Source: Calothrix sp. NIES-4105 (lineage in GTDB: Bacteria > Cyanobacteriota > Cyanobacteriia > Cyanobacteriales > Nostocaceae). From it: a DNA stretch of 64,000 bases. The position numbers and the translations under genes were made by a program. This document shows positions 1 through 64,000 of the stretch, piece after piece. Location of the stretch: positions 5,407,614 through 5,471,613 of the forward strand of contig NZ_AP018290.1 in the NCBI RefSeq assembly GCF_002368415.1, read 5' to 3'. Every line of letters begins with the position of its first letter. Positions within the stretch are counted from its first letter, which is position 1. Under the pieces are notes generated by a model that worked only from the letters and a program-made list of their open reading frames with translations, was not told the DNA's origin and searched no databases.

Positions 1-515
1 ATTTTCGTGATGACTTAGAAACAGTTATGCGCGAAGGAGTTGTTAATAACTCAGAATACGCTATCTGCGAAAATTTAATATATCCAGTTTTAAAAGAAGT
101 TTGGAAACACTACAGCAGGAAGTTTACTTTGTGGAGCCATGAATTTCTTGATTATAACGAAAAGTTAAGTGGTTATCCTGAATATATTATTGCTAAACGG
201 TCATCTTTAGGAAAAGTTGTATTCGACAAGCCATATTTTATACTTATAGAAGCAAAGCAAGATGATTTTGAGGGTGGTTGGGCACAATGTCTAGCCGAGA
301 TGATAGCTGCTCAGAGATTAAATGGAGAGTTTAATATAACTTTATTCGGTATTGTTTCTAATGGCGCCACTTGGGAGTTTGGTAAGTTGGAAGCTAATAG
401 GTTTACTAAAAATATCACTCCTTATACTATTTATGAGCTAGATAGATTATTTGCAGCAGTTAATTATGTTTTCCAACAATCTGAGTCACAGCTAGATAAT
501 TTACTAGTTGCTTAG
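1..515 (+). CDS. 5'-truncated protein with PD-(D/E)XK-like core
   Basis: The frame is open back to the left edge (codons in phase from base 3), so this is the C-terminal part of a gene that begins outside the window; the first Met codon, at base 27, is probably internal. About 70-85 residues after that Met the protein reads YFILIEAKQDDFEGG, a hydrophobic strand followed by E-x-K as in PD-(D/E)XK nuclease folds, then a helix starting WAQCLAEM. No specific family was recognised and the substrate is unknown. A hairpin followed by a T run begins 32 bases after the stop codon. The nuclease-fold suggestion is inference from the motif only. Confidence 0.6.
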   Translation, partial: FRDDLETVMREGVVNNSEYAICENLIYPVLKEVWKHYSRKFTLWSHEFLDYNEKLSGYPEYIIAKRSSLGKVVFDKPYFILIEAKQDDFEGGWAQCLAEMIAAQRLNGEFNITLFGIVSNGATWEFGKLEANRFTKNITPYTIYELDRLFAAVNYVFQQSESQLDNLLVA

Positions 516-546
516 AGTTAGTTTTTTATAAACTTAAACCCGCGCG

Positions 547-571
547 CCCCTAGCAACTAGGGGTTTTCTTA
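547..571 (+). terminator. Intrinsic terminator-like hairpin
   Basis: A perfect 7-bp stem CCCCTAG/CTAGGGG with a CAA loop is followed by TTTTCTT. It suits termination of the truncated gene ending at 515. A near-identical hairpin occurs at 6463-6489. Both copies sit only some 20 bases before the ATG of two paralogous small genes, so it may also affect expression of what follows. Confidence 0.7.
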
Positions 572-585
572 ATCCATTATAAGTT

Positions 586-867
586 ATGGACACTATTGTT
601 TATCCTGGTTACATCTGTTTAGTGCTTCGGTTAAAAAACCGCTGGCACAATCTTTGTGGCGAAACTTTCTATAACCCTTACAATTTCCCAATTTATAAAC
701 TTGAAGATTTATTTCTTTTTCTTGGTTTGACCATGAAGGAAGTTGCGAATGAACTCAGAAAAATCAATAATGCGGCGCCGGTTATTACAAGCGCTGATAT
801 CGTTGAAAGAAAGTACTACTATTGTGGTACTGAGTGGGACGATGTTAAACGTACTTTGCGAGAATAA
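586..867 (+). CDS. Small paralogous protein, copy 1 (C-terminally shortened)
   Basis: This 93-residue product starts MDTIVYP and was not assigned to a family. It is a paralogue of the gene at 6506-6823 (105 residues), with near-identical DNA over the second half. Copy 1 stops early: the CAAGAA of copy 2 is replaced here by GAATAA, giving TAA at 865-867, while sequence homologous to the copy 2 tail (LGIGRLDP) continues untranslated. Around 772-795 the two copies differ by two compensating small indels, so residues VITS replace GYYL in a shifted frame. No convincing Shine-Dalgarno is visible, and a terminator-like hairpin lies just upstream. It could be a decaying copy or a diverged functional one. 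Confidence 0.5.
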   Translation: MDTIVYPGYICLVLRLKNRWHNLCGETFYNPYNFPIYKLEDLFLFLGLTMKEVANELRKINNAAPVITSADIVERKYYYCGTEWDDVKRTLRE

Positions 868-931
868 TTAGGTATTGGGCGCCTTGATCCTCATTTACAA
901 AGAAAGAATTTTTTACAAAGATTTAAATTGT

Positions 932-953
932 GAGACGTGATATATCACGTCTC
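932..953. repeat. Small palindromic repeat, TAGAGAC family
   Basis: The palindrome has 9-bp arms GAGACGTGA/TCACGTCTC around TATA and is followed by TACA. It belongs to the family with constant outer arms and variable but self-complementary centres seen ten times in the window. It lies between the small gene ending at 867 and the convergent Rpn-type gene, where it could act as a bidirectional terminator. Confidence 0.7.
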
Positions 954-960
954 TACATAA

Positions 961-1878
961 TCAACTTGATAGTTGATTTAACCAACTTACCAAATCCTCT
1001 ATGGTTGTAAAGTCTAATAAAGCTTCTGCTAAATCTTCTAACTGGGTAACTGTAAGACTGCGAATGCGTTCTTCTACGTCTGGCGCCATCAAACCAATTT
1101 TGCGGTTAAGCAGACGCATGACTAGTTCTAACTTTCCTTCTTGTCTACCTTGTAACTGCCAACTGGTGACGATTTCCATAACTGCCTCCTGTTTAACTGG
1201 TTCTAGTTTAACTATTTCTGATTGGAAAATTTGTTCTTCTGCTTCGTTTAGCTTGAGGTAGGTATCTACAAACCCTGAAACCATTTTCGTTCGTGCTTTG
1301 TCGAGGCGCAAAGTTGATAACAAGCGCAAACACTCAAACTTGACTATTGGACGGTCAGATGGCGCCATATCCATTTTAGCCATAAAGGCAGCAGCTACAG
1401 GATTTTGTTTCTGTAAAAAACTGCGCCAGTTCAATTGATTGAGTTGAACTACTTCAAAATTGAATACATTAACTGTTTTATCCGGAAAATCAACACTATA
1501 TATGTTTGATTGGAGTGTGCGTGGATTGTCGTAAGATAAAACGGCAATTGAATACACGGGTAATGCGTGTTTTTGAGATAACAGAGCAAAATAATAGTAC
1601 ATTCTTCGCTCGAACTTATTTTGTTTATATGATTGATTTTCAATGTGAATCAAGAATTCTCCATCTTTGTTAGAGAAGCGCGCTTTTGCCAATATATCGG
1701 TTATATATTCCTCTCCTTCGGTAACATCAGTAAATATTTCTTTATCCAAAAATTCTATTGAGAATATGTCTGTATAAGCTAGCACCTGTGGTACAAATAG
1801 TTCTAGAAACTCGATAAAAAATGTCGTAATTAGCTCTTTGAAGAGTCTATCGTGGTCAATCATACTGATATTAGTCAA
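961..1878 (-). CDS. Rpn/PDDEXK-type nuclease-transposase family protein with DUF4351 tail
   Basis: The 305-residue protein begins with HDRLFKELITTFFIEFLELF (near residue 8), the hallmark N terminus of the Rpn / PDDEXK_2 family of recombination-promoting nucleases, which are numerous in cyanobacteria. The segment EFLIHIENQSY near residues 74-84 carries the E-x-Q variant of the nuclease core. The C terminus (RLLNRKIGLMAPDVEERIRS, about 252-271, then LEDLAEALLDF) matches the DUF4351 helical tail. The family is known for DNA cleavage and RecA-independent recombination in E. coli; the role in cyanobacteria is unclear. It lies antisense between a duplicated small gene and cas3, so it is probably part of the accessory island rather than of the CRISPR system. 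Confidence 0.85.
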   Translation of the reverse strand: MTNISMIDHDRLFKELITTFFIEFLELFVPQVLAYTDIFSIEFLDKEIFTDVTEGEEYITDILAKARFSNKDGEFLIHIENQSYKQNKFERRMYYYFALLSQKHALPVYSIAVLSYDNPRTLQSNIYSVDFPDKTVNVFNFEVVQLNQLNWRSFLQKQNPVAAAFMAKMDMAPSDRPIVKFECLRLLSTLRLDKARTKMVSGFVDTYLKLNEAEEQIFQSEIVKLEPVKQEAVMEIVTSWQLQGRQEGKLELVMRLLNRKIGLMAPDVEERIRSLTVTQLEDLAEALLDFTTIEDLVSWLNQLSS

Positions 1879-2044
1879 TCAATAATATGATTTTATCAAG
1901 ATTAGGTATACAATCTAAATTTTAAAATTATAAATATTCGTTCAAATAGCTAAAAATTATGTTTTATGAAAATTATAATATTTTAAAAAGAGTGAGTTAA
2001 TTTAATTGTTGAAAATATCTTTGATAAACCACGCATCTACTTTT

Positions 2045-2659
2045 ATGGATATTACCCATTTGTTCCAAACTCTAACTACTCATAACCCGCGCGCTTTCCA
2101 AACACAAACTATTACTCGCATCCTCAACCACCAAAATACTCTACTTCGGGCGCCTACTGGTTCAGGAAAAACTGAGACGGCAATAGCACCGTTTCTCTTT
2201 GCGAAAGCTTTTGACCTCGACTTTCCCCAGAAATTAATCTATGTTGTTCCTTTACGTACTTTGGCAAACAGCTTACGTCAGCGAACAGAAGAACTAGTGC
2301 AGCAATGGGCGCCATTACATAAACTACCCCGTCCTATTGTGGTGACTTTGCAAACAGGGGAAAACCCAGAAGACCCACGTTTTGAGGGTGATATTGTTTT
2401 TTGCACTATTGACCAGATGTTAAGCAGCTTTTTAAATATCCCTTATTCGGTTGGTCGTGGTTCTGCTAATATCAACGCAGGCACCGTGTTTGCGTCTTAT
2501 TTGGTGTTTGATGAGTTACACCTTCTTGACCCTGAGCGTTCATTTACAACTGTTTTGAAAGTTTTGCAGCAAGTTAAGGGTATTTCACCGTTCCTGTTGA
2601 TGACTGCGACTTTAACTGATGAGCTTGCAAGTCAAATTAAAAATATCGTAGATGTTTAA
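2045..2659 (+). CDS. cas3: Cas3 helicase, N-terminal RecA lobe (split gene, part 1)
   Basis: This frame encodes the first RecA lobe of a superfamily 2 Cas3 helicase: APTGSGKTE (Walker A, residues 36-44), VVPLRTLA (motif Ia), VFDELHLLDPE with the DExH-type box near residue 156, and LLMTATLTD (motif III, near 185). There is no N-terminal HD domain. I chose ATG 2045; an in-frame TTG at 2006 would add 13 residues. The frame stops at 2657-2659 just after motif III, and the missing lobe starts 108 bases later in another frame at 2767. Cas3 unwinds and degrades DNA bound by Cascade. This is a disrupted cas3, unless the halves reassemble as two subunits. Confidence 0.88.
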   Translation: MDITHLFQTLTTHNPRAFQTQTITRILNHQNTLLRAPTGSGKTETAIAPFLFAKAFDLDFPQKLIYVVPLRTLANSLRQRTEELVQQWAPLHKLPRPIVVTLQTGENPEDPRFEGDIVFCTIDQMLSSFLNIPYSVGRGSANINAGTVFASYLVFDELHLLDPERSFTTVLKVLQQVKGISPFLLMTATLTDELASQIKNIVDV

Positions 2660-2696
2660 TATGTTGGAATTTGAAATCTTTATTAAAAATCCGCGT

Positions 2697-2726
2697 TGTA
2701 GAGACGCGAAATTTCGCGTCTCTACA
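2697..2726. repeat. 30-bp perfect palindrome between the cas3 halves
   Basis: The arms TGTAGAGACGCGAAA and TTTCGCGTCTCTACA make an exact 30-bp palindrome. It lies in the stretch of about 110 bases (2657-2766) that separates the two cas3 frames and that looks non-coding. An almost identical copy is at 51238-51267. No target-site duplication is obvious at the borders of the inserted stretch. Confidence 0.85.
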
Positions 2727-2766
2727 TTTACGTGGTTTATAAATTAATCAGGGATACCATATACAA

Positions 2767-4815
2767 ATGGAAATTATCCAATTAGAAAACACTGACTTAC
2801 AACAAATTGAAGCAAACCGTTGTCGTACTTTCCGCGTGCTTTCTGAACCTCTGACAGCACAAGTTATTTGGGATGACATCCGCGCGCATCAACGCCAGCG
2901 AGTGATAGTTATTTGTAACACTGTCTCTTTTTCACAGGCATTATATAAAGATTTAGAAGCACTCGACAATGACTTTAAACTAAATATTACTCTGCTTCAT
3001 TCGAGGTTTTTGCCTGAACATCGCGCGGCAAAAGAGTCTTTTCTTAAAGAAGCATTTGCTAAAAATTGGAAATTACATGATACAGGCGCCTGCGAAGTGT
3101 TAATATCTACACAGGTTATTGAAGCGGGAATCAATATTACCTGTGAAGTTATGCATGTTCAGCTTTGCCCGATGAACTCGCTACTGCAACGCGCGGGACG
3201 TTGTGCAAGGTTTAGCGGTGAACAAGGAGAGGTTTTTGTTTATCGAACAGTAGAAGTTAATCAGAATTATGTAGAATTAGCTGAGGCGGATATTGACTCA
3301 GAAGATAATCAAGATAAGAAAATTAGCTTTTTGCCATATCCTAAAGAAACATGTGAGCTAACTTGGCAAGTACTACAAACACATACTAATTCCGAAAATG
3401 TACATCAAAACGTTGGTTTTAGGCTTGAGGAACAATGGATAAATCAAGTTCACACACAAGAAGATTCTCTCGAACAAAAGCGTAGGCAAGATAGTCGGAT
3501 GGAGTTTGAAAGAAACTTTGAAGATGCTGTTTTTAAAGGAGACGAGCATACTGCACAAGAATTAATACGTAAGGTTGATAGTCGCAGTATTTTTACTTGG
3601 GATAACTCAATTATTACAGATTTTGATACAGAAACTATTGACCCAAATAAATTATTGCCTTTCTCAATTCCTATATCTACTTTATGCAAAGCTTTGCGAG
3701 ATTTTAAAGAAAGTCTACACTTTGGCGATGATTGGATTTTTAAACGAATTGAGGCGCCGCAAAAAGACAAATCAGAAACTTACGCAGAACCTAATTGTAC
3801 ACCAATTACTTCGCGTGATTTCTTAGTTAGCAGCATTAGGATATTAGTTAACCCTCGATATATTGCCTATGATGAGCATATTGGATTGCAAATAGGTATA
3901 GATGTATTTGGTAACGGTTTTGAATCACCTGCCAAACAAGATAAAGAGGTGACTAGCCAGTACTGCTACAAAATGGATAATTATGTAGGGCATTTAGTAT
4001 TAATGTGGAAATGCTGGTGCCAACCTTTCACAACCACTATCATCAAAAATAGTACATCTGAAAAAATTACCTACATCAGCGCGCGGGAAGAACTATTAAC
4101 AGCAGGTGGAAAATTCATCAAAGCTAAAATTTTTCCCGAAGCAACACAAAGTCAAACAGAAGCATTGTTTGAAATATTAGTATTCTTAGCAATCTTTACC
4201 CACGACTTAGGCAAACTGCAAACTAAATGGCAGCAAGTCATGCGAGGATGGCAACAAATAGCTCATCAACAATTTAAAAAAACAAACCCCAGAAACCACC
4301 TACTAGCACATACTGACTACAACCCAGAAGACAAGCAGCAACAGCAAGCACTAAAAATTTACGAACGTAAAAGCAAACGTCCCAACCACGCAGTTGAAAG
4401 CGCTTTCCTCGCACAAGAAATTCTCAAACAATCTTTAGAACCGCTATTAGGCGCCGAATTTAACGCCGACACTGAGCAAATTAAACACATTTACTACACA
4501 GTAATTATGGCAACAGGGCGCCATCACTCAGCTTGGGCAAGTGGATGGAATAATAAAGACATAGCAAAGCTTCGCACTATAGAACTACATCCAGAAGCAC
4601 AGAAAGCAATAGCTCAAAGTTGGCGAAGCATGATAAAATTTTTACCTCAAACCTTACCCTTATCACAACCAAATTTAAAACGTAACCTCTACCCGCTCAA
4701 AGAACTCGACTTAAACAAATTTGCAAACGACGAAGTAGAATACTTCCAACTATATCTATTAATAGTCAGGGCACTGCGCCTATGCGACCAAAGGGCTGTA
4801 CAATTGTTACATTAA
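2767..4815 (+). CDS. cas3: Cas3, second RecA lobe plus C-terminal HD nuclease (split gene, part 2)
   Basis: The 682-residue frame continues the helicase: VIVICNTVSF, LLHSRFLPEHRA, STQVIEAGINI (motif V, near 114) and QRAGRCAR (motif VI, near 140). After a long middle region it carries an HD nuclease-like domain: FLAIFTHDLGKL with His-Asp near 479-480, HAVESAFLAQEI, and ATGRHHSAW near 582-590. The HD domain is therefore C-terminal, the reverse of the common Cas3 order (HD then helicase). Together with part 1 it would form a protein of about 885 residues. The ATG at 2767 is the first start codon after the inserted stretch and has no clear Shine-Dalgarno. The C-terminal HD assignment rests on motif order and spacing, not on a profile search. 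Confidence 0.88.
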   Translation: MEIIQLENTDLQQIEANRCRTFRVLSEPLTAQVIWDDIRAHQRQRVIVICNTVSFSQALYKDLEALDNDFKLNITLLHSRFLPEHRAAKESFLKEAFAKNWKLHDTGACEVLISTQVIEAGINITCEVMHVQLCPMNSLLQRAGRCARFSGEQGEVFVYRTVEVNQNYVELAEADIDSEDNQDKKISFLPYPKETCELTWQVLQTHTNSENVHQNVGFRLEEQWINQVHTQEDSLEQKRRQDSRMEFERNFEDAVFKGDEHTAQELIRKVDSRSIFTWDNSIITDFDTETIDPNKLLPFSIPISTLCKALRDFKESLHFGDDWIFKRIEAPQKDKSETYAEPNCTPITSRDFLVSSIRILVNPRYIAYDEHIGLQIGIDVFGNGFESPAKQDKEVTSQYCYKMDNYVGHLVLMWKCWCQPFTTTIIKNSTSEKITYISAREELLTAGGKFIKAKIFPEATQSQTEALFEILVFLAIFTHDLGKLQTKWQQVMRGWQQIAHQQFKKTNPRNHLLAHTDYNPEDKQQQQALKIYERKSKRPNHAVESAFLAQEILKQSLEPLLGAEFNADTEQIKHIYYTVIMATGRHHSAWASGWNNKDIAKLRTIELHPEAQKAIAQSWRSMIKFLPQTLPLSQPNLKRNLYPLKELDLNKFANDEVEYFQLYLLIVRALRLCDQRAVQLLH

Positions 4816-4848
4816 TCTAGACAAAAACAACAACTCGCCTTATTATTA

Positions 4849-5065
4849 AACAATCAGCTTGATGTTTCGTAAACCGAAGCGAGGTCAAAAACCCTAGGGG
4901 TTTCACGAAATTGCCTATAACCTAGACAAGATAATAATCACAGCATTTACAGCTTTGCAATAACTGCAAATAACTCTCAACAAGCGCGGCTGAAATCGAC
5001 TCAATTTAGGCACTTACGAAAATCCTTTCTGGAATCCTTACTCTGTAACCTTCGTAGCGCGCGGC
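4849..5065 (+). promoter_or_regulatory. CRISPR leader of array 1
   Basis: This AT-rich, ORF-free stretch lies between cas3 and the first repeat. It is clearly homologous to the stretch before array 2: both contain ATCAGCTTGA, TTTCGTAAA, CGAAGCGAGG and AAAAACCCTAGGGGTTTCAC near the distal end, CACGGCTGAAAT or CGCGGCTGAAAT in the middle, and GCGCG just before the repeat. Leaders direct spacer insertion and drive pre-crRNA transcription, so this orients both arrays as transcribed on the plus strand. Confidence 0.75.
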
Positions 5066-5463
5066 CTTGAAACCTTACGAATCCCGTCTTCGGGACTGAA
5101 ACACTTAACTACCATTACTTTAGAACCAGCAGATGATAGTCTTGAAACCTTACGAATCCCGTCTTCGGGACTGAAACCAGCAACCTCCCTCGCCACTTCC
5201 AAAGGCGCCTTCTCTTGAAACCTTACGAATCCCGTCTTCGGGACTGAAACGATATTTTATAAATTGATATTTCTTACTCGTATTATCTTGAAACCTTACG
5301 AATCCCGTCTTCGGGACTGAAACGAACTACCATCCATCTGATAAGGTTTAAATTTATCAGCTTGAAACCTTACGAATCCCGTCTTCGGGACTGAAACCCT
5401 GCATCATATGTATCCCACGTCAACCAATTATGCTTGGGCTTGAAACCTTACGAATCCCGTCTT
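5066..5463 (+). CRISPR. CRISPR array 1: five full repeats and one truncated repeat
   Basis: A 37-nt repeat starting CTTGAAACC and ending GGGACTGAAAC, with an internal CCCG-TCTT-CGGG stem-loop, occurs at 5066, 5141, 5214, 5287 and 5361. A sixth copy at 5439-5463 keeps only its first 25 bases. Spacers are 38, 36, 36, 37 and 41 nt. The repeat differs from array 2 at a few positions (including the loop) but keeps the stem. The truncated end joins directly to coding sequence of another gene, so the distal part of the array was lost. No spacer matched the rest of the window by eye. Confidence 0.97.
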
Positions 5464-5682
5464 GCAACAAGCCATTTTATTGGTGATTGGTCAGACCCTT
5501 TGTGTAAATACTCAGACGCAGCAATGCACAAAAGTTGTTTTCTTAATTGGGATATGCGAGAAACATTTATTGCTAGATATAATGAAGTGATGAAATCGTA
5601 TAGAGCAGAAGATTGGGAAGTTAGAACTTATCTATATATGATGCCTGATGGTAGTATTGAACAACGAAAACACGCGGTTTAA
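5464..5682 (+). pseudogene. 3' remnant of an unrelated gene fused to the CRISPR array
   Basis: Immediately after the broken repeat the frame encodes about 72 residues (GDWSDPLCKYSDAAMHKSC, then FLNWDMRETFIARYNEVM, ending EQRKHAV) that look like the C-terminal end of a real protein with conserved Cys, His and Trp positions. The only Met start upstream (5434) lies in spacer and repeat sequence. It is most simply read as a gene whose 5' part was deleted together with the end of array 1. The family was not identified. Confidence 0.6.
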
Positions 5683-5879
5683 ATAGAAGTTAAACAGCGT
5701 AGCAAGTCAAAAATAAAACTATTGTTGAGTACGCACTGTGAGGTCAAATAAACCAATTAGTGTAGCAACATATCAAGTTGTTTAAACTGTACCGCAAGAA
5801 CTGCAAAATCAACTTCCCTCTTCTGAACAGGTATCAAAACTACTTGGAAGTATAAAGTAGAAATATCCGTGTATATAAC
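5683..5879. other. Non-coding spacer with possible coding debris
   Basis: No intact gene was found. Bases 5786-5860 could encode a short tail (TVPQELQNQLPSSEQVSKLL and a few residues, then TAG) that resembles the end of a protein, but only 24 codons follow the previous in-frame stop, so this may be chance. Confidence 0.35.
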
Positions 5880-6104
5880 TTAGGAGTTAGGAGTCAAATC
5901 GCGTTTTACAGCTTCGCAAATAATCCTTCGTAAATACTTAACTCGCTCCTCCGGCACCAGTGCGTGCAGGGTATCGTGAACACTCTGCGGCAACCTTAAA
6001 CCTGTTACCTGCTTTGCTAAGGGTTCGTTAATCCAGTCCTCAATATAGCCTTTATTTTGTTGCTCAATAAACGCTTGCGTCTGCTTGGGTCTTGGGTTCG
6101 GCAT
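5880..6104 (-). CDS. Small hypothetical protein ending in a heptamer repeat
   Basis: The 74-residue product (MPNPRPKQTQAFIEQQNKGY, then GLRLPQSVHDTLHALVPEER and VKYLRRIICEAVKRDL) resembles the small helical proteins common in Nostocales that contain a RLP.S..D.L motif like ribbon-helix-helix or CopG-like domains; this is only an impression. Its last residues and stop codon come from two TTAGGAG-type heptamers at 5880-5894, so the original 3' end may have been replaced by the repeat. It is antisense to its neighbours and stands alone. Confidence 0.6.
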   Translation of the reverse strand: MPNPRPKQTQAFIEQQNKGYIEDWINEPLAKQVTGLRLPQSVHDTLHALVPEERVKYLRRIICEAVKRDLTPNS

Positions 6105-6253
6105 AATTTCCTGGTTAACTAGGGTCTATACACATTATAATTTGCCAAAATTTTTCTCGTCAAATATTGAATTATCCTTGTTAACTGGGATATTATTATA
6201 TATGGAAAGTTTTAACTTTCCATGCTGATCCTTGAAAATAAAAAGGAGGTTAG

Positions 6254-6448
6254 ATGACCGAAAACGGCAATGGAAACGGTCGCCGTAGATTGTTCGATCC
6301 AGTATTAGTTTTTATAAAACTTATACTAGGTTGGGAACGTCGAAACCAAGTTTCTAGGGAAGAAAACATCGTCAATATTGATGAAGTTTTAGATGACCTG
6401 GATGACCGACTCGACGAGCCAGACAATCCAAGCGAAACCGAAAATTAA
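6254..6448 (+). CDS. Small acidic hypothetical protein
   Basis: This 64-residue protein has an excellent Shine-Dalgarno (AAAAGGAGG at 6241-6249, five bases before the ATG), one of the strongest in the window. The N terminus is Asn/Gly/Arg rich (MTENGNGNGRRRLFDP), the middle is hydrophobic (VLVFIKLILGW) and could be amphipathic or membrane-peripheral, and the C terminus is very acidic (VLDDLDDRLDEPDN). No family was recognised. A terminator hairpin follows 14 bases after the stop, then the paralogous gene at 6506. Confidence 0.65.
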   Translation: MTENGNGNGRRRLFDPVLVFIKLILGWERRNQVSREENIVNIDEVLDDLDDRLDEPDNPSETEN

Positions 6449-6462
6449 TACATTGTTAAATG

Positions 6463-6489
6463 CCCCTAGTTGCACCTAGGGGTTTTCTT
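6463..6489 (+). terminator. Terminator-like hairpin, second copy
   Basis: The stem CCCCTAG/CTAGGGG with loop TTGCAC is followed by TTTTCTTA. It corresponds to the hairpin at 547-571 and marks the upstream limit of the duplicated segment. The ATG of the downstream gene lies 23 bases after the hairpin. Confidence 0.7.
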
Positions 6490-6505
6490 AATTTAATTAT
6501 ACAGT

Positions 6506-6823
6506 ATGGACACCATTGTTTACCCAACTTATATACGTTTAATAGTCCGAACTTCAAATTGTTGGCGCTTTGTTAAGGGCGAGCGTTTTTACAACCCTTA
6601 CAACTTTCCTGCTCTTGATCAAGAAAATTTGTTTCGGTTTCTTGGTTTAACCATGAAGCAGGTAGCAAACGAACTCAGAAAAATCAACAATGCGGCGCCT
6701 GGTTATTATCTTGCTGATATTGTTGAAAGAAAGTACTACTACTGTGGTACTGAGTGGGACGATGTTAAACGCACTTTACGACAAGAATTAGGTATTGGGC
6801 GCCTTGACCCCTTGGTGGAATGA
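6506..6823 (+). CDS. Small paralogous protein, copy 2 (full length)
   Basis: The 105-residue protein (MDTIVYPTYIRLIVR at the N terminus; FLGLTMKQVANELRKINNAA at 45-64; IVERKYYYCGTEWDDVKRTL near 71-90; ending LGIGRLDPLVE) is the longer of two paralogues, the other lying at 586-867. No known family was recognised. The two copies are direct repeats about 5.9 kb apart and flank the Rpn-type gene, cas3 and array 1. The conserved second half suggests a folded domain. There is no clear Shine-Dalgarno and the gene begins directly after a terminator-like hairpin, so expression may depend on read-through or a leaderless transcript. Confidence 0.6.
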   Translation: MDTIVYPTYIRLIVRTSNCWRFVKGERFYNPYNFPALDQENLFRFLGLTMKQVANELRKINNAAPGYYLADIVERKYYYCGTEWDDVKRTLRQELGIGRLDPLVE

Positions 6824-6842
6824 ATTATTGCTGTCTATAAGT

Positions 6843-6880
6843 TTGGGTTCCTCATTTTTAGTAAGGAACCCAACTTTTTA
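6843..6880. terminator. Bidirectional terminator
   Basis: A 10-bp stem TTGGGTTCCT/AGGAACCCAA with an AT-rich loop is followed by CTTTTT on the plus strand and preceded by A-rich bases that give a T run on the minus strand. It separates the convergent genes ending at 6823 (plus) and 6898 (minus). Confidence 0.8.
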
Positions 6881-6897
6881 AAACTATTAAAAGTGGT

Positions 6898-7122
6898 TTA
6901 AACAGCAATTTTATAAGTACTTGGTTCTGGAAGTGTTTCGCCTGTTGCTTCATAAGCCATTATCAGCGGCTCCAAGGCTTCGGTTCCATTTGCAACAGCT
7001 TCCTCATAAGTATCTCCGTGGGTTCTCCAACGCTGTCTGGAAAAGTCGGGAAATCCAACTAGAAAACAGTTATCTTCATCTGACCATTGAATTATCATTT
7101 TATACTTAAAATTATTCATCAA
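6898..7122 (-). CDS. HicB-like antitoxin family protein (orphan)
   Basis: The 74-residue protein (FKYKMIIQWSDEDNCFLVGF, then TYEEAVANGTEALEPLI and TGETLPEPS) matches the partial RNase H-like fold of the HicB family: a strand with WSDED..F.V.FPD, a G(D/H)TYEEA helix and an ETLPEP tail. HicB proteins normally neutralise HicA mRNA interferases and autoregulate. No HicA-size frame lies next to it: upstream is a repeat element and downstream a terminator. In cyanobacteria many such short HicB-like proteins are solitary and of unknown role. Confidence 0.85.
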   Translation of the reverse strand: MMNNFKYKMIIQWSDEDNCFLVGFPDFSRQRWRTHGDTYEEAVANGTEALEPLIMAYEATGETLPEPSTYKIAV

Positions 7123-7171
7123 AATTAAGTGTAGGATGCTGTTATTTTAATAGTTTTATCTTAATACGTTG

Positions 7172-7283
7172 TTTGATCCCCCTAAATCCCCCTTAATAAG
7201 GGGGACTTTGAATTTGATTTTCCCTACAAAATAAATACTTTGAATCTTGTTCCCCCCGCTTCGGGGGGTTAGGGGGGATCAAA
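7172..7283. repeat. MITE-like element with GATCCCCC terminal inverted repeats
   Basis: A 112-bp element starts TTTGATCCCCCTAA and ends TTAGGGGGGATCAAA, with inner C-rich and G-rich arms that can pair (CCCCCTTAATAAGGGGG; CCCCCCGCTTCGGGGGG). Related sequences are at 45101-45136 and 62525-62767. It lies in the gap between the HicB-like gene and cas8. Confidence 0.75.
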
Positions 7284-7353
7284 TATTTATTGGAAGACCC
7301 CTATTCCAGCGGGATATATGATATTGGAAAGTAAATAAAAGGCGCATTCGCCA

Positions 7354-9123
7354 ATGCTACGATTATTCATTTCCAAGAACTACGGCAATTATGCTGACAC
7401 GTTTTTAATGTTGGGTTTAGCGCGCGTTGTTGAATATGCTCTCAAGGTGACTAACCAAAAAAGCGGTATTCAACTTATTGATGAGGGGACGCGCTATTGT
7501 ATCCAGTTTAAGAAGAGTGTGAATTTAGAACCGATAGCTAAAATCACGTACACTTCCCCTTTCCCAGTTGTGAAGGGACAAAAAACGGATATTAGTAAGA
7601 TACCAGAGGAGGCAAACATTTTTAATACTGTTGAACATAATGAAATTCGCAAGGTTTACCGCGAGTTTATGTTTCAACGGGGTAAACGAACGGAAGAATC
7701 ACCACAACCTCCAGACTATAGAACTCAGAATGGCGCCATCTTAACTTCGATGCGTCATGACCGTAACCATAATGATTTATGGCTAGTTGGTTGGGAACTT
7801 AGAGATTATTTCGGCGCCTTAATTGTTGCGCTGTGCCAAGGTTTTAGCCAGGAGAATACTACAACTGAACTCGTTGCAGAGTTGTTTAAAGCTTCAACTG
7901 GATGTAAGTTACCTGATGCTAGTGCGGTGAAGGTTTATTTACCTACTTCTGTTCAGGGAGTTAACAGAGTTAAAGCAGACAGTAATAAAGTTGATTCGCA
8001 AAAAACAGATTGGTTGAGTTTATGGTTAATTGCCAATGGCTTATTTAACTTTGCTGTTGCGGAACGAGTCAAAATTGCTGAACGTGTTTATGACTGGCGC
8101 CTGGTTGCGTTACAGCCTCAAGATATATCTTTGAGTAAATACGACGATGTTTTAAAGCAGCTATTAATACATAATTTACCTGGAGGTGGACACGGCGCCG
8201 CGCGGTTTGATGCAGAGTTGGTAATCAGGTTTTGTCAGGAATTACTCAATCATCACCGTGCAGCGAATGAACAAGATGACTGGGATAAACCAGTAAATCA
8301 CTTTGTTAGTAACTTTGCTGGCACTCACTTTGGCGCCAAAGGTCAAGTTTATGGAGTCAAAGAAGTCTTTAGTTTAGGACTTCCCGCTTGGGTATATCCT
8401 CGCAACTACAATGAATTACTTGATTACCAAAATGTATTAGACGAACATCTCAATGTAGTCCGCGCGCTTTCTCTTGATGAAGGTCATAGCGAATTAATTG
8501 CTGCATATCGGGATTTTATTACTGGCAATGATTTATACCAGTTCTTCCGCTTTCAAGTTAGCTATGCCGATTATATTACTAAGATGGCAGGCGCCAATGC
8601 TAGGGTTGCACTTTTTTCTAAACAGGGGCTTAATTTAATGTTAAAGAATTTAAATAATAAGTACCGTCAAGATGACCGCGAATGGTCTTTAACTGAAATT
8701 ACTCAAGACTCAGGATTTTTGAATATTGCCAAAGCAATTAATAGCGCTACTGTTTATGCTGGCACTATTCGTGATAAAGATAATCAAAGTAAAGATACTG
8801 GTTGGGAAAGAATTTATGGTTTGGCACAGCGTTTAATTAGTCAATCTGGTTCTAAAAAGGATTTTATTATTGAAATCATGTCGTTTCTTGCTAGCTATGA
8901 GAATGAGAATCTGCGTATTGACGATGAGTTACGGAAATTGAAAAAACCTCGTCGCATTTGGACGACGAAAGATGATTTGGATAGGTTGATTAATTTGATT
9001 GATAATCATGGCTCTAGTTTGGTGGCTAATCTTTTAATTGCTTATGGGTATGCAAAAGGTTGGGGTAAAGCAAAGGATGAGAAAGAGCAAACAGAGGAGA
9101 GTTTAGTTGAATGCGTTAATTAA
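7354..9123 (+). CDS. cas8: Putative large Cascade subunit (Cas8-like, family not recognised)
   Basis: The 589-residue protein occupies the position of the large Cascade subunit directly before cas7-cas5-cas6. The N terminus (LRLFISKNYGNYADTFLMLG) and other parts (SMRHDRNHNDLWLVGWELRD near 130-150; LPGGGHGAARFDAEL near 275-289) did not remind me of a named Cas8 or Cas10 family, and I see no HD, palm-domain GGDD or zinc-finger CxxC pairs. Assignment is therefore by context. In type I systems this subunit recognises the PAM and recruits Cas3. An acidic Lys/Glu-rich C terminus ends EQTEESLVECVN. Start ATG 7354 is preceded by a weak AAAGG. Confidence 0.72.
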   Translation: MLRLFISKNYGNYADTFLMLGLARVVEYALKVTNQKSGIQLIDEGTRYCIQFKKSVNLEPIAKITYTSPFPVVKGQKTDISKIPEEANIFNTVEHNEIRKVYREFMFQRGKRTEESPQPPDYRTQNGAILTSMRHDRNHNDLWLVGWELRDYFGALIVALCQGFSQENTTTELVAELFKASTGCKLPDASAVKVYLPTSVQGVNRVKADSNKVDSQKTDWLSLWLIANGLFNFAVAERVKIAERVYDWRLVALQPQDISLSKYDDVLKQLLIHNLPGGGHGAARFDAELVIRFCQELLNHHRAANEQDDWDKPVNHFVSNFAGTHFGAKGQVYGVKEVFSLGLPAWVYPRNYNELLDYQNVLDEHLNVVRALSLDEGHSELIAAYRDFITGNDLYQFFRFQVSYADYITKMAGANARVALFSKQGLNLMLKNLNNKYRQDDREWSLTEITQDSGFLNIAKAINSATVYAGTIRDKDNQSKDTGWERIYGLAQRLISQSGSKKDFIIEIMSFLASYENENLRIDDELRKLKKPRRIWTTKDDLDRLINLIDNHGSSLVANLLIAYGYAKGWGKAKDEKEQTEESLVECVN

Positions 9124-9206
9124 CCTATGGCGCCATTTTTTGAACAAATTAAGCTGCTTGTAAGGTGGGCATTGCCCACCATACGTCTAAAATTCATCTA
9201 AAAACT

Positions 9207-10151
9207 ATGAAAAACACAAATTTTCTTGCTTACTCTATTTCCATCAGCGGTCTGCTATCCTGGCAACTTCATGCTTTGAATAACGAAGGAAACGAGGGAA
9301 ATCAATCTTTGACTCGTCGCTTTTATATCATTCAAAAAGGGATGAGCGAGCCAGAATATGTAAATGGTGTTTCGGGTGATATGCTCAAACATATCCAAGC
9401 TGAACATTTACACAGAATTGCAATTGAAGAAGGATTGAGTTTATCTGAAGGTGGTAAACTATTTAATCCTGATAGAATTGGATATGATATTGAGAAAAAT
9501 CTGCCCATATTTACAGATAAAGATGCTGGTTTAGGCGCCAAAACTCATAAAGTTCTCCAGCGCTGTACTATGAGTGACTTGGAAGGGTTTATGGTAACGG
9601 TGAAAGGAGGGCAAACACTGAAACGCGAATCTGCTATTGAATTCGGCGCCATTGTTGGTTTACCTACTCTTGTGAAAACTCAGAGTTACTTTCATGCTAA
9701 ATACGGTGTTGAAAATCCTACTCCTTATAATGTTCAGGTAAGTTCAGGTTTATACGCTACTGTTTTGAATATTGAAGCTTTCCGCATTGGCTATAACCCC
9801 CACAATTTTAGCTATAGCATTGATGGCGCCGAGCGTAAAAAACGTTTAGATGCTTTACTCAAGAGTGTACTTTATACATACATGCAACCTAACGGTGCAA
9901 AGCGAAATACAAATTTACCTCACCCTGATTATTTTGAAGGAGTAATTACTGTAAGCACTCGTCGCTGTCCGGCGCCTATGCTTAGTCCTTTGGAAACTGA
10001 CTATCACCGTCAAATTTATAGTTTGGCTGATACTTTGAATAATCTTAACGGCGCCGATACTATTTGCTGCTTTGATTTTGAGTCAATGGCTCAGTTTGCT
10101 GAAAAAATTCAAACAATTATTGCACTAGCACAGCCTTGGGAAAGTGAATAA
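9207..10151 (+). CDS. cas7: Cas7, DevR/Csa2-type Cascade backbone protein
   Basis: The 314-residue product shows the N-terminal pattern of DevR/Csa2/Cst2-type Cas7 proteins: a first strand (LAYSISISGLLSW), then LHALNNEGNEGN and, near residue 55, VNGVSGDMLKHIQAEHL, the G.ML.H.HAEHL signature. Further conserved parts are RCTMSDLEGFMV and a C-terminal DTICCFDFES. Cas7 polymerises along the crRNA spacer. I start it at ATG 9207; the upstream in-frame extension (from 9165) is encoded by a GGTGGGCATTGCCCACC hairpin repeat and is unlikely to be translated. The DevR-like type fits subtype I-A or I-B relatives. Confidence 0.88.
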   Translation: MKNTNFLAYSISISGLLSWQLHALNNEGNEGNQSLTRRFYIIQKGMSEPEYVNGVSGDMLKHIQAEHLHRIAIEEGLSLSEGGKLFNPDRIGYDIEKNLPIFTDKDAGLGAKTHKVLQRCTMSDLEGFMVTVKGGQTLKRESAIEFGAIVGLPTLVKTQSYFHAKYGVENPTPYNVQVSSGLYATVLNIEAFRIGYNPHNFSYSIDGAERKKRLDALLKSVLYTYMQPNGAKRNTNLPHPDYFEGVITVSTRRCPAPMLSPLETDYHRQIYSLADTLNNLNGADTICCFDFESMAQFAEKIQTIIALAQPWESE

Positions 10152-10159
10152 TTATTTTT

Positions 10160-10234
10160 ACCACAGAGACGCAAAGTACGCAGAGAGTAAGAGGAATGAA
10201 CCACAAAGGCACAAAGGACACAAAGGAAGAGGAG
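10160..10234. repeat. CACAGAGAC / CACAAAGG dispersed repeat
   Basis: Bases CCACAGAGACGCAAAG and CCACAAAGGCACAAAGG form the common cyanobacterial intergenic repeat; inverted copies are visible at 34850-34915 and inside 62580-62700. Here it fills the gap between cas7 and cas5. Confidence 0.6.
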
Positions 10235-10259
10235 TATAGGAGATAACTCACCTAAATTT

Positions 10260-11012
10260 ATGAGATTAACTACTAATAGTTCCCCTCTCCTCGCAGGAGA
10301 GGGGTTAGGGGAGAGGTGGTTAACAGTCATTTATCAACCCGTAAGTTTATTTTCCCTGAAACGTTACGATGCTACCAGTATGGCCGTGCGCTCTAATTTA
10401 ATTCCGACTCCATATGCAATTAAAATGGCACTGTTAAAAGTGTTGCTCGAAAGTCAGGGAAAACACCATGAAAATGACTTCGACTTGTGGATAAAACACC
10501 AGTTTATCTGGATTCGTGATTTACATATATATGTGATGCCACCAGAACAGTTAGTGGTAAATCGTAACGGTTACAAACTGCGTTATTATGACCAAACCGC
10601 AGATAAAGCCGATAAAAGTCGCACGACTATACCTATGCAAGATGGTTTTGTATTTCGAGAATGGATACATTTACAGGGAGACTTACAAATTTGCTGCGGT
10701 AAGACAACGCGACTTGATGAACTTACACAGCTATTTGCCCAAATTAATTATTTTGGTAAACGAGGTTGTTTTTTCCAGTTTCTACCTGGCGCCACTCAAG
10801 AAACTTCCGAACCTATGTTTACATCTGACCCCAGCACCAGTTTTACTATTCAACCAATGGATGACTTGGGTAAAAAGACTACCTTCAACCGTATAAATCC
10901 TTTCTCCAACGAAAAAGCTCAACTCCATAAAGACAGGATAATAGAACCTGGATATTTACCTTTACAACTTCGAGCTACTGGCGCCCGTTATGACTTCTAC
11001 CAAAGATACTAG
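10260..11012 (+). CDS. cas5: Cas5, Cascade foot subunit
   Basis: The body begins VIYQPVSLFSLKRY and continues IPTPYAIKMALLKVLL (near residues 48-63), the Cas5-typical start (first strand of the RRM-like fold, then the P.PYAI helix). Cas5 caps the crRNA 5' handle. The only ATG that keeps this strand is 10260, but the first 20 or so residues are encoded by a CCCCTCTCCTCGCAGGAGAG-type repeat (10279-10318); the conserved part starts at a GTC/ATT pair near 10326, and the next Met (10381) would cut into the fold. The N terminus thus looks repeat-derived. The C-terminal end overlaps cas6 by 23 bases. Confidence 0.83.
   Translation: MRLTTNSSPLLAGEGLGERWLTVIYQPVSLFSLKRYDATSMAVRSNLIPTPYAIKMALLKVLLESQGKHHENDFDLWIKHQFIWIRDLHIYVMPPEQLVVNRNGYKLRYYDQTADKADKSRTTIPMQDGFVFREWIHLQGDLQICCGKTTRLDELTQLFAQINYFGKRGCFFQFLPGATQETSEPMFTSDPSTSFTIQPMDDLGKKTTFNRINPFSNEKAQLHKDRIIEPGYLPLQLRATGARYDFYQRY
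10279..10318. repeat. C-rich/G-rich hairpin repeat inside the cas5 5' end
   Basis: A CCCCTCTCCTCGCAGGAGAG hairpin followed by GGGTTAGGGGAGAGG is the same family as at 13752-13793 (between cas1 and cas2) and 56711-56763 (inside the UvrD-like gene). Confidence 0.65.
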
Positions 11013-11997
11013 TACACATTTTGCTGGACTAAGCGTTGTTTTACGGCCTACCCAAACAGTATGCGACGCTACCCCCTTAACATCTTGGTTGCCAAATGAA
11101 TTATTTCCTGCTTGGATACCTCAACGGTATATAGATGGCGTTACAAAGATTATGCCTGTATTGCCACAACCTGCTTTGTATGAAAGCTTGATGCAATGTA
11201 TTATAGGGCAAATCGGTAGTAATAATCTGGTGGAATGGCGCCAAAAACCCTACGAATTAACAGGAGTAGAAGTAAATAACAATTCTTTACATAGCATTCA
11301 AGTATCAATCAACCCTGTTAGTCCTCTTCCTCCTACCATTGCACGCGCGGTTCATGCTTTGTGCTTCCACTGGTTTGCCAAAACAGACCCTACTTTAGCT
11401 CAAACATTGCACGAACAAGAAAATTTACCAATGACTACAGGAATAGAGTATTGCTCCGCTAAAAAGATATTGCTCAAAATCAACTTATTGCAAAAAGAAT
11501 TACTGGCGCCGCTACTATGGGGAATGAGTTCAGATTTAGGCAATGAGATTAGTATAGCGGGAATACCTTGTAGGTTAAATACTTGGGTTGACGTAGTGCA
11601 AGCAAGTAGCTATGAAAAACTCATGCAAGTACCTGCCCAGAACTTTATACAATTAGAATTTCTCACCCCCACAAGTTTTAAACAAGGCAAATATATCCAA
11701 CCATTCCCATTATTAGAACTAGTTTTTAACGGTTTGCTGCGACGCTGGAATAAATTTGCCCCAGAAAACTTACACTTTCCCCAAGTTGAATGGAACGGTT
11801 TAGTTTCTGCTTACGAACTCAAAACCCATGCGATGAAAATGGAAGGAGGAGGAGAAATAGGCGCCGAAGGTCGGGTAAAATACCGTTTTGCTTCTTCAGA
11901 ACAAGCCAAAATTGCCACCGTCCTAGCGCATTTTGCCTGCTTCGCTGGAGTTGGACGCAAAACCACAATGGGAATGGGACAAACAAGAATCAGTTAG
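10990..11997 (+). CDS. cas6: Cas6, pre-crRNA endoribonuclease
   Basis: The 335-residue protein has the paired ferredoxin-like layout of Cas6 and ends with the Gly-rich loop GVGRKTTMGMGQ, the RNA-binding signature before the C terminus. A central region reads FLTPTSFKQGKYIQPFP, the usual T.F...g....P.P segment of the Cas6 C-terminal domain. Cas6 cleaves the repeat below the CCCG/CGGG stem to leave an 8-nt handle, here probably GACTGAAAC-proximal. The ATG overlaps the end of cas5, indicating translational coupling. The stop codon comes from the first TAG of a TTAGGAG heptamer run. Confidence 0.9.
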   Translation: MTSTKDTSTHFAGLSVVLRPTQTVCDATPLTSWLPNELFPAWIPQRYIDGVTKIMPVLPQPALYESLMQCIIGQIGSNNLVEWRQKPYELTGVEVNNNSLHSIQVSINPVSPLPPTIARAVHALCFHWFAKTDPTLAQTLHEQENLPMTTGIEYCSAKKILLKINLLQKELLAPLLWGMSSDLGNEISIAGIPCRLNTWVDVVQASSYEKLMQVPAQNFIQLEFLTPTSFKQGKYIQPFPLLELVFNGLLRRWNKFAPENLHFPQVEWNGLVSAYELKTHAMKMEGGGEIGAEGRVKYRFASSEQAKIATVLAHFACFAGVGRKTTMGMGQTRIS

Positions 11998-12165
11998 GAG
12001 TTAGGAGGGGTGGGTTCACCTAAATTTTTCATTATTAAGCAGGATATAGATAAACCCACCCGTACAGGAGTTAGGAGTAGGAGTAGGTTGGGTGGAGCGC
12101 TTGCGCGTAACCCAACATCAACGTGCGAATTCATATTGAATTTTACCCAACCCATAATAATATAA
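11994..12165. repeat. Heptamer and TTGGGT-type dispersed repeats between cas6 and cas4
   Basis: The stretch holds TTAGGAG heptamers (11995-12009 and 12068-12085), a GGTGGGTTCACC half-hairpin and GGTTGGGTGGAGCGCTTGCG with the inverted AACCCAAC, a repeat type common in cyanobacterial spacers. No gene is present. Confidence 0.6.
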
Positions 12166-12172
12166 ATATCCA

Positions 12173-12766
12173 ATGATAGAAAACTATTTACCTCTAGCTT
12201 ATCTAAACGCTTGGGAATATTGCGCGCGCCGATTTTATCTAGAATATGTGTTGGGCGAAATGGAAGACAACGAACACATTATATTAGGGCGCCATATTCA
12301 CCGCAATATCAACGAAGAAAGCATACTCACTGAAGGTGATACTGTAATTCGGCAGCAGCAATGGGTATGGAGTGACCAATTAAAAGTAGCGGGTATTATC
12401 GACGCTGTTGAAGAGTGTAATGGTCAACTAGTGCCAGTTGAATATAAAAAAGGCAAAATGGCACAACATTTAAATGACCATTTTCAACTTTGTGCTGCTG
12501 CTATATGTATAGAAGAACGCACTGGACGTAGTATTCCTTATGGTGATATTTTTTACCACGCCAATAGAAGACGAGAAACAGTAGCTTTTACACCTCAGCT
12601 TCGACAAGCTACCGAACAGGCAATTTTACTTGCTCAAAATGCCGCTACTGGCGCCATGCCTTCACCAATTAACAATACCAAAAAGTGTCAATCATGTAGC
12701 TTGCAAAGAATTTGTTTGCCCTTTGAAGTTAAAGCATTACGCGCTCATAACCAATCACAAATATAA
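12173..12766 (+). CDS. cas4: Cas4, Fe-S PD-(D/E)XK exonuclease of adaptation
   Basis: The 197-residue protein carries all Cas4 marks: the first Fe-S cysteine in NAWEYCARRFYLEY (near 17), the RecB-type core GIIDAVEE with a following VEYKKGK (D-...E-x-K), QLCAAAICIEE (QxxxY-like helix) and the C-terminal cysteine cluster CQSCSLQRIC (near 175-184). Cas4 trims prespacers and selects PAM-side orientation together with Cas1-Cas2. The gene is followed after 7 bases by cas1, so the two are co-translated. Length matches stand-alone Cas4. Confidence 0.93.
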   Translation: MIENYLPLAYLNAWEYCARRFYLEYVLGEMEDNEHIILGRHIHRNINEESILTEGDTVIRQQQWVWSDQLKVAGIIDAVEECNGQLVPVEYKKGKMAQHLNDHFQLCAAAICIEERTGRSIPYGDIFYHANRRRETVAFTPQLRQATEQAILLAQNAATGAMPSPINNTKKCQSCSLQRICLPFEVKALRAHNQSQI

Positions 12767-12773
12767 AATAAAA

Positions 12774-13751
12774 ATGACTGTTCTTTACGTTACTCAACCT
12801 GAAGCTGTTCTCAGTAAAAACTACGAAGCCTTTACTGTTGCACTCAAACAAGAAGATGGAACTTGGAGCAAAAAAAGTATTCCTGCCCAAACGGTAGAAC
12901 AAGTTGTGCTTATGGGCAATCCCCAAGTTACCGGAGATGCTTTAGTATATGCTCTAGAATTAGGAATGCCTATACATTACCTTTCCCCATTCGGTAAATA
13001 CTTAGGCTCTGCACTTCCGGGACACTCACGCAACGGGCAATTAAGACTGGCGCAATATCAAGTTTATAACGATGCAGTTCGGCGCCTGGAATTAGTCAAA
13101 GCAATAGTTACAGCAAAAATTCACAATCAATACCTAATTTTATACCGTCATAACGAACGAAATAATCCCCTTAAACAACGTAAAAACCAAGTTCAAAGCC
13201 AGCAAAATATCGACCAAGTGCGAGGAATTGAAGGTTTAGCAGCACGAGAATATTTTGCTTGTTGGGACAGAATGGTTGGTAAACAATGGACTTTTACTGG
13301 TAGAAATAGGCGCCCACCAACTGACCCTGTAAATTCACTTTTAAGTTTTGCCTATGGTTTATTACGAGTTCAAGTTACAGCAGGTGTTCATCTTGCCGGA
13401 CTTGACCCTTACATTGGTTACTTACACGAGGTTCATCATGGACAACCTTCGATGGTCTTAGATTTGATGGAAGAATTCCGTCCCTTAATTGCCGATAGCG
13501 TAGTGTTAGGAATATTACGTCAAGGTGAAATTAAACCCAATGATTTTACTGAAAGTTTAGGTGCCTATCAGTTGTCTGAATCTGGAAGAAAGTGCTTCTT
13601 AGAGGCATTTGAACGTAAGATGAACGATGAATTTAAGCACGCTGTATTCGATTATAGGTGTACGTATAGACGCGCGGTAGAACTACAAGCACGGTTGCTA
13701 AGTCGGCATTTACAAGAAGGTACTCCTTATAAACCTTTGATTTTAAGATAA
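12774..13751 (+). CDS. cas1: Cas1, spacer integrase
   Basis: The 325-residue protein starts MTVLYVTQPEAVLSKNY; an upstream in-frame extension to 12630 overlaps cas4 and is not needed. Active-site regions are clear: IEGLAAREYF with the metal Glu near residue 153, and GYLHEVHHGQPSMVLDLMEE with the catalytic His near 217 and Asp/Glu near 230. Cas1 forms the Cas1-Cas2 integrase that inserts spacers at the leader end. RRPPTDPVNSLLSFAYGLL is the usual P.N..LSF.Y.ll helix. The type I clade fits the neighbouring genes. Confidence 0.96.
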   Translation: MTVLYVTQPEAVLSKNYEAFTVALKQEDGTWSKKSIPAQTVEQVVLMGNPQVTGDALVYALELGMPIHYLSPFGKYLGSALPGHSRNGQLRLAQYQVYNDAVRRLELVKAIVTAKIHNQYLILYRHNERNNPLKQRKNQVQSQQNIDQVRGIEGLAAREYFACWDRMVGKQWTFTGRNRRPPTDPVNSLLSFAYGLLRVQVTAGVHLAGLDPYIGYLHEVHHGQPSMVLDLMEEFRPLIADSVVLGILRQGEIKPNDFTESLGAYQLSESGRKCFLEAFERKMNDEFKHAVFDYRCTYRRAVELQARLLSRHLQEGTPYKPLILR

Positions 13752-13765
13752 AACCCCTCTCCAAA

Positions 13766-13794
13766 CCTCTCCTCTGCGAGGGGAGAGGCTTTTT
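13766..13794 (+). terminator. Hairpin with T run between cas1 and cas2
   Basis: CCTCTCCTC and GAGGGGAGAGG pair around TGC and are followed by CTTTTTC. The element belongs to the repeat family found at 10279 and 56711. If it terminates, cas2 would need its own promoter in the remaining 50 bases. Confidence 0.5.
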
Positions 13795-13843
13795 CGACTA
13801 TTTTATCTTTGCCCTTTTCTCCTTTCTCTATTTTCAAAACACC

Positions 13844-14137
13844 ATGACTACACTGTTTTATCTAATTATTTACGACTTACCAGATAACAAAGCAGCTAAT
13901 AGGCGCCGGACTCGCTTGCATAAAATGCTCACTGGTTATGGAACATGGACACAATACAGCGTATTCGAGTGCTTCTTAACTGCGGTAAAATTTACTCAGC
14001 TACAAATAAAAGTAGAAAAATTAATCAAGCCCGATGAAGACTCCGTGCGAGTATATGTATTGGACGCTGGGTCTGTAAAGCGAACCATTACCTATGGCTC
14101 AGAAAAACCTAGACAAGAACAAGTAATCGTTTTATGA
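13844..14137 (+). CDS. cas2: Cas2, adaptation nuclease-fold protein
   Basis: The 97-residue ferredoxin-fold protein starts LFYLIIYDLPDNKAANRRRT, where the Asp after the first strand (YDLPD) is the family's conserved acid, and continues GTWTQYSVFECFL and VRVYVLDAG. Size and motifs are typical for Cas2, which bridges two Cas1 dimers. It is the last cas gene, 92 bases after cas1 and directly before the leader of array 2. Confidence 0.95.
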   Translation: MTTLFYLIIYDLPDNKAANRRRTRLHKMLTGYGTWTQYSVFECFLTAVKFTQLQIKVEKLIKPDEDSVRVYVLDAGSVKRTITYGSEKPRQEQVIVL

Positions 14138-14145
14138 TTAAGCTA

Positions 14146-14357
14146 TCAGCTTGACGTTTCGTAAATCGAAGCGAGGGCAAAAACCCTAGGGGTTTCACGA
14201 AAAACGCCAGAACCTTGACAATATAATAGTTTGAGCATTTTCAATATTGAGACAAGTGCTAATTAGTCTCAATAAGCACGGCTGAAATAAAGCCAAATTT
14301 AGGTTTCACGAAAACCCTCTGTGCAGTGCTTACCCTGTAAGGGTTTCAGCGCGCGAT
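14146..14357 (+). promoter_or_regulatory. CRISPR leader of array 2
   Basis: The stretch between cas2 and the first repeat shares several conserved blocks in the same order with the leader at 4849-5065 (see there). A TATAAT-like hexamer occurs in GACAATATAATAG; the other leader has GACAAGATAATA at the same place, so a shared promoter is plausible. Confidence 0.78.
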
Positions 14358-15617
14358 CTTTAAACTTTACGAATCCCGTTATCGGGACTGAAACTTCTAT
14401 TGCGGTGCAAGCCGCATTGACGACACTTACCTTTAAACTTTACGAATCCCGTTATCGGGACTGAAACTCCCCAAAAATATCCTGCACCAATTTTAACAGT
14501 GGACTTTAAACTTTACGAATCCCGTTATCGGGACTGAAACCCCACGTGCCTTGTTCATCAAGCTTGTCTCCACCTTCTTTAAACTTTACGAATCCCGTTA
14601 TCGGGACTGAAACATCAAACGATGCAAGGAAAAACACTATCGATAAAACTTTAAACTTTACGAATCCCGTTATCGGGACTGAAACATAACACTTAACTTT
14701 TAGGCAACTATACTATCACATGGCTTTAAACTTTACGAATCCCGTTATCGGGACTGAAACGTACTTACGCATCTGGCCCGCCAAAACTTACAGTCACTTT
14801 AAACTTTACGAATCCCGTTATCGGGACTGAAACAGATTACAAGCTAGTGCAGGTGGAGTAATCGCGCACTTTAAACTTTACGAATCCCGTTATCGGGACT
14901 GAAACTCATCTACTAATACCCAATCACTAGACTTATCTAGCTTTAAACTTTACGAATCCCGTTATCGGGACTGAAACGTTTTGATTGGCAACCGATTGAT
15001 AATACTAAACCTGCTTTAAACTTTACGAATCCCGTTATCGGGACTGAAACTCTAACTGAAGGTCAAACTTAGTAAGAGGTTCCAACTTTAAACTTTACGA
15101 ATCCCGTTATCGGGACTGAAACATACAAAGCCCGATTAACCACTATTATCATCGTGGCTTTAAACTTTACGAATCCCGTTATCGGGACTGAAACGTTTCC
15201 CAGCTTCTACATCGCCCCTAGACGCTCGCCTTTAAACTTTACGAATCCCGTTATCGGGACTGAAACCGTATTTTAACCTTGCAAAGCGGAACTGTAATTG
15301 GCTTTAAACTTTACGAATCCCGTTATCGGGACTGAAACCTTCCAAACAGATAATTCCATATACCGATGCCATTTCTTTAAACTTTACGAATCCCGTTATC
15401 GGGACTGAAACCTGATTGCCGATAGCCCAATCATCAAAAGCAAATAACTTTAAACTTTACGAATCCCGTTATCGGGACTGAAACTGTTATCTGTAGTTTA
15501 CAAAGTACGGCTCTGCACCTTTAAACTTTACGAATCCCGTTATCGGGACTGAAACATTACTCTAATTCCTGAACTGGGATGTGCTGCTGGCTTTAAAACT
15601 TACGAATCCTGATATCG
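14358..15617 (+). CRISPR. CRISPR array 2: 17 full repeats plus degenerate terminal repeat
   Basis: A 37-nt repeat starting CTTTAAACTT and ending GGGACTGAAAC with a CCCG-TTAT-CGGG stem-loop occurs 17 times without visible change, from 14358 to 15555, with spacers of about 34-37 nt. An eighteenth copy at 15591 is degenerate (CTTTAAAACTTACGAATCCT, then GATATCG) and marks the distal end. The decay at the 3' side and the leader on the 5' side agree on orientation. The perfect repeats suggest recent or maintained activity. Confidence 0.98.
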
Positions 15618-15840
15618 CAAGGCGCCATATTAGAAATACATTACGTGTTAGGTTTACCGTACTTATATTTTTCGTATTTACACGACTCCTAATTATCCTA
15701 TTAATAACGGTCGGTTTTCATTAATATAAAAGTAATATTAACCCTATTTCCAAGCATTTTAAACTTCATTACTATAAAGACATACGAAACGATATACCAA
15801 ACTAATTAATTAATACACAAGCAGAAAGGAGCAACGCAAA
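15618..15840 (+). promoter_or_regulatory. Upstream region of the first hsp20 gene
   Basis: This AT-rich gap has no gene. It ends with a good Shine-Dalgarno (GAAAGGAG, 15823-15830) before the ATG at 15841. I looked for a CIRCE element (TTAGCACTC inverted repeat) and did not see one, so any heat control may use another operator or an RNA thermosensor in the leader. Confidence 0.4.
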
Positions 15841-16269
15841 ATGTTATTATGTTACAATCCCTGGAATGAAATGAACGCAATTACAAGCCAATTAGATTCT
15901 TTGTTTCAAGAACTTCAGGCGCCGACATTTAGAACTCCTGTTGCGGAACTGCATGAAACCTCGGAAGCAGTACACCTAAAATTAGAATTGCCTGGTATTG
16001 AAGCTAAAGATGTAGATATCGAAGTTACCAAAAATGCAGTTAAAGTGGTAGCTGAACGCAAAACAGAAACTCTTACTGATGAAAACGGTAAGGTCAGAAG
16101 TGAATTTTATTACGGTAAGTTCCAACGTGTAATTCCGTTACGCGCGTGCATTCAAAATACTGCCGTAACAGCAGAATACAAAGACGGTATCTTAAATTTG
16201 ACACTACCCAAGTCTGAACCTGAAAAGAACAAGGTAGTAAAAGTAAACCTTGGAGAAGTCTCTGCGTAA
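15841..16269 (+). CDS. Hsp20/alpha-crystallin small heat shock protein, copy 1
   Basis: The 142-residue protein has the alpha-crystallin domain at about 35-140: VHLKLELPGIEAKDVDIEV, the FYYGKFQRVIPL strand with R, and AEYKDGILNLTLPK, the A.y.nGvL.l.lPK end signature. It holds unfolded proteins during heat or light stress and, in cyanobacteria, also binds thylakoid membranes. It has a proper start and Shine-Dalgarno. A near-identical paralogue lies at 18741-19139. One difference is a Cys in LRACIQNTA where copy 2 has Arg, which is the more usual sequence. Confidence 0.95.
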   Translation: MLLCYNPWNEMNAITSQLDSLFQELQAPTFRTPVAELHETSEAVHLKLELPGIEAKDVDIEVTKNAVKVVAERKTETLTDENGKVRSEFYYGKFQRVIPLRACIQNTAVTAEYKDGILNLTLPKSEPEKNKVVKVNLGEVSA

Positions 16270-16310
16270 TCATTACAGCAATTGGTTGAAAAGGTAATAT
16301 AAGTTTGGTG

Positions 16311-16341
16311 CCCAGTCTCTATTCAACAGGCTGGGTTTTTG
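16311..16341 (+). terminator. Terminator after hsp20 copy 1
   Basis: CCCAGTCTC... and GGCTGGG form a short stem followed by TTTTTG, 42 bases after the stop. A diverged copy follows hsp20 copy 2, so the duplication included this element. Confidence 0.65.
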
Positions 16342-16418
16342 CTTTAAAATCAGTATTACAAAACTCTAACAGATTGCAATACTGTGTAGGTTTTGCATTT
16401 TTTTGGTGATTTCGATGA

Positions 16419-16449
16419 TGTAGAGACGCGATTAAATCGCGTCTCTACA
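16419..16449. repeat. Small palindromic repeat, TAGAGAC family
   Basis: Arms TGTAGAGACGCGATT and AATCGCGTCTCTACA flank a single A, giving a perfect 31-bp palindrome. Confidence 0.8.
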
Positions 16450-16498
16450 AGGTTTGTGGTATATATGATTAAGGAAATTGTATAAGCAAATAATTTTC

Positions 16499-16879
16499 AT
16501 GTTTAAATTTAAGAAAACATATTTTTACCTTACTCTTGCACTATTTTTAATAGAGGTGTGTATCGCTATTTTTATAAATGATATTTTTATCCGTCCTTTT
16601 ATTGGTGATGTTTTAGTCGTTATACTTATTTATTGCTTTATTAGAGCTTTTTTTAATATACAATCATCTATCACCGCTGTATCAGTTTTTACATTTGCTT
16701 GCATGATTGAAATACTCCAATATTTTAATTTTGTAGATAAATTGGGATTACGAGATAACAGAATTTTAGCTATTGCATTGGGAAGTACATTTGATTGGAA
16801 AGATATAATAGCTTATGCAATAGGCGCCATCACAGTCTTCTTGTTAGAAAATAAAACAAATTGGTCAAATCCCCAATAA
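16499..16879 (+). CDS. DUF2809 family membrane protein
   Basis: The 126-residue protein from ATG 16499 (MFKFKKTYFYLTLALFLIEV) has four likely membrane helices, with IGDVLVVILIYCFIR and FACMIEILQYF as the conserved DUF2809 segments (GD.l....y and the E..Q....). This family of small membrane proteins is found in many bacteria and has no established function. An upstream in-frame TTG at 16478 would add seven residues but family members begin at the chosen Met. Confidence 0.8.
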   Translation: MFKFKKTYFYLTLALFLIEVCIAIFINDIFIRPFIGDVLVVILIYCFIRAFFNIQSSITAVSVFTFACMIEILQYFNFVDKLGLRDNRILAIALGSTFDWKDIIAYAIGAITVFLLENKTNWSNPQ

Positions 16880-17065
16880 AAATTATGGGGTAATAAATAC
16901 AGGCGCCGTTTCACATATTGCTACTTATGGGCGATGTGCGCGCTATAAATCTCAATTGATAATTCAAACCAGGCTTGAGGCGCGAATAACTCCGATAGTG
17001 CGGCAGAACACATCCGAAGAGCAAGCGTCCGAAAAGTTGGGGTAGTTCATCCACAAGGAGAAAAA

Positions 17066-18028
17066 ATGCCTGGAAGTACGTCAAATTCAGAAATGCTGTA
17101 CCGAGAACTCGGCAGTACAGGAGAAAGAGTTTCCGCAATTGGGCTGGGTGGTTATCATATCGGCTTGAAGCACGTTGATGAAGAATTGGGGATACGGATT
17201 GTTCGTACAGCAATTGATCGCGGCATTACCTTCATGGATAATAGTTGGGATTATAACGGTGGGGTGAGCGAGATTTGTATGGGGAAAGCACTGCGCGATG
17301 GCTACCGCGACAAAGTGTTCCTAATGACGAAAATCGACGGTCGTTCTAAGGTTGAAGCTACAAGACAAATAGACGAATCCTTGCAACGCTTACAAGTTGA
17401 GTGTATAGATCTTGTCCAGCATCACGAAATCCTCCGCTTTGAAGACCCACATCGAGTCTTTGACGAAGAGGGAGCGAATGCCGCCTTGATTGAGGCGCGT
17501 CAAGCTGGTAAATTGCGATACATTGGTTTTACTGGGCATAAAGACCCCTCTATTCACCTGCATATGCTGCAAGTAGCCGCAGAACAGGGGTTTAAGTTTG
17601 ATGCTGTTCAAATGCCGCTTAATGTCATGGATGCTCACTACCGAAGCTTTACGAAGCTGGTTGTGCCAGAATTAGTCAAACAGAATATTGGCATTCTAGG
17701 TATGAAAAGCATGGCAAACGGTATTTTGTTACGGTCAAATACTGTAACGCCCATTGAGTGTTTGCATTATGTCCTGAACCTGCCTACATCGGTTGTGATT
17801 ACAGGAATTGACAGCATGGAGATTCTTGACCAAGCGTTTGCAGCTGTGCAGTCGTTTCAACCAATGAACGAGCAGCAAGTAAATTCGCTGTTAGCAAAAA
17901 CATCAGAAGCGGGTAAGCGTGGTGAGTACGAGCCGTTCAAAACGTCATCAATTTTTGATTCCACTGCCCAAAATCCCGATTGGTTAGGAAAAGAGCCACA
18001 ACGCCTCCAGCAATTGATGCCAGCATGA
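17066..18028 (+). CDS. Aldo/keto reductase
   Basis: The 320-residue protein has the AKR (beta/alpha)8 barrel order: LGSTGERVSAIGLGGYHIGL at the start, the active-site Asp/Tyr pair in FMDNSWDYNGGVSE (near 52-65), Lys in VFLMTKIDG, and His in DLVQHHEILR (near 119), then KLRYIGFTGH and GMKSMANG. The family reduces aldehydes or ketones with NADPH; this subgroup (catalytic segment DNSWDY instead of DTA..Y) is common in cyanobacteria and its substrate is unknown. A strong AAGGAG Shine-Dalgarno sits eight bases before the ATG. The gene stands alone. Confidence 0.9.
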   Translation: MPGSTSNSEMLYRELGSTGERVSAIGLGGYHIGLKHVDEELGIRIVRTAIDRGITFMDNSWDYNGGVSEICMGKALRDGYRDKVFLMTKIDGRSKVEATRQIDESLQRLQVECIDLVQHHEILRFEDPHRVFDEEGANAALIEARQAGKLRYIGFTGHKDPSIHLHMLQVAAEQGFKFDAVQMPLNVMDAHYRSFTKLVVPELVKQNIGILGMKSMANGILLRSNTVTPIECLHYVLNLPTSVVITGIDSMEILDQAFAAVQSFQPMNEQQVNSLLAKTSEAGKRGEYEPFKTSSIFDSTAQNPDWLGKEPQRLQQLMPA

Positions 18029-18155
18029 TACGCGCGCAAAAACTTGATAAAAACTGGTAATAATTTGTAAAATCAGTACCAATGATTGAGCCAGGGTACT
18101 AGTTAGGCGCCACTCAATAAACTAGCTTAGTAGTGCAAATGTTTGGATTATTAAG

Positions 18156-18440
18156 CTAACCAATTACCTCGGCTACCTTAACACGCAATTGTTCAAGCGA
18201 ATTAATTTCACCAGTTTCAACAGGATAGTCTTCGTCACCTCCAGAGGAAGACACATCGTACCTAATACTGTTATTCGAGAGGATAAGCACAGTTATTGAA
18301 ACATTCTCGGTTGAAGCTTGGCGGATAAACAGCATTCGACCTTCAATTTCTCTGTCTAAAGGACGATTAAAATCAAGACTTAGAAGGTATTCAATAGCAG
18401 AGTCTATTTCGGCTCTAGTAAAAGTCTTTTCGTGTGACAT
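18156..18440 (-). CDS. Hypothetical protein
   Basis: The 94-residue acidic protein (MSHEKTFTRAEIDSAIEYLL, ... GRMLFIRQASTENVSITVLI, ending LEQLRVKVAEVIG) is predicted to have an N-terminal helix and a beta-rich middle. Upstream on the minus strand is an AGGAAG-like Shine-Dalgarno. I recognise no family. Its composition and a good start argue that it is real. Confidence 0.6.
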   Translation of the reverse strand: MSHEKTFTRAEIDSAIEYLLSLDFNRPLDREIEGRMLFIRQASTENVSITVLILSNNSIRYDVSSSGGDEDYPVETGEINSLEQLRVKVAEVIG

Positions 18441-18480
18441 TTTTTAACTTCCTTATTTATTTATGTTTTAACAGATTGAC

Positions 18481-18714
18481 TTGAAAAGTGTTCGCGCAAC
18501 TTTAATATCACCTGCAAATAGCAACTCAAGTTCGCCAACTTTATTACAAATACTAGCAAAACAAAAGCAACAATGGATTATTGGCGCCGTAGTTGCTTTA
18601 CTTGGACTAGGAGGAATATGGTATTTCCAATCTCAACCAAAAGTTGATACTGCCTTTAGTAGGGCGCCATCTGCAATCGAGAATAGCAAAAAGTGCATAA
18701 TTGAAATGTTCTGA
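18481..18714 (+). pseudogene. Truncated N terminus of a membrane-fusion/adaptor-like protein
   Basis: The frame (TTG start at 18481) encodes about 77 residues: a short polar stretch, then a single membrane anchor (WIIGAVVALLGLGGIWYF), then APSAIENSKK, after which it runs into unrelated bases and stops. This looks like the N-terminal anchor of a HlyD/DevB-type periplasmic adaptor whose main body is missing. The break is just before the hsp20 copy 2 sequence begins (about 18723), consistent with a recombination junction. The family call is inference from the anchor and Ser/Pro context only. Confidence 0.45.
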
Positions 18715-18740
18715 TTTTTATTGACAATCCCTGGAATGAA

Positions 18741-19139
18741 ATGAATGCAGTTACTCGCCAATTAGATTCATTGTTTCAAGAACTCCAGGCGCCAACATTT
18801 AGCACTCCTGCTGCTGAACTGCATGAAACAGAGTCCGCAGTACATCTAAAATTAGAATTGCCTGGTGTTGAAGCTAAAGATGTTGATATCGAAGTAACTG
18901 AAAACGCAGTTAAAGTGGTTGCTGAACGTAAGACAGAAACCAAAACTGAAGAAAACGGTAAAGTTAGAAGCGAATTTTACTATGGCAAGTTTCAACGTGT
19001 AATCCCCTTACGCGCGCGCATCCAAAATACTGCCGTAACAGCAGAATATAAAGACGGTATCTTAAACTTGACACTACCTAAGTCTGAAGCTGAGAAGAAT
19101 AAGGTTGTCAAAGTTAACCTTGGAGAAGTCTCTGCGTAA
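18741..19139 (+). CDS. Hsp20 small heat shock protein, copy 2 (5' end lost)
   Basis: The 132-residue frame is a close paralogue of the protein at 15841, with the full alpha-crystallin domain. Homology starts at ACAATCCCTGGAATGAAATG, so the first ten codons of copy 1 (MLLCYNPWNE) are only partly represented and the original start codon, Shine-Dalgarno and promoter are missing. Translation could begin at the internal ATG 18741, which corresponds to Met11 of copy 1, but no Shine-Dalgarno is visible. The sequence is not decayed and even has the consensus Arg at RARIQNTA, so it may be young or still expressed. Confidence 0.8.
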   Translation: MNAVTRQLDSLFQELQAPTFSTPAAELHETESAVHLKLELPGVEAKDVDIEVTENAVKVVAERKTETKTEENGKVRSEFYYGKFQRVIPLRARIQNTAVTAEYKDGILNLTLPKSEAEKNKVVKVNLGEVSA

Positions 19140-19180
19140 TTATTGATTGCAATGGTTGAAAAGTGATATGAATGTGGCGC

Positions 19181-19211
19181 CCTGTCTCTACCTCAGAGGC
19201 TGGGTTTTTTA
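19181..19211 (+). terminator. Terminator-like element after hsp20 copy 2
   Basis: The bases CCCTGTCTCTACCTCAGAGG and CTGGGTTTTTT correspond to the terminator of copy 1, with the stem partly changed. Confidence 0.5.
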
Positions 19212-19219
19212 TTTAGGAA

Positions 19220-19395
19220 TTATCTAAGTACCAAATTCTCTTTGCTTTTAAAGGACGAAAGCAACTTTTCTACAAAATAATCAACTTCATACTGTTTTAA
19301 GTATTCTTGTAGTATTTCATCAGTTTTTTTCCGAGCTTGTGCAATTTCTGGTAATGCAAAACAAATATGTAGGGTTATTTTAAGTGATAAATATC
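19220..19395 (-). pseudogene. Possible gene remnant
   Basis: On the minus strand an open frame without a Met start encodes about 58 residues, including FALPEIAQARKKTDEILQEY and VDYFVEKLLSSFKSKE, a helical and protein-like composition, ending at TAA (19220-19222). It fills the 318-base gap between hsp20 copy 2 and the next gene. It could be the tail of a lost gene; I recognise no family. Confidence 0.3.
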
Positions 19396-19457
19396 TAATT
19401 TATTATGGGACGGGCAGGGATGCCCGTTCCACAAGATAGTTCCACAAGATGGATGGC

Positions 19458-20456
19458 TTAAACTTTAACTCCATTTTTTTCTAATAAGCTATCTCGATTG
19501 TGCGGCGCCTCGAAATCTATGTTTGGGCCTTTGGGTACGATGCGGGTGGGGTTGACTTTGGGATGACTTTTGTAGTAATGCCGTTTGATGTGGTCGAGGT
19601 TACAGGTTGCTTTGACTCCTGGGTATTGATATAGTTCTTTAAGATAGTTCCATAAGTTTGGGTAGTCGATGATGCGGTTGATGTTGCATTTGAAGTGGAC
19701 GTAATATACTGCGTCAAATCTAAATAAGGTTGTGAACATGCACCAGTCTGCTTCGGTGATTTGGTCGCCACATAAATAACGCTGTGTTTCTAGTACTTTT
19801 TCCCAATGTTCTAGTGCTGTAAATAATTCGGTAACTGCTTCGTCGTATGCTGCTTGAGATGTGGCAAAACCTGCACGGTATACGCCGTTATTTATAGGTT
19901 GGTATATTTTATCGATGGTTTCGTTTATTTTATCTTGTAATTGCTGCGGATAAAAATCTACGTCTCGGCGCCCCCCTGAACTGTTACATTCGTTAAATTC
20001 GGTGTCAAGCATTCTAATGATTTCGCGCGATTCGTTATTTACTATGGTGTTTGTTTGTTTATCCCATAGAACAGGTACTGTGACGCGACCACTGTAGTTA
20101 GGGTCTGCTTTGAGATAAATTTGCCATAGATACTGAGCATTATTTACAGTATCGGGTATGCTACCGGGTTCGTCTGTAAATTCCCAACTGTTTTCTTTTA
20201 TTTCTGCCCCAACGACTGACATGCTGATGATGTCTTGCAGTCCTTTAAGTTCTCGTAAGATGGCTGTGCGGCAAGCCCACGGACATGCCCATGATATATA
20301 TAAGTGATATCGTCCTGGTTCTGCTTTAAATCCACTTGAACCATCTGCGGTAATTTTGTCTCTAAATGTGGTAGATGGACGGATAAATTTACCTTCTGTG
20401 TCTTCTTGGTCGCGTTCTGGTATCCATTTACCGTCTTTGAGAATTCCTAATCCCAT
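19458..20456 (-). CDS. Xi-class glutathione transferase (glutathionyl-hydroquinone reductase type)
   Basis: The 332-residue protein has the SWACPWACRT motif (Cys58, with the catalytic CPWA tetrapeptide), the thioredoxin-like domain end RVTVPVLWDKQTNTIVNNES, the GVYRAGFATSQAAYDEAV segment and the C-terminal DHIKRHYYKSHPKVNPTRIV, all diagnostic of xi-class GSTs such as E. coli YqjG. The enzymes reduce glutathionyl-hydroquinones using two glutathiones and a Cys nucleophile, a detoxification or quinone-repair role in the cytoplasm. Length is family-typical. The gene is alone, with dispersed repeats on both sides. Confidence 0.95.
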   Translation of the reverse strand: MGLGILKDGKWIPERDQEDTEGKFIRPSTTFRDKITADGSSGFKAEPGRYHLYISWACPWACRTAILRELKGLQDIISMSVVGAEIKENSWEFTDEPGSIPDTVNNAQYLWQIYLKADPNYSGRVTVPVLWDKQTNTIVNNESREIIRMLDTEFNECNSSGGRRDVDFYPQQLQDKINETIDKIYQPINNGVYRAGFATSQAAYDEAVTELFTALEHWEKVLETQRYLCGDQITEADWCMFTTLFRFDAVYYVHFKCNINRIIDYPNLWNYLKELYQYPGVKATCNLDHIKRHYYKSHPKVNPTRIVPKGPNIDFEAPHNRDSLLEKNGVKV

Positions 20457-20686
20457 GATGTTTAGCCTACCTGCAAATATAGTAGTGTTGGGCGCCTGTC
20501 TGTAACTTATTGAGGCAGGTTATGGTATTTATTTCATCTTTCTATAGGTTGGTTGTTTAACAGGTGGGGATGCCTGTTCCACAAGATGTAAGATGAATGT
20601 TTTTTAATAGTTTTTTCATGATTGATTTACTAATTTTGCAGAGTATAGATAATTAGCGTTCAAACGGTAAGTTTACGGGAAGAACG

Positions 20687-22807
20687 ATGTGGTATCAACA
20701 GCGGGCAGGTTTGCGATTTGTTCAAATATTTATAGTTTTAATTGTAACTGTATTACTAAGTGTTTTTACTTTTTTACAGGGGGCGCCTGCTTGGGCAAAT
20801 CCAGTTAAAACACCGAATGTGCGAATCCAATTGATAAGTGAGGTTAGTAATGTTCAACCTCAAACGCCTTTTTGGGTAGGGTTTAATTTTAAAATTCGCC
20901 CTGGTTGGCATACTTATTGGCGTAACCCTGGTGATTCTGGCGCCGCTTTCAAGGTAAATTGGAAGTTGCCGAATGGATTTACGGTTAGTGATATTGTTTA
21001 CCCGTATCCTGAAAAGTTTCCTGTTGGACCGCTAATGAATTATGGATACAAGAATGAAGTTACTTTACTTAGCCAAATCACTCCTGCGAAGATAGCTACT
21101 AATAGCCCAGTTGAAATACAAGCGTCGGCTGAGTGGTTGGTGTGTGAAAAAGAGTGTATTCCAGAGGAAGCAAGTCTAAGTTTAAAGTTACCTGTTACTA
21201 CTGGTGCCGCAAATACTAATACCACGTGGGCAAAGACTTTTGAAGCAACTCGACGAAATATACCAAAACCTTCTCCGTGGAAAGCGCAAGCTAGTATTAA
21301 TGGTGAAACGCTAACTTTACAACTTCAGGCACCGCAGTTAAAGAATAATCAAATTCAAGAGGTGTCATTTTTTCCTGATGAGGATGGGTGGATTAATAAT
21401 GCTGCACCTCAAAAAGTCTCTTTTAATGATGGATTAATTTTACAATTACAACGCGGAAATCGTAGCGATGTTAATAAAGTTAGCGGTGTGCTGGTTGTTC
21501 GCGAGAAACTAGACATTCCAGTAAACCAAGCTTTTAATATCCAGGCGCCTGTAGGCACTCAACCATTACAAACACAAGCTTCTACTTCAATTCCTCAAGT
21601 ACTTCTACTAGCATTTCTGGGCGGAATTGTTTTAAATTTAATGCCTTGCGTTTTTCCTGTTCTGTCTATCAAAGCTTTGGGTATCGCACGAAAATCTCAG
21701 GCAAGCACTCAGGAAGTACGGTTACAAGCACTCTTCTTTATGGCAGGGGTGTTAGTAAGTTTTGGTGCTGTAGCGGGAACTTTATTAGTATTACGTAGTT
21801 TGGGTGAACAAATTGGGTGGGGTTTTCAGTTACAGTCTCCTGTATTTGTCACTTTGATGGCTTATTTAATGTTTGCCGTTGGACTCAGTTTATCTGGAGT
21901 ATTTATTTTCGGCGCCGCATTAATGGGAGTCGGGCAATCTTTAGTATCGCGCTCAGGTTATTTAGGGGAATTCTTTACAGGTGTTTTTGCAACGTTGATA
22001 GCTACACCATGCACTGCACCTTTTATGGCAACGGCAATTGGTATTGCTTTAACTCAACCTCCTTTAATTGCCATAGCGATTTTTGAAGTATTAGGTTTTG
22101 GATTAGCACTTCCTTATGTAGTAATCTGCTTTACTCCAGGGTTACAGCGCATACTCCCAAAACCCGGCGCCTGGATGGAAACACTTTCTCAAGTTCTAGC
22201 TTTTCCAATGTATGCTGCCACCGCTTGGCTAGTATGGATATTAACACTACAAGCTGGAACTAATGGTTTAGCTGCTGCTTTAGCTGGACTTGTATTAATT
22301 GCTTTTGCTGCTTGGTTCCACCAAAAGACCCGGTTGGCTAAAGTGTTTTGGCAACGTTTGGGTACTGTCGGCGCCTTAGTAGTAGTTGGTTTTGCTTTAA
22401 CTTTGGCGCAAATTCCTAATAACACGACAAACGCAGTCGTAAATAATCAGCAGCAAAATAGCTTAATCAATTGGCAACCGTATAGTTTAGTACGGTTAAC
22501 CGAACTTCGCCAAGCGAAAAAACCTGTATTTGTAAATTTTTCAGCAGCTTGGTGTGTAAGTTGCCTCGTAAATGAACAAGTTGCTTTAAATCAACCAGAT
22601 ACAGTTGCAGCTTTTAAATCAAAAGGCGTTACTTTGCTCAAAGCCGACTGGACAAATCGTAACCCTGAAATCACCAAAGCATTAGAATCTTTTGGGCGTA
22701 GCGGAGTACCTTTATATGTTTTATATTCTGCTACCAATGACCAGCCCATAATTTTACCTCAGTCGCTTTCTGTAAGCGAAGTCGTAAACACCTTGCAACG
22801 GATTTAA
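20687..22807 (+). CDS. DsbD-type thiol:disulfide interchange protein
   Basis: The 706-residue protein has an N-terminal membrane signal (about 15-38), a periplasmic DsbD-alpha-like domain (45-270) with WLVCEKECIPEEASL, a hydrophobic core of about eight helices (300-580) with NLMPCVFPVLSIKALG and ATPCTAPFMATA, the two cysteines of the electron-transfer domain, and a thioredoxin-like tail with NFSAAWCVSCLVNE (CxxC near 622-625). It moves reducing power from cytoplasmic thioredoxin across the membrane, for cytochrome c maturation or periplasmic repair. The last codons (QRI, stop) lie in an ACGGATGTAAC-type repeat. The next gene, a redoxin lipoprotein, may be its partner. Confidence 0.92.
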   Translation: MWYQQRAGLRFVQIFIVLIVTVLLSVFTFLQGAPAWANPVKTPNVRIQLISEVSNVQPQTPFWVGFNFKIRPGWHTYWRNPGDSGAAFKVNWKLPNGFTVSDIVYPYPEKFPVGPLMNYGYKNEVTLLSQITPAKIATNSPVEIQASAEWLVCEKECIPEEASLSLKLPVTTGAANTNTTWAKTFEATRRNIPKPSPWKAQASINGETLTLQLQAPQLKNNQIQEVSFFPDEDGWINNAAPQKVSFNDGLILQLQRGNRSDVNKVSGVLVVREKLDIPVNQAFNIQAPVGTQPLQTQASTSIPQVLLLAFLGGIVLNLMPCVFPVLSIKALGIARKSQASTQEVRLQALFFMAGVLVSFGAVAGTLLVLRSLGEQIGWGFQLQSPVFVTLMAYLMFAVGLSLSGVFIFGAALMGVGQSLVSRSGYLGEFFTGVFATLIATPCTAPFMATAIGIALTQPPLIAIAIFEVLGFGLALPYVVICFTPGLQRILPKPGAWMETLSQVLAFPMYAATAWLVWILTLQAGTNGLAAALAGLVLIAFAAWFHQKTRLAKVFWQRLGTVGALVVVGFALTLAQIPNNTTNAVVNNQQQNSLINWQPYSLVRLTELRQAKKPVFVNFSAAWCVSCLVNEQVALNQPDTVAAFKSKGVTLLKADWTNRNPEITKALESFGRSGVPLYVLYSATNDQPIILPQSLSVSEVVNTLQRI

Positions 22808-22900
22808 CGGATGTAACAGATGATTTACTTGTTACAAAAAAAACCTTGTTTACACTTAATTACCATCAGCTTATCCGTTACATCCGCTCTCATCCGTTGC
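22795..22900. repeat. MITE-like inverted repeat, GCAACGGAT family
   Basis: The left arm GCAACGGATTTAACGGATG and right arm TCCGTTACATCCGCTCTCAT (continuing CCGTTGC) are inverted copies. A second element of this family is at 53752-54008. It begins inside the last codons of the DsbD-type gene. Confidence 0.75.
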
Positions 22901-22927
22901 CAATCTTGTTAACTAATAAAGCCAACC

Positions 22928-23644
22928 ATGAACAAACATCTACTAAACTGGAAAAAGTTAGTCATCGCTGGAATTACAACACTTGCTATTGCTTCAACAG
23001 CAGGTTGTGATTCTTCTAATTCGGCAAATCAAAATAACGCTAACCAAACGGCGCCGCAACAAGAGTCAAGTCCTGTTTCACAAAGTACCGAAACGAATGC
23101 TGTGAGAGTTGGTGCCCCTGCCCCTGCATTTACAGCAGTGGATAGTAACGGCAAGACACACAACCTTAGCGATTTTAAAGGTAAAACAGTTGTATTGGAA
23201 TGGACGAACCATGAGTGTCCATTTGTGAAAAAGCATTATGAAAGTGGTAATATGCAAGCACTGCAAAAGGAAAAAACTGGTAAAGGAGTAGTTTGGCTAT
23301 CAGTTATTTCCTCTGCGCCTGGACAACAGGGAAATGTAACTCCACAAAAAGCGTCGGAACTAACTAAAAGTCGTAATGCGAGTCCGACAGCAGTACTTAT
23401 TGATGCTGATGGCAAAGTTGGTAAATTGTATCAAGCCCGAACAACGCCCCATATGTATGTAATTGATAAAAACGGCATATTACAATACACAGGCGCCATT
23501 GATGATAATTCTTCAAAAAATCCTCAAGATGCCAAAACAGCTAATAACTATGTGCGCGCGGCTGTAGATAGCGTCCTTAAGGGTGAACCAGTCAAAACAT
23601 CTACAACTCAACCTTATGGATGTAGCGTAAAGTATGCTACTTAA
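22928..23644 (+). CDS. Thioredoxin-fold (redoxin) lipoprotein
   Basis: The 238-residue protein has a lipoprotein signal ending IASTAGC (lipid-modified Cys27), a Asn/Gln/Ser-rich linker, and an AhpC/TSA-like domain: VGAPAPAFTAVDSNGKTHNL, FKGKTVVLEWTNHECPFVKK (peroxidatic-type Cys near 97), VWLSVISSAPGQQG, DADGKVGKLYQARTTPHMYV and DKNGILQYTGAIDD. This fits the family of thioredoxin-like proteins with an ECPFV motif in place of WC..C; a Gly-Cys-Ser near the C terminus (YGCSVKY) could be the resolving Cys. Facing the periplasm or thylakoid lumen, it may act with the upstream DsbD-type protein. Confidence 0.9.
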   Translation: MNKHLLNWKKLVIAGITTLAIASTAGCDSSNSANQNNANQTAPQQESSPVSQSTETNAVRVGAPAPAFTAVDSNGKTHNLSDFKGKTVVLEWTNHECPFVKKHYESGNMQALQKEKTGKGVVWLSVISSAPGQQGNVTPQKASELTKSRNASPTAVLIDADGKVGKLYQARTTPHMYVIDKNGILQYTGAIDDNSSKNPQDAKTANNYVRAAVDSVLKGEPVKTSTTQPYGCSVKYAT

Positions 23645-23705
23645 TATTTTTCTCTGCGCTCTCTGTGACGGGCGTAGTAATCAAATCTTTTTACCATAGA
23701 GACGC

Positions 23706-23733
23706 GTAGAGACGCGATTAATCGCGTCTCTAC
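23706..23733. repeat. Small palindromic repeat, TAGAGAC family
   Basis: GTAGAGACGCGAT-TA-ATCGCGTCTCTAC forms a perfect 28-bp palindrome between the convergent redoxin gene and gatC. Confidence 0.8.
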
Positions 23734-23746
23734 ACAGAGAAGGAAG

Positions 23747-24037
23747 TTATTCGGGGTTTAAGATTTTTGGCACTTTGAAAAATTCACCTTCAGTAGCAGG
23801 CGCCCCGCTTAGAATTGCTTCGCGTTCAGGATAAGGTTGTAAATTATCCGCGCGCACTACATTACTAACATCAATTGCTCGCGTGGTTGGCGGGACATCG
23901 GTGACATCTAGTTCGCCTAACTGGTCTACGTATTCTAAGATACTTCCTAATTGCGTAGTGAATTGTTCTTCTTCTTCAGGAGTTAATTCTAAGCGCGCTA
24001 ATAAGGCGACTTTATGTACTAGTTCGCGATCAATCAT
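23747..24037 (-). CDS. gatC: Glutamyl-tRNA(Gln)/aspartyl-tRNA(Asn) amidotransferase subunit C
   Basis: The 96-residue protein has the whole GatC pattern: VHKVALLARLELTPEEEEQF, LGSILEYVDQLGELD, VPPTTRAIDVSNVVRAD and a C-terminal EGEFFKVPKIL. GatC is the small subunit that holds GatA and GatB together in the enzyme that makes Gln-tRNA(Gln) by transamidation. As usual in cyanobacteria it is not next to gatA or gatB. Length is typical. Confidence 0.97.
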   Translation of the reverse strand: MIDRELVHKVALLARLELTPEEEEQFTTQLGSILEYVDQLGELDVTDVPPTTRAIDVSNVVRADNLQPYPEREAILSGAPATEGEFFKVPKILNPE

Positions 24038-24048
24038 CTTTTTTAGTT

Positions 24049-24146
24049 ATGAGTAATGAGTGCTGAGTGCTGAGTAATGAATGCTAAGTAGTAAGTTTAG
24101 AGTTTTAATTCTTAACTCGTACAGACGTGATTAATCACGTCTCTAC
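24049..24146. repeat. TGAGTGC repeats and a TAGAGAC-family palindrome
   Basis: Iterations of GAGTGCTGAGTGCTGAGTAA (24058-24078) are followed at 24119-24146 by the palindrome GTACAGACGTGATTAATCAC (then GTCTCTAC), which has one mismatch in the arms. The stretch fills the gap between ycf3 and gatC. Confidence 0.7.
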
Positions 24147-24162
24147 TCAGCACTTTTAACTT

Positions 24163-24684
24163 CTAAAAGAATATGTCAACTTGAGAGCGTCCTGTAGTCT
24201 TCAGCCAGTTTTGCGCTTCGATGTAGTTGTTCGGCGCCAAACGAATCGCACGAATCCAGTAATCGGTTGCTTGGTCAAACAGCGCTTCTCCAGCGTCGTT
24301 ATCACCTGCTTCTTTGGCTTTTTCGCCTTGATAGTGGTAAATTACGGCGATGTTATTTAATGCTTGAGGCATTCGTGGGTTTAATTCGATTGCTTGATGG
24401 TAGTATTCCAAAGCTTTATTATGGTCACCGTTACTTGCGTATATTAACCCCATGTTGTAAAGAACATAACTACGGTCGCTAGGGTCTTGCTCAAGTTCTA
24501 GGGCTTCATTGTAATATTCTAAAGCTTCGGCGTACTCTCCTTCTGCCTGCGCCGACATGCCGTCACGATAGTAAACGAAAGCTTCTTTGGCTTTTTTGTT
24601 CGTTGGCAGTATCTTGAGGATGATATCCGCCATTACGGTAAAGGACTTATCGATAAAGTTATCGTTCTTCTGGGTTCTTGGCAT
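24163..24684 (-). CDS. ycf3: Photosystem I assembly protein Ycf3
   Basis: The 173-residue protein opens [20 protein letters not shown], the invariant Ycf3 N terminus, and has three TPR motifs (about 35-68, 72-105 and 120-153; [20 protein letters not shown] and [20 protein letters not shown] are the best conserved) with the ending [14 protein letters not shown]. It is a thylakoid-associated chaperone that helps PsaA and PsaB assemble. Its presence confirms an oxygenic phototroph. The gene lies in a run of minus-strand genes but is separated from them by repeats. Confidence 0.98.
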
Positions 24685-24737
24685 ATCCGTGTCTTTATAC
24701 TTTTATCAATATAGATATTGTAGGGTTGGTTAAGCCG

Positions 24738-25409
24738 TTACGTCACAGGAACAATACATTCAGGTGTGTTGTTACGTGGACTGTTTACGATAGTACTAAC
24801 TGGGTATGCGGTCATTGCTTCGGTAGAGAATGGCTGCAATAGTGGTTGTAGCATCTTTGGGTCTTGCATTTGTGGGTCAAGCCACAAATCGTAATCTTCT
24901 GGCTTTAATATTACTGGCATCCGGTCGTGAATTGGCGCCATCAAATCGTTGGCTGCTGTAGTCAAGATTGTACATGTATCAATTTCTTCACCGTCCGGTG
25001 ACTGCCATTGCTCCCATAACCCCGCAAACCCAAACGGTTGTTTTTCTTGAAGTTGAAAACGGAAAGGTTGTTTTTTACCTTCTGTTCGTTGCCACTCGTA
25101 GAACCCGTCTGCGACTATTAAACACCGACGCTTCTTAAATGCTGAACGAAATGAGGGTTTCTCGGCAACCGTTTCTGACCGCGCGTTGATTAACTTTGAT
25201 GCAATGCTTGGGTCTTTTGACCAGGAAGGTATTAAACCCCAACGTAATGAGTTCGCTACACGCAAATCGTTGTCTGTATCATATAAAACTGTTACTACCT
25301 CTTGCGTTGGAGCAATATTATACCGAGGCTGCAAAGAAGGAACAGATTCGATATTGAAACTGTCTTGTAGTACTTCTGCTGCTTGAATTAAGGTGAATCT
25401 TCCACACAT
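24738..25409 (-). CDS. SOS response-associated peptidase YedK/HMCES family
   Basis: The 223-residue SRAP protein begins MCGRFTL, exposing catalytic Cys2 after Met removal. It also has PRYNIAPTQEVVTV, RWGLIPSWSKD, NARSETVAEKPSFRSAFKKR, VADGFYEWQ (the conserved Glu) and PIHDRMPVIL (the conserved His). HMCES/YedK proteins form a thiazolidine crosslink to abasic sites in single-stranded DNA and protect them. The length is normal and the start is fixed by the Cys2 requirement. Confidence 0.96.
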   Translation of the reverse strand: MCGRFTLIQAAEVLQDSFNIESVPSLQPRYNIAPTQEVVTVLYDTDNDLRVANSLRWGLIPSWSKDPSIASKLINARSETVAEKPSFRSAFKKRRCLIVADGFYEWQRTEGKKQPFRFQLQEKQPFGFAGLWEQWQSPDGEEIDTCTILTTAANDLMAPIHDRMPVILKPEDYDLWLDPQMQDPKMLQPLLQPFSTEAMTAYPVSTIVNSPRNNTPECIVPVT

Positions 25410-25603
25410 GGTTTTACTGTTAATAGCTGTTTAAAATCAGTCGTTAAATACGGGAATCAAATATTACTTTTTTGAGAGAATTGTCTGCTTTTTATACCTT
25501 AATTAATGTATACATAATATTTTATCTTAATTATCGGTTGAATCTGATAATATATACTTTCTTCCTCCTTCTTTATTATTCCACTTCATCCCAATTTCTT
25601 GGC

Positions 25604-26215
25604 ATGGAAACACTGCGTTTGTTCGATTTTTTACCTTCTGGTAATGGTTATAAGATACGGCTTTTACTAACACAACTGGGGATACCTTTTGAGCGCATAA
25701 ATCTGGATATAACCAAGAGTGAGACTAGGAGTCCAGACTTTCTGAGCAAAAATCCAAATGGTAAAATTCCAGTGTTAGAAGTCCAACCGGGTCAGTACTT
25801 AGCTGAGTCAAATGCGATCTTAATTTACCTTAGCGAAGGTACTGAGTATTTACCATACGACCGCTTCTTACGCGCTCAAGTTCTACAGTGGTTGTTCTTC
25901 GAGCAGTTCAGTCACGAACCTTACATTGCTTCACCAAGATTTTGGATATCTATTCTTCGTACTCACGAGGAACATAAAGCAGAAATTGAAAAACGACATC
26001 ACCAGGGTTACGCAGCACTACGGTTAATGGAAAATCATTTACAATCAAATAACTTTTTTGTCGGAGGTCGTTATTCGATAGCAGATATCAGCTTATTTGC
26101 ATATACCCATGTGGCGCCTGAAGGTGGTTACGATTTAACACAGTTTCCTGCTATCAACGCCTGGATTGAGCGAATTAAAAGTCAACCTGGATACATCGAT
26201 ATTACAGAAGAGTAA
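25604..26215 (+). CDS. Glutathione S-transferase
   Basis: The 203-residue protein (METLRLFDFLPSGNGYKIRL) has the N-terminal thioredoxin-like GST domain with SGNGYKIRLLL (catalytic-type Ser near 11), NPNGKIPVLEV and LAESNAILIYLSE (the E-S pair that binds glutathione), and the helical C-terminal domain with GGRYSIADISLFAYTHVAPE. I start at ATG 25604; the frame upstream to 25472 has a low-complexity hydrophobic composition unlike GSTs. It is a cytosolic detoxification enzyme with unknown substrate. Confidence 0.93.
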   Translation: METLRLFDFLPSGNGYKIRLLLTQLGIPFERINLDITKSETRSPDFLSKNPNGKIPVLEVQPGQYLAESNAILIYLSEGTEYLPYDRFLRAQVLQWLFFEQFSHEPYIASPRFWISILRTHEEHKAEIEKRHHQGYAALRLMENHLQSNNFFVGGRYSIADISLFAYTHVAPEGGYDLTQFPAINAWIERIKSQPGYIDITEE

Positions 26216-26226
26216 ACACACAATAT

Positions 26227-26254
26227 GTAGAGATGTTACATGTAACGTCTCTAC
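26227..26254. repeat. Small palindromic repeat, TAGAGAC family
   Basis: GTAGAGATGTTACATGTAAC followed by GTCTCTAC; the centre differs from other copies (GTTAC/GTAAC) but still pairs. It lies between two convergent genes. Confidence 0.75.
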
Positions 26255-26256
26255 TG

Positions 26257-26478
26257 TTAAATATCAATTTCAATTACCTTTTGCCGTGCGGATAAACCAG
26301 ATTTGATTATGACGTGAGATTTCGGGACATTATATTCATCAGCAACAGTTTTAATTAATTCCTCGTTTGCTTTGCCATCTACTGGAGGAGACTTGAGGTA
26401 TACAGTGAGACTACCGTCTTCTTCTTCAATGATTTTTGCCGTCTTGGAGTTGGGTTTTACTTTGACTCTTTTTTGCAT
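26257..26478 (-). CDS. DUF167 (YggU) family protein
   Basis: This 73-residue protein shows the DUF167 fold: [33 protein letters not shown] (the P..GkAN..l signature), [16 protein letters not shown]. The family is widespread; its molecular role is not established. Length is normal and there are no neighbours in the operon. Confidence 0.93.
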
Positions 26479-26722
26479 AGCTTCCGTCAGATTTTCGACT
26501 TCTTTAAGAAGTCGGGAATCTTAAATGAATCCACAGGCTGTCCGGCCTGTGCCACATGAAAATGAAAAGAATAAAAATGCTCATCACTGTGATGAGCAAA
26601 GAGAGGATTACATAAAGGCTTTAAGTTTGCTTTGACTATTTTATGATAGACAAAAAGCCTACGTGTAAAAGTTAGATAGATAACTTTTTTACCGAGCGGC
26701 GCCGCAAAACTGAAAGTGATTT
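26479..26722. other. Spacer with several hairpins
   Basis: No gene is visible. There is a CGACTTCTTTAAGAAGTCG hairpin (26495-26513, also at 58242-58276), a CACAGGCTGTCCGGCCTGTG stem (26532-26551) and GCTCATCACTGTGATGAGC (26579-26597); these are typical dispersed hairpins that may terminate transcription of the neighbours. Confidence 0.5.
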
Positions 26723-27265
26723 TTAGGGTTCGCTGCGACTACCATTACCAATAACTGATATTTTGTGGCGATATATAAGTTCTCCACCATACCAGCCAGA
26801 TAACCCTAGACCTGTGGATACTATAAGTGAGATCACGAGTCCCCAAGGTAGTACAGCAGAAACGGGATGATTCCAACGAATTAGCAAGTTAACGAGCGTT
26901 AAACCTAAAGCGATAACATTTAAAATTAAATGTGCCCAACCTGCGGTACGCTTGCGAACTCTCTCAATGCGGAAAAAGTCTGATAGTCCCGTAGCAGCAG
27001 CAAGAAGTCCACCAACGAAACCACCAAGGATTAACCAGTATGCACCTAGTGCCCAGAAACTATCGCGGTTGAACCAAAAGACTACATCCGCTATTGTGGC
27101 GCCAACAAGAAAAGCAACTGGGAACTGAACCAAAATAGGATGAATTGGATGTCCAGCAACTGCTACTGTGCTTGGTACACCAGCATCACGAAATTCGCGA
27201 CTATCGCTCTCAAGAACAGCAGGAATGTTTGGATATGGGGTAGTGTTTCTTTGTTCTGTTTCCAT
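26723..27265 (-). CDS. DUF2231 membrane protein
   Basis: The 180-residue protein carries the DUF2231 signature GHPIHPILVQFPVAFLVGAT (near 38-57) followed by four membrane helices, with AAATGLSDFFRIE between helices 2 and 3 and a short C-terminal tail. The family is often found near haem or redox proteins; its function is unknown, though the paired His in GHPIHP and a membrane location suggest cofactor binding. It is on the same strand as the DUF2993 gene, 71 bases apart, and could be co-transcribed. Confidence 0.9.
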   Translation of the reverse strand: METEQRNTTPYPNIPAVLESDSREFRDAGVPSTVAVAGHPIHPILVQFPVAFLVGATIADVVFWFNRDSFWALGAYWLILGGFVGGLLAAATGLSDFFRIERVRKRTAGWAHLILNVIALGLTLVNLLIRWNHPVSAVLPWGLVISLIVSTGLGLSGWYGGELIYRHKISVIGNGSRSEP

Positions 27266-27336
27266 AGTTGTTTGTATTTGCTAGTTAATAGTTAATGGTT
27301 CGTTGATAATGAACTTAACCAATGTGAATATTTTGG

Positions 27337-28089
27337 TTAGGCTGAAGGAATTTGCTCTACATGTGCTTCAGCAGCAATAATCAATTGACCAACTTCAGGG
27401 TATAAACCTTTAATAGTCAGCGTCATGCCTTGTAAATCAAAATTATCCAGGTTTAAGATTTCGCTTGTAGCATCAATCAAGGATTGTGTGATTGACGAGC
27501 TTTCCTCACCTTGTGGATATTGAACGTTTTCTAAGTTGATTGTTTTTCCGTTTGCGCTGACTGTTGGAACTGCTGAAAATGCAACTCGATGAGTTTCATT
27601 ATTATCTAACTGTAAGTCAGCTTTTAGCTCAATTCGATTTTGTCCAGGCAAATGAAAGTCAACTTGCTTCAAACTAACTGCTACAGCTTGACCTGATAAG
27701 TTAATTGTTTGGCTTTGCAACTTGCCACGAATATAATCTGAGTTAAACGCGCGATTAATATCAGCTTCAGTCAAAACAATCTTTGCACTGCCTTGAGTTG
27801 GTTTTGTTAGTTCAATTTTACCAAATGCAACGCTTAGGGGATTAATTGAAACGCTATCAACCTGCATGTGCAGTTCTTCCACACGCAGGCTGTTTTGCAT
27901 TACTAATCCTTCACCTTCGATTTTGACGCTATCAACTTCTCCCTGCATCAACTTCAGAGGGTCTGTTTTCACATCTACGTCTAGGTTTTCTACTTGGTCT
28001 AATTGGCTTGTTATACCAATCTCAGCAGCCTTATTTAACGCCTGCTCGCCTAATCCTGGATTGTTAGGCATTAGTGTTGTATCTCCCAT
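27337..28089 (-). CDS. DUF2993 (LmeA-type) lipid-binding protein
   Basis: The 250-residue protein is of the DUF2993 / LmeA family: LGEQALNKAAEIGITSQLDQ, NLDVDVKTDPLKLMQGEVDSV, KIVLTEADINRAFNSDYIRG and a repeated beta pattern to the end. I choose ATG 28089 (MGDTTLMPNN) with GAAGG nine bases upstream, rather than the TTG at 28122. Relatives bind phospholipids; in actinobacteria LmeA acts in the periplasm. No signal peptide is seen, so the location here is unclear. It is divergent from the hemerythrin-like gene. Confidence 0.88.
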   Translation of the reverse strand: MGDTTLMPNNPGLGEQALNKAAEIGITSQLDQVENLDVDVKTDPLKLMQGEVDSVKIEGEGLVMQNSLRVEELHMQVDSVSINPLSVAFGKIELTKPTQGSAKIVLTEADINRAFNSDYIRGKLQSQTINLSGQAVAVSLKQVDFHLPGQNRIELKADLQLDNNETHRVAFSAVPTVSANGKTINLENVQYPQGEESSSITQSLIDATSEILNLDNFDLQGMTLTIKGLYPEVGQLIIAAEAHVEQIPSA

Positions 28090-28360
28090 CTTAACCTTCA
28101 CTGTCAATCTAGAAAATCGCAATCAAATTTTTCTCTATCTATTGGAATAGGAAGTATTGATTTTGCCTCTATCGAAAGGATAAATCTGGTTTTTGCAATT
28201 ATTTCTTTATTTATTAATACAACACAAAAAATATAACCATGCGTTTCTACCTTACGATTTTGATCGTAATCGCTCAAAAGTCAGATGGAAGACTCGTGGT
28301 TTCTGTGGCAACCTTGGAATTAAGAGAACAAACAAGACCTTTTGAGAGGAGAACACACAA
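28090..28360. promoter_or_regulatory. Divergent intergenic region
   Basis: This 271-base region separates the DUF2993 gene (minus) and the hemerythrin-like gene (plus), so it should hold promoters for both. A Shine-Dalgarno AGAGGAG sits at 28345-28351, ten bases before ATG 28361. A short palindrome TACGATTTTGATCGTA is at 28253-28268. Confidence 0.45.
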
Positions 28361-29413
28361 ATGGTAGCTACATTAGACGATACCAAGCGCTCTGCTATCG
28401 GCATGAAGCTAGCTGATATGAAAGCGTTGCAACAATTGTTAATTCAAAACGAACAGCAATTTTTGCGCGAATCGACTGATTCTGAAATCTCTGAGCGCTT
28501 CCAGAAGATGCTCGAAGATGACCAAAAAAATCTTGGTATTCTAGACACCGTGATTGTACAGTATGGCGTACAAGCGCAACCTGAGCAAACCGTTACCAAA
28601 ATGATTGAAACGGTTCAGAAGTTGATGCAAGGTTCAGAATTGAGCTTCTACGAAAAAGTATTCCAACATGAATTGTTGAAGCACCAACAAGTAATGAGTG
28701 GTTTGACCATTCATAAGGCAGCACAGAAAGTTGGTGCCGATGTAATGATGGCAATTGGACCTTTAAACACCATTAACTTTGAAAACCGCGCGCACCAAGA
28801 GCAACTCAAAGGTGTATTAGAAGTACTAGGTGTTCGCGAACTTACCGGACAAGACGCTGACCAAGGTATTTGGGCACGAGTACAAGACGCAATGGCAGCT
28901 TTAAGCGGTGTATTTGGTAGCGCAGTTACTCAAACCACCGATAAGAGTGACATGAACATCCAAGACTTAATTCGCTTGGATCACAACAAGGTAAACACCT
29001 TATTCACTCAATTGTTTGCTTCCAACGATCCTCAAAAAATCCAAGAGTACTTCGGTCAAATCTACAAAGATTTATTAGTACACTCAATTGCAGAAGAAAA
29101 AGTTGTATATCCTGCAGTTCGTCCTTTCTATGGTGAAGAAGACACCAAAGAGTTGTACGATGAGCAAGCGCACTTCCGCGTATTGTTAGACGAAATCAAA
29201 GCTACCAACCCTGGTGCGCCTGAATTCAAAGACAAAGTTAAGAAGTTAATGGACGAAGTTGGCGACCACATTCGTCAAGAAGAAAGCACCATGTTTGCTG
29301 CTATCCGTAACAACTTTAGCACTGAGCAAAGCGAGCAGTTGTCTACACAGTTCAAGACTGTTAAGAGCGAAGAGCAACAAAAAATGGCTAAAGAAGCCGG
29401 CATGATGAAGTAA
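28361..29413 (+). CDS. Hemerythrin-domain protein with DUF892-like N-terminal half
   Basis: The 350-residue protein has a helical N-terminal half (about 10-185, with repeated Gln/Glu and the H-E-x-x-K-H segment FQHELLKHQQ at 102-110) and a hemerythrin HHE domain at 200-315: RLDHNKV (His208), LVHSIAEEKVVYP (His241, Glu245), EQAHFRVL (His271) and VGDHIRQEES (His303, Glu307), all the di-iron ligands. Such proteins bind oxygen, NO or iron and are typically stress induced in cyanobacteria. The codon use is regular and the Shine-Dalgarno strong, suggesting good expression. Confidence 0.9.
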   Translation: MVATLDDTKRSAIGMKLADMKALQQLLIQNEQQFLRESTDSEISERFQKMLEDDQKNLGILDTVIVQYGVQAQPEQTVTKMIETVQKLMQGSELSFYEKVFQHELLKHQQVMSGLTIHKAAQKVGADVMMAIGPLNTINFENRAHQEQLKGVLEVLGVRELTGQDADQGIWARVQDAMAALSGVFGSAVTQTTDKSDMNIQDLIRLDHNKVNTLFTQLFASNDPQKIQEYFGQIYKDLLVHSIAEEKVVYPAVRPFYGEEDTKELYDEQAHFRVLLDEIKATNPGAPEFKDKVKKLMDEVGDHIRQEESTMFAAIRNNFSTEQSEQLSTQFKTVKSEEQQKMAKEAGMMK

Positions 29414-29456
29414 TCGTAGCGTGGGCTTCAGCCCACCTTACAACATATATATGAAA

Positions 29457-29486
29457 TGTAGAGACTAAACATGTTTAGTCTCTACA
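29457..29486. repeat. Small palindromic repeat, TAGAGAC family
   Basis: TGTAGAGACTAAACA and TGTTTAGTCTCTACA form a perfect 30-bp palindrome. The centre (CTAAACATGTTTAG) is unlike other copies while the outer arms are identical. A GTGGGCTTCAGCCCAC hairpin precedes it at 29421-29436. Confidence 0.8.
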
Positions 29487-29539
29487 TTTTTTTTGGTGCT
29501 TTACTATCATGGAATAAAAGTATGTAGTTTGATTGAGAT

Positions 29540-30718
29540 ATGTTGACCGATATAAAAGACTTAGCAACAAAGTTGGCGCCTCGCTTAATCGAAATTCGTC
29601 GTCACCTGCATTCGCATCCAGAACTAAGCGGTCAGGAATACCAAACGGCAGCTTTTGTTGCTGGTGTTTTATCTTCAAGTGGTCTACATGTACAAGAAGG
29701 TGTAGGTAAAACTGGTGTAGTTGGAGAGTTACACGGCACTGGGGAGAATCACCGCATTTTGGCAATTCGCACTGATATGGATGCACTACCAATTCAAGAA
29801 CGCACGGGATTAGATTTTACTTCACGCGCGTCGGGTATAATGCACGCATGTGGGCACGATGTCCACACAACAGTAGGTTTAGGAACAGCGATGATTTTAT
29901 CGCAGTTAACAGAACAATTACCAGGAAAAGTTCGATTTTTGTTTCAACCCGCTGAAGAAATAGCTCAGGGTGCGAGTTGGATGGTTCAAGATGGGGCAAT
30001 GAGTGATGTTGCCGCAATACTGGGGATACACGTCTTTCCTTCAATCCCTGGTGGTTCGGTTGGGTTACGTTATGGCGCCTTAACAGCAGCAGCTGATGAT
30101 TTAGAGATTATTATAATAGGCGAATCGGGACACGGTGCCCGTCCACACGAAGCAGTCGATGCAATTTGGATAGCTTCGCAGGTCATAACAACACTACAAC
30201 AAGCTATTAGTCGAACTCAAAACCCACTGCGTCCAGTAGTTTTGAGCATTGGACAGATTAATGGTGGACGGGCGCCGAACGTAATCGCAGATAAAGTAGA
30301 ATTAAAGGGAACAGTACGCTCACTGCATCCAGAAACGCGCGCGAACTTACCTGCTTGGATTGAGAATATTGTGGCAAACGTTTGTGATTCGTATGGCGCC
30401 AAATATCAAGTAAACTACCGTCAAGGTGTTCCCAGCGTCCAAAACGATTATGTATTAACACAATTACTACAATCCGCAGCCGAAGAAGCATGGGGATGTG
30501 AGAGAGTACAAGTCCTACCAGAACCCTCATTAGGCGCCGAAGACTTTTCAGTATATTTAGATTATGCACCCGGCAGCATGTTTCGTCTCGGTGTGGGATT
30601 TAAAGAAAAAGCGATCAACTACCCATTACACCATCCGCTATTTGAAGTTGATGAAAATGCCATTATTACAGGTGTTGTAACAATGGCATATGCAGCATCT
30701 AAATTTTGGAGTATGTAA
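29540..30718 (+). CDS. M20 family amidohydrolase
   Basis: The 392-residue protein starts with IRRHLHSHPELSGQEYQTA (near 18-36) and has TDMDALPIQE, MHACGHDVHTTVGLGTA (Cys/His/Asp metal ligands near 97-113), FLFQPAEEIAQGA (the catalytic Glu pair) and EPSLGAEDFSVYLDYAPG near 335, the typical M20D order. It belongs to the IAA-amino acid hydrolase / N-acyl-amino acid amidohydrolase group, which releases amino acids from N-acyl or hippurate-like amides. The substrate cannot be read from sequence. It is a single gene between repeat-filled spacers. Confidence 0.95.
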   Translation: MLTDIKDLATKLAPRLIEIRRHLHSHPELSGQEYQTAAFVAGVLSSSGLHVQEGVGKTGVVGELHGTGENHRILAIRTDMDALPIQERTGLDFTSRASGIMHACGHDVHTTVGLGTAMILSQLTEQLPGKVRFLFQPAEEIAQGASWMVQDGAMSDVAAILGIHVFPSIPGGSVGLRYGALTAAADDLEIIIIGESGHGARPHEAVDAIWIASQVITTLQQAISRTQNPLRPVVLSIGQINGGRAPNVIADKVELKGTVRSLHPETRANLPAWIENIVANVCDSYGAKYQVNYRQGVPSVQNDYVLTQLLQSAAEEAWGCERVQVLPEPSLGAEDFSVYLDYAPGSMFRLGVGFKEKAINYPLHHPLFEVDENAIITGVVTMAYAASKFWSM

Positions 30719-30836
30719 TAAATATCTTGTGGGGTGGAATATCTTGTGGGGTGGGCATCCTTGCCCGCCCTTTAAAATAGATGAAATAGACGGCTGTCCC
30801 CAGCCGTTCCACAAGAGTATCAAACATTCCACAACA
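30719..30836. repeat. CTTGTGG / GGGCATCC dispersed hairpin repeats
   Basis: Tandem CTTGTGGGGTGG units (30725-30760) are followed by GGGCATCCTTGCCCGCCC and GGCTGTCCCCAGCCGTTCCA hairpins. The family recurs at 19403-19450, 20560-20585, 45510-45541 and 47441-47555. It lies between convergent genes. Confidence 0.6.
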
Positions 30837-32129
30837 TCAAAATTTTTGCTGAACTGGGATTTTAATTGTAAATTCTGTACCTACATTTGGTGTAGATTGA
30901 TAGTAAATATATCCACCATGCTTTTGTACAATTTCGTAGCTCATAGATAAACCTAATCCAGTTCCCTTACCAATTGGTTTTGTGGTAAAAAACGGCTCAA
31001 ATATTTTTTCTTGCACTTCTTTGCTCATACCTAGGCCGTTATCAGCGATTTGAATTGCAATCCAGTTATTATCAATTAGTTTAGTGCTAATTTTAATTAT
31101 ACTGGGTTGTTTAATAACTTCTTCCAACGAACGCTGTTGATTGTAATCATCCAAAGCATCGATCGCATTAGCAATAATATTCAAAAACACTTGATTCAAC
31201 TGCCCTAAGTAACATTCTACTAAGGGTAATTGACCGTAGTTTTTACTTACTTCAATGCTTGGATACTCTAGCTTTGATTTGAGACGATAATTAAGAACGG
31301 TTAGTGTGCTATCAATTCCCTCATGAATGTCACATGCTTTCATTGTTGTTTCGTCTACACGAGAAAAATTTTTTGTAGACTTGACAATTTCATGAATACG
31401 TTTGGCGCCAATATTCATTGAGTTAATTAATTTAGATAAATCATCTTTAATAAAATCTATATCAATTTCTTCTGATTTAACTCTAATATGAGATGACGGA
31501 TTTGGATATTCCTCTTGATAAAGATATAAAAGACTCAAAATATTTTGAATATACTCGTTAGCATGAGCTAAATTACCATAGATAAAATTAACAGGATTAT
31601 TAATTTCATGTGCAATTCCGGCAATCATTTGCCCCACACTCAAAAGCTTTTCATTTTGAATAAGCTTGATTTGCATTTGTTGCAAATTTTTGTAAGCAAG
31701 CTTTAGTTCGGCATAATTATCTTCCAACAGAGTGTTTTTATGTTCTAATTTTTCCGCTAAGTCATGCAACTTTAAGTGTAATTTCACCCTTGATATTACT
31801 TCTTCTTGCTGGAAGGGTTTGGTAATATAGTCAACGGCGCCAACTTGAAAACCTTCTACTTTATTTACAGTATCAGAAAGTGCCGTCATAAAGATAACGG
31901 GAATATCTTGAGTTTGAGAATTTACTTTTAATTGACGGCAGGTTTCATAACCATCAATTTCTGGCATCATTATATCTAATAATATCAAATCTGGTAGAGC
32001 ATATTGAACCCGTTCTAAAGCAACTTTACCTGACTTTGCTACCCATATTTCAAACCCTTCTTCGTCAAGCGCATCTGATAATACACTTAAATTAGCTGGA
32101 TTGTCGTCAACAATTAAAATTGTGTTCAT
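30837..32129 (-). CDS. Response regulator-sensor kinase hybrid (REC-HisKA-HATPase)
   Basis: The 430-residue protein starts with a receiver domain ([18 protein letters not shown], Asp52 in [27 protein letters not shown]), continues with a coiled coil (about 125-165), a histidine-containing dimerisation helix ([20 protein letters not shown], His near 173) and an ATPase domain with NAIDALDDY (N box), [11 protein letters not shown] and [19 protein letters not shown]. In this architecture phosphorylation of REC tunes the kinase. It follows the PAS kinase gene on the same strand after 30 bases, so the two form an operon and probably one phosphorelay. Confidence 0.94.
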
Positions 32130-32159
32130 AAGATTTTTTTGATTTAATAATATCTGAAT

Positions 32160-34730
32160 TTATTTATAAGATTGAATTAATTCCAAAATCGCTTGGTCTT
32201 GAAACTCTTTTGACAATTGCAGCATTTTTTTAGCAAAGGGAATGTATTTTTCATCTATTTGTTCCAGCGCTGCTGCTTTTCTGATAATTCCTTTAAAATT
32301 ACCAAGCTTCGCCAAGCTATAGAATTCTTCTAGTTCTGTAGTAGGTGCAACTAGTTTTTTATCATCTTTTTGTTGCAATTGAGTAGTATTTTCTTCATAA
32401 ATCCACGTTAAATTTAAATGTTTGCGTAATGTTTGAAATAAATCAATTGCCTGTATAGGTTTAGGAAGAAAATCATTGCCTCCTACTTCTAAACTACGAC
32501 ATCGGTCGGTTTCAAAAACGCTTGCTGATGAAACAATAATTGGTATATTTTTAACGTATTTGAATTTTTGAGATTCGCGTAACTGTATAATTAAGCCAAA
32601 CCCATCAAGTTTTGGCATCAATAAGTCAGTAATAATAATATCTGGCTGAAATTCTAAGACTTTGTGCAAACCTTCTTCTCCGTTTGTTGCCTCTGCTACC
32701 TCAAAACCAATTGGACTAAGCAAATTCGCAAGAACCGAGCGATTTTCCCATTTATCATCAATAATAAGCAATTTCGGATGTGCATCTTTAATACCGATGA
32801 TTTGACCATTATCATCAGTTTGAGAGGTTTTAACCCATTCCAATGCTTCAGGTAGGTTGACATCAAACCAGAAAATACTGCCAACACCTAATTCACTTTG
32901 AACCTGAATAGTGCTACCCATCAGTTCTACTATTTTCTGACTAATTGCTAATCCTAACCCAGTACCTTCTGTTTGTCGGCGCCTTTCTCCAGCTTGTTCA
33001 AAGGGTTGGAAAATAGTTTGGAGGTTTTCTTGGGCAATACCAATACCAGTATCGCGAACTTCAAAGCGAATTTTTTCTACAGTGGCATAACTGACAGTAA
33101 ATGTAACACTACCAACATCGGTAAATTTGATCGCATTCGAGAGCAGGTTAATTAATACTTGTCGCAAACGCTTTTCATCAGCACTAACACCAATGGGTAA
33201 TTCTGAAGCTATTTGATAATGGAATTGAATTCCTTTAAGCTCCGCGCGGATACGACACATTTCTGCGACACCTTGCAAAAATGCTGGAAAATGGAAATCG
33301 GTGGGCATAATTTCGACTTTTTGCGCTTCAATCTTCGATAAATCGAGAATGTCATTGATTAAAGTCAACAAATGTGAGCCACACTTGTAAATAACGTCTA
33401 TTTTAGAGCGTTCATCTGAATGCAAGTTTTTGGAACGCTGAAGAATTTGAGCATACCCTAGAATACCGTTGAGCGGAGTTCGCAACTCGTGACTCATGTT
33501 AGCGAGAAATTCACTTTTTGCGTAATTCGCCGCTTCTGCTGCTTGTTTAGCTCTAGCAAGTGCAATTTCAAATTGTTTACGTTCGGTAATATCTCGTGTT
33601 ATTGCGATAATTCCCAGAATGTTACCATGTGCATCGCGCCAAGGCGCCTTTGTTGTTAGATAAGTTGCATTATCTACACCATTAGTAACTTCCTCTTCGT
33701 AAGTTTCAGCAATACCTGTTGCAATAATTTGCTGGTCTTTCGCCATTACTTCACGCGCGACTTCGGGGGGTAATAACTCAGTATCATCTTTGCCAATAAT
33801 GTCTTCTATTGGCTTACCAAAAAAGTTTGCCAAATTTAAGTTAACAGCAATATGGCGCCCCTGACGGTCTTTAACAAGTACAAAACCAGGTGTATTTTCT
33901 AAAATTGAGCGCAGTAATAAATTATTTTCGCGCAAAGCATCTTCAGCTTGTTTACGGTCGTGAATATCGGTACAGGCGCCTATCCACTCTCGAACACTAC
34001 CATCTTCATTTAAAATTGGAACGCCTCGACACTGAAAATAGCGGAAATTGCTATCTATTGCTTTTATACGGTACTCTATTTGATACAAACTTTTTGTTTT
34101 TACGGCTTCCATCCACGTCTGAGCTGCACTTTCGCGGTCATCTGGATGTAGCGCAGTTAACCAACTAGTATCGTCTTTTCGGGTTTCTAAGTATTTTCCA
34201 AGGACTAACGAAGCTTCATTTAAGACATTTCCCTCTGCATCCGCTGTCCAGACAAGTTGAGATGTTGCGGTAATTAGCGAAAGATAACGTTCTTCGCTTT
34301 GTTTGAGTGCTAGTTCGATTTTTTTGCGCGAGCTAATATCAATGATGATGCCACCAATTCCAAGAATGGCGCCATCGGATGCTACTAAAGGATAATAAGA
34401 TGCTGACCAATAACGTAAAATACCAGGTTTTTGAGGCGTTTCTCCACTAATTTCATAGTCATATACTGGTTTCGCTGTATGGAGAATGTCTTTAAGCAAT
34501 GGTTCTAATGAAGCCAGTTGTGGTATGACATCAAATACAGACTTTCCAAGATGGGAAGCAATATCTAAACCATTTATTTCTACTAATGCCTGGTTTATAT
34601 AAACATACCTCAGTTGGCAGTCCAAAATCATCAGCCCAGCATTCGCACCTCCAAAAAAGGCATTGAAGCGCGCGAGATCAAGTAACTGTGTACTGCTACA
34701 AGTGTTTATAGACGGGAGTTGCTGACTCAT
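32160..34730 (-). CDS. Hybrid sensor kinase with three PAS domains and receiver
   Basis: The 856-residue protein has PAS domains at about 15-135, 140-262 and 265-385 (for example YINQALVEINGLDIASHLGK and GIIAITRDITERKQ), then HisKA (EFLANMSHELRTPLNGILGY, His near 412), HATPase (RLRQVLINLLSNAIKFTD, GTGLGLAISQKIVELMG), and a receiver (KLLIIDDKWENRS, Asp in DIIITDLLMPKLDGF near 700), with a helical tail of about 80 residues. No membrane segments are seen, so it is soluble. I use ATG 34730; a TTG two codons upstream is possible. PAS ligands are unknown. It precedes the REC-kinase gene in one operon. Confidence 0.94.
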   Translation of the reverse strand: MSQQLPSINTCSSTQLLDLARFNAFFGGANAGLMILDCQLRYVYINQALVEINGLDIASHLGKSVFDVIPQLASLEPLLKDILHTAKPVYDYEISGETPQKPGILRYWSASYYPLVASDGAILGIGGIIIDISSRKKIELALKQSEERYLSLITATSQLVWTADAEGNVLNEASLVLGKYLETRKDDTSWLTALHPDDRESAAQTWMEAVKTKSLYQIEYRIKAIDSNFRYFQCRGVPILNEDGSVREWIGACTDIHDRKQAEDALRENNLLLRSILENTPGFVLVKDRQGRHIAVNLNLANFFGKPIEDIIGKDDTELLPPEVAREVMAKDQQIIATGIAETYEEEVTNGVDNATYLTTKAPWRDAHGNILGIIAITRDITERKQFEIALARAKQAAEAANYAKSEFLANMSHELRTPLNGILGYAQILQRSKNLHSDERSKIDVIYKCGSHLLTLINDILDLSKIEAQKVEIMPTDFHFPAFLQGVAEMCRIRAELKGIQFHYQIASELPIGVSADEKRLRQVLINLLSNAIKFTDVGSVTFTVSYATVEKIRFEVRDTGIGIAQENLQTIFQPFEQAGERRRQTEGTGLGLAISQKIVELMGSTIQVQSELGVGSIFWFDVNLPEALEWVKTSQTDDNGQIIGIKDAHPKLLIIDDKWENRSVLANLLSPIGFEVAEATNGEEGLHKVLEFQPDIIITDLLMPKLDGFGLIIQLRESQKFKYVKNIPIIVSSASVFETDRCRSLEVGGNDFLPKPIQAIDLFQTLRKHLNLTWIYEENTTQLQQKDDKKLVAPTTELEEFYSLAKLGNFKGIIRKAAALEQIDEKYIPFAKKMLQLSKEFQDQAILELIQSYK

Positions 34731-34736
34731 GGTCAA

Positions 34737-34959
34737 TCCTGAATTCTAGCTTTTTAGGGTTACTACAATATATAGAGATATATTTATAGTTCCCTGCTAG
34801 CTAGGACTAATAACACAAGTCAACTATTTTTTATTAATAATTCTTCCTTTGTGTCCTTTGTGCCTTTGTGGTTTTTTCCTCTTCCGTCTGTGTCTCTGTA
34901 TCTCTGTGGTAAAAATTATTATATGTACTGCACAGGCGGGGACGCCTATGCTACAAGAG
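34737..34959. repeat. Spacer filled by CACAAAGG / CACAGAGAC repeat
   Basis: Bases 34850-34915 hold CTTTGTGTCCTTTGTGCCTT and TCTGTGTCTCTGTATCTCTG, the inverted form of the repeat at 10160, followed by GGCGGGGACGCCTATGC (34935-34951). It separates mysC from the sensor kinase operon and may end mys transcription. Confidence 0.55.
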
Positions 34960-36351
34960 CTAATCTCCACCGAGTTCTACTAGCTTACCGATATTGAAAT
35001 CAATTCTTATCCAACCTCGGTTTTTCTGCAAATTTTGAATTAATAGCAAGAAAATTTGCCAGTGAGGATTCATTAAAAATGGTAATGGGTCTTGCCAAGA
35101 AAAAATTGCATCGGTTCCGCGCGTTATAATTTGCAGTCTCTCAACAAATTTTGACCATGAACCAGCATTAATTAGGCGCCACATTTCATGATATATCCAG
35201 TAAGTTGGTTTACTGGTAGGTAAGGGTTGAATAGGTTCCTCCAGGTTATTTAGTGTACCTAGATATGCGTCTGCTACACCTGGGTGGTTGTAAAACATGG
35301 TGATAGCGCTATGAGTGCGAGGGTTACATTCGATAGCATATACAGTACCGTCTTCTGCTTCAATAAAGTCAAAAGAAACTTGTCCGGTAATACCTAATTG
35401 TTTAAGAAAGTGACGTACCCATTCAAAAATCTGCGGGTTATCTACCTGAGCGTAGTTGACTTGAAATGCTGAAGACTCGCAGCAGCAGTGCAATGTAATT
35501 TCTCCGTTACGAACGGTGCTGTGGGTACAATATTCTTTACCTGGAATAAATTCTTGCATTATCCAAGGTTTTTCTGGACTAATGGGTAAACTTCTCACGA
35601 ATGCTGCGGTTGCTTCAGGAGTGTCGCAGGGAAGTTTAGTTAAATCTAATCGTCGTACTGAGTCGTAGGGAATACTTTTAAGAATGTATTTTCTCTTTTC
35701 TTGGGAAAAGTCGAAATTTATGACTTGTTCGGGGTCAGTAATTTTGAAGGACTTAGGAACCGATAACCCAAAACCGCGCGCAGTTTCTGTAAATGCGTAT
35801 TTATCATCGAGCATTTGGGTTGTTAGAGCATCGCAATGTATTACTTCACATTGTGATGATAAAGCTTTTTTAGCTAAAGAATCATAGTAGCTGGCAACTG
35901 GACTACATACAGGTACATAAACATCGATGTTTTCTTTATTTACGATGTCTACTAGTGACTGTACATAACCTTCTGGGTCTTTTTCTGGCGCCTCTACTGT
36001 GTAAAATTTATTTACGGCAAATGAAAAGCGGTGTCCTGTTAACCAATATTTGTGCGCTTCTAATAATACGACTCGATGTCCAGCATTGTGGAATGAACGT
36101 GCGAGTTGTAGCGCTTTGGTCATTTTACCACCACTAATCAATATATTTTTCGGATTTGCTGCGGTGGTAATATTTCTAGGACGTAAGCTATTTAAAAGCA
36201 GCGCTACCAAAACAAGCGTTGCATTGACTGGTAAAGCAAGTAACAAAAGCGTCAAAGTGCCTAAAGTTTTTAATGATGAGGAAATGTCAACACTTTTATT
36301 GTTTACTTGATTTATTGTCGGTGAGGAAGTAAGCGAAATTGATTGTGGCAT
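34960..36351 (-). CDS. mysC: MysC, ATP-grasp ligase of mycosporine synthesis
   Basis: The 463-residue protein matches the Anabaena MysC that I remember: N terminus MPQSISLTSS, a hydrophobic segment near 30-55 (TLTLLLLALPVNATLVLVAL), ILISGGKMTKALQLARSFH, the ATP-grasp parts YILKSIPYDSVRRLDLTKLP, EKPWIMQEFIPGKEYCTHST and AIECNPRTHSAITMFYN, and the end IRIDFNIGKLVELGGD. It attaches glycine to 4-deoxygadusol to give mycosporine-glycine. I use ATG 36351, equivalent to the known start; a TTG at 36369 would overlap mysB. Third gene of the mysABC operon. Confidence 0.96.
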   Translation of the reverse strand: MPQSISLTSSPTINQVNNKSVDISSSLKTLGTLTLLLLALPVNATLVLVALLLNSLRPRNITTAANPKNILISGGKMTKALQLARSFHNAGHRVVLLEAHKYWLTGHRFSFAVNKFYTVEAPEKDPEGYVQSLVDIVNKENIDVYVPVCSPVASYYDSLAKKALSSQCEVIHCDALTTQMLDDKYAFTETARGFGLSVPKSFKITDPEQVINFDFSQEKRKYILKSIPYDSVRRLDLTKLPCDTPEATAAFVRSLPISPEKPWIMQEFIPGKEYCTHSTVRNGEITLHCCCESSAFQVNYAQVDNPQIFEWVRHFLKQLGITGQVSFDFIEAEDGTVYAIECNPRTHSAITMFYNHPGVADAYLGTLNNLEEPIQPLPTSKPTYWIYHEMWRLINAGSWSKFVERLQIITRGTDAIFSWQDPLPFLMNPHWQIFLLLIQNLQKNRGWIRIDFNIGKLVELGGD

Positions 36352-36365
36352 GTGTGTGTTATGAA

Positions 36366-37193
36366 TCAAATTCTTCTTATCAAAGTAACACCATCACGCA
36401 AAGGTAGTATTACTTGTTCGACACGGGAATCATTTGCCACAACTTGATTAAATTCAGCAATTGCTTTACCATTCACACTACGCTGTTCAGTAGGTAAATA
36501 TACTTGTCCTTGCATTAATGTGTTATCAACACAAATTAAACCACCAGGCGCCAGTAAGCTGCTGTCTAATATAGTATGGAAGTATTCGATATACCCACCC
36601 TTATCAGCGTCGATAAAGATTAAGTCAAATGATTCACCATCTTGAGCTAGTTTTTGCAAAGTTTCTTTTGCAGGCGCCACTTCAACTCTAATTTTATCGC
36701 CATGAGGTGAATTTTCAAAGCAAGCCTGAGCAAAGCTAGCTACATAAGAATCAACTTCACACGCTACAAGTTTACCATCATCAGGTAATGCTTCCGCCAT
36801 TGCCAATGCAGAATACCCGGTAAACATCCCCACTTCAAGAACACGTTTGGCTTTAGTCAAATAAACAAACATCTTGAGTGTTTGTCCTTCAATATGTCCC
36901 GATAGCATCTCTTGTTCGAGTTGACGAACTGTTTCACCATCAGAAAAGCGTTTTGACCAGTCTTCAGTACTTGTTTTTTGTGCGAGTGCTGTTAATGCTT
37001 CTGACTCGTTTGTTGTATGTTCTCCGATATAAGGTTCCAGACCTGCGGCTAACTTATATATATGTTGTAGTGAAGTCAATACCTCTTCAGAAGTATTTGA
37101 TGTTTGGGCAAGTTGTAATGTACTTTGTAGTAGCTCAACTATAATACCGTGAGGTGTTACGGCTCTAGGTTTGTTTGGGATAGTGGTAGTCAT
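36366..37193 (-). CDS. mysB: MysB, O-methyltransferase of mycosporine synthesis
   Basis: The 275-residue class I methyltransferase has the family core LEVGMFTGYSALAMAEALPD (SAM-binding, near 117-136), LVACEVDSYVASFAQ, FDLIFIDADKGGYIEYFHTI and GLICVDNTLMQGQVYLP, like MysB of Anabaena (SKRFSDGETVRQLEQEMLSG is highly conserved). It methylates desmethyl-4-deoxygadusol to 4-deoxygadusol. It sits between mysA (100 bases upstream) and mysC (14 bases downstream to the chosen ATG), consistent with an operon. Confidence 0.96.
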   Translation of the reverse strand: MTTTIPNKPRAVTPHGIIVELLQSTLQLAQTSNTSEEVLTSLQHIYKLAAGLEPYIGEHTTNESEALTALAQKTSTEDWSKRFSDGETVRQLEQEMLSGHIEGQTLKMFVYLTKAKRVLEVGMFTGYSALAMAEALPDDGKLVACEVDSYVASFAQACFENSPHGDKIRVEVAPAKETLQKLAQDGESFDLIFIDADKGGYIEYFHTILDSSLLAPGGLICVDNTLMQGQVYLPTEQRSVNGKAIAEFNQVVANDSRVEQVILPLRDGVTLIRRI

Positions 37194-37293
37194 TTGATTG
37201 CGCGATTTTGGATTTTTTGGGGCGGGCTTACTAGATATTAAACAATGTTTTATGATGTCTGTTGACCCGCCCTTATGTTTACTACACCTATTT

Positions 37294-38523
37294 TTACACT
37301 GGTGCCATTTCTACTTCTTCTGTGCCAATGTATGCATCAATTCCTGCACCAGAGCGCGGCAGGTTTGCACAGATTTGTTTATGTGCGGCAACTGCTTCAT
37401 CAAGTTCAGAGCGAGTTAAATCATTGACAAAGAAACAAGTACCGATTGGTTTTGGCATTGCTGCACGTAGTTTACCATCACGAGTTTGAGTTATTGACCC
37501 AGTAGCGTGCCAAAGTAAATCACCTTCTAATAGCGGATGGTCGAGTGCTAAACCGATACGAGACATGAGATTAAGTATACGGTCACGGTCAGAAACTGAA
37601 ATATATCCACGTCTTTCAGCTATTGTTGCTGATAATGCCATGTCAATATTGACTGCATGACCATGATATAAAGGAACGCGCGGTGCCAGTTCAAGTGTGG
37701 GACTCCATGTATGACCGTAAGCGATTACTCGGTCAAGGTCAATTTCATGCAAGTTAGGTGTTTCTAACTCTAGCATTGTTTTAATTGCTTCGTAATTCAC
37801 CTTATGGGCGATTTCTTGCAAATGTTCGGAACCGTTTACATAGCCAAAGTGAGTCTCTAGCAATTCATGACCATACTCGTACAGCAGTTCAAATACTTCT
37901 AAATTTGATACAACAGCAATCTTAACTAGTTCTGCCATTCCATTACGAACTTGGGCTTGAGGCAGAGTTTTTAAGAACGAGAAGTCAAGAATTACCTTCT
38001 GCGGTGCATGATAGGCGCCTAAACGGTTCTTCAATTTCTTGTGATTTACCGCTACTTTGATTGCTACACCCGCATCAATTAAACCAATTAACGTTGTCGG
38101 AATACGGATATAGTTAGTTTTACGACGATATGCAGAACAAGCAAACCCAACTACATCAGTAACTAATCCACCACCCACAACTAAAACTGGCTCTTTACGA
38201 ATCAAACCAAAATCAGCAAACGCATCTACGATTTCTTCAAACGTCGCGAGTGTCTTTGCTGGTTCAGTAATAGTGACAGCATGTACAGTCAAGTCAATGT
38301 CATAATAACGGAAGTACGTGCGAATTTGCTCACCATATAAACGGTTGACATTCGCATCAACTACTGCTAAACAGCGTCCAAATGCTTGGTAACTATCTGC
38401 AATTTCAGTATTTTTGATATCAAATACACCGTTGACATACTCCAGACTAAAATCTATTCTTTCGTACCCCGTAACATGAAACGCCTTTTCAGTCGCTGTA
38501 AAAGATGCTGATGGTATGCTCAT
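37294..38523 (-). CDS. mysA: MysA, desmethyl-4-deoxygadusol synthase (sugar phosphate cyclase)
   Basis: The 409-residue protein belongs to the dehydroquinate-synthase-like sugar phosphate cyclases: [20 protein letters not shown] (NAD-binding, near 113-132), [20 protein letters not shown] (140-159), [14 protein letters not shown] and [20 protein letters not shown] (metal ligands in the His-rich segment). HTWSPTLE and the Arg-rich IR region separate it from true AroB and match MysA of Anabaena. It cyclises sedoheptulose 7-phosphate to desmethyl-4-deoxygadusol. ATG 38523 (MSIPSAS) has AAGGACGAG upstream; the 15 extra codons to 38568 are not conserved. Confidence 0.96.
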
Positions 38524-39016
38524 ATTTCTCGTCCTTGATTTAATAATTAACAACTGACGTGCGTTCAAAATACTATGCTTTAACTGACGAATAAACGGTT
38601 ACATACAACGAACGTTTATTCATCACAAAGCAACCGTGCAAATGTGCAACATATAGAATAAAAACTTTATTAATACATATGTACTTTCCTAGATAAAACT
38701 AAGTATAGTCCCTATGGATTAATAGGAGAAAATTTGCAGCGTTTTATAGCCGTCTTGACGTATACAAACGAACAAGCAGCACTCAGTTGTAATCAATAAC
38801 GATTACACACGTGATACAAAGCAAATGTAATTTGAAGTTATTTTGTCGCTACTAACCACAAAATTTAGATTAACTCTATTAGGTAACTTATTTACCAATC
38901 TAAACATTAATATTAATTATCAATGAAAAATATTAAATAAATATAAAATATATAGTGTTGAGATGTAAAATGTGGTATGGGGCGAAAAGTATGGTGGGCC
39001 GAAGCCCACCCTACAT
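38524..39016 (-). promoter_or_regulatory. Upstream region of the mysABC operon
   Basis: About 490 AT-rich bases without a gene separate mysA from the pentapeptide gene on the same strand; this should contain the mys promoter, which is usually UV and salt responsive. No operator was recognised. A GGTGGGCCGAAGCCCACC hairpin at 38992-39009 lies just after the pentapeptide gene and may be its terminator. Confidence 0.45.
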
Positions 39017-39625
39017 TTATTCGCGTCTAGTAGGAGTTTCCTCGGTTACTTGCTCGGTAGAACAGACGCTACCGCGCGCTCTATCTTCAATCTTGAATTT
39101 TTCGCAATCTCGTTTTTGAGCGCGTTGTAATGACCAGCCGTAAGGCTTATCACCGGTGACATTACCATTAGACATCGTTGTTAAACGGAAGTAGGCGCCT
39201 CGGAAATTGGTATAACCAAGCCTTGCTCCTCTAAGGTTTGCTCCTTCCAAGTTAGCACTCATCATGCTGGTAAAGCTCATATTGGCGTTTTCCAACGATG
39301 CTGATTTTAATAAAGCGCCTGTGAAAGAAGCAGCAGTAAGGTTAGTATTGCTTAATACAGCAGCTTCTAGGTTTGCACCAGTTAGATCGGCGCCAGTTAA
39401 GTTAGTGCCGTTAAAGTTGGCGCCTTTGAGGTTGGCATCACGTAGAATAACTCTAGTTAGATTTGCACCGCTTAAGTCGGCGCCGCTTAGATCACAACGA
39501 GAACATGAACCAGTAGCCTTGAACTGCTCTAAATCTTGTTGATTGACCGCTCTTGCTTGTTGGGTTAATCCTAAACAAGCTAGTACTGTTAAAGTCGCAA
39601 GAATTTTTTGTCTTTTATTTTGCAT
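39017..39625 (-). CDS. Secreted pentapeptide-repeat protein
   Basis: The 202-residue protein has a signal peptide (KRQKILATLTVLACLGLTQQ, cleavage after ARA) and a run of A(D/N)LXX pentapeptides from about 44 to 145 (for example LSGADLSGANLTRVILRDAN). Two cysteines (CSRCDLSG) precede the repeats and KRDCEKF, VCSTE follow. These right-handed beta-helix proteins are abundant in cyanobacteria; the substrate or partner is unknown. Export to the periplasm or lumen is inferred from the signal. Confidence 0.9.
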   Translation of the reverse strand: MQNKRQKILATLTVLACLGLTQQARAVNQQDLEQFKATGSCSRCDLSGADLSGANLTRVILRDANLKGANFNGTNLTGADLTGANLEAAVLSNTNLTAASFTGALLKSASLENANMSFTSMMSANLEGANLRGARLGYTNFRGAYFRLTTMSNGNVTGDKPYGWSLQRAQKRDCEKFKIEDRARGSVCSTEQVTEETPTRRE

Positions 39626-40098
39626 ATTTCAGATTTTACCAACCGTGCGTATAGCCATACTGACACATACAACTTTTTTCGCAAACAATAGGGATAAAGT
39701 CAATATGAAGAAATAATAAAAAATCTATAAAATATATACTTACATCGTTTGTATTGGTACCATAAGTGTAATCTAGTAAACAAAGTCTCAGTAATCGTTA
39801 TAAATACCAACGATTACGTGAGTAAAAGTATGAAGAGCTTGTTAAAAAACTGTAAAAATACGATAAATTCATGTGTCTGAACCACTGAAACTAACACATA
39901 GCGATTAGAATGGAAATAACTCCGAATTATACAGAAACTCTATAGTCTAAGCCTTATGTAATCCCCCGGTCAGGTATGACTGGGGGATAAACATTTTTAG
40001 TTATAAGTGCGCTCGTTGAAAGTGCGCTCGTGCTGAGTATTAGATTTATAACTCCTAACTTTTAACTCAGCACGAGCGCACGAGCGCACTCATAACTT
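39626..40098. repeat. Spacer with two inverted repeats
   Basis: There is no gene in these 473 bases. A stem ATCCCCCGGTCA/TGACTGGGGGAT lies at 39961-39987. A larger inverted repeat with arms AGTGCGCTCGTGCTGAGT (40021-40038) and ACTCAGCACGAGCGCAC (from 40065) encloses about 26 bases; extra GTGCGCTCG and GAGCGCAC units flank it. It lies after the kinase gene ending at 40099. Confidence 0.65.
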
Positions 40099-41904
40099 TT
40101 ACTTCCACCCTAAAAACTTTAACCAAGGAACTACCAAGTAATGACTTATGGCTAGGTAAAAGCTGTTGAAAATACCTAAAAAACTAAAAAAGATAACAGA
40201 AGGCGCCAGGGAAAGTGTTTCCTTCGAGAGTAGAAAGTCGAATAAGCTAGGTGACAAAATACCGAGGTTAATAAGCAAAGCAAAGGTTAAGGCTGTACCA
40301 AAAGCGCTGATTATTGCATGAACTATGTGATGACTACGTAGTCCTAAACCTAACGTTAGAAAAGAAACAGCTGTTAATATCAGTCCGGTTAATCCGGATG
40401 CTGTCACTTTTGGAATGATATTGCCAGCAGGTGAAGTCATTGCAGCTAATACTACCCATCCTAGACCGTAGCCAATCATACTCATTATTGAGGCGACAAA
40501 ATAACGCCGCTTTTGTCCAAATGCTCCGCTAATTGTTAGCGACCAAGCAATTCCTAAACCAGCAGTTGCGAATAATATAATTTCTGATCCTGAAACATTA
40601 TTCGTATTATTCAAAACTCCTGGTAGCTGATTGGCGATATATGCTGAAAGTTGTTTTCCCCAAATGGTATTATTAGCAAGTAATAAACCAAGAATGGTGC
40701 CAAAAAGAGCGCCAATACTAGCCAGAAGCATTGCCCAAATTGTACTGAGGCAAGCGAGGATAGTAGTGATAAATGTCTTAACTGTAAAAAGTACTGTTTG
40801 GGAAGTAGCTTGTGCAAAAGCAGTAGTAACTTGTGTACCTACACCTTTGAATTTTTGCCAGAAGTTAGATAACGGAGATGTTGTGTTATTAACTTGATGC
40901 GTAATTTTACTAAATGTTTTTTGAACGTTTTGCCCAACCTGCGAAAATACAGATACAGCAGGCGCCTGGGAAATATTAGCTAGTCTTTTCCCAATAGCGG
41001 TAGCAGATACAGGACGAGAACGCACGTCAGTTTTTACCATTTCTTCGAGTAAATCGCCCAATTTGGGTTTAACATCGACTAAATGGCGCCAGTGTAATTC
41101 TCCAGTCGCAGGGTCTTCCAAATCTGCTGGGTTTTTAGCAGTTAGTAATTCTATCATCGTTCGACCCAGCGCATAAAAATCAGCTTGCGGTCCAACCGAC
41201 ATACCTGTTAGCTGTTCGGGAGGACTATAACCTGACGAAAATAATCGTGTTGACCGACTTGGAAACCGTAGCATTGACGAACTAACTTGCTTAACTCCAC
41301 CAAAGTCTATTAATACTAGCTGGTCCCCACGTACTGCCCCACGAGAAAAGGTGCTTTTTGTTCGCAGCATGATATTGCTCGGTTTAATATCACGATGGAT
41401 AATTTTACGGGAGTGCAAGTGATTTAAAATATCAATAGCTTGCAGCAGCCAATTGAGTATTAATGCTTGCGGACAACCTTGTGGGTAGAGCTTTTGAATT
41501 TCCTCCAGTGTCAAACCATCGATTTTTTCCATAACCAAGCACGACAGTTTGCGAGGTTTAGGGTGTGACAACTCAACCTGGAAATGCCCACAAATATCAA
41601 CCTGCGGAACACCAGGGTGTTGAAGATGACACAATATTTCTGCTTCTTGCACAAACAGTTCGAGTGCTTTGGGTGAGCTTTCGATTAAGACTTTTAGCAC
41701 TTTTTCCGTTTGTGCGATTGTGTCCCAAACCGTGTAAATTTGGGCAAAACCGCCAGAACCTAGAGGTTGTAATGGCACATAACGGTCGAGTAGCTGTAGA
41801 TTGGCGCCGCAGCTATTGCAAAACTTATTACCCCAAGGTTGCGGATAGGGACGCGCACAGTCAGGGTTTATACAATGAATCGCACTATTATTTACCTGGG
41901 ACAC
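40099..41904 (-). CDS. Ser/Thr protein kinase with zinc ribbon and membrane C terminus
   Basis: The 601-residue protein begins with a four-Cys ribbon (CINPDCARPYPQPWGNKFCN, then SCG, residues 11-32), followed by a Hanks-type kinase: LGSGGFAQIYTVWD (glycine loop, 48-61), KVLKVL (Lys), IIHRDIKPSNIML (catalytic loop, 168-180), LIDFGGVKQ (DFG, 200-202) and GYSPPEQLTG. The C-terminal 230 residues hold about six membrane helices and no extracellular sensor. The SpkB-like architecture is typical of cyanobacteria. Target unknown. It stands alone. Confidence 0.93.
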   Translation of the reverse strand: MSQVNNSAIHCINPDCARPYPQPWGNKFCNSCGANLQLLDRYVPLQPLGSGGFAQIYTVWDTIAQTEKVLKVLIESSPKALELFVQEAEILCHLQHPGVPQVDICGHFQVELSHPKPRKLSCLVMEKIDGLTLEEIQKLYPQGCPQALILNWLLQAIDILNHLHSRKIIHRDIKPSNIMLRTKSTFSRGAVRGDQLVLIDFGGVKQVSSSMLRFPSRSTRLFSSGYSPPEQLTGMSVGPQADFYALGRTMIELLTAKNPADLEDPATGELHWRHLVDVKPKLGDLLEEMVKTDVRSRPVSATAIGKRLANISQAPAVSVFSQVGQNVQKTFSKITHQVNNTTSPLSNFWQKFKGVGTQVTTAFAQATSQTVLFTVKTFITTILACLSTIWAMLLASIGALFGTILGLLLANNTIWGKQLSAYIANQLPGVLNNTNNVSGSEIILFATAGLGIAWSLTISGAFGQKRRYFVASIMSMIGYGLGWVVLAAMTSPAGNIIPKVTASGLTGLILTAVSFLTLGLGLRSHHIVHAIISAFGTALTFALLINLGILSPSLFDFLLSKETLSLAPSVIFFSFLGIFNSFYLAISHYLVVPWLKFLGWK

Positions 41905-42035
41905 AACCGTTCTCAGACACTGGTTTAGTTGATTGTACTAAACACAGGGTAACGTAAACTGTGATTCATTAACTATTGTTAAGCAAGTACAGCCATAATT
42001 GTTACAAAATTTTAAATTTTCAAATCCCGGTTTCA

Positions 42036-42097
42036 GTAGAGACGCGATTTAATCGCGTCTATACAATAATCGCGTCTATACAATAATCGCGTCTCTT
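42036..42097. repeat. TAGAGAC-family palindrome with iterated right arm
   Basis: GTAGAGACGCGATTTAATCG followed by CGTCTATACAATA and then two more AATCGCGTCTATACAAT or AATCGCGTCTCTTGA units. The right arm is repeated in tandem, unlike other copies. It lies between two minus-strand genes. Confidence 0.75.
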
Positions 42098-42103
42098 GAA
42101 TAA

Positions 42104-43705
42104 TTAACCTTCTTCCCAAGAAATTGGCAAAGTATATTCTGAAATGGTAGAAAAGTCGCGATTTTTATTGCTAGTTTCTGCATCTAAAACTTTAATGACT
42201 TTGTTATAAATATCTTGAGCTTCTTGCAGGGAGTCACCAATACTTGTTAACCCCAGTTTTCCAAACTGTGACAAACAGCCCATTAAATGGAATACCGTTC
42301 CTGTCTCAGTACCAGAGTCAAAGTGCAAGCGGTGATGGGCAATAATATCCATCAAGTCATTGGGTAATAGTCCTTTATAGCGGTCTTTTTGCAGGTTGTC
42401 GGTGGCAATATAGTATTTCGGGCGCCCTTGTTGGCTGTAAAATAATCCAGTTGAAGCATTATAACGACCGTTCGTTAGTAGTTTTAAGGTCATGAATGGG
42501 TGGGTTGTACCACCTTTTCGCAGGTTAATTTCAATTGCCTCAATATCCCACTCGCCGTTTTCTTTTTGGACAGTAATAAAGTCAACACCAAAACGTTCTA
42601 AAGCGCCTTTTTCTGCTAAATTTTTACCAACTTTTAAACCATACTGCTGTAAGCGTAACCTATATGCCTCATCAGCTGGAAATTCACAACCTAAGTATAT
42701 TTGCCCGTCGGGGCCACCTAGTATTTGATCGTGAGTAGACAGAATTTCTACTTCCCCTGTAGGAGTAATGCGTCCTTGAACACTCGGAGAACGTTTGATT
42801 TCTCCTTCTACAAATGCTTCAACGATGGCGCCTAGTTCTTCAATACGGACAGAAAAATTATCCCAGCTTTCTTGACTTGCTTGGAAGCGTAGTAGTGGAA
42901 AATTCTCTTTAATTACTGCAACACGCTCTGAATGTGTACCACTAGGTGGTGCCATATGCGATATTGGTCGTAAGTCTAATAGCGCATTACCTTCGCCAGA
43001 AATACCTTCATTCAGTTTAACAACCATACGTTTTAATGTTGGTTGACGCTCCCACAACTGAGCGGCAACTTCCGCTAATTCCGAAGCGGTTTTAACTAAA
43101 GCGCTTCCCTTGGGATGGGGAACATTTGATTCAGCGAAGATTTGCCTACTGCCACTTTTCGTTCCCCAAATTTGTAGGTCAGGAGCAGCAGCATATAAAG
43201 GTACACCTAACTTTACTGATAATTCAGCCTCATAATCGCTGGAATTATAGCACGTCATAAATGACTTGTTTAACCGCAAAGCTTGACGAATCCGCTCAAG
43301 CAAGCGGGGACGCTCTAAAATTTTCTGACTCAGGGGCTTTTGCGATGAGTCGTATGTAGATAGTAGTAATAGACGGTTACGCGCGTGAGAAAACGGAATT
43401 CCAGGTAATAACTGCAAATAATAATCGATAACGCTCGGATGCAGTGGCATTGAAGTTACATAAACTAACCGCGTCCGAGGATTTCGCAACCGAATTAACG
43501 AGAATAATAATCGTTCTTCATAATGTTCACAACCTTCAATTTTCATGAGTTCGCGTTGGTCGATACTCAGCGAGGGGATGACAAGAATATCAGCATCGCT
43601 GTTGTCGAATAACTCGATGGTTTTCCAACGGTCGCGTAAAGTTGTTTGCAAGTCCCGGAATGTATCAACCTCGATCACATGCGAACTACTATCAAAGGTC
43701 TGCAT
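42104..43705 (-). CDS. PGM1-like ATP-grasp peptide ligase
   Basis: The 533-residue protein has an N-terminal pre-ATP-grasp domain (about 1-150, with ILVIPSLSIDQRELMKIEGC and TRLVYVTSMPLHPSVIDYYL), an ATP-grasp domain (LKRMVVKLNEGISGEGNALL; AIVEAFVEGEIKRSPSVQGR; AIEINLRKGGTTHPFMTLKL, with the metal-binding E-x-N) and a C-terminal domain of about 100 residues. This matches the PGM1-related family, whose founder couples a peptide to an amino acid in pheganomycin. The substrate here is unknown. It is near but not adjacent to mysABC, on the same strand. Confidence 0.85.
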   Translation of the reverse strand: MQTFDSSSHVIEVDTFRDLQTTLRDRWKTIELFDNSDADILVIPSLSIDQRELMKIEGCEHYEERLLFSLIRLRNPRTRLVYVTSMPLHPSVIDYYLQLLPGIPFSHARNRLLLLSTYDSSQKPLSQKILERPRLLERIRQALRLNKSFMTCYNSSDYEAELSVKLGVPLYAAAPDLQIWGTKSGSRQIFAESNVPHPKGSALVKTASELAEVAAQLWERQPTLKRMVVKLNEGISGEGNALLDLRPISHMAPPSGTHSERVAVIKENFPLLRFQASQESWDNFSVRIEELGAIVEAFVEGEIKRSPSVQGRITPTGEVEILSTHDQILGGPDGQIYLGCEFPADEAYRLRLQQYGLKVGKNLAEKGALERFGVDFITVQKENGEWDIEAIEINLRKGGTTHPFMTLKLLTNGRYNASTGLFYSQQGRPKYYIATDNLQKDRYKGLLPNDLMDIIAHHRLHFDSGTETGTVFHLMGCLSQFGKLGLTSIGDSLQEAQDIYNKVIKVLDAETSNKNRDFSTISEYTLPISWEEG

Positions 43706-44234
43706 AGTACTTGTGCCTCATTTACTCCCAAATTTCGCATTAGAGCGATTGTCGTGTTTAAGTTAGATTACTTAAATCTCGAACAAAAATCTGACGTTGG
43801 CAATTAATCTAAAGAAGCACTTTTTAGATTGCCGATTCAAAGAAATCGGTAATCTAGACTAGTAATCTGTACCTCTACTTCTTTGATTATGTCTCAAGGT
43901 TGATATATTTGAAGTTATTTTTGATTTGTTTATATCAAAAGAACGATTAATTTATGTAAAAAAAAACTTAAATTGTAAATATCTGTTTACAAATAAATCC
44001 TTGATGACGATGGGTTTATTGCGTAAATGACCGTTGTCGATTATGAAGGTATAGTTATTGGTGTGAGCGAATAAAAGGTTTCTTTACATTGATTTGGCAG
44101 TGTCAGTAATAACTAGCAATGTCCAATGGGAACACACACTTATTTTGCCTTGGTGAGAGAAATCAATCCAAGGTTTAGTTTTAGATTCCGGAAGATAGAT
44201 ATTAGTCGATACTATTAAAGCATCATTTTTTGTT
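43706..44234. promoter_or_regulatory. Divergent intergenic region
   Basis: The 529 bases separate the ATP-grasp gene (minus) and the dehydrogenase gene (plus). No gene was found. A hairpin TAGATTGCCGATT/AATCGGTAATCTA (43825-43856) is the only clear structure. No Shine-Dalgarno is evident before ATG 44235. Confidence 0.4.
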
Positions 44235-45089
44235 ATGCCACAAGAACAATTACAGCCACCACAGTCCCAAGAGTTACCAGGGTCTGAAGCGCAAATGACA
44301 CCAAAGCCCCAAGCCGATGATTCTAAATATCGGGGTAGTGGTAAGTTAGAGAATAAAGTCGCGTTAATTACAGGCGCCGACAGTGGTATTGGACGTGCGG
44401 TAGCAATAGCCTATGCTAAAGAAGGCGCCAACGTTGCAATTCTTTATTTAAGTGAACACGAAGATGCCAAAGAAACAAAGCATCTAGTTGAGAAATACGG
44501 CGGTCGTGCGATTACAATAGCAGGTGATATTGGCTCGGAGTCGTTTTGTCAACAAGCCGTTCAGCAAACAGTAGACGAATTTGGCAAGCTAGATATTCTA
44601 GTCAACAACGCAGCCGAACAGCATCCGCAAGAAAGTATAGAAGATATTACCGAAGAACAATTGGAAAAAACTTTCCGCACCAACATTTTTTCAATGTTCT
44701 TCCTAACTAAAGCCGCACTCAAGCACTTAAGCGAGGGTAGTGCTATTATTAACACGACTTCTGTTACAGCTTACAAAGGTAATCCGCAATTACTTGATTA
44801 TTCCTCTACCAAAGGCGCCATTGTAGCTTTTACCCGTTCACTATCACAAAATTTAATAGAAAAAGGCATTCGCGTCAACGGTGTTGCACCCGGTCCAATA
44901 TGGACACCTTTAATTCCCGCAACATTTCCTGAAGATAAAGTTGCAAACTTTGGTAAGCAAGTACCAATGCAGCGAGCAGGACAACCCGAAGAAGTGGCGC
45001 CAAGCTATGTATTTTTAGCCTCTGATGATTCTTCGTATATCTCAGGTCAAATACTGCATCCAAACGGCGGTGAAGTAATTAACGGTTAA
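44235..45089 (+). CDS. Short-chain dehydrogenase/reductase (YghA-like)
   Basis: The 284-residue protein has a Pro/Gln-rich N-terminal tail of about 35 residues, then VALITGADSGIGRAVAIAYA (cofactor motif TGxxxGIG, near 45), LDILVNNAAEQHPQESIEDI, IINTTSVTAYKGNPQLLDYS (catalytic Ser) and SSTKGAIVAFTRSL (YxxxK with Tyr from DYSSTK), and VNGVAPGPIWTPLIP. The long tail and GADSGIGRA place it in the glucose/ribitol dehydrogenase-like YghA group, commonly linked to general stress. Substrate unknown. Confidence 0.93.
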   Translation: MPQEQLQPPQSQELPGSEAQMTPKPQADDSKYRGSGKLENKVALITGADSGIGRAVAIAYAKEGANVAILYLSEHEDAKETKHLVEKYGGRAITIAGDIGSESFCQQAVQQTVDEFGKLDILVNNAAEQHPQESIEDITEEQLEKTFRTNIFSMFFLTKAALKHLSEGSAIINTTSVTAYKGNPQLLDYSSTKGAIVAFTRSLSQNLIEKGIRVNGVAPGPIWTPLIPATFPEDKVANFGKQVPMQRAGQPEEVAPSYVFLASDDSSYISGQILHPNGGEVING

Positions 45090-45100
45090 TAATACTGTTG

Positions 45101-45136
45101 TTTCCCCCTTATCAAGAGGGCTAGGGGGGATTAAGC
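45101..45136. repeat. GATCCCCC-family fragment
   Basis: TTTCCCCCTTATCAAGAGGG and CTAGGGGGGATTAAGC form a short hairpin related to the element at 7172-7283. It probably acts as terminator of the dehydrogenase gene. Confidence 0.6.
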
Positions 45137-45239
45137 TAACATCAATGTCACCAATATTTCAACCGTAAGAAAGAAGACTTGATAAATATTAATTGTTACT
45201 TTTATCAAAAGTGACGAATATAAAATAAAGGATAATACT

Positions 45240-45497
45240 ATGGCATCTCTAGAAAAATTGCAAGGTACAGAGTTAGTAGACTGCGCGCGTGCGAATGCCA
45301 AACAAGGAATAGAAACGGCTGCACGGCAATGCGGTTATGGTGATAATCTTAACGAGTTTGCTAGAGACTTGCGGAAAGCTTGCGAAGATATGAATTTACA
45401 AGTAAAAGAACTAAGCGAATTAATCACCGACCAAGATATGATGTTGGAAATTGGCGAGGGTGAAATTGTGGCGCCAGACACAGAAGGTGTATTATAA
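45240..45497 (+). CDS. Conserved hypothetical cyanobacterial protein
   Basis: The 85-residue acidic protein (MASLEKLQGTELVDCARANA, then AARQCGYGDNLNEFARDLRK, ending APDTEGVL) is predicted mostly helical. Its Cys in VDCARAN and QCGYGD look conserved in a family I have seen in Nostocales, but no function is known to me. It has an AAAGGA sequence about eight bases before the start and codon use like its neighbours. Confidence 0.75.
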   Translation: MASLEKLQGTELVDCARANAKQGIETAARQCGYGDNLNEFARDLRKACEDMNLQVKELSELITDQDMMLEIGEGEIVAPDTEGVL

Positions 45498-45509
45498 TGC
45501 CGCAAATGT

Positions 45510-45541
45510 AAGGACGGGCAAGGATGCCCATCCCACAAGAT
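45510..45541. repeat. GGGCAAGGATGCCCATCCCA hairpin repeat
   Basis: A copy of the CTTGTGG / GGATGCCC dispersed family, placed between two convergent genes. Confidence 0.5.
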
Positions 45542-45566
45542 TTTTAATCTAGCTAATGAAAATATA

Positions 45567-46328
45567 TTAGTAGGCGCCAGTCTTATTTAAGACAACACCT
45601 ACAGTTTTGAACAAGATTTTCAAATCAAGCCATACTGACCAATTTTCAATGTAGCTAATATCTAGTTTCACTCCTTCTTCAAAATTTTCAATATCCGAAC
45701 GTCCGGAAACTTGCCATAAACCAGTAATACCGGGAAGCACATCTTGACGAATAAAGTGCATTTTCTTGAAACGTTCGACATCGCGTAGTGGAAGGGGACG
45801 CGGGCCGACAAGACTCATCTCACCAAATATTACATTAAATAGTTGTGGTAATTCATCAAGACTGTAGCGACGTAAAAACTTACCAACCTTTGTAACGCGC
45901 GGGTCATCTTTGAGTTTAAACAGTACACCGTCTTTGATTTCGTTTTTTGCTTCTAATACAGCTTGCAATTTTTCTGCACATAACGCATCCAAAAATAATA
46001 ACGTAAAGACTCGAAGTAATCTGACAGCAAATCCTCGCTGAATCTGAATCTGGTCGATCTTTGCATACATATATATAGCAGCTCCCGAAATGACTAAAGG
46101 AAAACCTTCTCTTAAAAGCTCTTTAGCTCGTTTAAGTGAATAAGTATTATCTGTTTTAATTAAAACGCTTCCTTGAGCTTCATAAGTTGGCTTTAATGAA
46201 AAGGCATACATTGATGCTACAGTTACACTAATTCCGAAAATTCCAACAGCAGACAACCAACGTCGCTGTATTACCTGTAAATATTTTTGAAAATCAATTT
46301 CTTCTACGTTTGGAAATGACTCTATCAT
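45567..46328 (-). pseudogene. Chimeric exopolysaccharide remnant (Wzz, flippase and sugar-transferase parts)
   Basis: The 253-residue frame joins pieces of different proteins. Residues 1-65 (IDFQKYLQVIQRRWLSAVGI, then YEAQGSVLIK) match the N terminus of a Wzz/GumC-type chain-length protein. Residues 66-97 (LLREGFPLVISGAAIYMYAK, then IDQIQI) resemble a Wzx-type flippase segment. From 98 (VRLLRVFTLLFLDAL) it looks like the first membrane helix of a polyprenyl glycosylphosphotransferase. From about 119 it is the C-terminal half of that enzyme (GEMSLVGPRPLPLRDVERF, DVLPGITGLWQVSGRS). The catalytic N-terminal half of the transferase domain (usual KFRSM segment) is absent, so activity is unlikely. 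The joints keep one open frame, so the event is probably recent. Confidence 0.8.
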
Positions 46329-46397
46329 GCAGATATCTCAACTACTTCATTACTTTAATTGCACCACCTGACGTTCGGCAGCCAGGGTTCGCAATCA

Positions 46398-46826
46398 CTA
46401 TATACGCTTAAGATCAAATTCATCTTTGACATCGTATCCTCTCATCCGCGCGTGTCTGCGTGTAAATTCACCCACAGACGAGTTTCCTTCGGGGCTAATT
46501 ACTCCTACCGCACGTTGCCATAGTTCAGCAGGCGCCAGCGATATTTCATAAACACGGTCTTTCTTCTTGACGTAATACCATTCGATGCCTTGGCACTGGT
46601 CGCACCAGAATGCTTCCAACCACTCACCGTCTGGGCTAATTGTCGTCTGAGATGCGACCAACATCATTGCTTCTTTTCTGCGTACACCGCGCTGCTGAAG
46701 TTGTCCAGCAGTATCGGCGTAAAGCGAGTATTTTTGACTAGCGCTATCCAGATAACATCGATGTATCGGATAAAATATCGCTCGTCGTTTAGAGCGCTTT
46801 CGGTTTCGTTCACATCGTTTCAGCAA
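46398..46826 (-). CDS. Conserved hypothetical protein with CxxC motif
   Basis: The 142-residue basic protein has an Arg-rich N terminus (KRCERNRKRSKRRAIFYPIH), EKYSLYA-like and TTISPDGEWLEAFWCDQCQG with a single CxxC (near 74-77), then WYYVKKKDRVYEISLAPAEL, WQRAVGVISPEGN and RHARMRGYD. It could bind zinc but only one CxxC pair is visible. The family seems cyanobacterial; function unknown. It lies upstream of the chimeric exopolysaccharide remnant on the same strand. Confidence 0.65.
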   Translation of the reverse strand: MLKRCERNRKRSKRRAIFYPIHRCYLDSASQKYSLYADTAGQLQQRGVRRKEAMMLVASQTTISPDGEWLEAFWCDQCQGIEWYYVKKKDRVYEISLAPAELWQRAVGVISPEGNSSVGEFTRRHARMRGYDVKDEFDLKRI

Positions 46827-47440
46827 TTTAAGATATCCCCTATATCAATGCAACATGTGAACTAATCACATGCCGTCGAAAACCAATCTGCCAAACAGCG
46901 CACAACAAAATAATTATCATCGCGCTCCTGCCGTCATAATTTCATTGCTTTGTTATTTTTACGTAGAATATTTGCTACAAACAAATTTATGAGTAACAGT
47001 AATAGTTACTAAAAAGTAGCTATCATACTTCATAAATATGAATTCGTTGATTTATATCATCTGTGCCACTGAATAATGTGTGAAGCGAGTAATAAATGGT
47101 CGTTAATCAGCATATTTGTATGTATAAATCTAGACAATATCTCTTCGATTCCACCTTCTTCCTGCCAAAAAAAAACATAGAACAAGGTTTCTTGAGAGAG
47201 ACTGAGATCTAAATGACCGTCAAAGTCCCATCATGACAACAGGCAATTATTTGATTGCAGTTAGATAGTTAGAACACTTGATTTACAAGGAGTTGATAGC
47301 TTTATCAATACTTTAAATATACTAGCAATATCTTCATATTTTATTAAAGATTTTTAGTCGATTCAACAACATGTTTCTTTACAAGGTGCCTGTTTACCTA
47401 ATGTTTAATTACTCTCACTACCAAAAAATATTAAGCATTT
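46827..47440. other. Long spacer, no gene seen
   Basis: About 610 AT-rich bases show no convincing coding frame, RNA gene or strong hairpin. The position beside the exopolysaccharide remnant is consistent with deleted or decayed genes. Confidence 0.4.
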
Positions 47441-47555
47441 GACGGGCGAGGACGCCCATTCCACGATGCCCATTCCACGACGCCCATTCCACGATGCCCA
47501 TTCCACGATGCCCATTCCACAATGCTTATTCCACAATGCTCATTCCACAATGCAC
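47441..47555. repeat. 14-bp tandem repeat, CCATTCCACGATGC type
   Basis: After GACGGGCGAGGACGCCCATT the unit CCACGATGCCCATT (also with GACGCC, AATGCT variants) is repeated about eight times. It appears to be an expansion of the right half of the common GGACGCCCATTCCAC hairpin. It abuts the 3' end of the DUF445 gene. Confidence 0.85.
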
Positions 47556-47558
47556 TTT

Positions 47559-48794
47559 TTATCGAGTAAACAAAAGTAATGCTGTTTGGAATAAGCCGAC
47601 GATAAACCCTAAAATACCACCTAGACTTACAATCGCTTGCAATTCGTTTTTCACTATTCCTTCGATTGCAGCTTCTAAATCGGCAGGTGATGTAGATTTT
47701 ACGCGGTCGATGATAACTTGGTCGATAGAGAGAATCGGTATTACTTGAGCTACGATTTTTTCTAAATCTCTTTCTAAATACCGTTCGAGAACCAAAGCCA
47801 GTTCTTTGCTAACGGTTTCCAAGGAAGCGCTGACAACTGGTGAGGCGCCCAGACGGGTGATAAGTACAGCTGCTATATTGTCCCAGTCCATAGATTCGCT
47901 TAACCCTTGAAGCAAGTCACCACCACTACTTTCCAGGTAATGCCGAACGCTCTCGCGCGTGGTTTTGCGTAATTGGCGAACTGTGGCGATAGGGAGATTT
48001 TGTAACGATAGGTCGAGCAAAAATCTTTTAATGCGGTTGTTGACGTTTAAATCTTGGGTGAGTTCGCGTAAGCGAATATTTGTTGCGTCTTTTTCGTCGA
48101 GACAAAAAGTTCTCAAACGAGTAAGAGTATTGCGTAACCCAAATAAGTTGGCCACCACCCAGTAAGTACCACTGGTTTTTTCGCGAAAGCTCTCATCTAT
48201 AGTTTGAATTGTACGGTCGGTTAAAAAATCAACGATTGCCAACCGGATAGTATCAGGTGGTAAAACAACTTGCAGTAACCAATCAGCTAGACGCTTGGCT
48301 TGTTCTTCGTTAAGCTGGAATTCGAGTAATACTTGGTCAAATATTTGGTTGATTTGCGTCTCTAAAAAATCTTCGCGCCGTGCTAAAGTTTTAAGCAAAC
48401 GTGGTAAAGACTCGCCGAGCAAGTCACGCAAAATACTCGCCACCAGAATTTTGGTGCTTTTTTGGTCTTTATCAAGCTTAATTTGTTCGAGTGCCGTTTG
48501 CAGCAACCAAAGAATCGCACCCTCAACACGCTCTGTTTGCAATAGGCGCCGTGCCAAATTTTGCAATTCTTCGGGTGTCAACAGTGACCCCATTATCGTA
48601 TCCGAGATATTTTTAGCAAGACGTTCCTGGTTACGGGGTATCAAACCAGGAGTAAACGGGATGCGTTTTCGACCGATATAAAGCGCGCGGTAAGGACGGA
48701 ACAGCATTTTGATAGCTATATCGTTGGTGAAATAGCCAATAATTCCGCCGAGAACCGGGGGGGACACATAAAGCCAGAGATGAGACCAATCCAA
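47559..48794 (-). CDS. DUF445 family membrane-anchored protein
   Basis: The 411-residue protein begins [20 protein letters not shown] (a membrane helix with the DUF445 signature [20 protein letters not shown], residues 18-37), then [20 protein letters not shown], a long helical region, and a C-terminal membrane helix ([18 protein letters not shown]). The family resembles YheB-type proteins; the function is not known. Length is typical for cyanobacterial members. The start (MDWSHLW) follows heptamer repeats on the upstream side. Confidence 0.9.
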
Positions 48795-48809
48795 GGGATA
48801 AATGTAGTT

Positions 48810-48898
48810 AGGAGTTAGGAGGTAGGAGGTAGGAGTTAGGAGTTAGGAGTTAGGAGTTAGGATTTAAAACTCAGCACTCAGCACTCAGCACTCATAAC
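48810..48898. repeat. TTAGGAG heptamer array and CTCAGCACT nonamers
   Basis: About eight tandem TTAGGAG or TAGGAGG heptamers (48810-48862) are followed by three CAGCACTCAGCACTCAGCAC nonamers. Such short tandemly repeated repeats are typical of heterocystous cyanobacteria. They lie between menG and the DUF445 gene. Confidence 0.9.
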
Positions 48899-48900
48899 TC

Positions 48901-49590
48901 TTAACTTTTATTAACGACTAATACTCCCATCATACCGTTCGCAATCGGGTAATGTGTGGAATCCGTGAAACCAACTTGCCGCGCGATAGCAACTTGTTCG
49001 CTACCAACAGGGAAACGGTCTAAGCTGGGACTAATATAAGCATATTCTTCTTTCAATCCCATTTGTGTAGCGGTACTCACGACTAGATTATCTAAATACC
49101 ATTGCTGAAACGCGCGCATTATTGGGTTACTTGGACGGTGAAAGTCTAGTATCGCGCATGAGGCGCCTACCTTTAAGACACGATAAATTTCTCGTAAACT
49201 GCCAGGAATATCGCCAACGTTTCTTAGCCCATACCCCATTGTGGCAGCATCGAAGTAATTATCCTCAAATGGTAAATCCAGTACATCCGCCTCAACCCAA
49301 GTAACTGGAAGTTGCTTGTACAAACTTCGTGCGCGCGATGCAGCTACTATTAATAACTGGCTCGAAAAGTCAACTCCGTACACCTTCCCCGTCCCGATAC
49401 GACGCGCTAACCGTAATGAGATATCGCCACTACCGCAGCATAAATCAATACAAGTATCATCTGGTTTAGCTTTGCTCCATTTCACCGTCATTTCTTTCCA
49501 AATGCGGTGCTGTCCAAAACTTAGCTTGTCATTTAGCTCGTCATAGACCGGAGCAATGCGGTTAAAAATAGCACGTACTTCTTCGCTCAT
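48901..49590 (-). CDS. menG: MenG/UbiE-type quinone methyltransferase
   Basis: The 229-residue class I methyltransferase has FNRIAPVYDELNDKLSFGQH, IDLCCGSGDISLRLARRIGT (SAM motif), EADVLDLPFEDNYFDAATMG, YGLRNVGDIPGSLREIYRVL and the ending YPIANGMMGVLVVNK, the UbiE/MenG family hallmarks. In cyanobacteria it methylates demethylphylloquinone to phylloquinone, the electron carrier of photosystem I. Length is typical. Confidence 0.95.
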   Translation of the reverse strand: MSEEVRAIFNRIAPVYDELNDKLSFGQHRIWKEMTVKWSKAKPDDTCIDLCCGSGDISLRLARRIGTGKVYGVDFSSQLLIVAASRARSLYKQLPVTWVEADVLDLPFEDNYFDAATMGYGLRNVGDIPGSLREIYRVLKVGASCAILDFHRPSNPIMRAFQQWYLDNLVVSTATQMGLKEEYAYISPSLDRFPVGSEQVAIARQVGFTDSTHYPIANGMMGVLVVNKS

Positions 49591-49640
49591 GAATCAGTGA
49601 AAATATTTCTCTTACAAGAATATTAAAGCAAGCTGCTGCA

Positions 49641-49716
49641 AAGAAACAGAAACCGGGCTTCTTTTCAAGAAATTAAGCTTTTTCCCATAATCTATCATGA
49701 GAAGCCTGGTTTCTTT
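49641..49716. repeat. AAACCGGGCTTCTT inverted repeat
   Basis: AGAAACCGGGCTTCTT and GAGAAGCCTGGTTTCTTT are imperfect inverted copies about 35 bases apart, a type of dispersed repeat in these genomes. They lie between the transporter and menG. Confidence 0.6.
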
Positions 49717-49727
49717 AAAAAGACAAT

Positions 49728-50705
49728 TTAATGCTTTGCTTCAGGTAATTGAGATATGAACAGCACGACGACGAGAATAAGTCCACCACCTAAAGTTTGT
49801 ATAAATGAAAGTCTTTCTCCAAGAGTTATATAAGCTGTTGCGACCCCAAATAAAGGAATAAGCGTTAAATATAGCGAAGTCACACTTACACCAGATGTCC
49901 GCAGCGTTAGTAAATATAGCCAAAATGCTAAACCTTGTCCGATAATACCGGAAATGACTGCTAACAAAACACTTTCAATATGGACTTGCGCGAAGTTAAA
50001 AGCGTTTTGACCCCAAAACTGTGACACCCCAAGAAGTAATACAAATAAAACAAGTGCAAACGACTGCTGAAGCGCTACTAAAACTAATGGCGCCGCTTGA
50101 GACAGCAACGGTCGAGCTACGATAGCATATAGCGAAGCGCACAAAACTCCAAGCAGTACCAGAAAATCTCCAGTCAAACACTCACCTGTAATATTAGTTA
50201 TACTTGGAGATGCGACCATCCCAACTCCCACACAAGCAACGAGTGCTAACTTTATTAAGGGTGAACTAATTTTTTCTTTGAGCAAAACAGCTGCTAAAGC
50301 AATGGTGATAATTGGTTCGCTGACAGAAAGAAGCGTTGCATTGCTTGCCGTCGTTAAGTTTAAGCCAATAGTCGCCAAAATAAAAGATAAACCCGGTTCT
50401 AAAAAACCAACTAAACTCGCTCTCAAAGCTACTGATTTTTTTGGTATCTCAACTTTTTGATAAAAAATTACAGACCATAAAAAAATGATGCTTGATATAC
50501 TTTGAATGACCAAAATCATTAAAGGTGATAACTCATTCAGCGATTGCTTTGTCATCGGAACTGTTACACCGAAGCAAGCAGCACACAGCACTGCAAATCC
50601 AACTGCTGGAAATTTTGATAGTTTATTTGATAGTCTACTTAATACCGCTATTGCAAACGAGTTTTTCTTAGTAGTCTCGACGGTAGTTTGTACTAGCTGA
50701 GTCAT
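49728..50705 (-). CDS. EamA (DMT) family transporter
   Basis: The 325-residue protein has ten predicted membrane helices as two EamA repeats: AACFGVTVPMTKQSLNELSP, ATIGLNLTTASNATLLSVSE and PIITIALAAVLLKEKISSPL in the first; FLVLLGVLCASLYAIVARPL and FGVATAYITLGERLSFIQTL in the second. The family exports metabolites such as amino acids or drugs; the substrate is unknown. A 30-residue cytosolic N terminus precedes helix 1. Confidence 0.92.
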   Translation of the reverse strand: MTQLVQTTVETTKKNSFAIAVLSRLSNKLSKFPAVGFAVLCAACFGVTVPMTKQSLNELSPLMILVIQSISSIIFLWSVIFYQKVEIPKKSVALRASLVGFLEPGLSFILATIGLNLTTASNATLLSVSEPIITIALAAVLLKEKISSPLIKLALVACVGVGMVASPSITNITGECLTGDFLVLLGVLCASLYAIVARPLLSQAAPLVLVALQQSFALVLFVLLLGVSQFWGQNAFNFAQVHIESVLLAVISGIIGQGLAFWLYLLTLRTSGVSVTSLYLTLIPLFGVATAYITLGERLSFIQTLGGGLILVVVLFISQLPEAKH

Positions 50706-51304
50706 AAAAAAGTTTGGTAGTTCGAGACTTAGAACTAGTACGTTACACTAGATCATACTGAAACTAGAGACAATATAAGTAATGTCTCTATGCTCCACAA
50801 AATGGAGATTCATAGTCTCTTTTTCGTTATATTGAGGAATGGTAATTTTTAATTTCTATGGCTGTATACTTTTAGCTTTGCTATTAGTGCATTAGTTTTT
50901 ACCACAACTTTCATGCAATGCACTGCCTTACTCTAAATTGCAAGCCTACTCACAGCTATGCTATAGTAGCTATATGTCGGGAATTCCTTGTAAAAAATTA
51001 TCAAATTTATACATAAAATCGTACCTCAACTACTATTGATATAAAAATATTCAGTAGTAGTTTTGCCGTTGAACTACAAGTGATTTTTTTATAGTACTTA
51101 CAACAATATTACGATATTTAATTAATTTAGTCAACAAATTTATGAGTGGGAAGTACTAATCTTTCTATTAAGATAGTGTTTTATATGTCTAAATGTAGAT
51201 GCTTTATATAATACATAGATGTAAATGAATACATAAATGTAGAGATGCGAAATTTCGCGTCTCTACAATGTGATGGTTTCTACGATAACGTCTAAACACC
51301 GTAA
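50706..51304. other. Long spacer with one palindromic repeat
   Basis: No gene was found in 599 AT-rich bases. A perfect palindrome of the TAGAGAC family (TGTAGAGATGCGAAA/TTTCGCGTCTCTACA, one G-T mismatch) is at 51238-51267, close to the 3' end of the next gene. The rest includes the promoter side of the EamA gene. Confidence 0.5.
51238..51267. repeat. Small palindromic repeat, TAGAGAC family
   Basis: Almost identical to the palindrome between the cas3 halves (2697-2726); one C is replaced by T in the left arm. Confidence 0.8.
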
Positions 51305-52249
51305 TTAACAGCAACGAGTTGCAGTGAGAGCTATGGCAGCAAGTTGAGCAGAACTATGAATAAGTTTGAGTTCGTCTTCACGCAAAGCTAGTGGTTGTTT
51401 CCACTGAAGCGATAGCACAGCAAGAGTTTGGCTACGATAGATAACAGGTAGGATTAAATGTGCTTTAACACTATTATCTGAGTAGTGTGAAACTGCTGCT
51501 AACTTTTCATCATTACTAACATTTACCGAGACTTGCATTTGCCCGGATGCAATTGCTTGCTCGAAGAGCGGATCTTGAGAAAGCCAATTTTCAAGTTTTC
51601 CTGCTGTCGAGTAACTTCCTTGTACTGGCACCAGTGTACCAGCCTCAATCATCTGTAAAATACAACCATCAGCGGCAAAGCTTTCTCCAAATGACCTAGC
51701 AAGTGGGTCAAGAATAGATTCAAAGCTGGTTGATAACTGTGTAACGTTGACCAAAGAAGTTAGAAGTGCCATCTGAGCATTCGCACGACGCAATTCTTCT
51801 GTACGCTGCTTAAGTAAATCATAAGTTTCTGCCGCGCGTTGAACCACTGCCTTCAGTTCAGTAGGGTCCCACGGTTTGGTAATGTACTTGTAAACTTGTC
51901 CAGCATTAATTGCTTCTACCAAATCCTCAATATCGGTAAAACCCGTGAGGATAATACGAACGGTATCAGGAAATTGAGGCACAGTTTTACTCAGAAACTC
52001 AGTTCCCTTCATTTCTGGCATTCGCTGGTCAGAGATAATAACAGCAACTTCCCCCTCAGCAGCTAGAACGGAGAGTGCGTTGATACCGCTGTCTGCTTTT
52101 AGAACATTAAAGTCTCGTCGAAAAGTACGATAGAGCAAATCGAGATTATCTGGCTCATCGTCAACGACTAAAAGTTTGAGTTTTTTAGGTTTTTCTATCG
52201 TCATTAATTGCCTACGGATTTTATCAATTTCAGGAATCGGATTATCCAT
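51305..52249 (-). CDS. Response regulator with GAF domain
   Basis: The 314-residue protein has a receiver domain (KLLVVDDEPDNLDLLYRTFR, Asp74 in IISDQRMPEMKG, LTGFTDIEDLVEAINAGQVY and YITKPWDPTEL, the RpfG-like variant) at 24-140, a coiled-coil linker (EELRRANAQMALLTSLVNV) and a GAF domain at about 165-310. No output enzymatic or DNA-binding domain is present, so it may be a relay or sensor adaptor. The gene is alone. Confidence 0.92.
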   Translation of the reverse strand: MDNPIPEIDKIRRQLMTIEKPKKLKLLVVDDEPDNLDLLYRTFRRDFNVLKADSGINALSVLAAEGEVAVIISDQRMPEMKGTEFLSKTVPQFPDTVRIILTGFTDIEDLVEAINAGQVYKYITKPWDPTELKAVVQRAAETYDLLKQRTEELRRANAQMALLTSLVNVTQLSTSFESILDPLARSFGESFAADGCILQMIEAGTLVPVQGSYSTAGKLENWLSQDPLFEQAIASGQMQVSVNVSNDEKLAAVSHYSDNSVKAHLILPVIYRSQTLAVLSLQWKQPLALREDELKLIHSSAQLAAIALTATRCC

Positions 52250-52660
52250 AAGATAATTCCTTTAATTCTTATTGATATTGTGATATTCAATACCAAGCTT
52301 AATTTAAAAATACAAGTATTAACTTGTGGAATATCCTGAATTATCTCATTGAAATATAAAATAATTACGTATTTGTTTTTAAATTACGTATCCGTATTTC
52401 ATTATTAAGCATAGTGAAAAATACGTAAACGTACTTATACATATGAGTATTTTTTATTTATAACCACAATCACACATATTCGGCAAGTGTTACATCCCAA
52501 ATCACCAAAAACTAGTTTTGTAAAGGATTGTGTTGGAACAAGGTTTAATTTTCCAGTTTCTACGGAGCTTCATAACTATATGTTGCGTAATCAAGAACGA
52601 GTATACGTGCTTACCGTAAAATAGATTTGACTAGTTAAAATGCGCGATTAGCGTTACCGT
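52250..52660. other. Spacer, promoter region of raf1
   Basis: About 410 AT-rich bases lie between divergent genes. No repeat or RNA gene was seen; short TACGTA-containing palindromes (ATTACGTATTT, ATTACGTATCC near 52365-52390) could be operators but are only 6-8 bp. Confidence 0.35.
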
Positions 52661-53749
52661 ATGAGTTCCCAACCACAAGATACTCAAAACCCAGGAAATA
52701 TAAGCTCCGAAGAAAAATCTGAGCTACTGCGAAAACTCAGACAGAAGCAAGGTAATTGGGTCGAATGGGGTTCTGCCATCACGCAGTTGCAAAAATCTGG
52801 TTATAATCCCCAAACTATTTTTGAAGAAACTGGTTTTGAGCCAGTTCAGCAAAATCAGGTGACAGTCGGCGCCCAAGTTTATTCGTCAATAGAAAAAGTC
52901 GGCGCCTCAACTGAAGTACTATCCCACTTTGCCCAACGCGCTAGCGATGTACTATATGAATTTCGCTTACTAACTCAAGAAGAACGTGCGTCTGCTGCCG
53001 AACTTGCTTTTAAACATCAACTCGACTGCGACGAAGCTAGAGAAATCGCGCGAGCAATCAAAGACTTTTCTCGTTTCCGTAACCCTCCTGAAGGTTTTAC
53101 AGCACATCCAGGTGATGCAGTAGCGTATCAATCTTGGAAACTCGCACGTCAGTACACCGACTTACAAGAACGTTCGCGTCTCATTGCTAAAGGACTACGT
53201 TTTGCCCACTCACCCGAAGCACGCAAACAAATCGAGCAATTATTAACAGACTTTACAGTAGTCAGCAAACGTCCGGCGCCAACTTTACCTTTTTACCGTC
53301 TCGAATCAACAAGCGAGTTAGCACGCATTTTACCCGTAGCAGGAGAAATGCCATTAAAACCCCAAGACTTAAAAGCTGTACCAATAGTCGAAGAAATCGG
53401 CGCCTTTCGGATGGTGCGCGTTTCAGGTACACAAGCATGGGTGCCACTACCTGGTTGGCAAGTAATACTTGCTTGTGAAGACCCTGTAGTAATTTTAACC
53501 AATAGTGATAGATTACCCAATCAAACCGCTAACTCACCATTAGAGCAGGTTTTAGTCATTATCGACCGCGCGCAACGTGAGTGGAATGACGGTAGCTATT
53601 TTGTCTTCGATAACAACGGTGAACTAGACTTTCAATGGTTTGAAACGGTGCCTGACGTACAAATTCTTGGCAAAATTACTGTTATAGTGCGTGCGAAAAA
53701 GGTACTCGACGAGGACTTTAATAAAGACTCCTGGCAAATCGAGGAGTAA
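52661..53749 (+). CDS. raf1: RuBisCO accumulation factor 1
   Basis: The 362-residue protein has the Raf1 layout: an N-terminal helical alpha domain (about 20-200) with LRQKQGNWVEWGSAITQLQK and FEETGFEPVQQNQVTVGAQV, a linker, and a C-terminal beta-sandwich (about 215-350) with PFYRLESTSELARILPVAGE, FRMVRVSGTQAWVPLPGWQV and VIIDRAQREWNDGSYFVFD. Raf1 dimers bridge RbcL dimers during octamer assembly and are specific to phototrophs with form IB RuBisCO. Start ATG 52661 has no strong Shine-Dalgarno. Confidence 0.97.
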   Translation: MSSQPQDTQNPGNISSEEKSELLRKLRQKQGNWVEWGSAITQLQKSGYNPQTIFEETGFEPVQQNQVTVGAQVYSSIEKVGASTEVLSHFAQRASDVLYEFRLLTQEERASAAELAFKHQLDCDEAREIARAIKDFSRFRNPPEGFTAHPGDAVAYQSWKLARQYTDLQERSRLIAKGLRFAHSPEARKQIEQLLTDFTVVSKRPAPTLPFYRLESTSELARILPVAGEMPLKPQDLKAVPIVEEIGAFRMVRVSGTQAWVPLPGWQVILACEDPVVILTNSDRLPNQTANSPLEQVLVIIDRAQREWNDGSYFVFDNNGELDFQWFETVPDVQILGKITVIVRAKKVLDEDFNKDSWQIEE

Positions 53750-53751
53750 CT

Positions 53752-54008
53752 GGCAACGGATACAACGGATGTAACGGATAGTTTGTTATTTAATGTTTAA
53801 ATTGTTTGTTGGGACGGCTGGGAACAGCCATCCCAGAATATAATAATTTAATAATTTTGGATTCTGCGCTTTTTATACTACTTTATTAATAGTCCATTTT
53901 AATGGACTTCAGCTATTAGCCTATGATTTTTAATCATAGACGGGTATAAATATTTTACACAACGAGAATGTAGCCATTCATCCGTTACATCCGTTCAATC
54001 CGTTGCCA
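53752..54008. repeat. MITE-like element, GCAACGGAT family, second copy
   Basis: The left arm GGCAACGGATACAACGGATG (53752-53771, then TAACGGATA) and right arm TCCGTTACATCCGTTCAATC (53981-54000, then CGTTGCC) are inverted copies enclosing about 200 bases. The right end supplies the last codons of the glycosyltransferase. Confidence 0.8.
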
Positions 54009-55665
54009 AGTCACATCGATAAAGTTGATAAGGAATACCAATACGGTAATATTGTTTATCATCTTTATTACAAGTTGCTTGCGAAGAAATATTGAGTTTT
54101 TGAGGAAAGTCACGTCTTCGTAAACCAGAAGCAACAACCCATAAATTTAAACGCGCGGACTGAGGTGGAGGTAACTGTGCTAGCTTATCTATAACTTTTT
54201 GAAAATTAAGTTTTTTGTCAAAGAAGGCTAAATTAGTTTGAGCAAGTTGGATTTGATTCTTGGTTTGAAGTTGTTGTAATGCCAAACCAAAGCTTAATCC
54301 TAAAGCTACATCTTGATAATCACTGTATCCGACTACTACCATTAATGGAACAGAAGGTTCTTGGTTAAAGTTACGCGCGACTAGTTCCGGTTGAAAAGGT
54401 TTTTGAAAGACTAAGTTGAAGTTTGAGAATATACAGCTAACAACACCAATAAATAAAACTACAGCAAGCGGAGATTTAATAAGCTTTTTCCCCCTTCCCC
54501 TCTCCACTAAACTTACAGCTAGTATTGCACAAAAGCCAGGATAATATACGAAGTTATAGCGTGGTACGACGGTAATATCTTTTTGAGTTAGATAAATAAT
54601 GGCAAAAAATTCTAAGATTACCCAAACTGAAAAACTTAATAGTGTTAGGGTAGGAAGTTGAGTGTCGGGTTGATTTAAAAGCTGTTTCAACCCTTTTATT
54701 GCTTGCGTTCCAACCCATACTCCGCAAAACAACATGAAAACAGCACAAACTATTGCGGTGAGTATGGGTTGCTGTTCTACAGGGAAGGCAATCACCATTA
54801 ATATCCAGTTAATTATAGTCTGGTAAAACGGGGCTATATGTTGAGGCGCCTCTAACCAAGTAGTTTCGGAACGCTTTGAGTGATGTAGCATCACCATTAA
54901 CCAAGGCAGAAAACTGACTATAATACCTGTGGTAGACAAAGTTAGAAGAAACCAGATTCTCAGGCGCCTAACTTTTTGCCATATTAATAGTGAGACTAAA
55001 GTAGCTATTTGAGCAACTAAAGCCAGAATACAAAAGTAATGCACGTAGAGACTAACACTATTAACTATTGCCCAACTGCACCAGACCCAAACGCGAACCC
55101 TTTGCAGAAAAATATCTTTTTGAATTTGCACAAGGAAGAGCAGCGCTAAACTAATCAACAGCATCGGCAAAGTGTAATGTCGCGCTTCTTGAGAAAGGTA
55201 TACTGCAAATGGAGAAACAGCCATACAAGCTGCTGCTGCTAACCCAGTTTGCCATGAGAACGCGATGCGGTTTACCCAGTAAATCACAAAAACTGTCGCT
55301 ACACCAAACAAAGCTGGTAGAAATCGTAATTTAGCTATCCAATTTCCTGTATGTTGCAACCACCCCAACCAAGTGTACATAGTGCAGAAAAATAATGGTG
55401 GGTGTGTAGATTGCGAAATAAGATTTAAGGCAATATCATGACAGCTTTTACCAGGTTGATAAGTAAAAATCTCTGTTAAGCTTATTAATGGAAATACCCT
55501 ATCGAGTGGTAAATCCTTGTAATTTTTACCTAAACTAAAGATAGCGGTGATTACTTCATCCATCCATAGCGGTTTAAAATCTAAATTCCAAAACCGCAAT
55601 AAGGCGCCGAGTAGAATCACCCCTAGTAAAATTTGATAATGTAAGTAAAGTTTCTGTTTTATCAT
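53995..55665 (-). CDS. Membrane glycosyltransferase, GT39/ArnT-like
   Basis: The 556-residue protein has about eleven predicted membrane helices. A first periplasmic loop starts NLDFKPLWMDEVITAIFSLG (Asp-Glu near 35, the catalytic-type acid of the GT-C fold), and STHPPLFF and FAVYLSQEARHYTLPMLL follow, as in the dolichyl-phosphate-mannose / ArnT group. It should transfer a sugar from a polyprenyl phosphate to a lipid or protein on the periplasmic side. The final residues (LATD, stop) come from a GCAACGGAT repeat arm, so the tail may differ from relatives. Acceptor unknown. Confidence 0.88.
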   Translation of the reverse strand: MIKQKLYLHYQILLGVILLGALLRFWNLDFKPLWMDEVITAIFSLGKNYKDLPLDRVFPLISLTEIFTYQPGKSCHDIALNLISQSTHPPLFFCTMYTWLGWLQHTGNWIAKLRFLPALFGVATVFVIYWVNRIAFSWQTGLAAAACMAVSPFAVYLSQEARHYTLPMLLISLALLFLVQIQKDIFLQRVRVWVWCSWAIVNSVSLYVHYFCILALVAQIATLVSLLIWQKVRRLRIWFLLTLSTTGIIVSFLPWLMVMLHHSKRSETTWLEAPQHIAPFYQTIINWILMVIAFPVEQQPILTAIVCAVFMLFCGVWVGTQAIKGLKQLLNQPDTQLPTLTLLSFSVWVILEFFAIIYLTQKDITVVPRYNFVYYPGFCAILAVSLVERGRGKKLIKSPLAVVLFIGVVSCIFSNFNLVFQKPFQPELVARNFNQEPSVPLMVVVGYSDYQDVALGLSFGLALQQLQTKNQIQLAQTNLAFFDKKLNFQKVIDKLAQLPPPQSARLNLWVVASGLRRRDFPQKLNISSQATCNKDDKQYYRIGIPYQLYRCDLATD

Positions 55666-55757
55666 TCAGATCAGGGGCGGGTTCACGAGATATACACGCA
55701 CGGTTTTAGGATATCTGTTAACCCGCCCGTACAGTAATCTAAAATTTAAAATCTTAT

Positions 55758-58235
55758 ATGTCCGACGCTTATATTAATAATTCAGTGCCGCAAAATAATC
55801 TCCACCCAGAGAGAAATAACGACAATACTCAACTAGATACGCTAGCACTTAGGAATGTAGCAATTAACCGTATCCGTAATGGGTTGCGTCTGGGTCAGCA
55901 GCAAATGGCAGATTGGACATCAGGGAAACTAGCGGTTTCTGCTGTTCCTGGCGCCGGTAAGTCAACGGGGATGGCAGCAGCAGCAGCTATTGCTATCGCG
56001 CGTCAGTACGAACAGTCGGCTAGTAGTCTTCGCAATACTCGGCGCCAATTAATTGTTGTAACATTTACTCGTTCCGCTGCTGCGAATATTAAAATTAAAA
56101 TTCGTAATTACCTCCGTGACCAATTATCTTTGCCCCAAACTGGGTTTGTAGTCAACACGCTGCACGGGTTAGCGTTAAACATTGCCAGTCGTCACCCAGA
56201 ACTTTCAAATTTACAACTGAATGACGTAACTTTAGTTACTCCTAACCAATCCCATCGCCTCATCCGTAATGCTGTTGAACAGTGGATTGCATATAATCCA
56301 GGACGATACATGCGGTTACTTGAAGGTGTCCAATTTGACGGCGAAGAGACTGAAAGATTGCGGCGCCAGTCAGTACTGCGAACTGAAGTATTGCCCGAAT
56401 TAGCAACAACAGTAATTCACGAAGCTAAAAGTTCAGGTATATCTATAGAAAACTTGCAAAACATGAGCAAGTATATCGACGATGAGTACAGAATATTAAA
56501 CGTTGCCGCTGGGTTATACGAACAATACGAAAATTTAATGAAAGCGCGCGACTTTATCGACTACGACGATATGATTTTAGCAGCATTGCGAGTTTTAGAT
56601 GACCCCCATGCACGCCGTATCGAACAAGGTCAAGTATTTGCCGTATTTGAAGACGAAGCGCAAGATTCTAGTCCTTTACAAACGCAACTCTTAGAAATTC
56701 TCGCTACAGACCCCTCCCCTACCACTCCCCTGCGAGGGCAGGGGGAGCAGATCGGGGGAGAGGTAATTAATTTAATTCGTGTAGGCGACCCGAATCAAGC
56801 AATTAACTCAACGTTTACTCCCGCAGACCCTATATACTTCCGTGAATTCTGTGAAGAGTGTGACGGGACTAATCGACTCGCCACAATGGATCGCGCCGGA
56901 CGCAGTAGCCGTATTATTATCGAAGCTGCCAACTTTACACTAAATTGGGTCAACAGTTTCTACGGAGCAAAAGCAAATTCCACTTCTTCCACTCAGCACT
57001 CCTGTACAGACGCGACATGTCGCGTCTCTACAACTCATCACTTTCCCACTCCTTTCCGTCCGCAAATGATTCGCACTGTTGACCCGGATGACCCACAAAC
57101 AGATGCAAACCCTCCTCATGTAGGACGTGGACTTGAGATTTGCACTCCACGCGATATTCATCACACTGTTGATTTATTGAGTAAACGTATCGTTGAACTT
57201 TTTACCCCAGACCCAAGTAAGACGCGCGCTGCTATATTGGTGCGCGAAAACCGTCAAGGAAAATGGTTAGCAGAAGCACTTGCTCAAGTTTGTAAAGACA
57301 ACAATATAACTTTATATGATGCGGGCGAACGAGATAGACACTCGCACGTTCCTGCTGAAATTTTGGCGTTATTACAATTTTGTGACCGTCCTCACTCTCC
57401 TGATTTTCTTAAAGCTGCTCTTGATGTTTTGGTAAAGCGTCAGTTAGTACCAACCCAAGACCTTAACACTCTTGCTGCACAACCTGAAGACTTTTTATAT
57501 CCAAGTCCTCTTGCCCCTGTGCAACCTGAACCTGTACAAAAAGCCGCGCGTTTATGTCGCAGCTTACTTCAAGCAAAGCTAGCCCTACCGCTGTATCAAT
57601 TAATTTCTTTTATTGCGTTAGCGCTTAACTACGACCAAGCCGAACTTGCAACCGCTGATAAACTTTCCGAACGGGTAACGCAGCAAATAGCTAGCACTAA
57701 TTCGATGGGTTCTATGCTGGGTGTTCTCAGTGAAATTGTTAGTTCAGAACGTTTTGAAGCTGTAGAAACCGAAGACATCGAAGCGCGCTATACACGTGCA
57801 GGGCAACTTACTATTATTACGATGCACAAAGCCAAAGGGCTAGATTGGGATTATGTATTTCTACCGTTTTTACACGATAACTTGATACCAGGTAAATTTT
57901 GGGTGCCTCCACAAGCACAGTTTTTAGGCAACTTTACGCTTTCCGAAGTCGCACGCGCGCAAATTCGTGCAGCACTCCACGGTGAAGAAGATATTCCCAG
58001 TGTTAGTGAAGCTTGGGAACAATCAAAATATCTTAAAACTGCTGAAGAATACCGTTTACTATATGTAGCAATGACGCGCGCAAAGCGTTTACTGTGGATG
58101 TCCGCTGCTAAAAAGGCGCCGTTTACTTGGAGTAAACCAGAAAATCTACAAGACCAAAATCCTTGTCCTGCTTTTAATGCGTTAAGGCGCCAGTTTCCTC
58201 AATGTATTGTTGATTTAGCTGTTGCCACATCGTAG
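55758..58235 (+). CDS. UvrD/PcrA-like helicase with embedded repeats
   Basis: The 825-residue superfamily 1 helicase has SAVPGAGKSTGMAAAA (Walker A near 64), VVTFTRSAAANIK (Ia), FVVNTLHGLALNI, VFEDEAQDSSPLQTQ (DEAQD near 299-303), RVGDPNQAINSTFT (III), ITMHKAKGLDWDYVFLPF (V, near 690) and LYVAMTRAKRLLWM (VI, near 770). Two segments look foreign: TDPSPTTPLRGQGEQIGGEV (about 314-333), encoded by a GAGGGCAGGGGGAG-type repeat, and STSSTQHSCTDATCRVSTTH (about 407-426), encoded by CACTCAGCACTC plus a TAGAGAC palindrome (57003-57032). Both keep the frame. It probably acts in DNA repair; whether the insertions are tolerated is untested. Confidence 0.92.
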   Translation: MSDAYINNSVPQNNLHPERNNDNTQLDTLALRNVAINRIRNGLRLGQQQMADWTSGKLAVSAVPGAGKSTGMAAAAAIAIARQYEQSASSLRNTRRQLIVVTFTRSAAANIKIKIRNYLRDQLSLPQTGFVVNTLHGLALNIASRHPELSNLQLNDVTLVTPNQSHRLIRNAVEQWIAYNPGRYMRLLEGVQFDGEETERLRRQSVLRTEVLPELATTVIHEAKSSGISIENLQNMSKYIDDEYRILNVAAGLYEQYENLMKARDFIDYDDMILAALRVLDDPHARRIEQGQVFAVFEDEAQDSSPLQTQLLEILATDPSPTTPLRGQGEQIGGEVINLIRVGDPNQAINSTFTPADPIYFREFCEECDGTNRLATMDRAGRSSRIIIEAANFTLNWVNSFYGAKANSTSSTQHSCTDATCRVSTTHHFPTPFRPQMIRTVDPDDPQTDANPPHVGRGLEICTPRDIHHTVDLLSKRIVELFTPDPSKTRAAILVRENRQGKWLAEALAQVCKDNNITLYDAGERDRHSHVPAEILALLQFCDRPHSPDFLKAALDVLVKRQLVPTQDLNTLAAQPEDFLYPSPLAPVQPEPVQKAARLCRSLLQAKLALPLYQLISFIALALNYDQAELATADKLSERVTQQIASTNSMGSMLGVLSEIVSSERFEAVETEDIEARYTRAGQLTIITMHKAKGLDWDYVFLPFLHDNLIPGKFWVPPQAQFLGNFTLSEVARAQIRAALHGEEDIPSVSEAWEQSKYLKTAEEYRLLYVAMTRAKRLLWMSAAKKAPFTWSKPENLQDQNPCPAFNALRRQFPQCIVDLAVATS
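56711..56763. repeat. C-rich/G-rich hairpin repeat inside the helicase gene
   Basis: CCCCTCCCCTACCACTCCCC and GCGAGGGCAGGGGGAGC belong to the hairpin family at 10279 and 13752; translated in frame just after motif II, ending shortly before motif III. Confidence 0.7.
57003..57032. repeat. TAGAGAC-family palindrome inside the helicase gene
   Basis: TGTACAGACGCGACA and TGTCGCGTCTCTACA pair with one mismatch. The element lies inside the coding sequence in frame. It is preceded by CACTCAGCACTC of the nonamer family (56992-57003). Confidence 0.85.
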
Positions 58236-58241
58236 CACGGT

Positions 58242-58276
58242 AAGATTCCCGACTTCTTAAAGAAGTCGGGAATCTT
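58242..58276. terminator. Bidirectional terminator hairpin
   Basis: AAGATTCCCGACTTCTTAAAGAAGTCGGGAATCTT forms a near-perfect 16-bp stem between convergent genes (stops at 58235 plus and 58280 minus). A shorter copy of the same family is at 26495-26522. Confidence 0.8.
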
Positions 58277-58279
58277 AGA

Positions 58280-59875
58280 CTAAATTTTGAGTAACTTGGC
58301 AATGGCATTTATTAGGTCATCAGGTTCGATGGGTTTTGCTAGGTGTAGCTGAAAACCTGCCGCACGGGCTTTTTCTTCATCTGAGTCGCTTGCGTATGCT
58401 GTTAGCGCTATTGCTGGAATTAGATTACATTTATATTGTGATTGTGCTGGCGCCATTTCCCGTATTTGACGAATTAGTTTATAACCGTCGGTTTGCGGCA
58501 TGGCAATATCACTTAATAGTATATCTGGCTGTACTTGTTCAATAATACTTAATACTTCGATTGCGTTCGATGCCACAAAAACAGTTGCACCGCTTTGTTG
58601 AAGTATTAATTGCAATAACTCGCGGGTGTCTACTTCATCGTCTACAACTAGTATCTTGACTCCAAATAGCGAGATTGAGATATTACTAGCAGTCGCAATA
58701 TTAGATTCAGAGAGTATTTGTTCAACTTGGTAAGCTGGAAGTTTAACTGTGAATGTTGCTCCTTGTCCCTCTCCAGCACTATACACTTGCACTGAACCAT
58801 GATGTAATTCAACTAGTTGACGGACTATTGCTAAACCAAGTCCTAAACCACCAGATTTTCTAGTTGTACTGTTATCAGCTTGACGAAAATAATCAAAAAC
58901 ATATGGTAAGAAGTCGGGTGTAATACCTTTACCTGTGTCACTAACTGCAATTTGAATATGAGAATTAACTCGCTCTAATCGAATTGATACTTTTCCTCCC
59001 GTCGGAGTAAATTTTATCGCATTAGAAAGTAAATTGCCTAGAATTTGCTGAAGTCGATTTACATCACCCCAGCAGAAGTTATTGCCTGCACTTATATTAT
59101 TTACATAATCTATATATATATTCTTCGTTTGCGCTGCTAGTTCTACTGCTTCTATAGCGGATGTAATTGTTGATGACAAGTCAACAGCAGCAAAGTTTAA
59201 ATTAATCTTACCACGTAGAATTTTTGATACATCGAGTAAATCATCTATTAGCTGCGTTTGTAACTTCACGTTACGCTCAATGGTATCCAAAGCGCGCGCA
59301 GATGCAGCAGCATCCAATTTGCCACTTTTAAGTAACTTTGTCCATCCTAATATTGGATTGAGGGGAGAACGAATTTCATGAGAAAGCACGGCAAGAAACT
59401 GGTCTTTGATTAAATTTGCCGTCTCAGCTTCGGTTCTTGCTTGCATTTCGCGTATTAACAACTCTTCGCGTTCAGATAAAGCAACTTTTCGTGCGGTGAT
59501 ATCTTGCACGGTTCCCAGCATCCGAACTGGTTCACCTAACTGATCGTATATTGTACGACCGTGCGCTGCAATCCAATGAATGCTTCCGTCAAGCCAAATA
59601 ACGCGGTACTCTGTATCGTAATCTTTCTTGGCTAATATGGCGCCGCGCGCTGTTTCTAAAACCCGTTCGCGGTCTTCTGGATGTACATTATCTAGAAAAG
59701 TCTTTTCACTTATATCGCCATTGCCGAGTGTGAAACCCAATATATGCTTACACTGATTTGAACAGAACGCCATACCCGTCTGTAGCTGTAAATCCCACAT
59801 TCCTATACCTGTAGCTTCTAGGACAAGCTCTAGACGTGCTTCGTTATCCACATCAATGAAATCACACATTTTCAA
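58280..59875 (-). CDS. Hybrid sensor kinase (PAS-HisKA-HATPase-REC)
   Basis: The 531-residue protein has one PAS/PAC domain (about 10-132, with VLEATGIGMWDLQLQTGMAF and DGSIHWIAAHGRTIYDQLGE), a HisKA domain (FLAVLSHEIRSPLNPILGWT, His near 167), an ATPase (LLSNAIKFTPTGGKVSIRLE, GGLGLGLAIVRQLVELHHGS) and a C-terminal receiver (KILVVDDEVDTRELLQLILQ, DILLSDIAMPQTDGY). It is soluble and a single gene. The receiver keeps the phospho-acceptor Asp and the Lys of AKPIEPDD. The signal is unknown. Confidence 0.94.
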   Translation of the reverse strand: MKMCDFIDVDNEARLELVLEATGIGMWDLQLQTGMAFCSNQCKHILGFTLGNGDISEKTFLDNVHPEDRERVLETARGAILAKKDYDTEYRVIWLDGSIHWIAAHGRTIYDQLGEPVRMLGTVQDITARKVALSEREELLIREMQARTEAETANLIKDQFLAVLSHEIRSPLNPILGWTKLLKSGKLDAAASARALDTIERNVKLQTQLIDDLLDVSKILRGKINLNFAAVDLSSTITSAIEAVELAAQTKNIYIDYVNNISAGNNFCWGDVNRLQQILGNLLSNAIKFTPTGGKVSIRLERVNSHIQIAVSDTGKGITPDFLPYVFDYFRQADNSTTRKSGGLGLGLAIVRQLVELHHGSVQVYSAGEGQGATFTVKLPAYQVEQILSESNIATASNISISLFGVKILVVDDEVDTRELLQLILQQSGATVFVASNAIEVLSIIEQVQPDILLSDIAMPQTDGYKLIRQIREMAPAQSQYKCNLIPAIALTAYASDSDEEKARAAGFQLHLAKPIEPDDLINAIAKLLKI

Positions 59876-60350
59876 TAGAGAGAGGTAAAAGTTTTCTGAA
59901 CCCGAATTTTAAATGAGTAAAAAGTTACATGCGATGTAAGTTACTTACTTAAATGGCAATTCGGTCAACTTGAAATTTCCCTGCTCTATAACAGCATTAG
60001 GAGTTGAGCGATTGGCATTCCTCTTTGCAGCACTCGTACCCTGTAGAAGTTTTGCAAAGTGCAGGACGCAAAGTTTGGGCACTTTCACTCATATTTTCCT
60101 TAAAATGAGAAATATTTGTGAGTCCTCTACATGCTTAAAATAATTTACCCTAGTTTCTCTTGAGATCAAGCATCAGTCGATTTTTGTTATGAAATTTTTA
60201 CTTTTAGTTGCCAATATCTTGTTGTTTGTGATAAGCAATAAGTCTACAAATCAATCTTCGTTGTTTAAGAGATTCTAATTTATAGACATGATGCGGTATA
60301 ATCGGCGAAATCGTAGTAACATATTAGATTGTGTCGTTTTAAAGCCAATT
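59876..60350 (+). promoter_or_regulatory. Leader region of the rpmI-rplT operon
   Basis: The 475-base gap contains the promoter and long leader of the ribosomal operon. L20 operons are often autogenously controlled by an L20-binding leader structure; I could not recognise one here. infC, often upstream of rpmI, is absent. The in-frame extension of rpmI back to 60288 lacks family similarity. Confidence 0.4.
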
Positions 60351-60548
60351 ATGCCGAAGCTAAAGACTCGAAAAGCTGCGGCGAAACGATTCCGCGCAAC
60401 AGGAAGCGGTAAAATCGTCCGTCGTAAAGCTTTCAAAAACCACCTTCTTGAACATAAATCCTCAAAGAAGAAGCGCGACTTGTCTAAAATGCCAGTTGTG
60501 AATGAGTGCGACGCAGAAAACGTGCGGATGATGCTCCCTTATTTGTAA
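60351..60548 (+). CDS. rpmI: 50S ribosomal protein L35
   Basis: The 65-residue basic protein [20 protein letters not shown], then [20 protein letters not shown] and [10 protein letters not shown], is an unmistakable L35. The start is ATG 60351 (MPKLKT), not the upstream Met at 60288. It lies 31 bases before rplT, forming the usual rpmI-rplT pair. Confidence 0.98.
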
Positions 60549-60579
60549 GTCAAAGAATACTCAAGGAATTATTTAAGTT

Positions 60580-60936
60580 ATGACACGGGTAAAACGCGGT
60601 AATGTCGCACGCAAACGCCGCAAAAAGATTCTCAAAATAGCTAAGGGTTTTCGCGGTTCACACTCAACGCTGTTTAGAACTGCCAACCAGCAGGTTATGA
60701 AAGCGCTCCGCAGTGCTTACCGTGACCGCAAAAAGAAAAAGCGTGATTTTCGCCGTTTGTGGATAACGCGCATCAACGCTGCTGTACGTCAACATGGAAT
60801 GAGCTACAGCAAGTTTATTGGCGCCCTCAAGAAAGCTAATATCAACCTCAACCGTAAAATGTTGGCGCAAATAGCTGTTTTAGACCCACAAGGTTTTAGC
60901 AAAATAGCTGAAATTGCGGCTAGTCAAGCACCCTAG
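60580..60936 (+). CDS. rplT: 50S ribosomal protein L20
   Basis: The 118-residue protein begins [40 protein letters not shown], and contains [20 protein letters not shown], the full L20 signature. It binds 23S rRNA early in large-subunit assembly and often represses its own operon. The start and length are normal. Confidence 0.99.
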
Positions 60937-60941
60937 TACAA

Positions 60942-61132
60942 CAAGGCAAAAGTAAAAAGTAAAAAGGCAAAAGAATACCAACAAGGTTTGCTGCTGTTGC
61001 GCTATGATTAATCGGCATAGTATCAGTGTACTTTGTTTTATTTGATTAAAATACGATTTTTAATCTTGTAGGTATAAAAATGCAGTTTATAGTAATCATC
61101 TTTTTTACTTTTGCCTTTTGCCTTTTACCTTG
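60942..61132. repeat. TTTTGCC-type inverted repeat spanning the start of the binding-protein gene
   Basis: CAAGGCAAAAGTAAAAAGTA (60942-60961, then AAAAGGCAAAAG) and the opposite-strand form TTTTTACTTTTGCCTTTTGC (61102-61121, then CTTTTACCTTG) are the widespread TTTTGCC repeat in inverted orientation. The right copy lies inside the coding region of the next gene. Confidence 0.7.
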
Positions 61133-61889
61133 CACCTTACCAAGCGGCGCCGCTCAACTCGAAGAAATTCAACAACGCGGCTATATTAAGATTGCTGTTA
61201 AAGATAATCTCCGTCCATTGGCATTCCGTGACCAAAGTGGAAATTTACACGGTTTAGAAATAGATTTAGCGCAACGTCTAGCACAGGACTTACTTGGTAA
61301 TAATAAAGCTTTTAGGTTTGAGCCAGTTCTAAATCGCGACCGCATATCTCAAGTCTTAGATAATAAAGTAGACATTGCAATTGCTAGAGTCACAGCTACT
61401 TCATCGCGCGCACGCATAGTAAATTTCAGTATTCCTTACTATTTAGACAGCACTGTTTTAGTCACAAAAAACACATCAATACAACGTCTAGAAGACTTTA
61501 AACAGCAGAGAATAGGCGTTTTATCAGGCTCCAGCACAATCGCTCGTGTTAAATATTTTATACCTAATGCTGAGTTAGTTGGCGTGAATTCTTATATTCA
61601 GGCTCAAAACCTGCTGGAAACCAATAAAATAGAAGCTTTTGCTGCCGATGCAACCGTTCTCAGCGGTTGGATACAGCAATATCCGCAGTACCGACTATTA
61701 AGCGCTAGACTTTCCACTGAACCATTATGTGTAGTCATTGGCAAAGGTTTACAAAACGATAAACTTCGGCGCCAAATTGATATAATAATCGCGCGCTATC
61801 AAGAAACAGGGTGGTTGCAAGAACGCATCAAGTACTGGGGACTTCCACCTTCGCGCATTGCTGAGTTGAAAGTGCTGAGTGCTGAGTAA
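61080..61889 (+). CDS. Periplasmic solute-binding protein (SBP_bac_3 type)
   Basis: The 269-residue protein has a signal peptide (MQFIVIIFFTFAFCLLPCTL, cleavage about GAA-Q) and the binding-protein fold: IQQRGYIKIAVKDNLRPLAF, GLEIDLAQRLAQDLLG, KVDIAIARVTATSSRARIVN, FSIPYYLDSTVLVTKN and IGVLSGSSTIARVKYFIPNA. It would deliver an amino acid or similar ligand to an ABC transporter, but no permease or ATPase gene is adjacent. The signal core FTFAFCLLPCTLP is encoded by a TTTTGCC dispersed repeat, and the end (KVLSAE) by TGAGTGC repeats, so both ends are repeat-derived. Confidence 0.9.
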   Translation: MQFIVIIFFTFAFCLLPCTLPSGAAQLEEIQQRGYIKIAVKDNLRPLAFRDQSGNLHGLEIDLAQRLAQDLLGNNKAFRFEPVLNRDRISQVLDNKVDIAIARVTATSSRARIVNFSIPYYLDSTVLVTKNTSIQRLEDFKQQRIGVLSGSSTIARVKYFIPNAELVGVNSYIQAQNLLETNKIEAFAADATVLSGWIQQYPQYRLLSARLSTEPLCVVIGKGLQNDKLRRQIDIIIARYQETGWLQERIKYWGLPPSRIAELKVLSAE

Positions 61890-61967
61890 AGTTAGGAGTT
61901 AGGAGTTAAAAGTTATGAATAATAAAAAACTCAGCACTCAGAACTCAGCACTCAGCACTCCAAGAGA
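61878..61967. repeat. TGAGTGC/TTAGGAG/CTCAGCACT repeat cluster
   Basis: GTGCTGAGTGCTGAGTAAAG is followed by TTAGGAG heptamers and then by CTCAGCACTCAGAACTCAGC, CACTCAGCACTC. The two ends are inverted relative to each other and enclose the heptamers. The first unit supplies the stop codon of the upstream gene. Confidence 0.85.
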
Positions 61968-61999
61968 TAATAAAAACGAAGGCGACATTTAATAAAACA

Positions 62000-62524
62000 A
62001 TGAGTGACAAATTACCGATTTTTTACCTCTCTGTTTTCGTAGGGATACTAGCATTTGTGCTGGTTAACGTAGTGCGGCAAATCTTTAAAACTCGTCGAAT
62101 TGAAAATTCGTTCTCGAAACTGCGGAACAAACTCACGAAAGAACAGGGCACAACCCAGGAGTATTATGAGCTTGCGAGCATTTACTCCGAGAAGAAACTA
62201 TACTCACAGGCTATTTCCTTATTTCAAAAAGCTTTAAAGACCGCTGAAGATGAAGGTGAAGAGAGCGTCGCCCCTATTTACAACGGACTTGGCTTCGTGT
62301 ACTTTGCTCAAGAACAGTACGACCTGGCGATTCGGCAATATAAAGAAGCAATCAAAGCAAAGAGTGACTACGTTGTAGCTTACAACAACCTAGCACATGC
62401 TTACGAGCGCAAAAAGCTAACTTCGCAAGCGCTAGAAATGTACGAGCAAGCACTCAAGTATAATCCAAATAACACAGTTGCAAAACGTCGCGCAGAATCT
62501 TTACGGCGCCTAGTTTCAGCATAG
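62000..62524 (+). CDS. Membrane-anchored TPR protein
   Basis: The 174-residue protein has one N-terminal membrane helix (LPIFYLSVFVGILAFVLVNV, about 5-24) and three TPR motifs (about 52-85, 92-125 and 126-160; YNGLGFVYFAQEQYDLAIRQ and YNNLAHAYERKKLTSQALEM are the clearest). A conserved cyanobacterial architecture of unknown function, perhaps a scaffold at the thylakoid or plasma membrane. The start codon follows a repeat cluster; no strong Shine-Dalgarno is visible. Confidence 0.87.
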   Translation: MSDKLPIFYLSVFVGILAFVLVNVVRQIFKTRRIENSFSKLRNKLTKEQGTTQEYYELASIYSEKKLYSQAISLFQKALKTAEDEGEESVAPIYNGLGFVYFAQEQYDLAIRQYKEAIKAKSDYVVAYNNLAHAYERKKLTSQALEMYEQALKYNPNNTVAKRRAESLRRLVSA

Positions 62525-62767
62525 TTTGATCCCCCCTTCTACGCGCTGCGGTGTACACACATCTTTGATAATCATTTTTATATTCCCCTCTTTGTGCCCT
62601 TTGTGTCTACCCTGCGGGAAATCCTCCGGATTACGTGGTTCCTTAAAGGAATAAACCACTGCATGTCACAAAGGGCACAAAGGAAGAGAAGAAAGGGAAG
62701 AAAGATAACTTTGAAAAACTTGTGTGTACACGGCAGCCTGAGAGCGCGGGGGGCTAGGGGGGATTTA
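62525..62767. repeat. Nested MITE-like inverted repeats
   Basis: A 243-bp element has GATCCCCC-family ends (TTTGATCCCCCCTTCT and CTAGGGGGGATTTAA), inside which GTGTACACACA and TGTGTGTACACGGC form a second inverted pair, and inside that the CCTTTGTG/CACAAAGG repeat surrounds a further hairpin. It appears that elements inserted into each other. Short frames through it are spurious. Confidence 0.75.
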
Positions 62768-62772
62768 ATTTA

Positions 62773-64000
62773 CTATTTAATCATTTTCGCTAATACATTT
62801 CGCGTTATTGCTTGCGCGTCTTTACTTAGTAATTGAGGACGCAGTTGTGGCGCATTGAAATTATCTAAACCCCAACTCCACTGAATTGAACCTGTTGCAA
62901 ATACTGATGCACCTGAATCAGTTGTATAAATTGTCATATCTGAATATTTGGTTCTACCACTCTTACGGTAAGGTGTATGAGCTATACGAATCGTATTAGG
63001 CGGCGCCGATTTAAACATTTTGTCAACTTCATACCCTAATAACCCTGTCAGTCGCATTTCTTTTTTATCTGGAGATAACAAAGCTAATAACTTATTTGAT
63101 GCTTGGGCTGTTTGACTCAGCTGTGTATCAGCAAGAAACCACTGCGGCGCCGTATTTGTAACTACAATATCAGCATTAACCTGGAACGTATCGTACATAA
63201 CCCCAATTAATGCATCTTCTGGACGCTTTATTGGTTCAGAGCGCCATGTAGTTGTCACAAGATAATCATTATCTGTGTTGTTATCGCGCGCATAAGGGTC
63301 TAATGCTTTAGCTTCCTTATACCCGACAATAATACGGTTAATGTCTCGACCGATACGACTTGGTTCAAACCGTATTTGCCAGTAACATGTATTAGCTGAG
63401 AAAAACCCTAAACTTACACCCGCATCGCGCGCTGCTTCAACGTTTTCCCGCATTTTCAAAGACCAATATTCATCGTGTCCTACTGATAAAAATGCCTTGT
63501 GCAGCAGCAGTGCAGGTTTGCCACTTAGTTCATCCAAACGGTTTTCATGAGTATCTATATTAGTAGAGTATGTTACGTCATAACCATTTTTTTCTAACCA
63601 ACGCACCATGTTATACTCCCAACCTGCGTTATAAGTTCGACGCTTAGGTTGAACGTTAGTTAAAAATTCTCCAGCACCTACACCATATGCAGCAGCTTTG
63701 TTCGGACTAGCTGCATAAGGACGGTTGAAAGAAACTTTCGACGCTTGCTTACCCCTACTATTCCAGCGATACAACGACATACCACCCCAGTTATTATATG
63801 CCTGGTATGTTGTCACACTCGACTGAAATAATATATCTGATGGGCGCCCATCGTCACGAACCACAAAAATAATATAGCTTTGTTTTCCACTGCGACTTCC
63901 CGTTAACTTCGCTAAATAAAACCCACTTGCCCATTGCGAAGCGTCATCAATATTATTTGGTATCTTTAATACATATGGGTCTTTCCAATCACATTCGATT
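62773..64000 (-). CDS. N,N-dimethylformamidase beta-subunit-like protein, partial
   Basis: The frame is open to the right edge: upstream codons 63865-63999 encode VLKIPNNIDDASQWASGFYL, AKLTGSRSGKQSYIIFVVRD without a stop, so the GTG at 63864 is internal and the start lies beyond the window. About 410 residues are visible. VRDDGRPSDILFQSSVTTYQ, AYNNWGGMSLYRWNSRGK, HKAFLSVGHDEYWSLKMREN and AGVSLGFFSANTCYWQIRFE match the large family similar to the dimethylformamidase beta subunit C-terminal domain. Many members are of unknown substrate; the DMFase reaction itself should not be assumed. The final part ends SKDAQAITRNVLAKMIK. Confidence 0.87.
   Translation of the reverse strand, partial: IECDWKDPYVLKIPNNIDDASQWASGFYLAKLTGSRSGKQSYIIFVVRDDGRPSDILFQSSVTTYQAYNNWGGMSLYRWNSRGKQASKVSFNRPYAASPNKAAAYGVGAGEFLTNVQPKRRTYNAGWEYNMVRWLEKNGYDVTYSTNIDTHENRLDELSGKPALLLHKAFLSVGHDEYWSLKMRENVEAARDAGVSLGFFSANTCYWQIRFEPSRIGRDINRIIVGYKEAKALDPYARDNNTDNDYLVTTTWRSEPIKRPEDALIGVMYDTFQVNADIVVTNTAPQWFLADTQLSQTAQASNKLLALLSPDKKEMRLTGLLGYEVDKMFKSAPPNTIRIAHTPYRKSGRTKYSDMTIYTTDSGASVFATGSIQWSWGLDNFNAPQLRPQLLSKDAQAITRNVLAKMIK

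Follow-up and report, generated by a model that had tools for sequence, protein, structure and literature searches.

A cyanobacterial cas3 divided between the RecA lobes of its helicase: probably an inherited two-gene arrangement with a palindrome as a later passenger

The window analyzed here, a 64,000-nucleotide stretch of the Calothrix sp. NIES-4105 genome, carries on its plus strand a cas3 that is spread over two genes in different reading frames. The first, cas3N (2045-2659), begins with an ATG at 2045, ends with a stop codon at 2657-2659, and encodes 204 amino acids with the C-terminal residues LLMTATLTDELASQIKNIVDV; the second, cas3C (2767-4815), begins with an ATG at 2767 and encodes 682 amino acids. 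Profile searches placed the DEAD domain in cas3N (PF00270, 1.3e-19; TIGR01587, positions 2-176) and the Cas3 helicase C-terminal and HD domains in cas3C (PF22590, 4.3e-28; PF18019, 9.9e-6; TIGR01587, positions 219-356). The open reading frames and these domain matches bear out the claim of a first-pass annotation that cas3 breaks between its RecA lobes, with the parts in two frames, and the gap that it described between the parts is present, at 107 bases (2660-2766, no strand) rather than 110. Its claim that the helicase and HD motifs are intact on both sides held on inspection: RecA lobe 1, in cas3N, has motifs I, Ia, II, and III, including Walker A and DELH, and cas3C has motifs IV, V, and VI of RecA lobe 2, followed by a C-terminal HD nuclease with THDLGK and further histidines. 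The SF2 labels are what we take these motifs to be. The same motifs were found in relatives wherever the site was covered, with small substitutions. Both halves matched Cas3a1, Cas3g, and other Cas3 models; scored separately against the Cas3g model TIGR02621, they reached 89.6 and 97.9 bits, the cut-off of 400 being set for the whole protein.

Downstream of cas3C, all on the plus strand, lie CRISPR array 1 (5065-5463; five full repeats and a truncated sixth), a cas8a-like large subunit gene (7354-9123; PADLOC PDLC01417 Cas8a, 8.7e-35; no NCBIfam or Pfam match), cas7 of the DevR/Csa2 family (9207-10151; PF01905, 1.1e-51), a cas5a-like gene (10362-11012; PADLOC PDLC01390 Cas5a, 1.8e-60; no NCBIfam or Pfam match), cas6 (10990-11997; PF10040, 1.8e-21), cas4 (12173-12766; TIGR00372, 9.1e-36), cas1 (12774-13751; nearest to Cas1d, TIGR04093, 1.2e-123, scanned with a longer start than the 12774 that we chose by hand), cas2 (13844-14137; an open reading frame sharing 86% identity with the annotated cas2 of plasmid record L083), and CRISPR array 2 (14358-15561; 17 repeats, unlike that of array 1). 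The terminal truncated repeat of array 1 runs into an open reading frame (5434-5682). A small gene occurs twice, at 560-890 and 6480-6810, flanking the block of cas3 and array 1, with blocks 70% and 93% identical, and a gene for an Rpn-family PD-(D/E)XK nuclease/putative transposase lies upstream on the minus strand (961-1878). The array spacers gave no match to the phage collection that was searched.

Cas8a and Cas5a, the pair that serves as a criterion of subtype I-A, were the sole PADLOC families matched at 0.001. Cas7 scored 75.2 bits against TIGR02583 (Cas7/Csa2), whose cut-off is 212.6, and Cas1 and Cas4 were nearest to I-D models. The hallmark of subtype I-A, separate genes for a Cas3' helicase and a Cas3'' HD nuclease, was not what we found: the HD domain shares a chain with RecA lobe 2, and we therefore name the system I-A-like only. 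A cas8a match was present in the examined flank of 19 of the 28 named loci with a split cas3 (see below), some flanks being shortened by contig ends. None of the other cas genes of the set was found in the examined flanks of L034, L041, L043, and L063, and cas7 and cas5 were absent from the examined flank of L086.

To place the arrangement among relatives, we relied on several collections. A first search of 150 relatives gave matches in 51, many of them weakly similar helicases, and 24 loci from that search, the window's own among them, were compared at the border. A named collection of 45 loci was then sorted by its cas3 border. Twenty-eight are split like the window (L033-L045, L047-L053, L055-L058, L063, L064, L066, L070), eight are cyanobacterial loci with a fused cas3 (L054, L059-L062, L065, L067, L068), and five are fused and lie beyond the cyanobacteria (L071-L075; by title, four Chloroflexi and one Clostridiales); the remaining four were not classifiable, two ending at a contig end (L046, L069), one being a decayed fragment (L076) and one a distant helicase (L077). 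Another genome from the same genus as Tychonema LEGE 07203 has the split as well. Six of 386 genomes of the phylum, the window's own included, had a match at E 1e-30; one of these, L079, with an open frame of 917 aa, was left unsorted as split or fused.

The split is carried by plasmids as well. A plasmid collection yielded six cas3 matches, one identical to L055, and the remaining five, from Anabaena cylindrica PCC 7122, Nostoc ATCC 53789, Nostoc UHCC 0302, Allocoleopsis PCC 7113, and Planktothrix agardhii, are all split. With L048 and L055 this makes seven plasmid-borne split copies, six of which are in records titled complete (L048, L055, L083-L086); four of six plasmids were typed conjugative. 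Four of the plasmids (L083, L084, L085, L087) also have type III-like genes, either Csx19/RAMP or csm, upstream of the split cas3, with their ends at most about 5 kb from it. The five plasmid records annotate the halves as two ordinary genes, "DEAD/DEAH box helicase" and "cas3," and because one half of the enzyme is thus called a plain DEAD/DEAH helicase, surveys may miscount such systems. A sequencing or assembly error is almost certainly not the source of the break: some rows do come from contigs that are low-coverage by their record titles (L047, L052, L059), but the split recurs in many independent genomes with differing border sequences, including the six plasmid records titled complete.

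We compared the border itself across 35 split copies (the window, the 28 named loci, the five plasmid records, and L089). In all 35, cas3C starts with an ATG at the point where its similarity to the window protein sets in, a position at which none of the eight fused cyanobacterial homologues has a methionine. Counted from the last base of the cas3N stop codon to this ATG, the distance ranges from -20 to +382 nt: -20 in nine copies, -14 in six, +2 in seven, +11 in two, and 15, 17, 22, 51, 85, 96, 107 (the window), 120, 176, 264, and 382 nt in one copy each. The stop overlaps the start of cas3C in 15 copies and precedes it in the other 20, by +2 to +382 nt, and the frame of cas3C is offset from that of cas3N by 1 in 18 copies, by 2 in 12, and by 0 in five. 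The longer borders also differ in what they hold: L033 has half of the window's palindrome (described below), L035 a different stem-loop, L063 a fold-back, L041 a stretch read as MITE-like from its inverted ends, and Oscillatoriales USR001 (L053, 5570-6020) a complete PF16277 (DUF4926) gene between the halves.

These borders bear on whether programmed frameshifting or read-through could join the halves into one chain. Where the genes overlap by 20 nt (9 of 35) or 14 nt (6 of 35), a +1 shift could join the frames, and some of those lineages could still use one. However, the stop comes before the ATG in most copies, all three frame relations occur, elements and in one case a whole gene have been inserted between the halves, and the 107 nt in the window are beyond a simple shift. 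Given an ATG in every copy, distances from -20 to +382 nt, and three frame relations, no single recoding signal can join the halves, and we rejected recoding as a general mechanism; as an account of the window it is very unlikely.

A perfect palindrome of 30 bp had been reported between the halves and is indeed there, at 2697-2726 (no strand), inside the 107-nt border; it reads TGTAGAGACGCGAAATTTCGCGTCTCTACA, and the region 2657-2769 gave an RNA fold z of -6.45. It belongs to a dispersed family of GTAG-tagged, REP-like elements. The family was found at eight places in the window with no more than three mismatches, against 0.01 expected, and a second scan added places at 16421, 42037, and 50765, so that the earlier count of ten was about right. 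The exact 30-mer occurs 13 times in the 12.0-Mb genome and the pattern GTAGAGACG-N10-CGTCTCTAC 194 times, the reversed-pattern control giving 0 in each case. GTAG-tagged REP palindromes have been reported in filamentous cyanobacteria (PMC3733652), and the window's element resembles them, as far as that paper was available to us, in its length within 20-40 bp and its GTAG end, a likeness by description rather than by comparison with a consensus.

Did this element break the gene? The first-pass annotation had left a choice between recent inactivation and a tolerated two-chain Cas3. According to the former, the stretch with the palindrome interrupted a cas3 that had encoded one chain, so that adaptation and crRNA surveillance would persist without degradation; the position in the gap of a member of a dispersed family would fit, as would the damaged cas3C of nearby Calothrix strains. 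However, none of the 28 split named relatives has the whole palindrome, and only one, Calothrix FI2-JRJ7 (L033), has half of it. The result named in advance as refuting inactivation by the palindrome, the same two-gene arrangement with no palindrome, was thus obtained for 27 of the 28, near and remote relatives alike. We rejected the palindrome as the cause of the split on these grounds. With many related cyanobacteria split without it, the arrangement looks like an old inherited design and not like the recent disruption of a gene by a mobile repeat.

The closest relatives also suggest an order of events. In L034 and L070, close kin of the window, the border is 11 nt long; the excess over this length is 96 nt in the window and 74 nt in L033, and the two excess stretches are alignable, half of the palindrome being missing from L033. 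The short borders set against the longer ones indicate that the split predates the palindrome at this place, and since L033 has the insert with half of the palindrome lost, the insert is older than the divergence of these two strains, which stands at a dS of 0.49 for cas3N and 0.35 for cas3C. The best reading of these borders is that the palindrome is a later passenger, a dispersed repeat that entered an existing gene border, and not the creator of the split.

We estimated dN/dS on the window's own branch. In a three-point comparison with L033 and L034, the values were 0.126 [0.059-0.246] for cas3N and 0.179 [0.116-0.278] for cas3C, and with L035 and L034 they were 0.152 [0.061-0.444] and 0.205 [0.131-0.327]; pairwise values for a fused pair were 0.158 and 0.217. 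Synonymous distances were unusable for the branch estimates of L053 and, in cas3C, of L041 and L043. These ratios, which are not relaxed, indicate purifying selection on cas3N and cas3C alike along the window's branch, and together with the intact motifs they led us to reject a pseudogene in the window. Of the four closest relatives of the window, only L033 has an undamaged cas3C. Damage was seen in five of the 28 split named loci, the other three of these four included: an in-frame stop in L034 (aa 170) and L056, a frameshift in L035 and L052, and, in Calothrix HK-06 (L070, 6300-6460), a cut at aa 108 followed by a CRISPR array with repeats of the array 1 type. The damage does not follow the palindrome, since the undamaged copies at the level of the genus (the window and L033, two of five) are those that carry the insert. 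The NIES-4105 genome has two other Cas3 helicase genes, each in a single frame, at genome positions 9201298 and 3755911 (L091, L092), with a cas1 2.3 kb from one and 6.6 kb from the other, so a dead copy in the window might be tolerated. We conclude that recent inactivation is quite unlikely. Of the choice once offered, the two-chain Cas3 is the side that the sequences support, while inactivation by the palindrome stretch is left unsupported by the palindrome-free relatives and by the purifying selection; the further suggestion of a nuclease-less surveillance system finds no support in them, because the HD motifs are intact.

How often the split arose is less clear from the trees, in which columns were anchored on the window protein and the outgroup branches are long. 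A tree of 44 rows requires three changes between split and fused, with Tychonema LEGE 07203 and its genus-mate, both split, grouping with the fused Richelia CSU_2_1, a low-coverage MAG with another frameshift. A clade of the split rows alone was rejected on a 41-row tree that omitted L046, L066, L069, L076, and L077 (AU test, p 2.9e-7). On the 44-row tree, which also omitted L070, L074, and L075 and added L083-L087 and L089, a clade of the split rows plus Richelia CSU_2_1 was not rejected (AU p 0.378); nor was a clade of the split rows minus Richelia CSU_2_1 and the Tychonema pair (AU p 0.382). Both of these groupings were named after the tree had been seen. One origin with one re-fusion and two origins of the split both fit.

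We modeled the fused homologue of Scytonematopsis (L054; mean pLDDT 81.6, pTM 0.83). In this model the break maps to a loop between a helix (192-203) and a strand (212-215) at the junction of lobes 1 and 2, with pLDDT below 50 at 206-208. The top Foldseek matches were Cas3 proteins of solved structure; I-A Cas3 came in at ranks 20 and 21. Modeled alone, the window's cas3C reached a pLDDT of 68.0 and a pTM of 0.43; the weaker model would fit a need for a partner and proves nothing, since the alignments differ.

In SF2 helicases the motifs of both lobes act together. The halves are separate genes and might therefore encode chains with separate jobs, cas3N no longer being part of a helicase. However, the lobe 1 motifs (I, Ia, II, and III) are preserved in cas3N and those of lobe 2 (IV, V, and VI) in cas3C, and in none of the 35 split copies are the halves more than 382 nt apart, so that a division of labor of this kind is highly improbable. 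The Cas3 of this cyanobacterial type I-A-like system is thus probably inherited in its two-gene form, and its chains would be reassembled in trans, probably on Cascade. Each chain would start from its own ATG, cas3N giving RecA lobe 1 and cas3C giving RecA lobe 2 with the C-terminal HD nuclease. As neither holds a whole helicase site, the two must pair for a working motor; we infer that they would most likely do so while bound to Cas8 and Cascade, and that the paired motor would then nick and reel in the target DNA like an ordinary Cas3. Cas3 has been described, in the portions of the papers that we consulted, as an integral or stable component of Cascade in types I-A and I-G (PMC5965380, PMC9638904), and a complex of this kind could hold a divided motor and make the split tolerable. 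A more speculative proposal, which we regard as doubtful, is that the division itself is a safeguard: the SF2 motor would exist only when the separate lobes meet, and their meeting on a crRNA-loaded, target-bound Cascade would be the on-switch that guards against stray Cas3 activity.

The arrangement would be a natural split Cas3 whose assembly is directly testable, with a lobe-split helicase core kept across many cyanobacteria and on plasmids. It may show how Cas3 activity stays restrained until Cascade binds its target, and it indicates a point at which Cas3 could be cut to make split tools. In the literature searched, which covered few subscription papers, we found no description of a Cas3 broken between the RecA lobes; one published passage has a Cas3 in two parts and does not state the position of the break. 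The word "split" is absent from the main text of a 2025 classification paper (PMC12669027), and the portion consulted of a review from 2025 on type I systems of cyanobacteria (PMC11903412) has I-A only under distribution.

Among known systems, the single-chain Cas3 proteins with a C-terminal HD domain from Scytonematopsis (L054) and Lyngbya (L068), which are Cas3g-like, share the motifs and the RecA1-RecA2-HD order with the window. L068 and several others of the fused cyanobacterial loci have the same neighbor genes too, but theirs is one chain where the window has two. Type I-D has a Cas3' whose HD domain resides on Cas10d, and it resembles our system in its two-part Cas3 and in the I-D models nearest to Cas1 and Cas4; unlike in I-D, the helicase itself is divided in the window, and no match to Cas10d was obtained among the window genes scanned with NCBIfam and PADLOC. 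The type I-A Cas3'/Cas3'' pair is likewise encoded by two genes and accompanied by Cas8a and Cas5a, to which the window's partners are similar, but that known split separates the helicase from the HD nuclease, whereas the window's break falls between the RecA lobes, which are not joined in one chain, and leaves HD with lobe 2. Reviews, in the parts consulted, likewise describe a Cas3 divided into helicase and HD parts (PMC10212523, PMC5965380, PMC11127173, PMC7074321). Relative to the divisions described in these sources, which set helicase apart from nuclease, what appears new here is a helicase core divided between its own RecA lobes.
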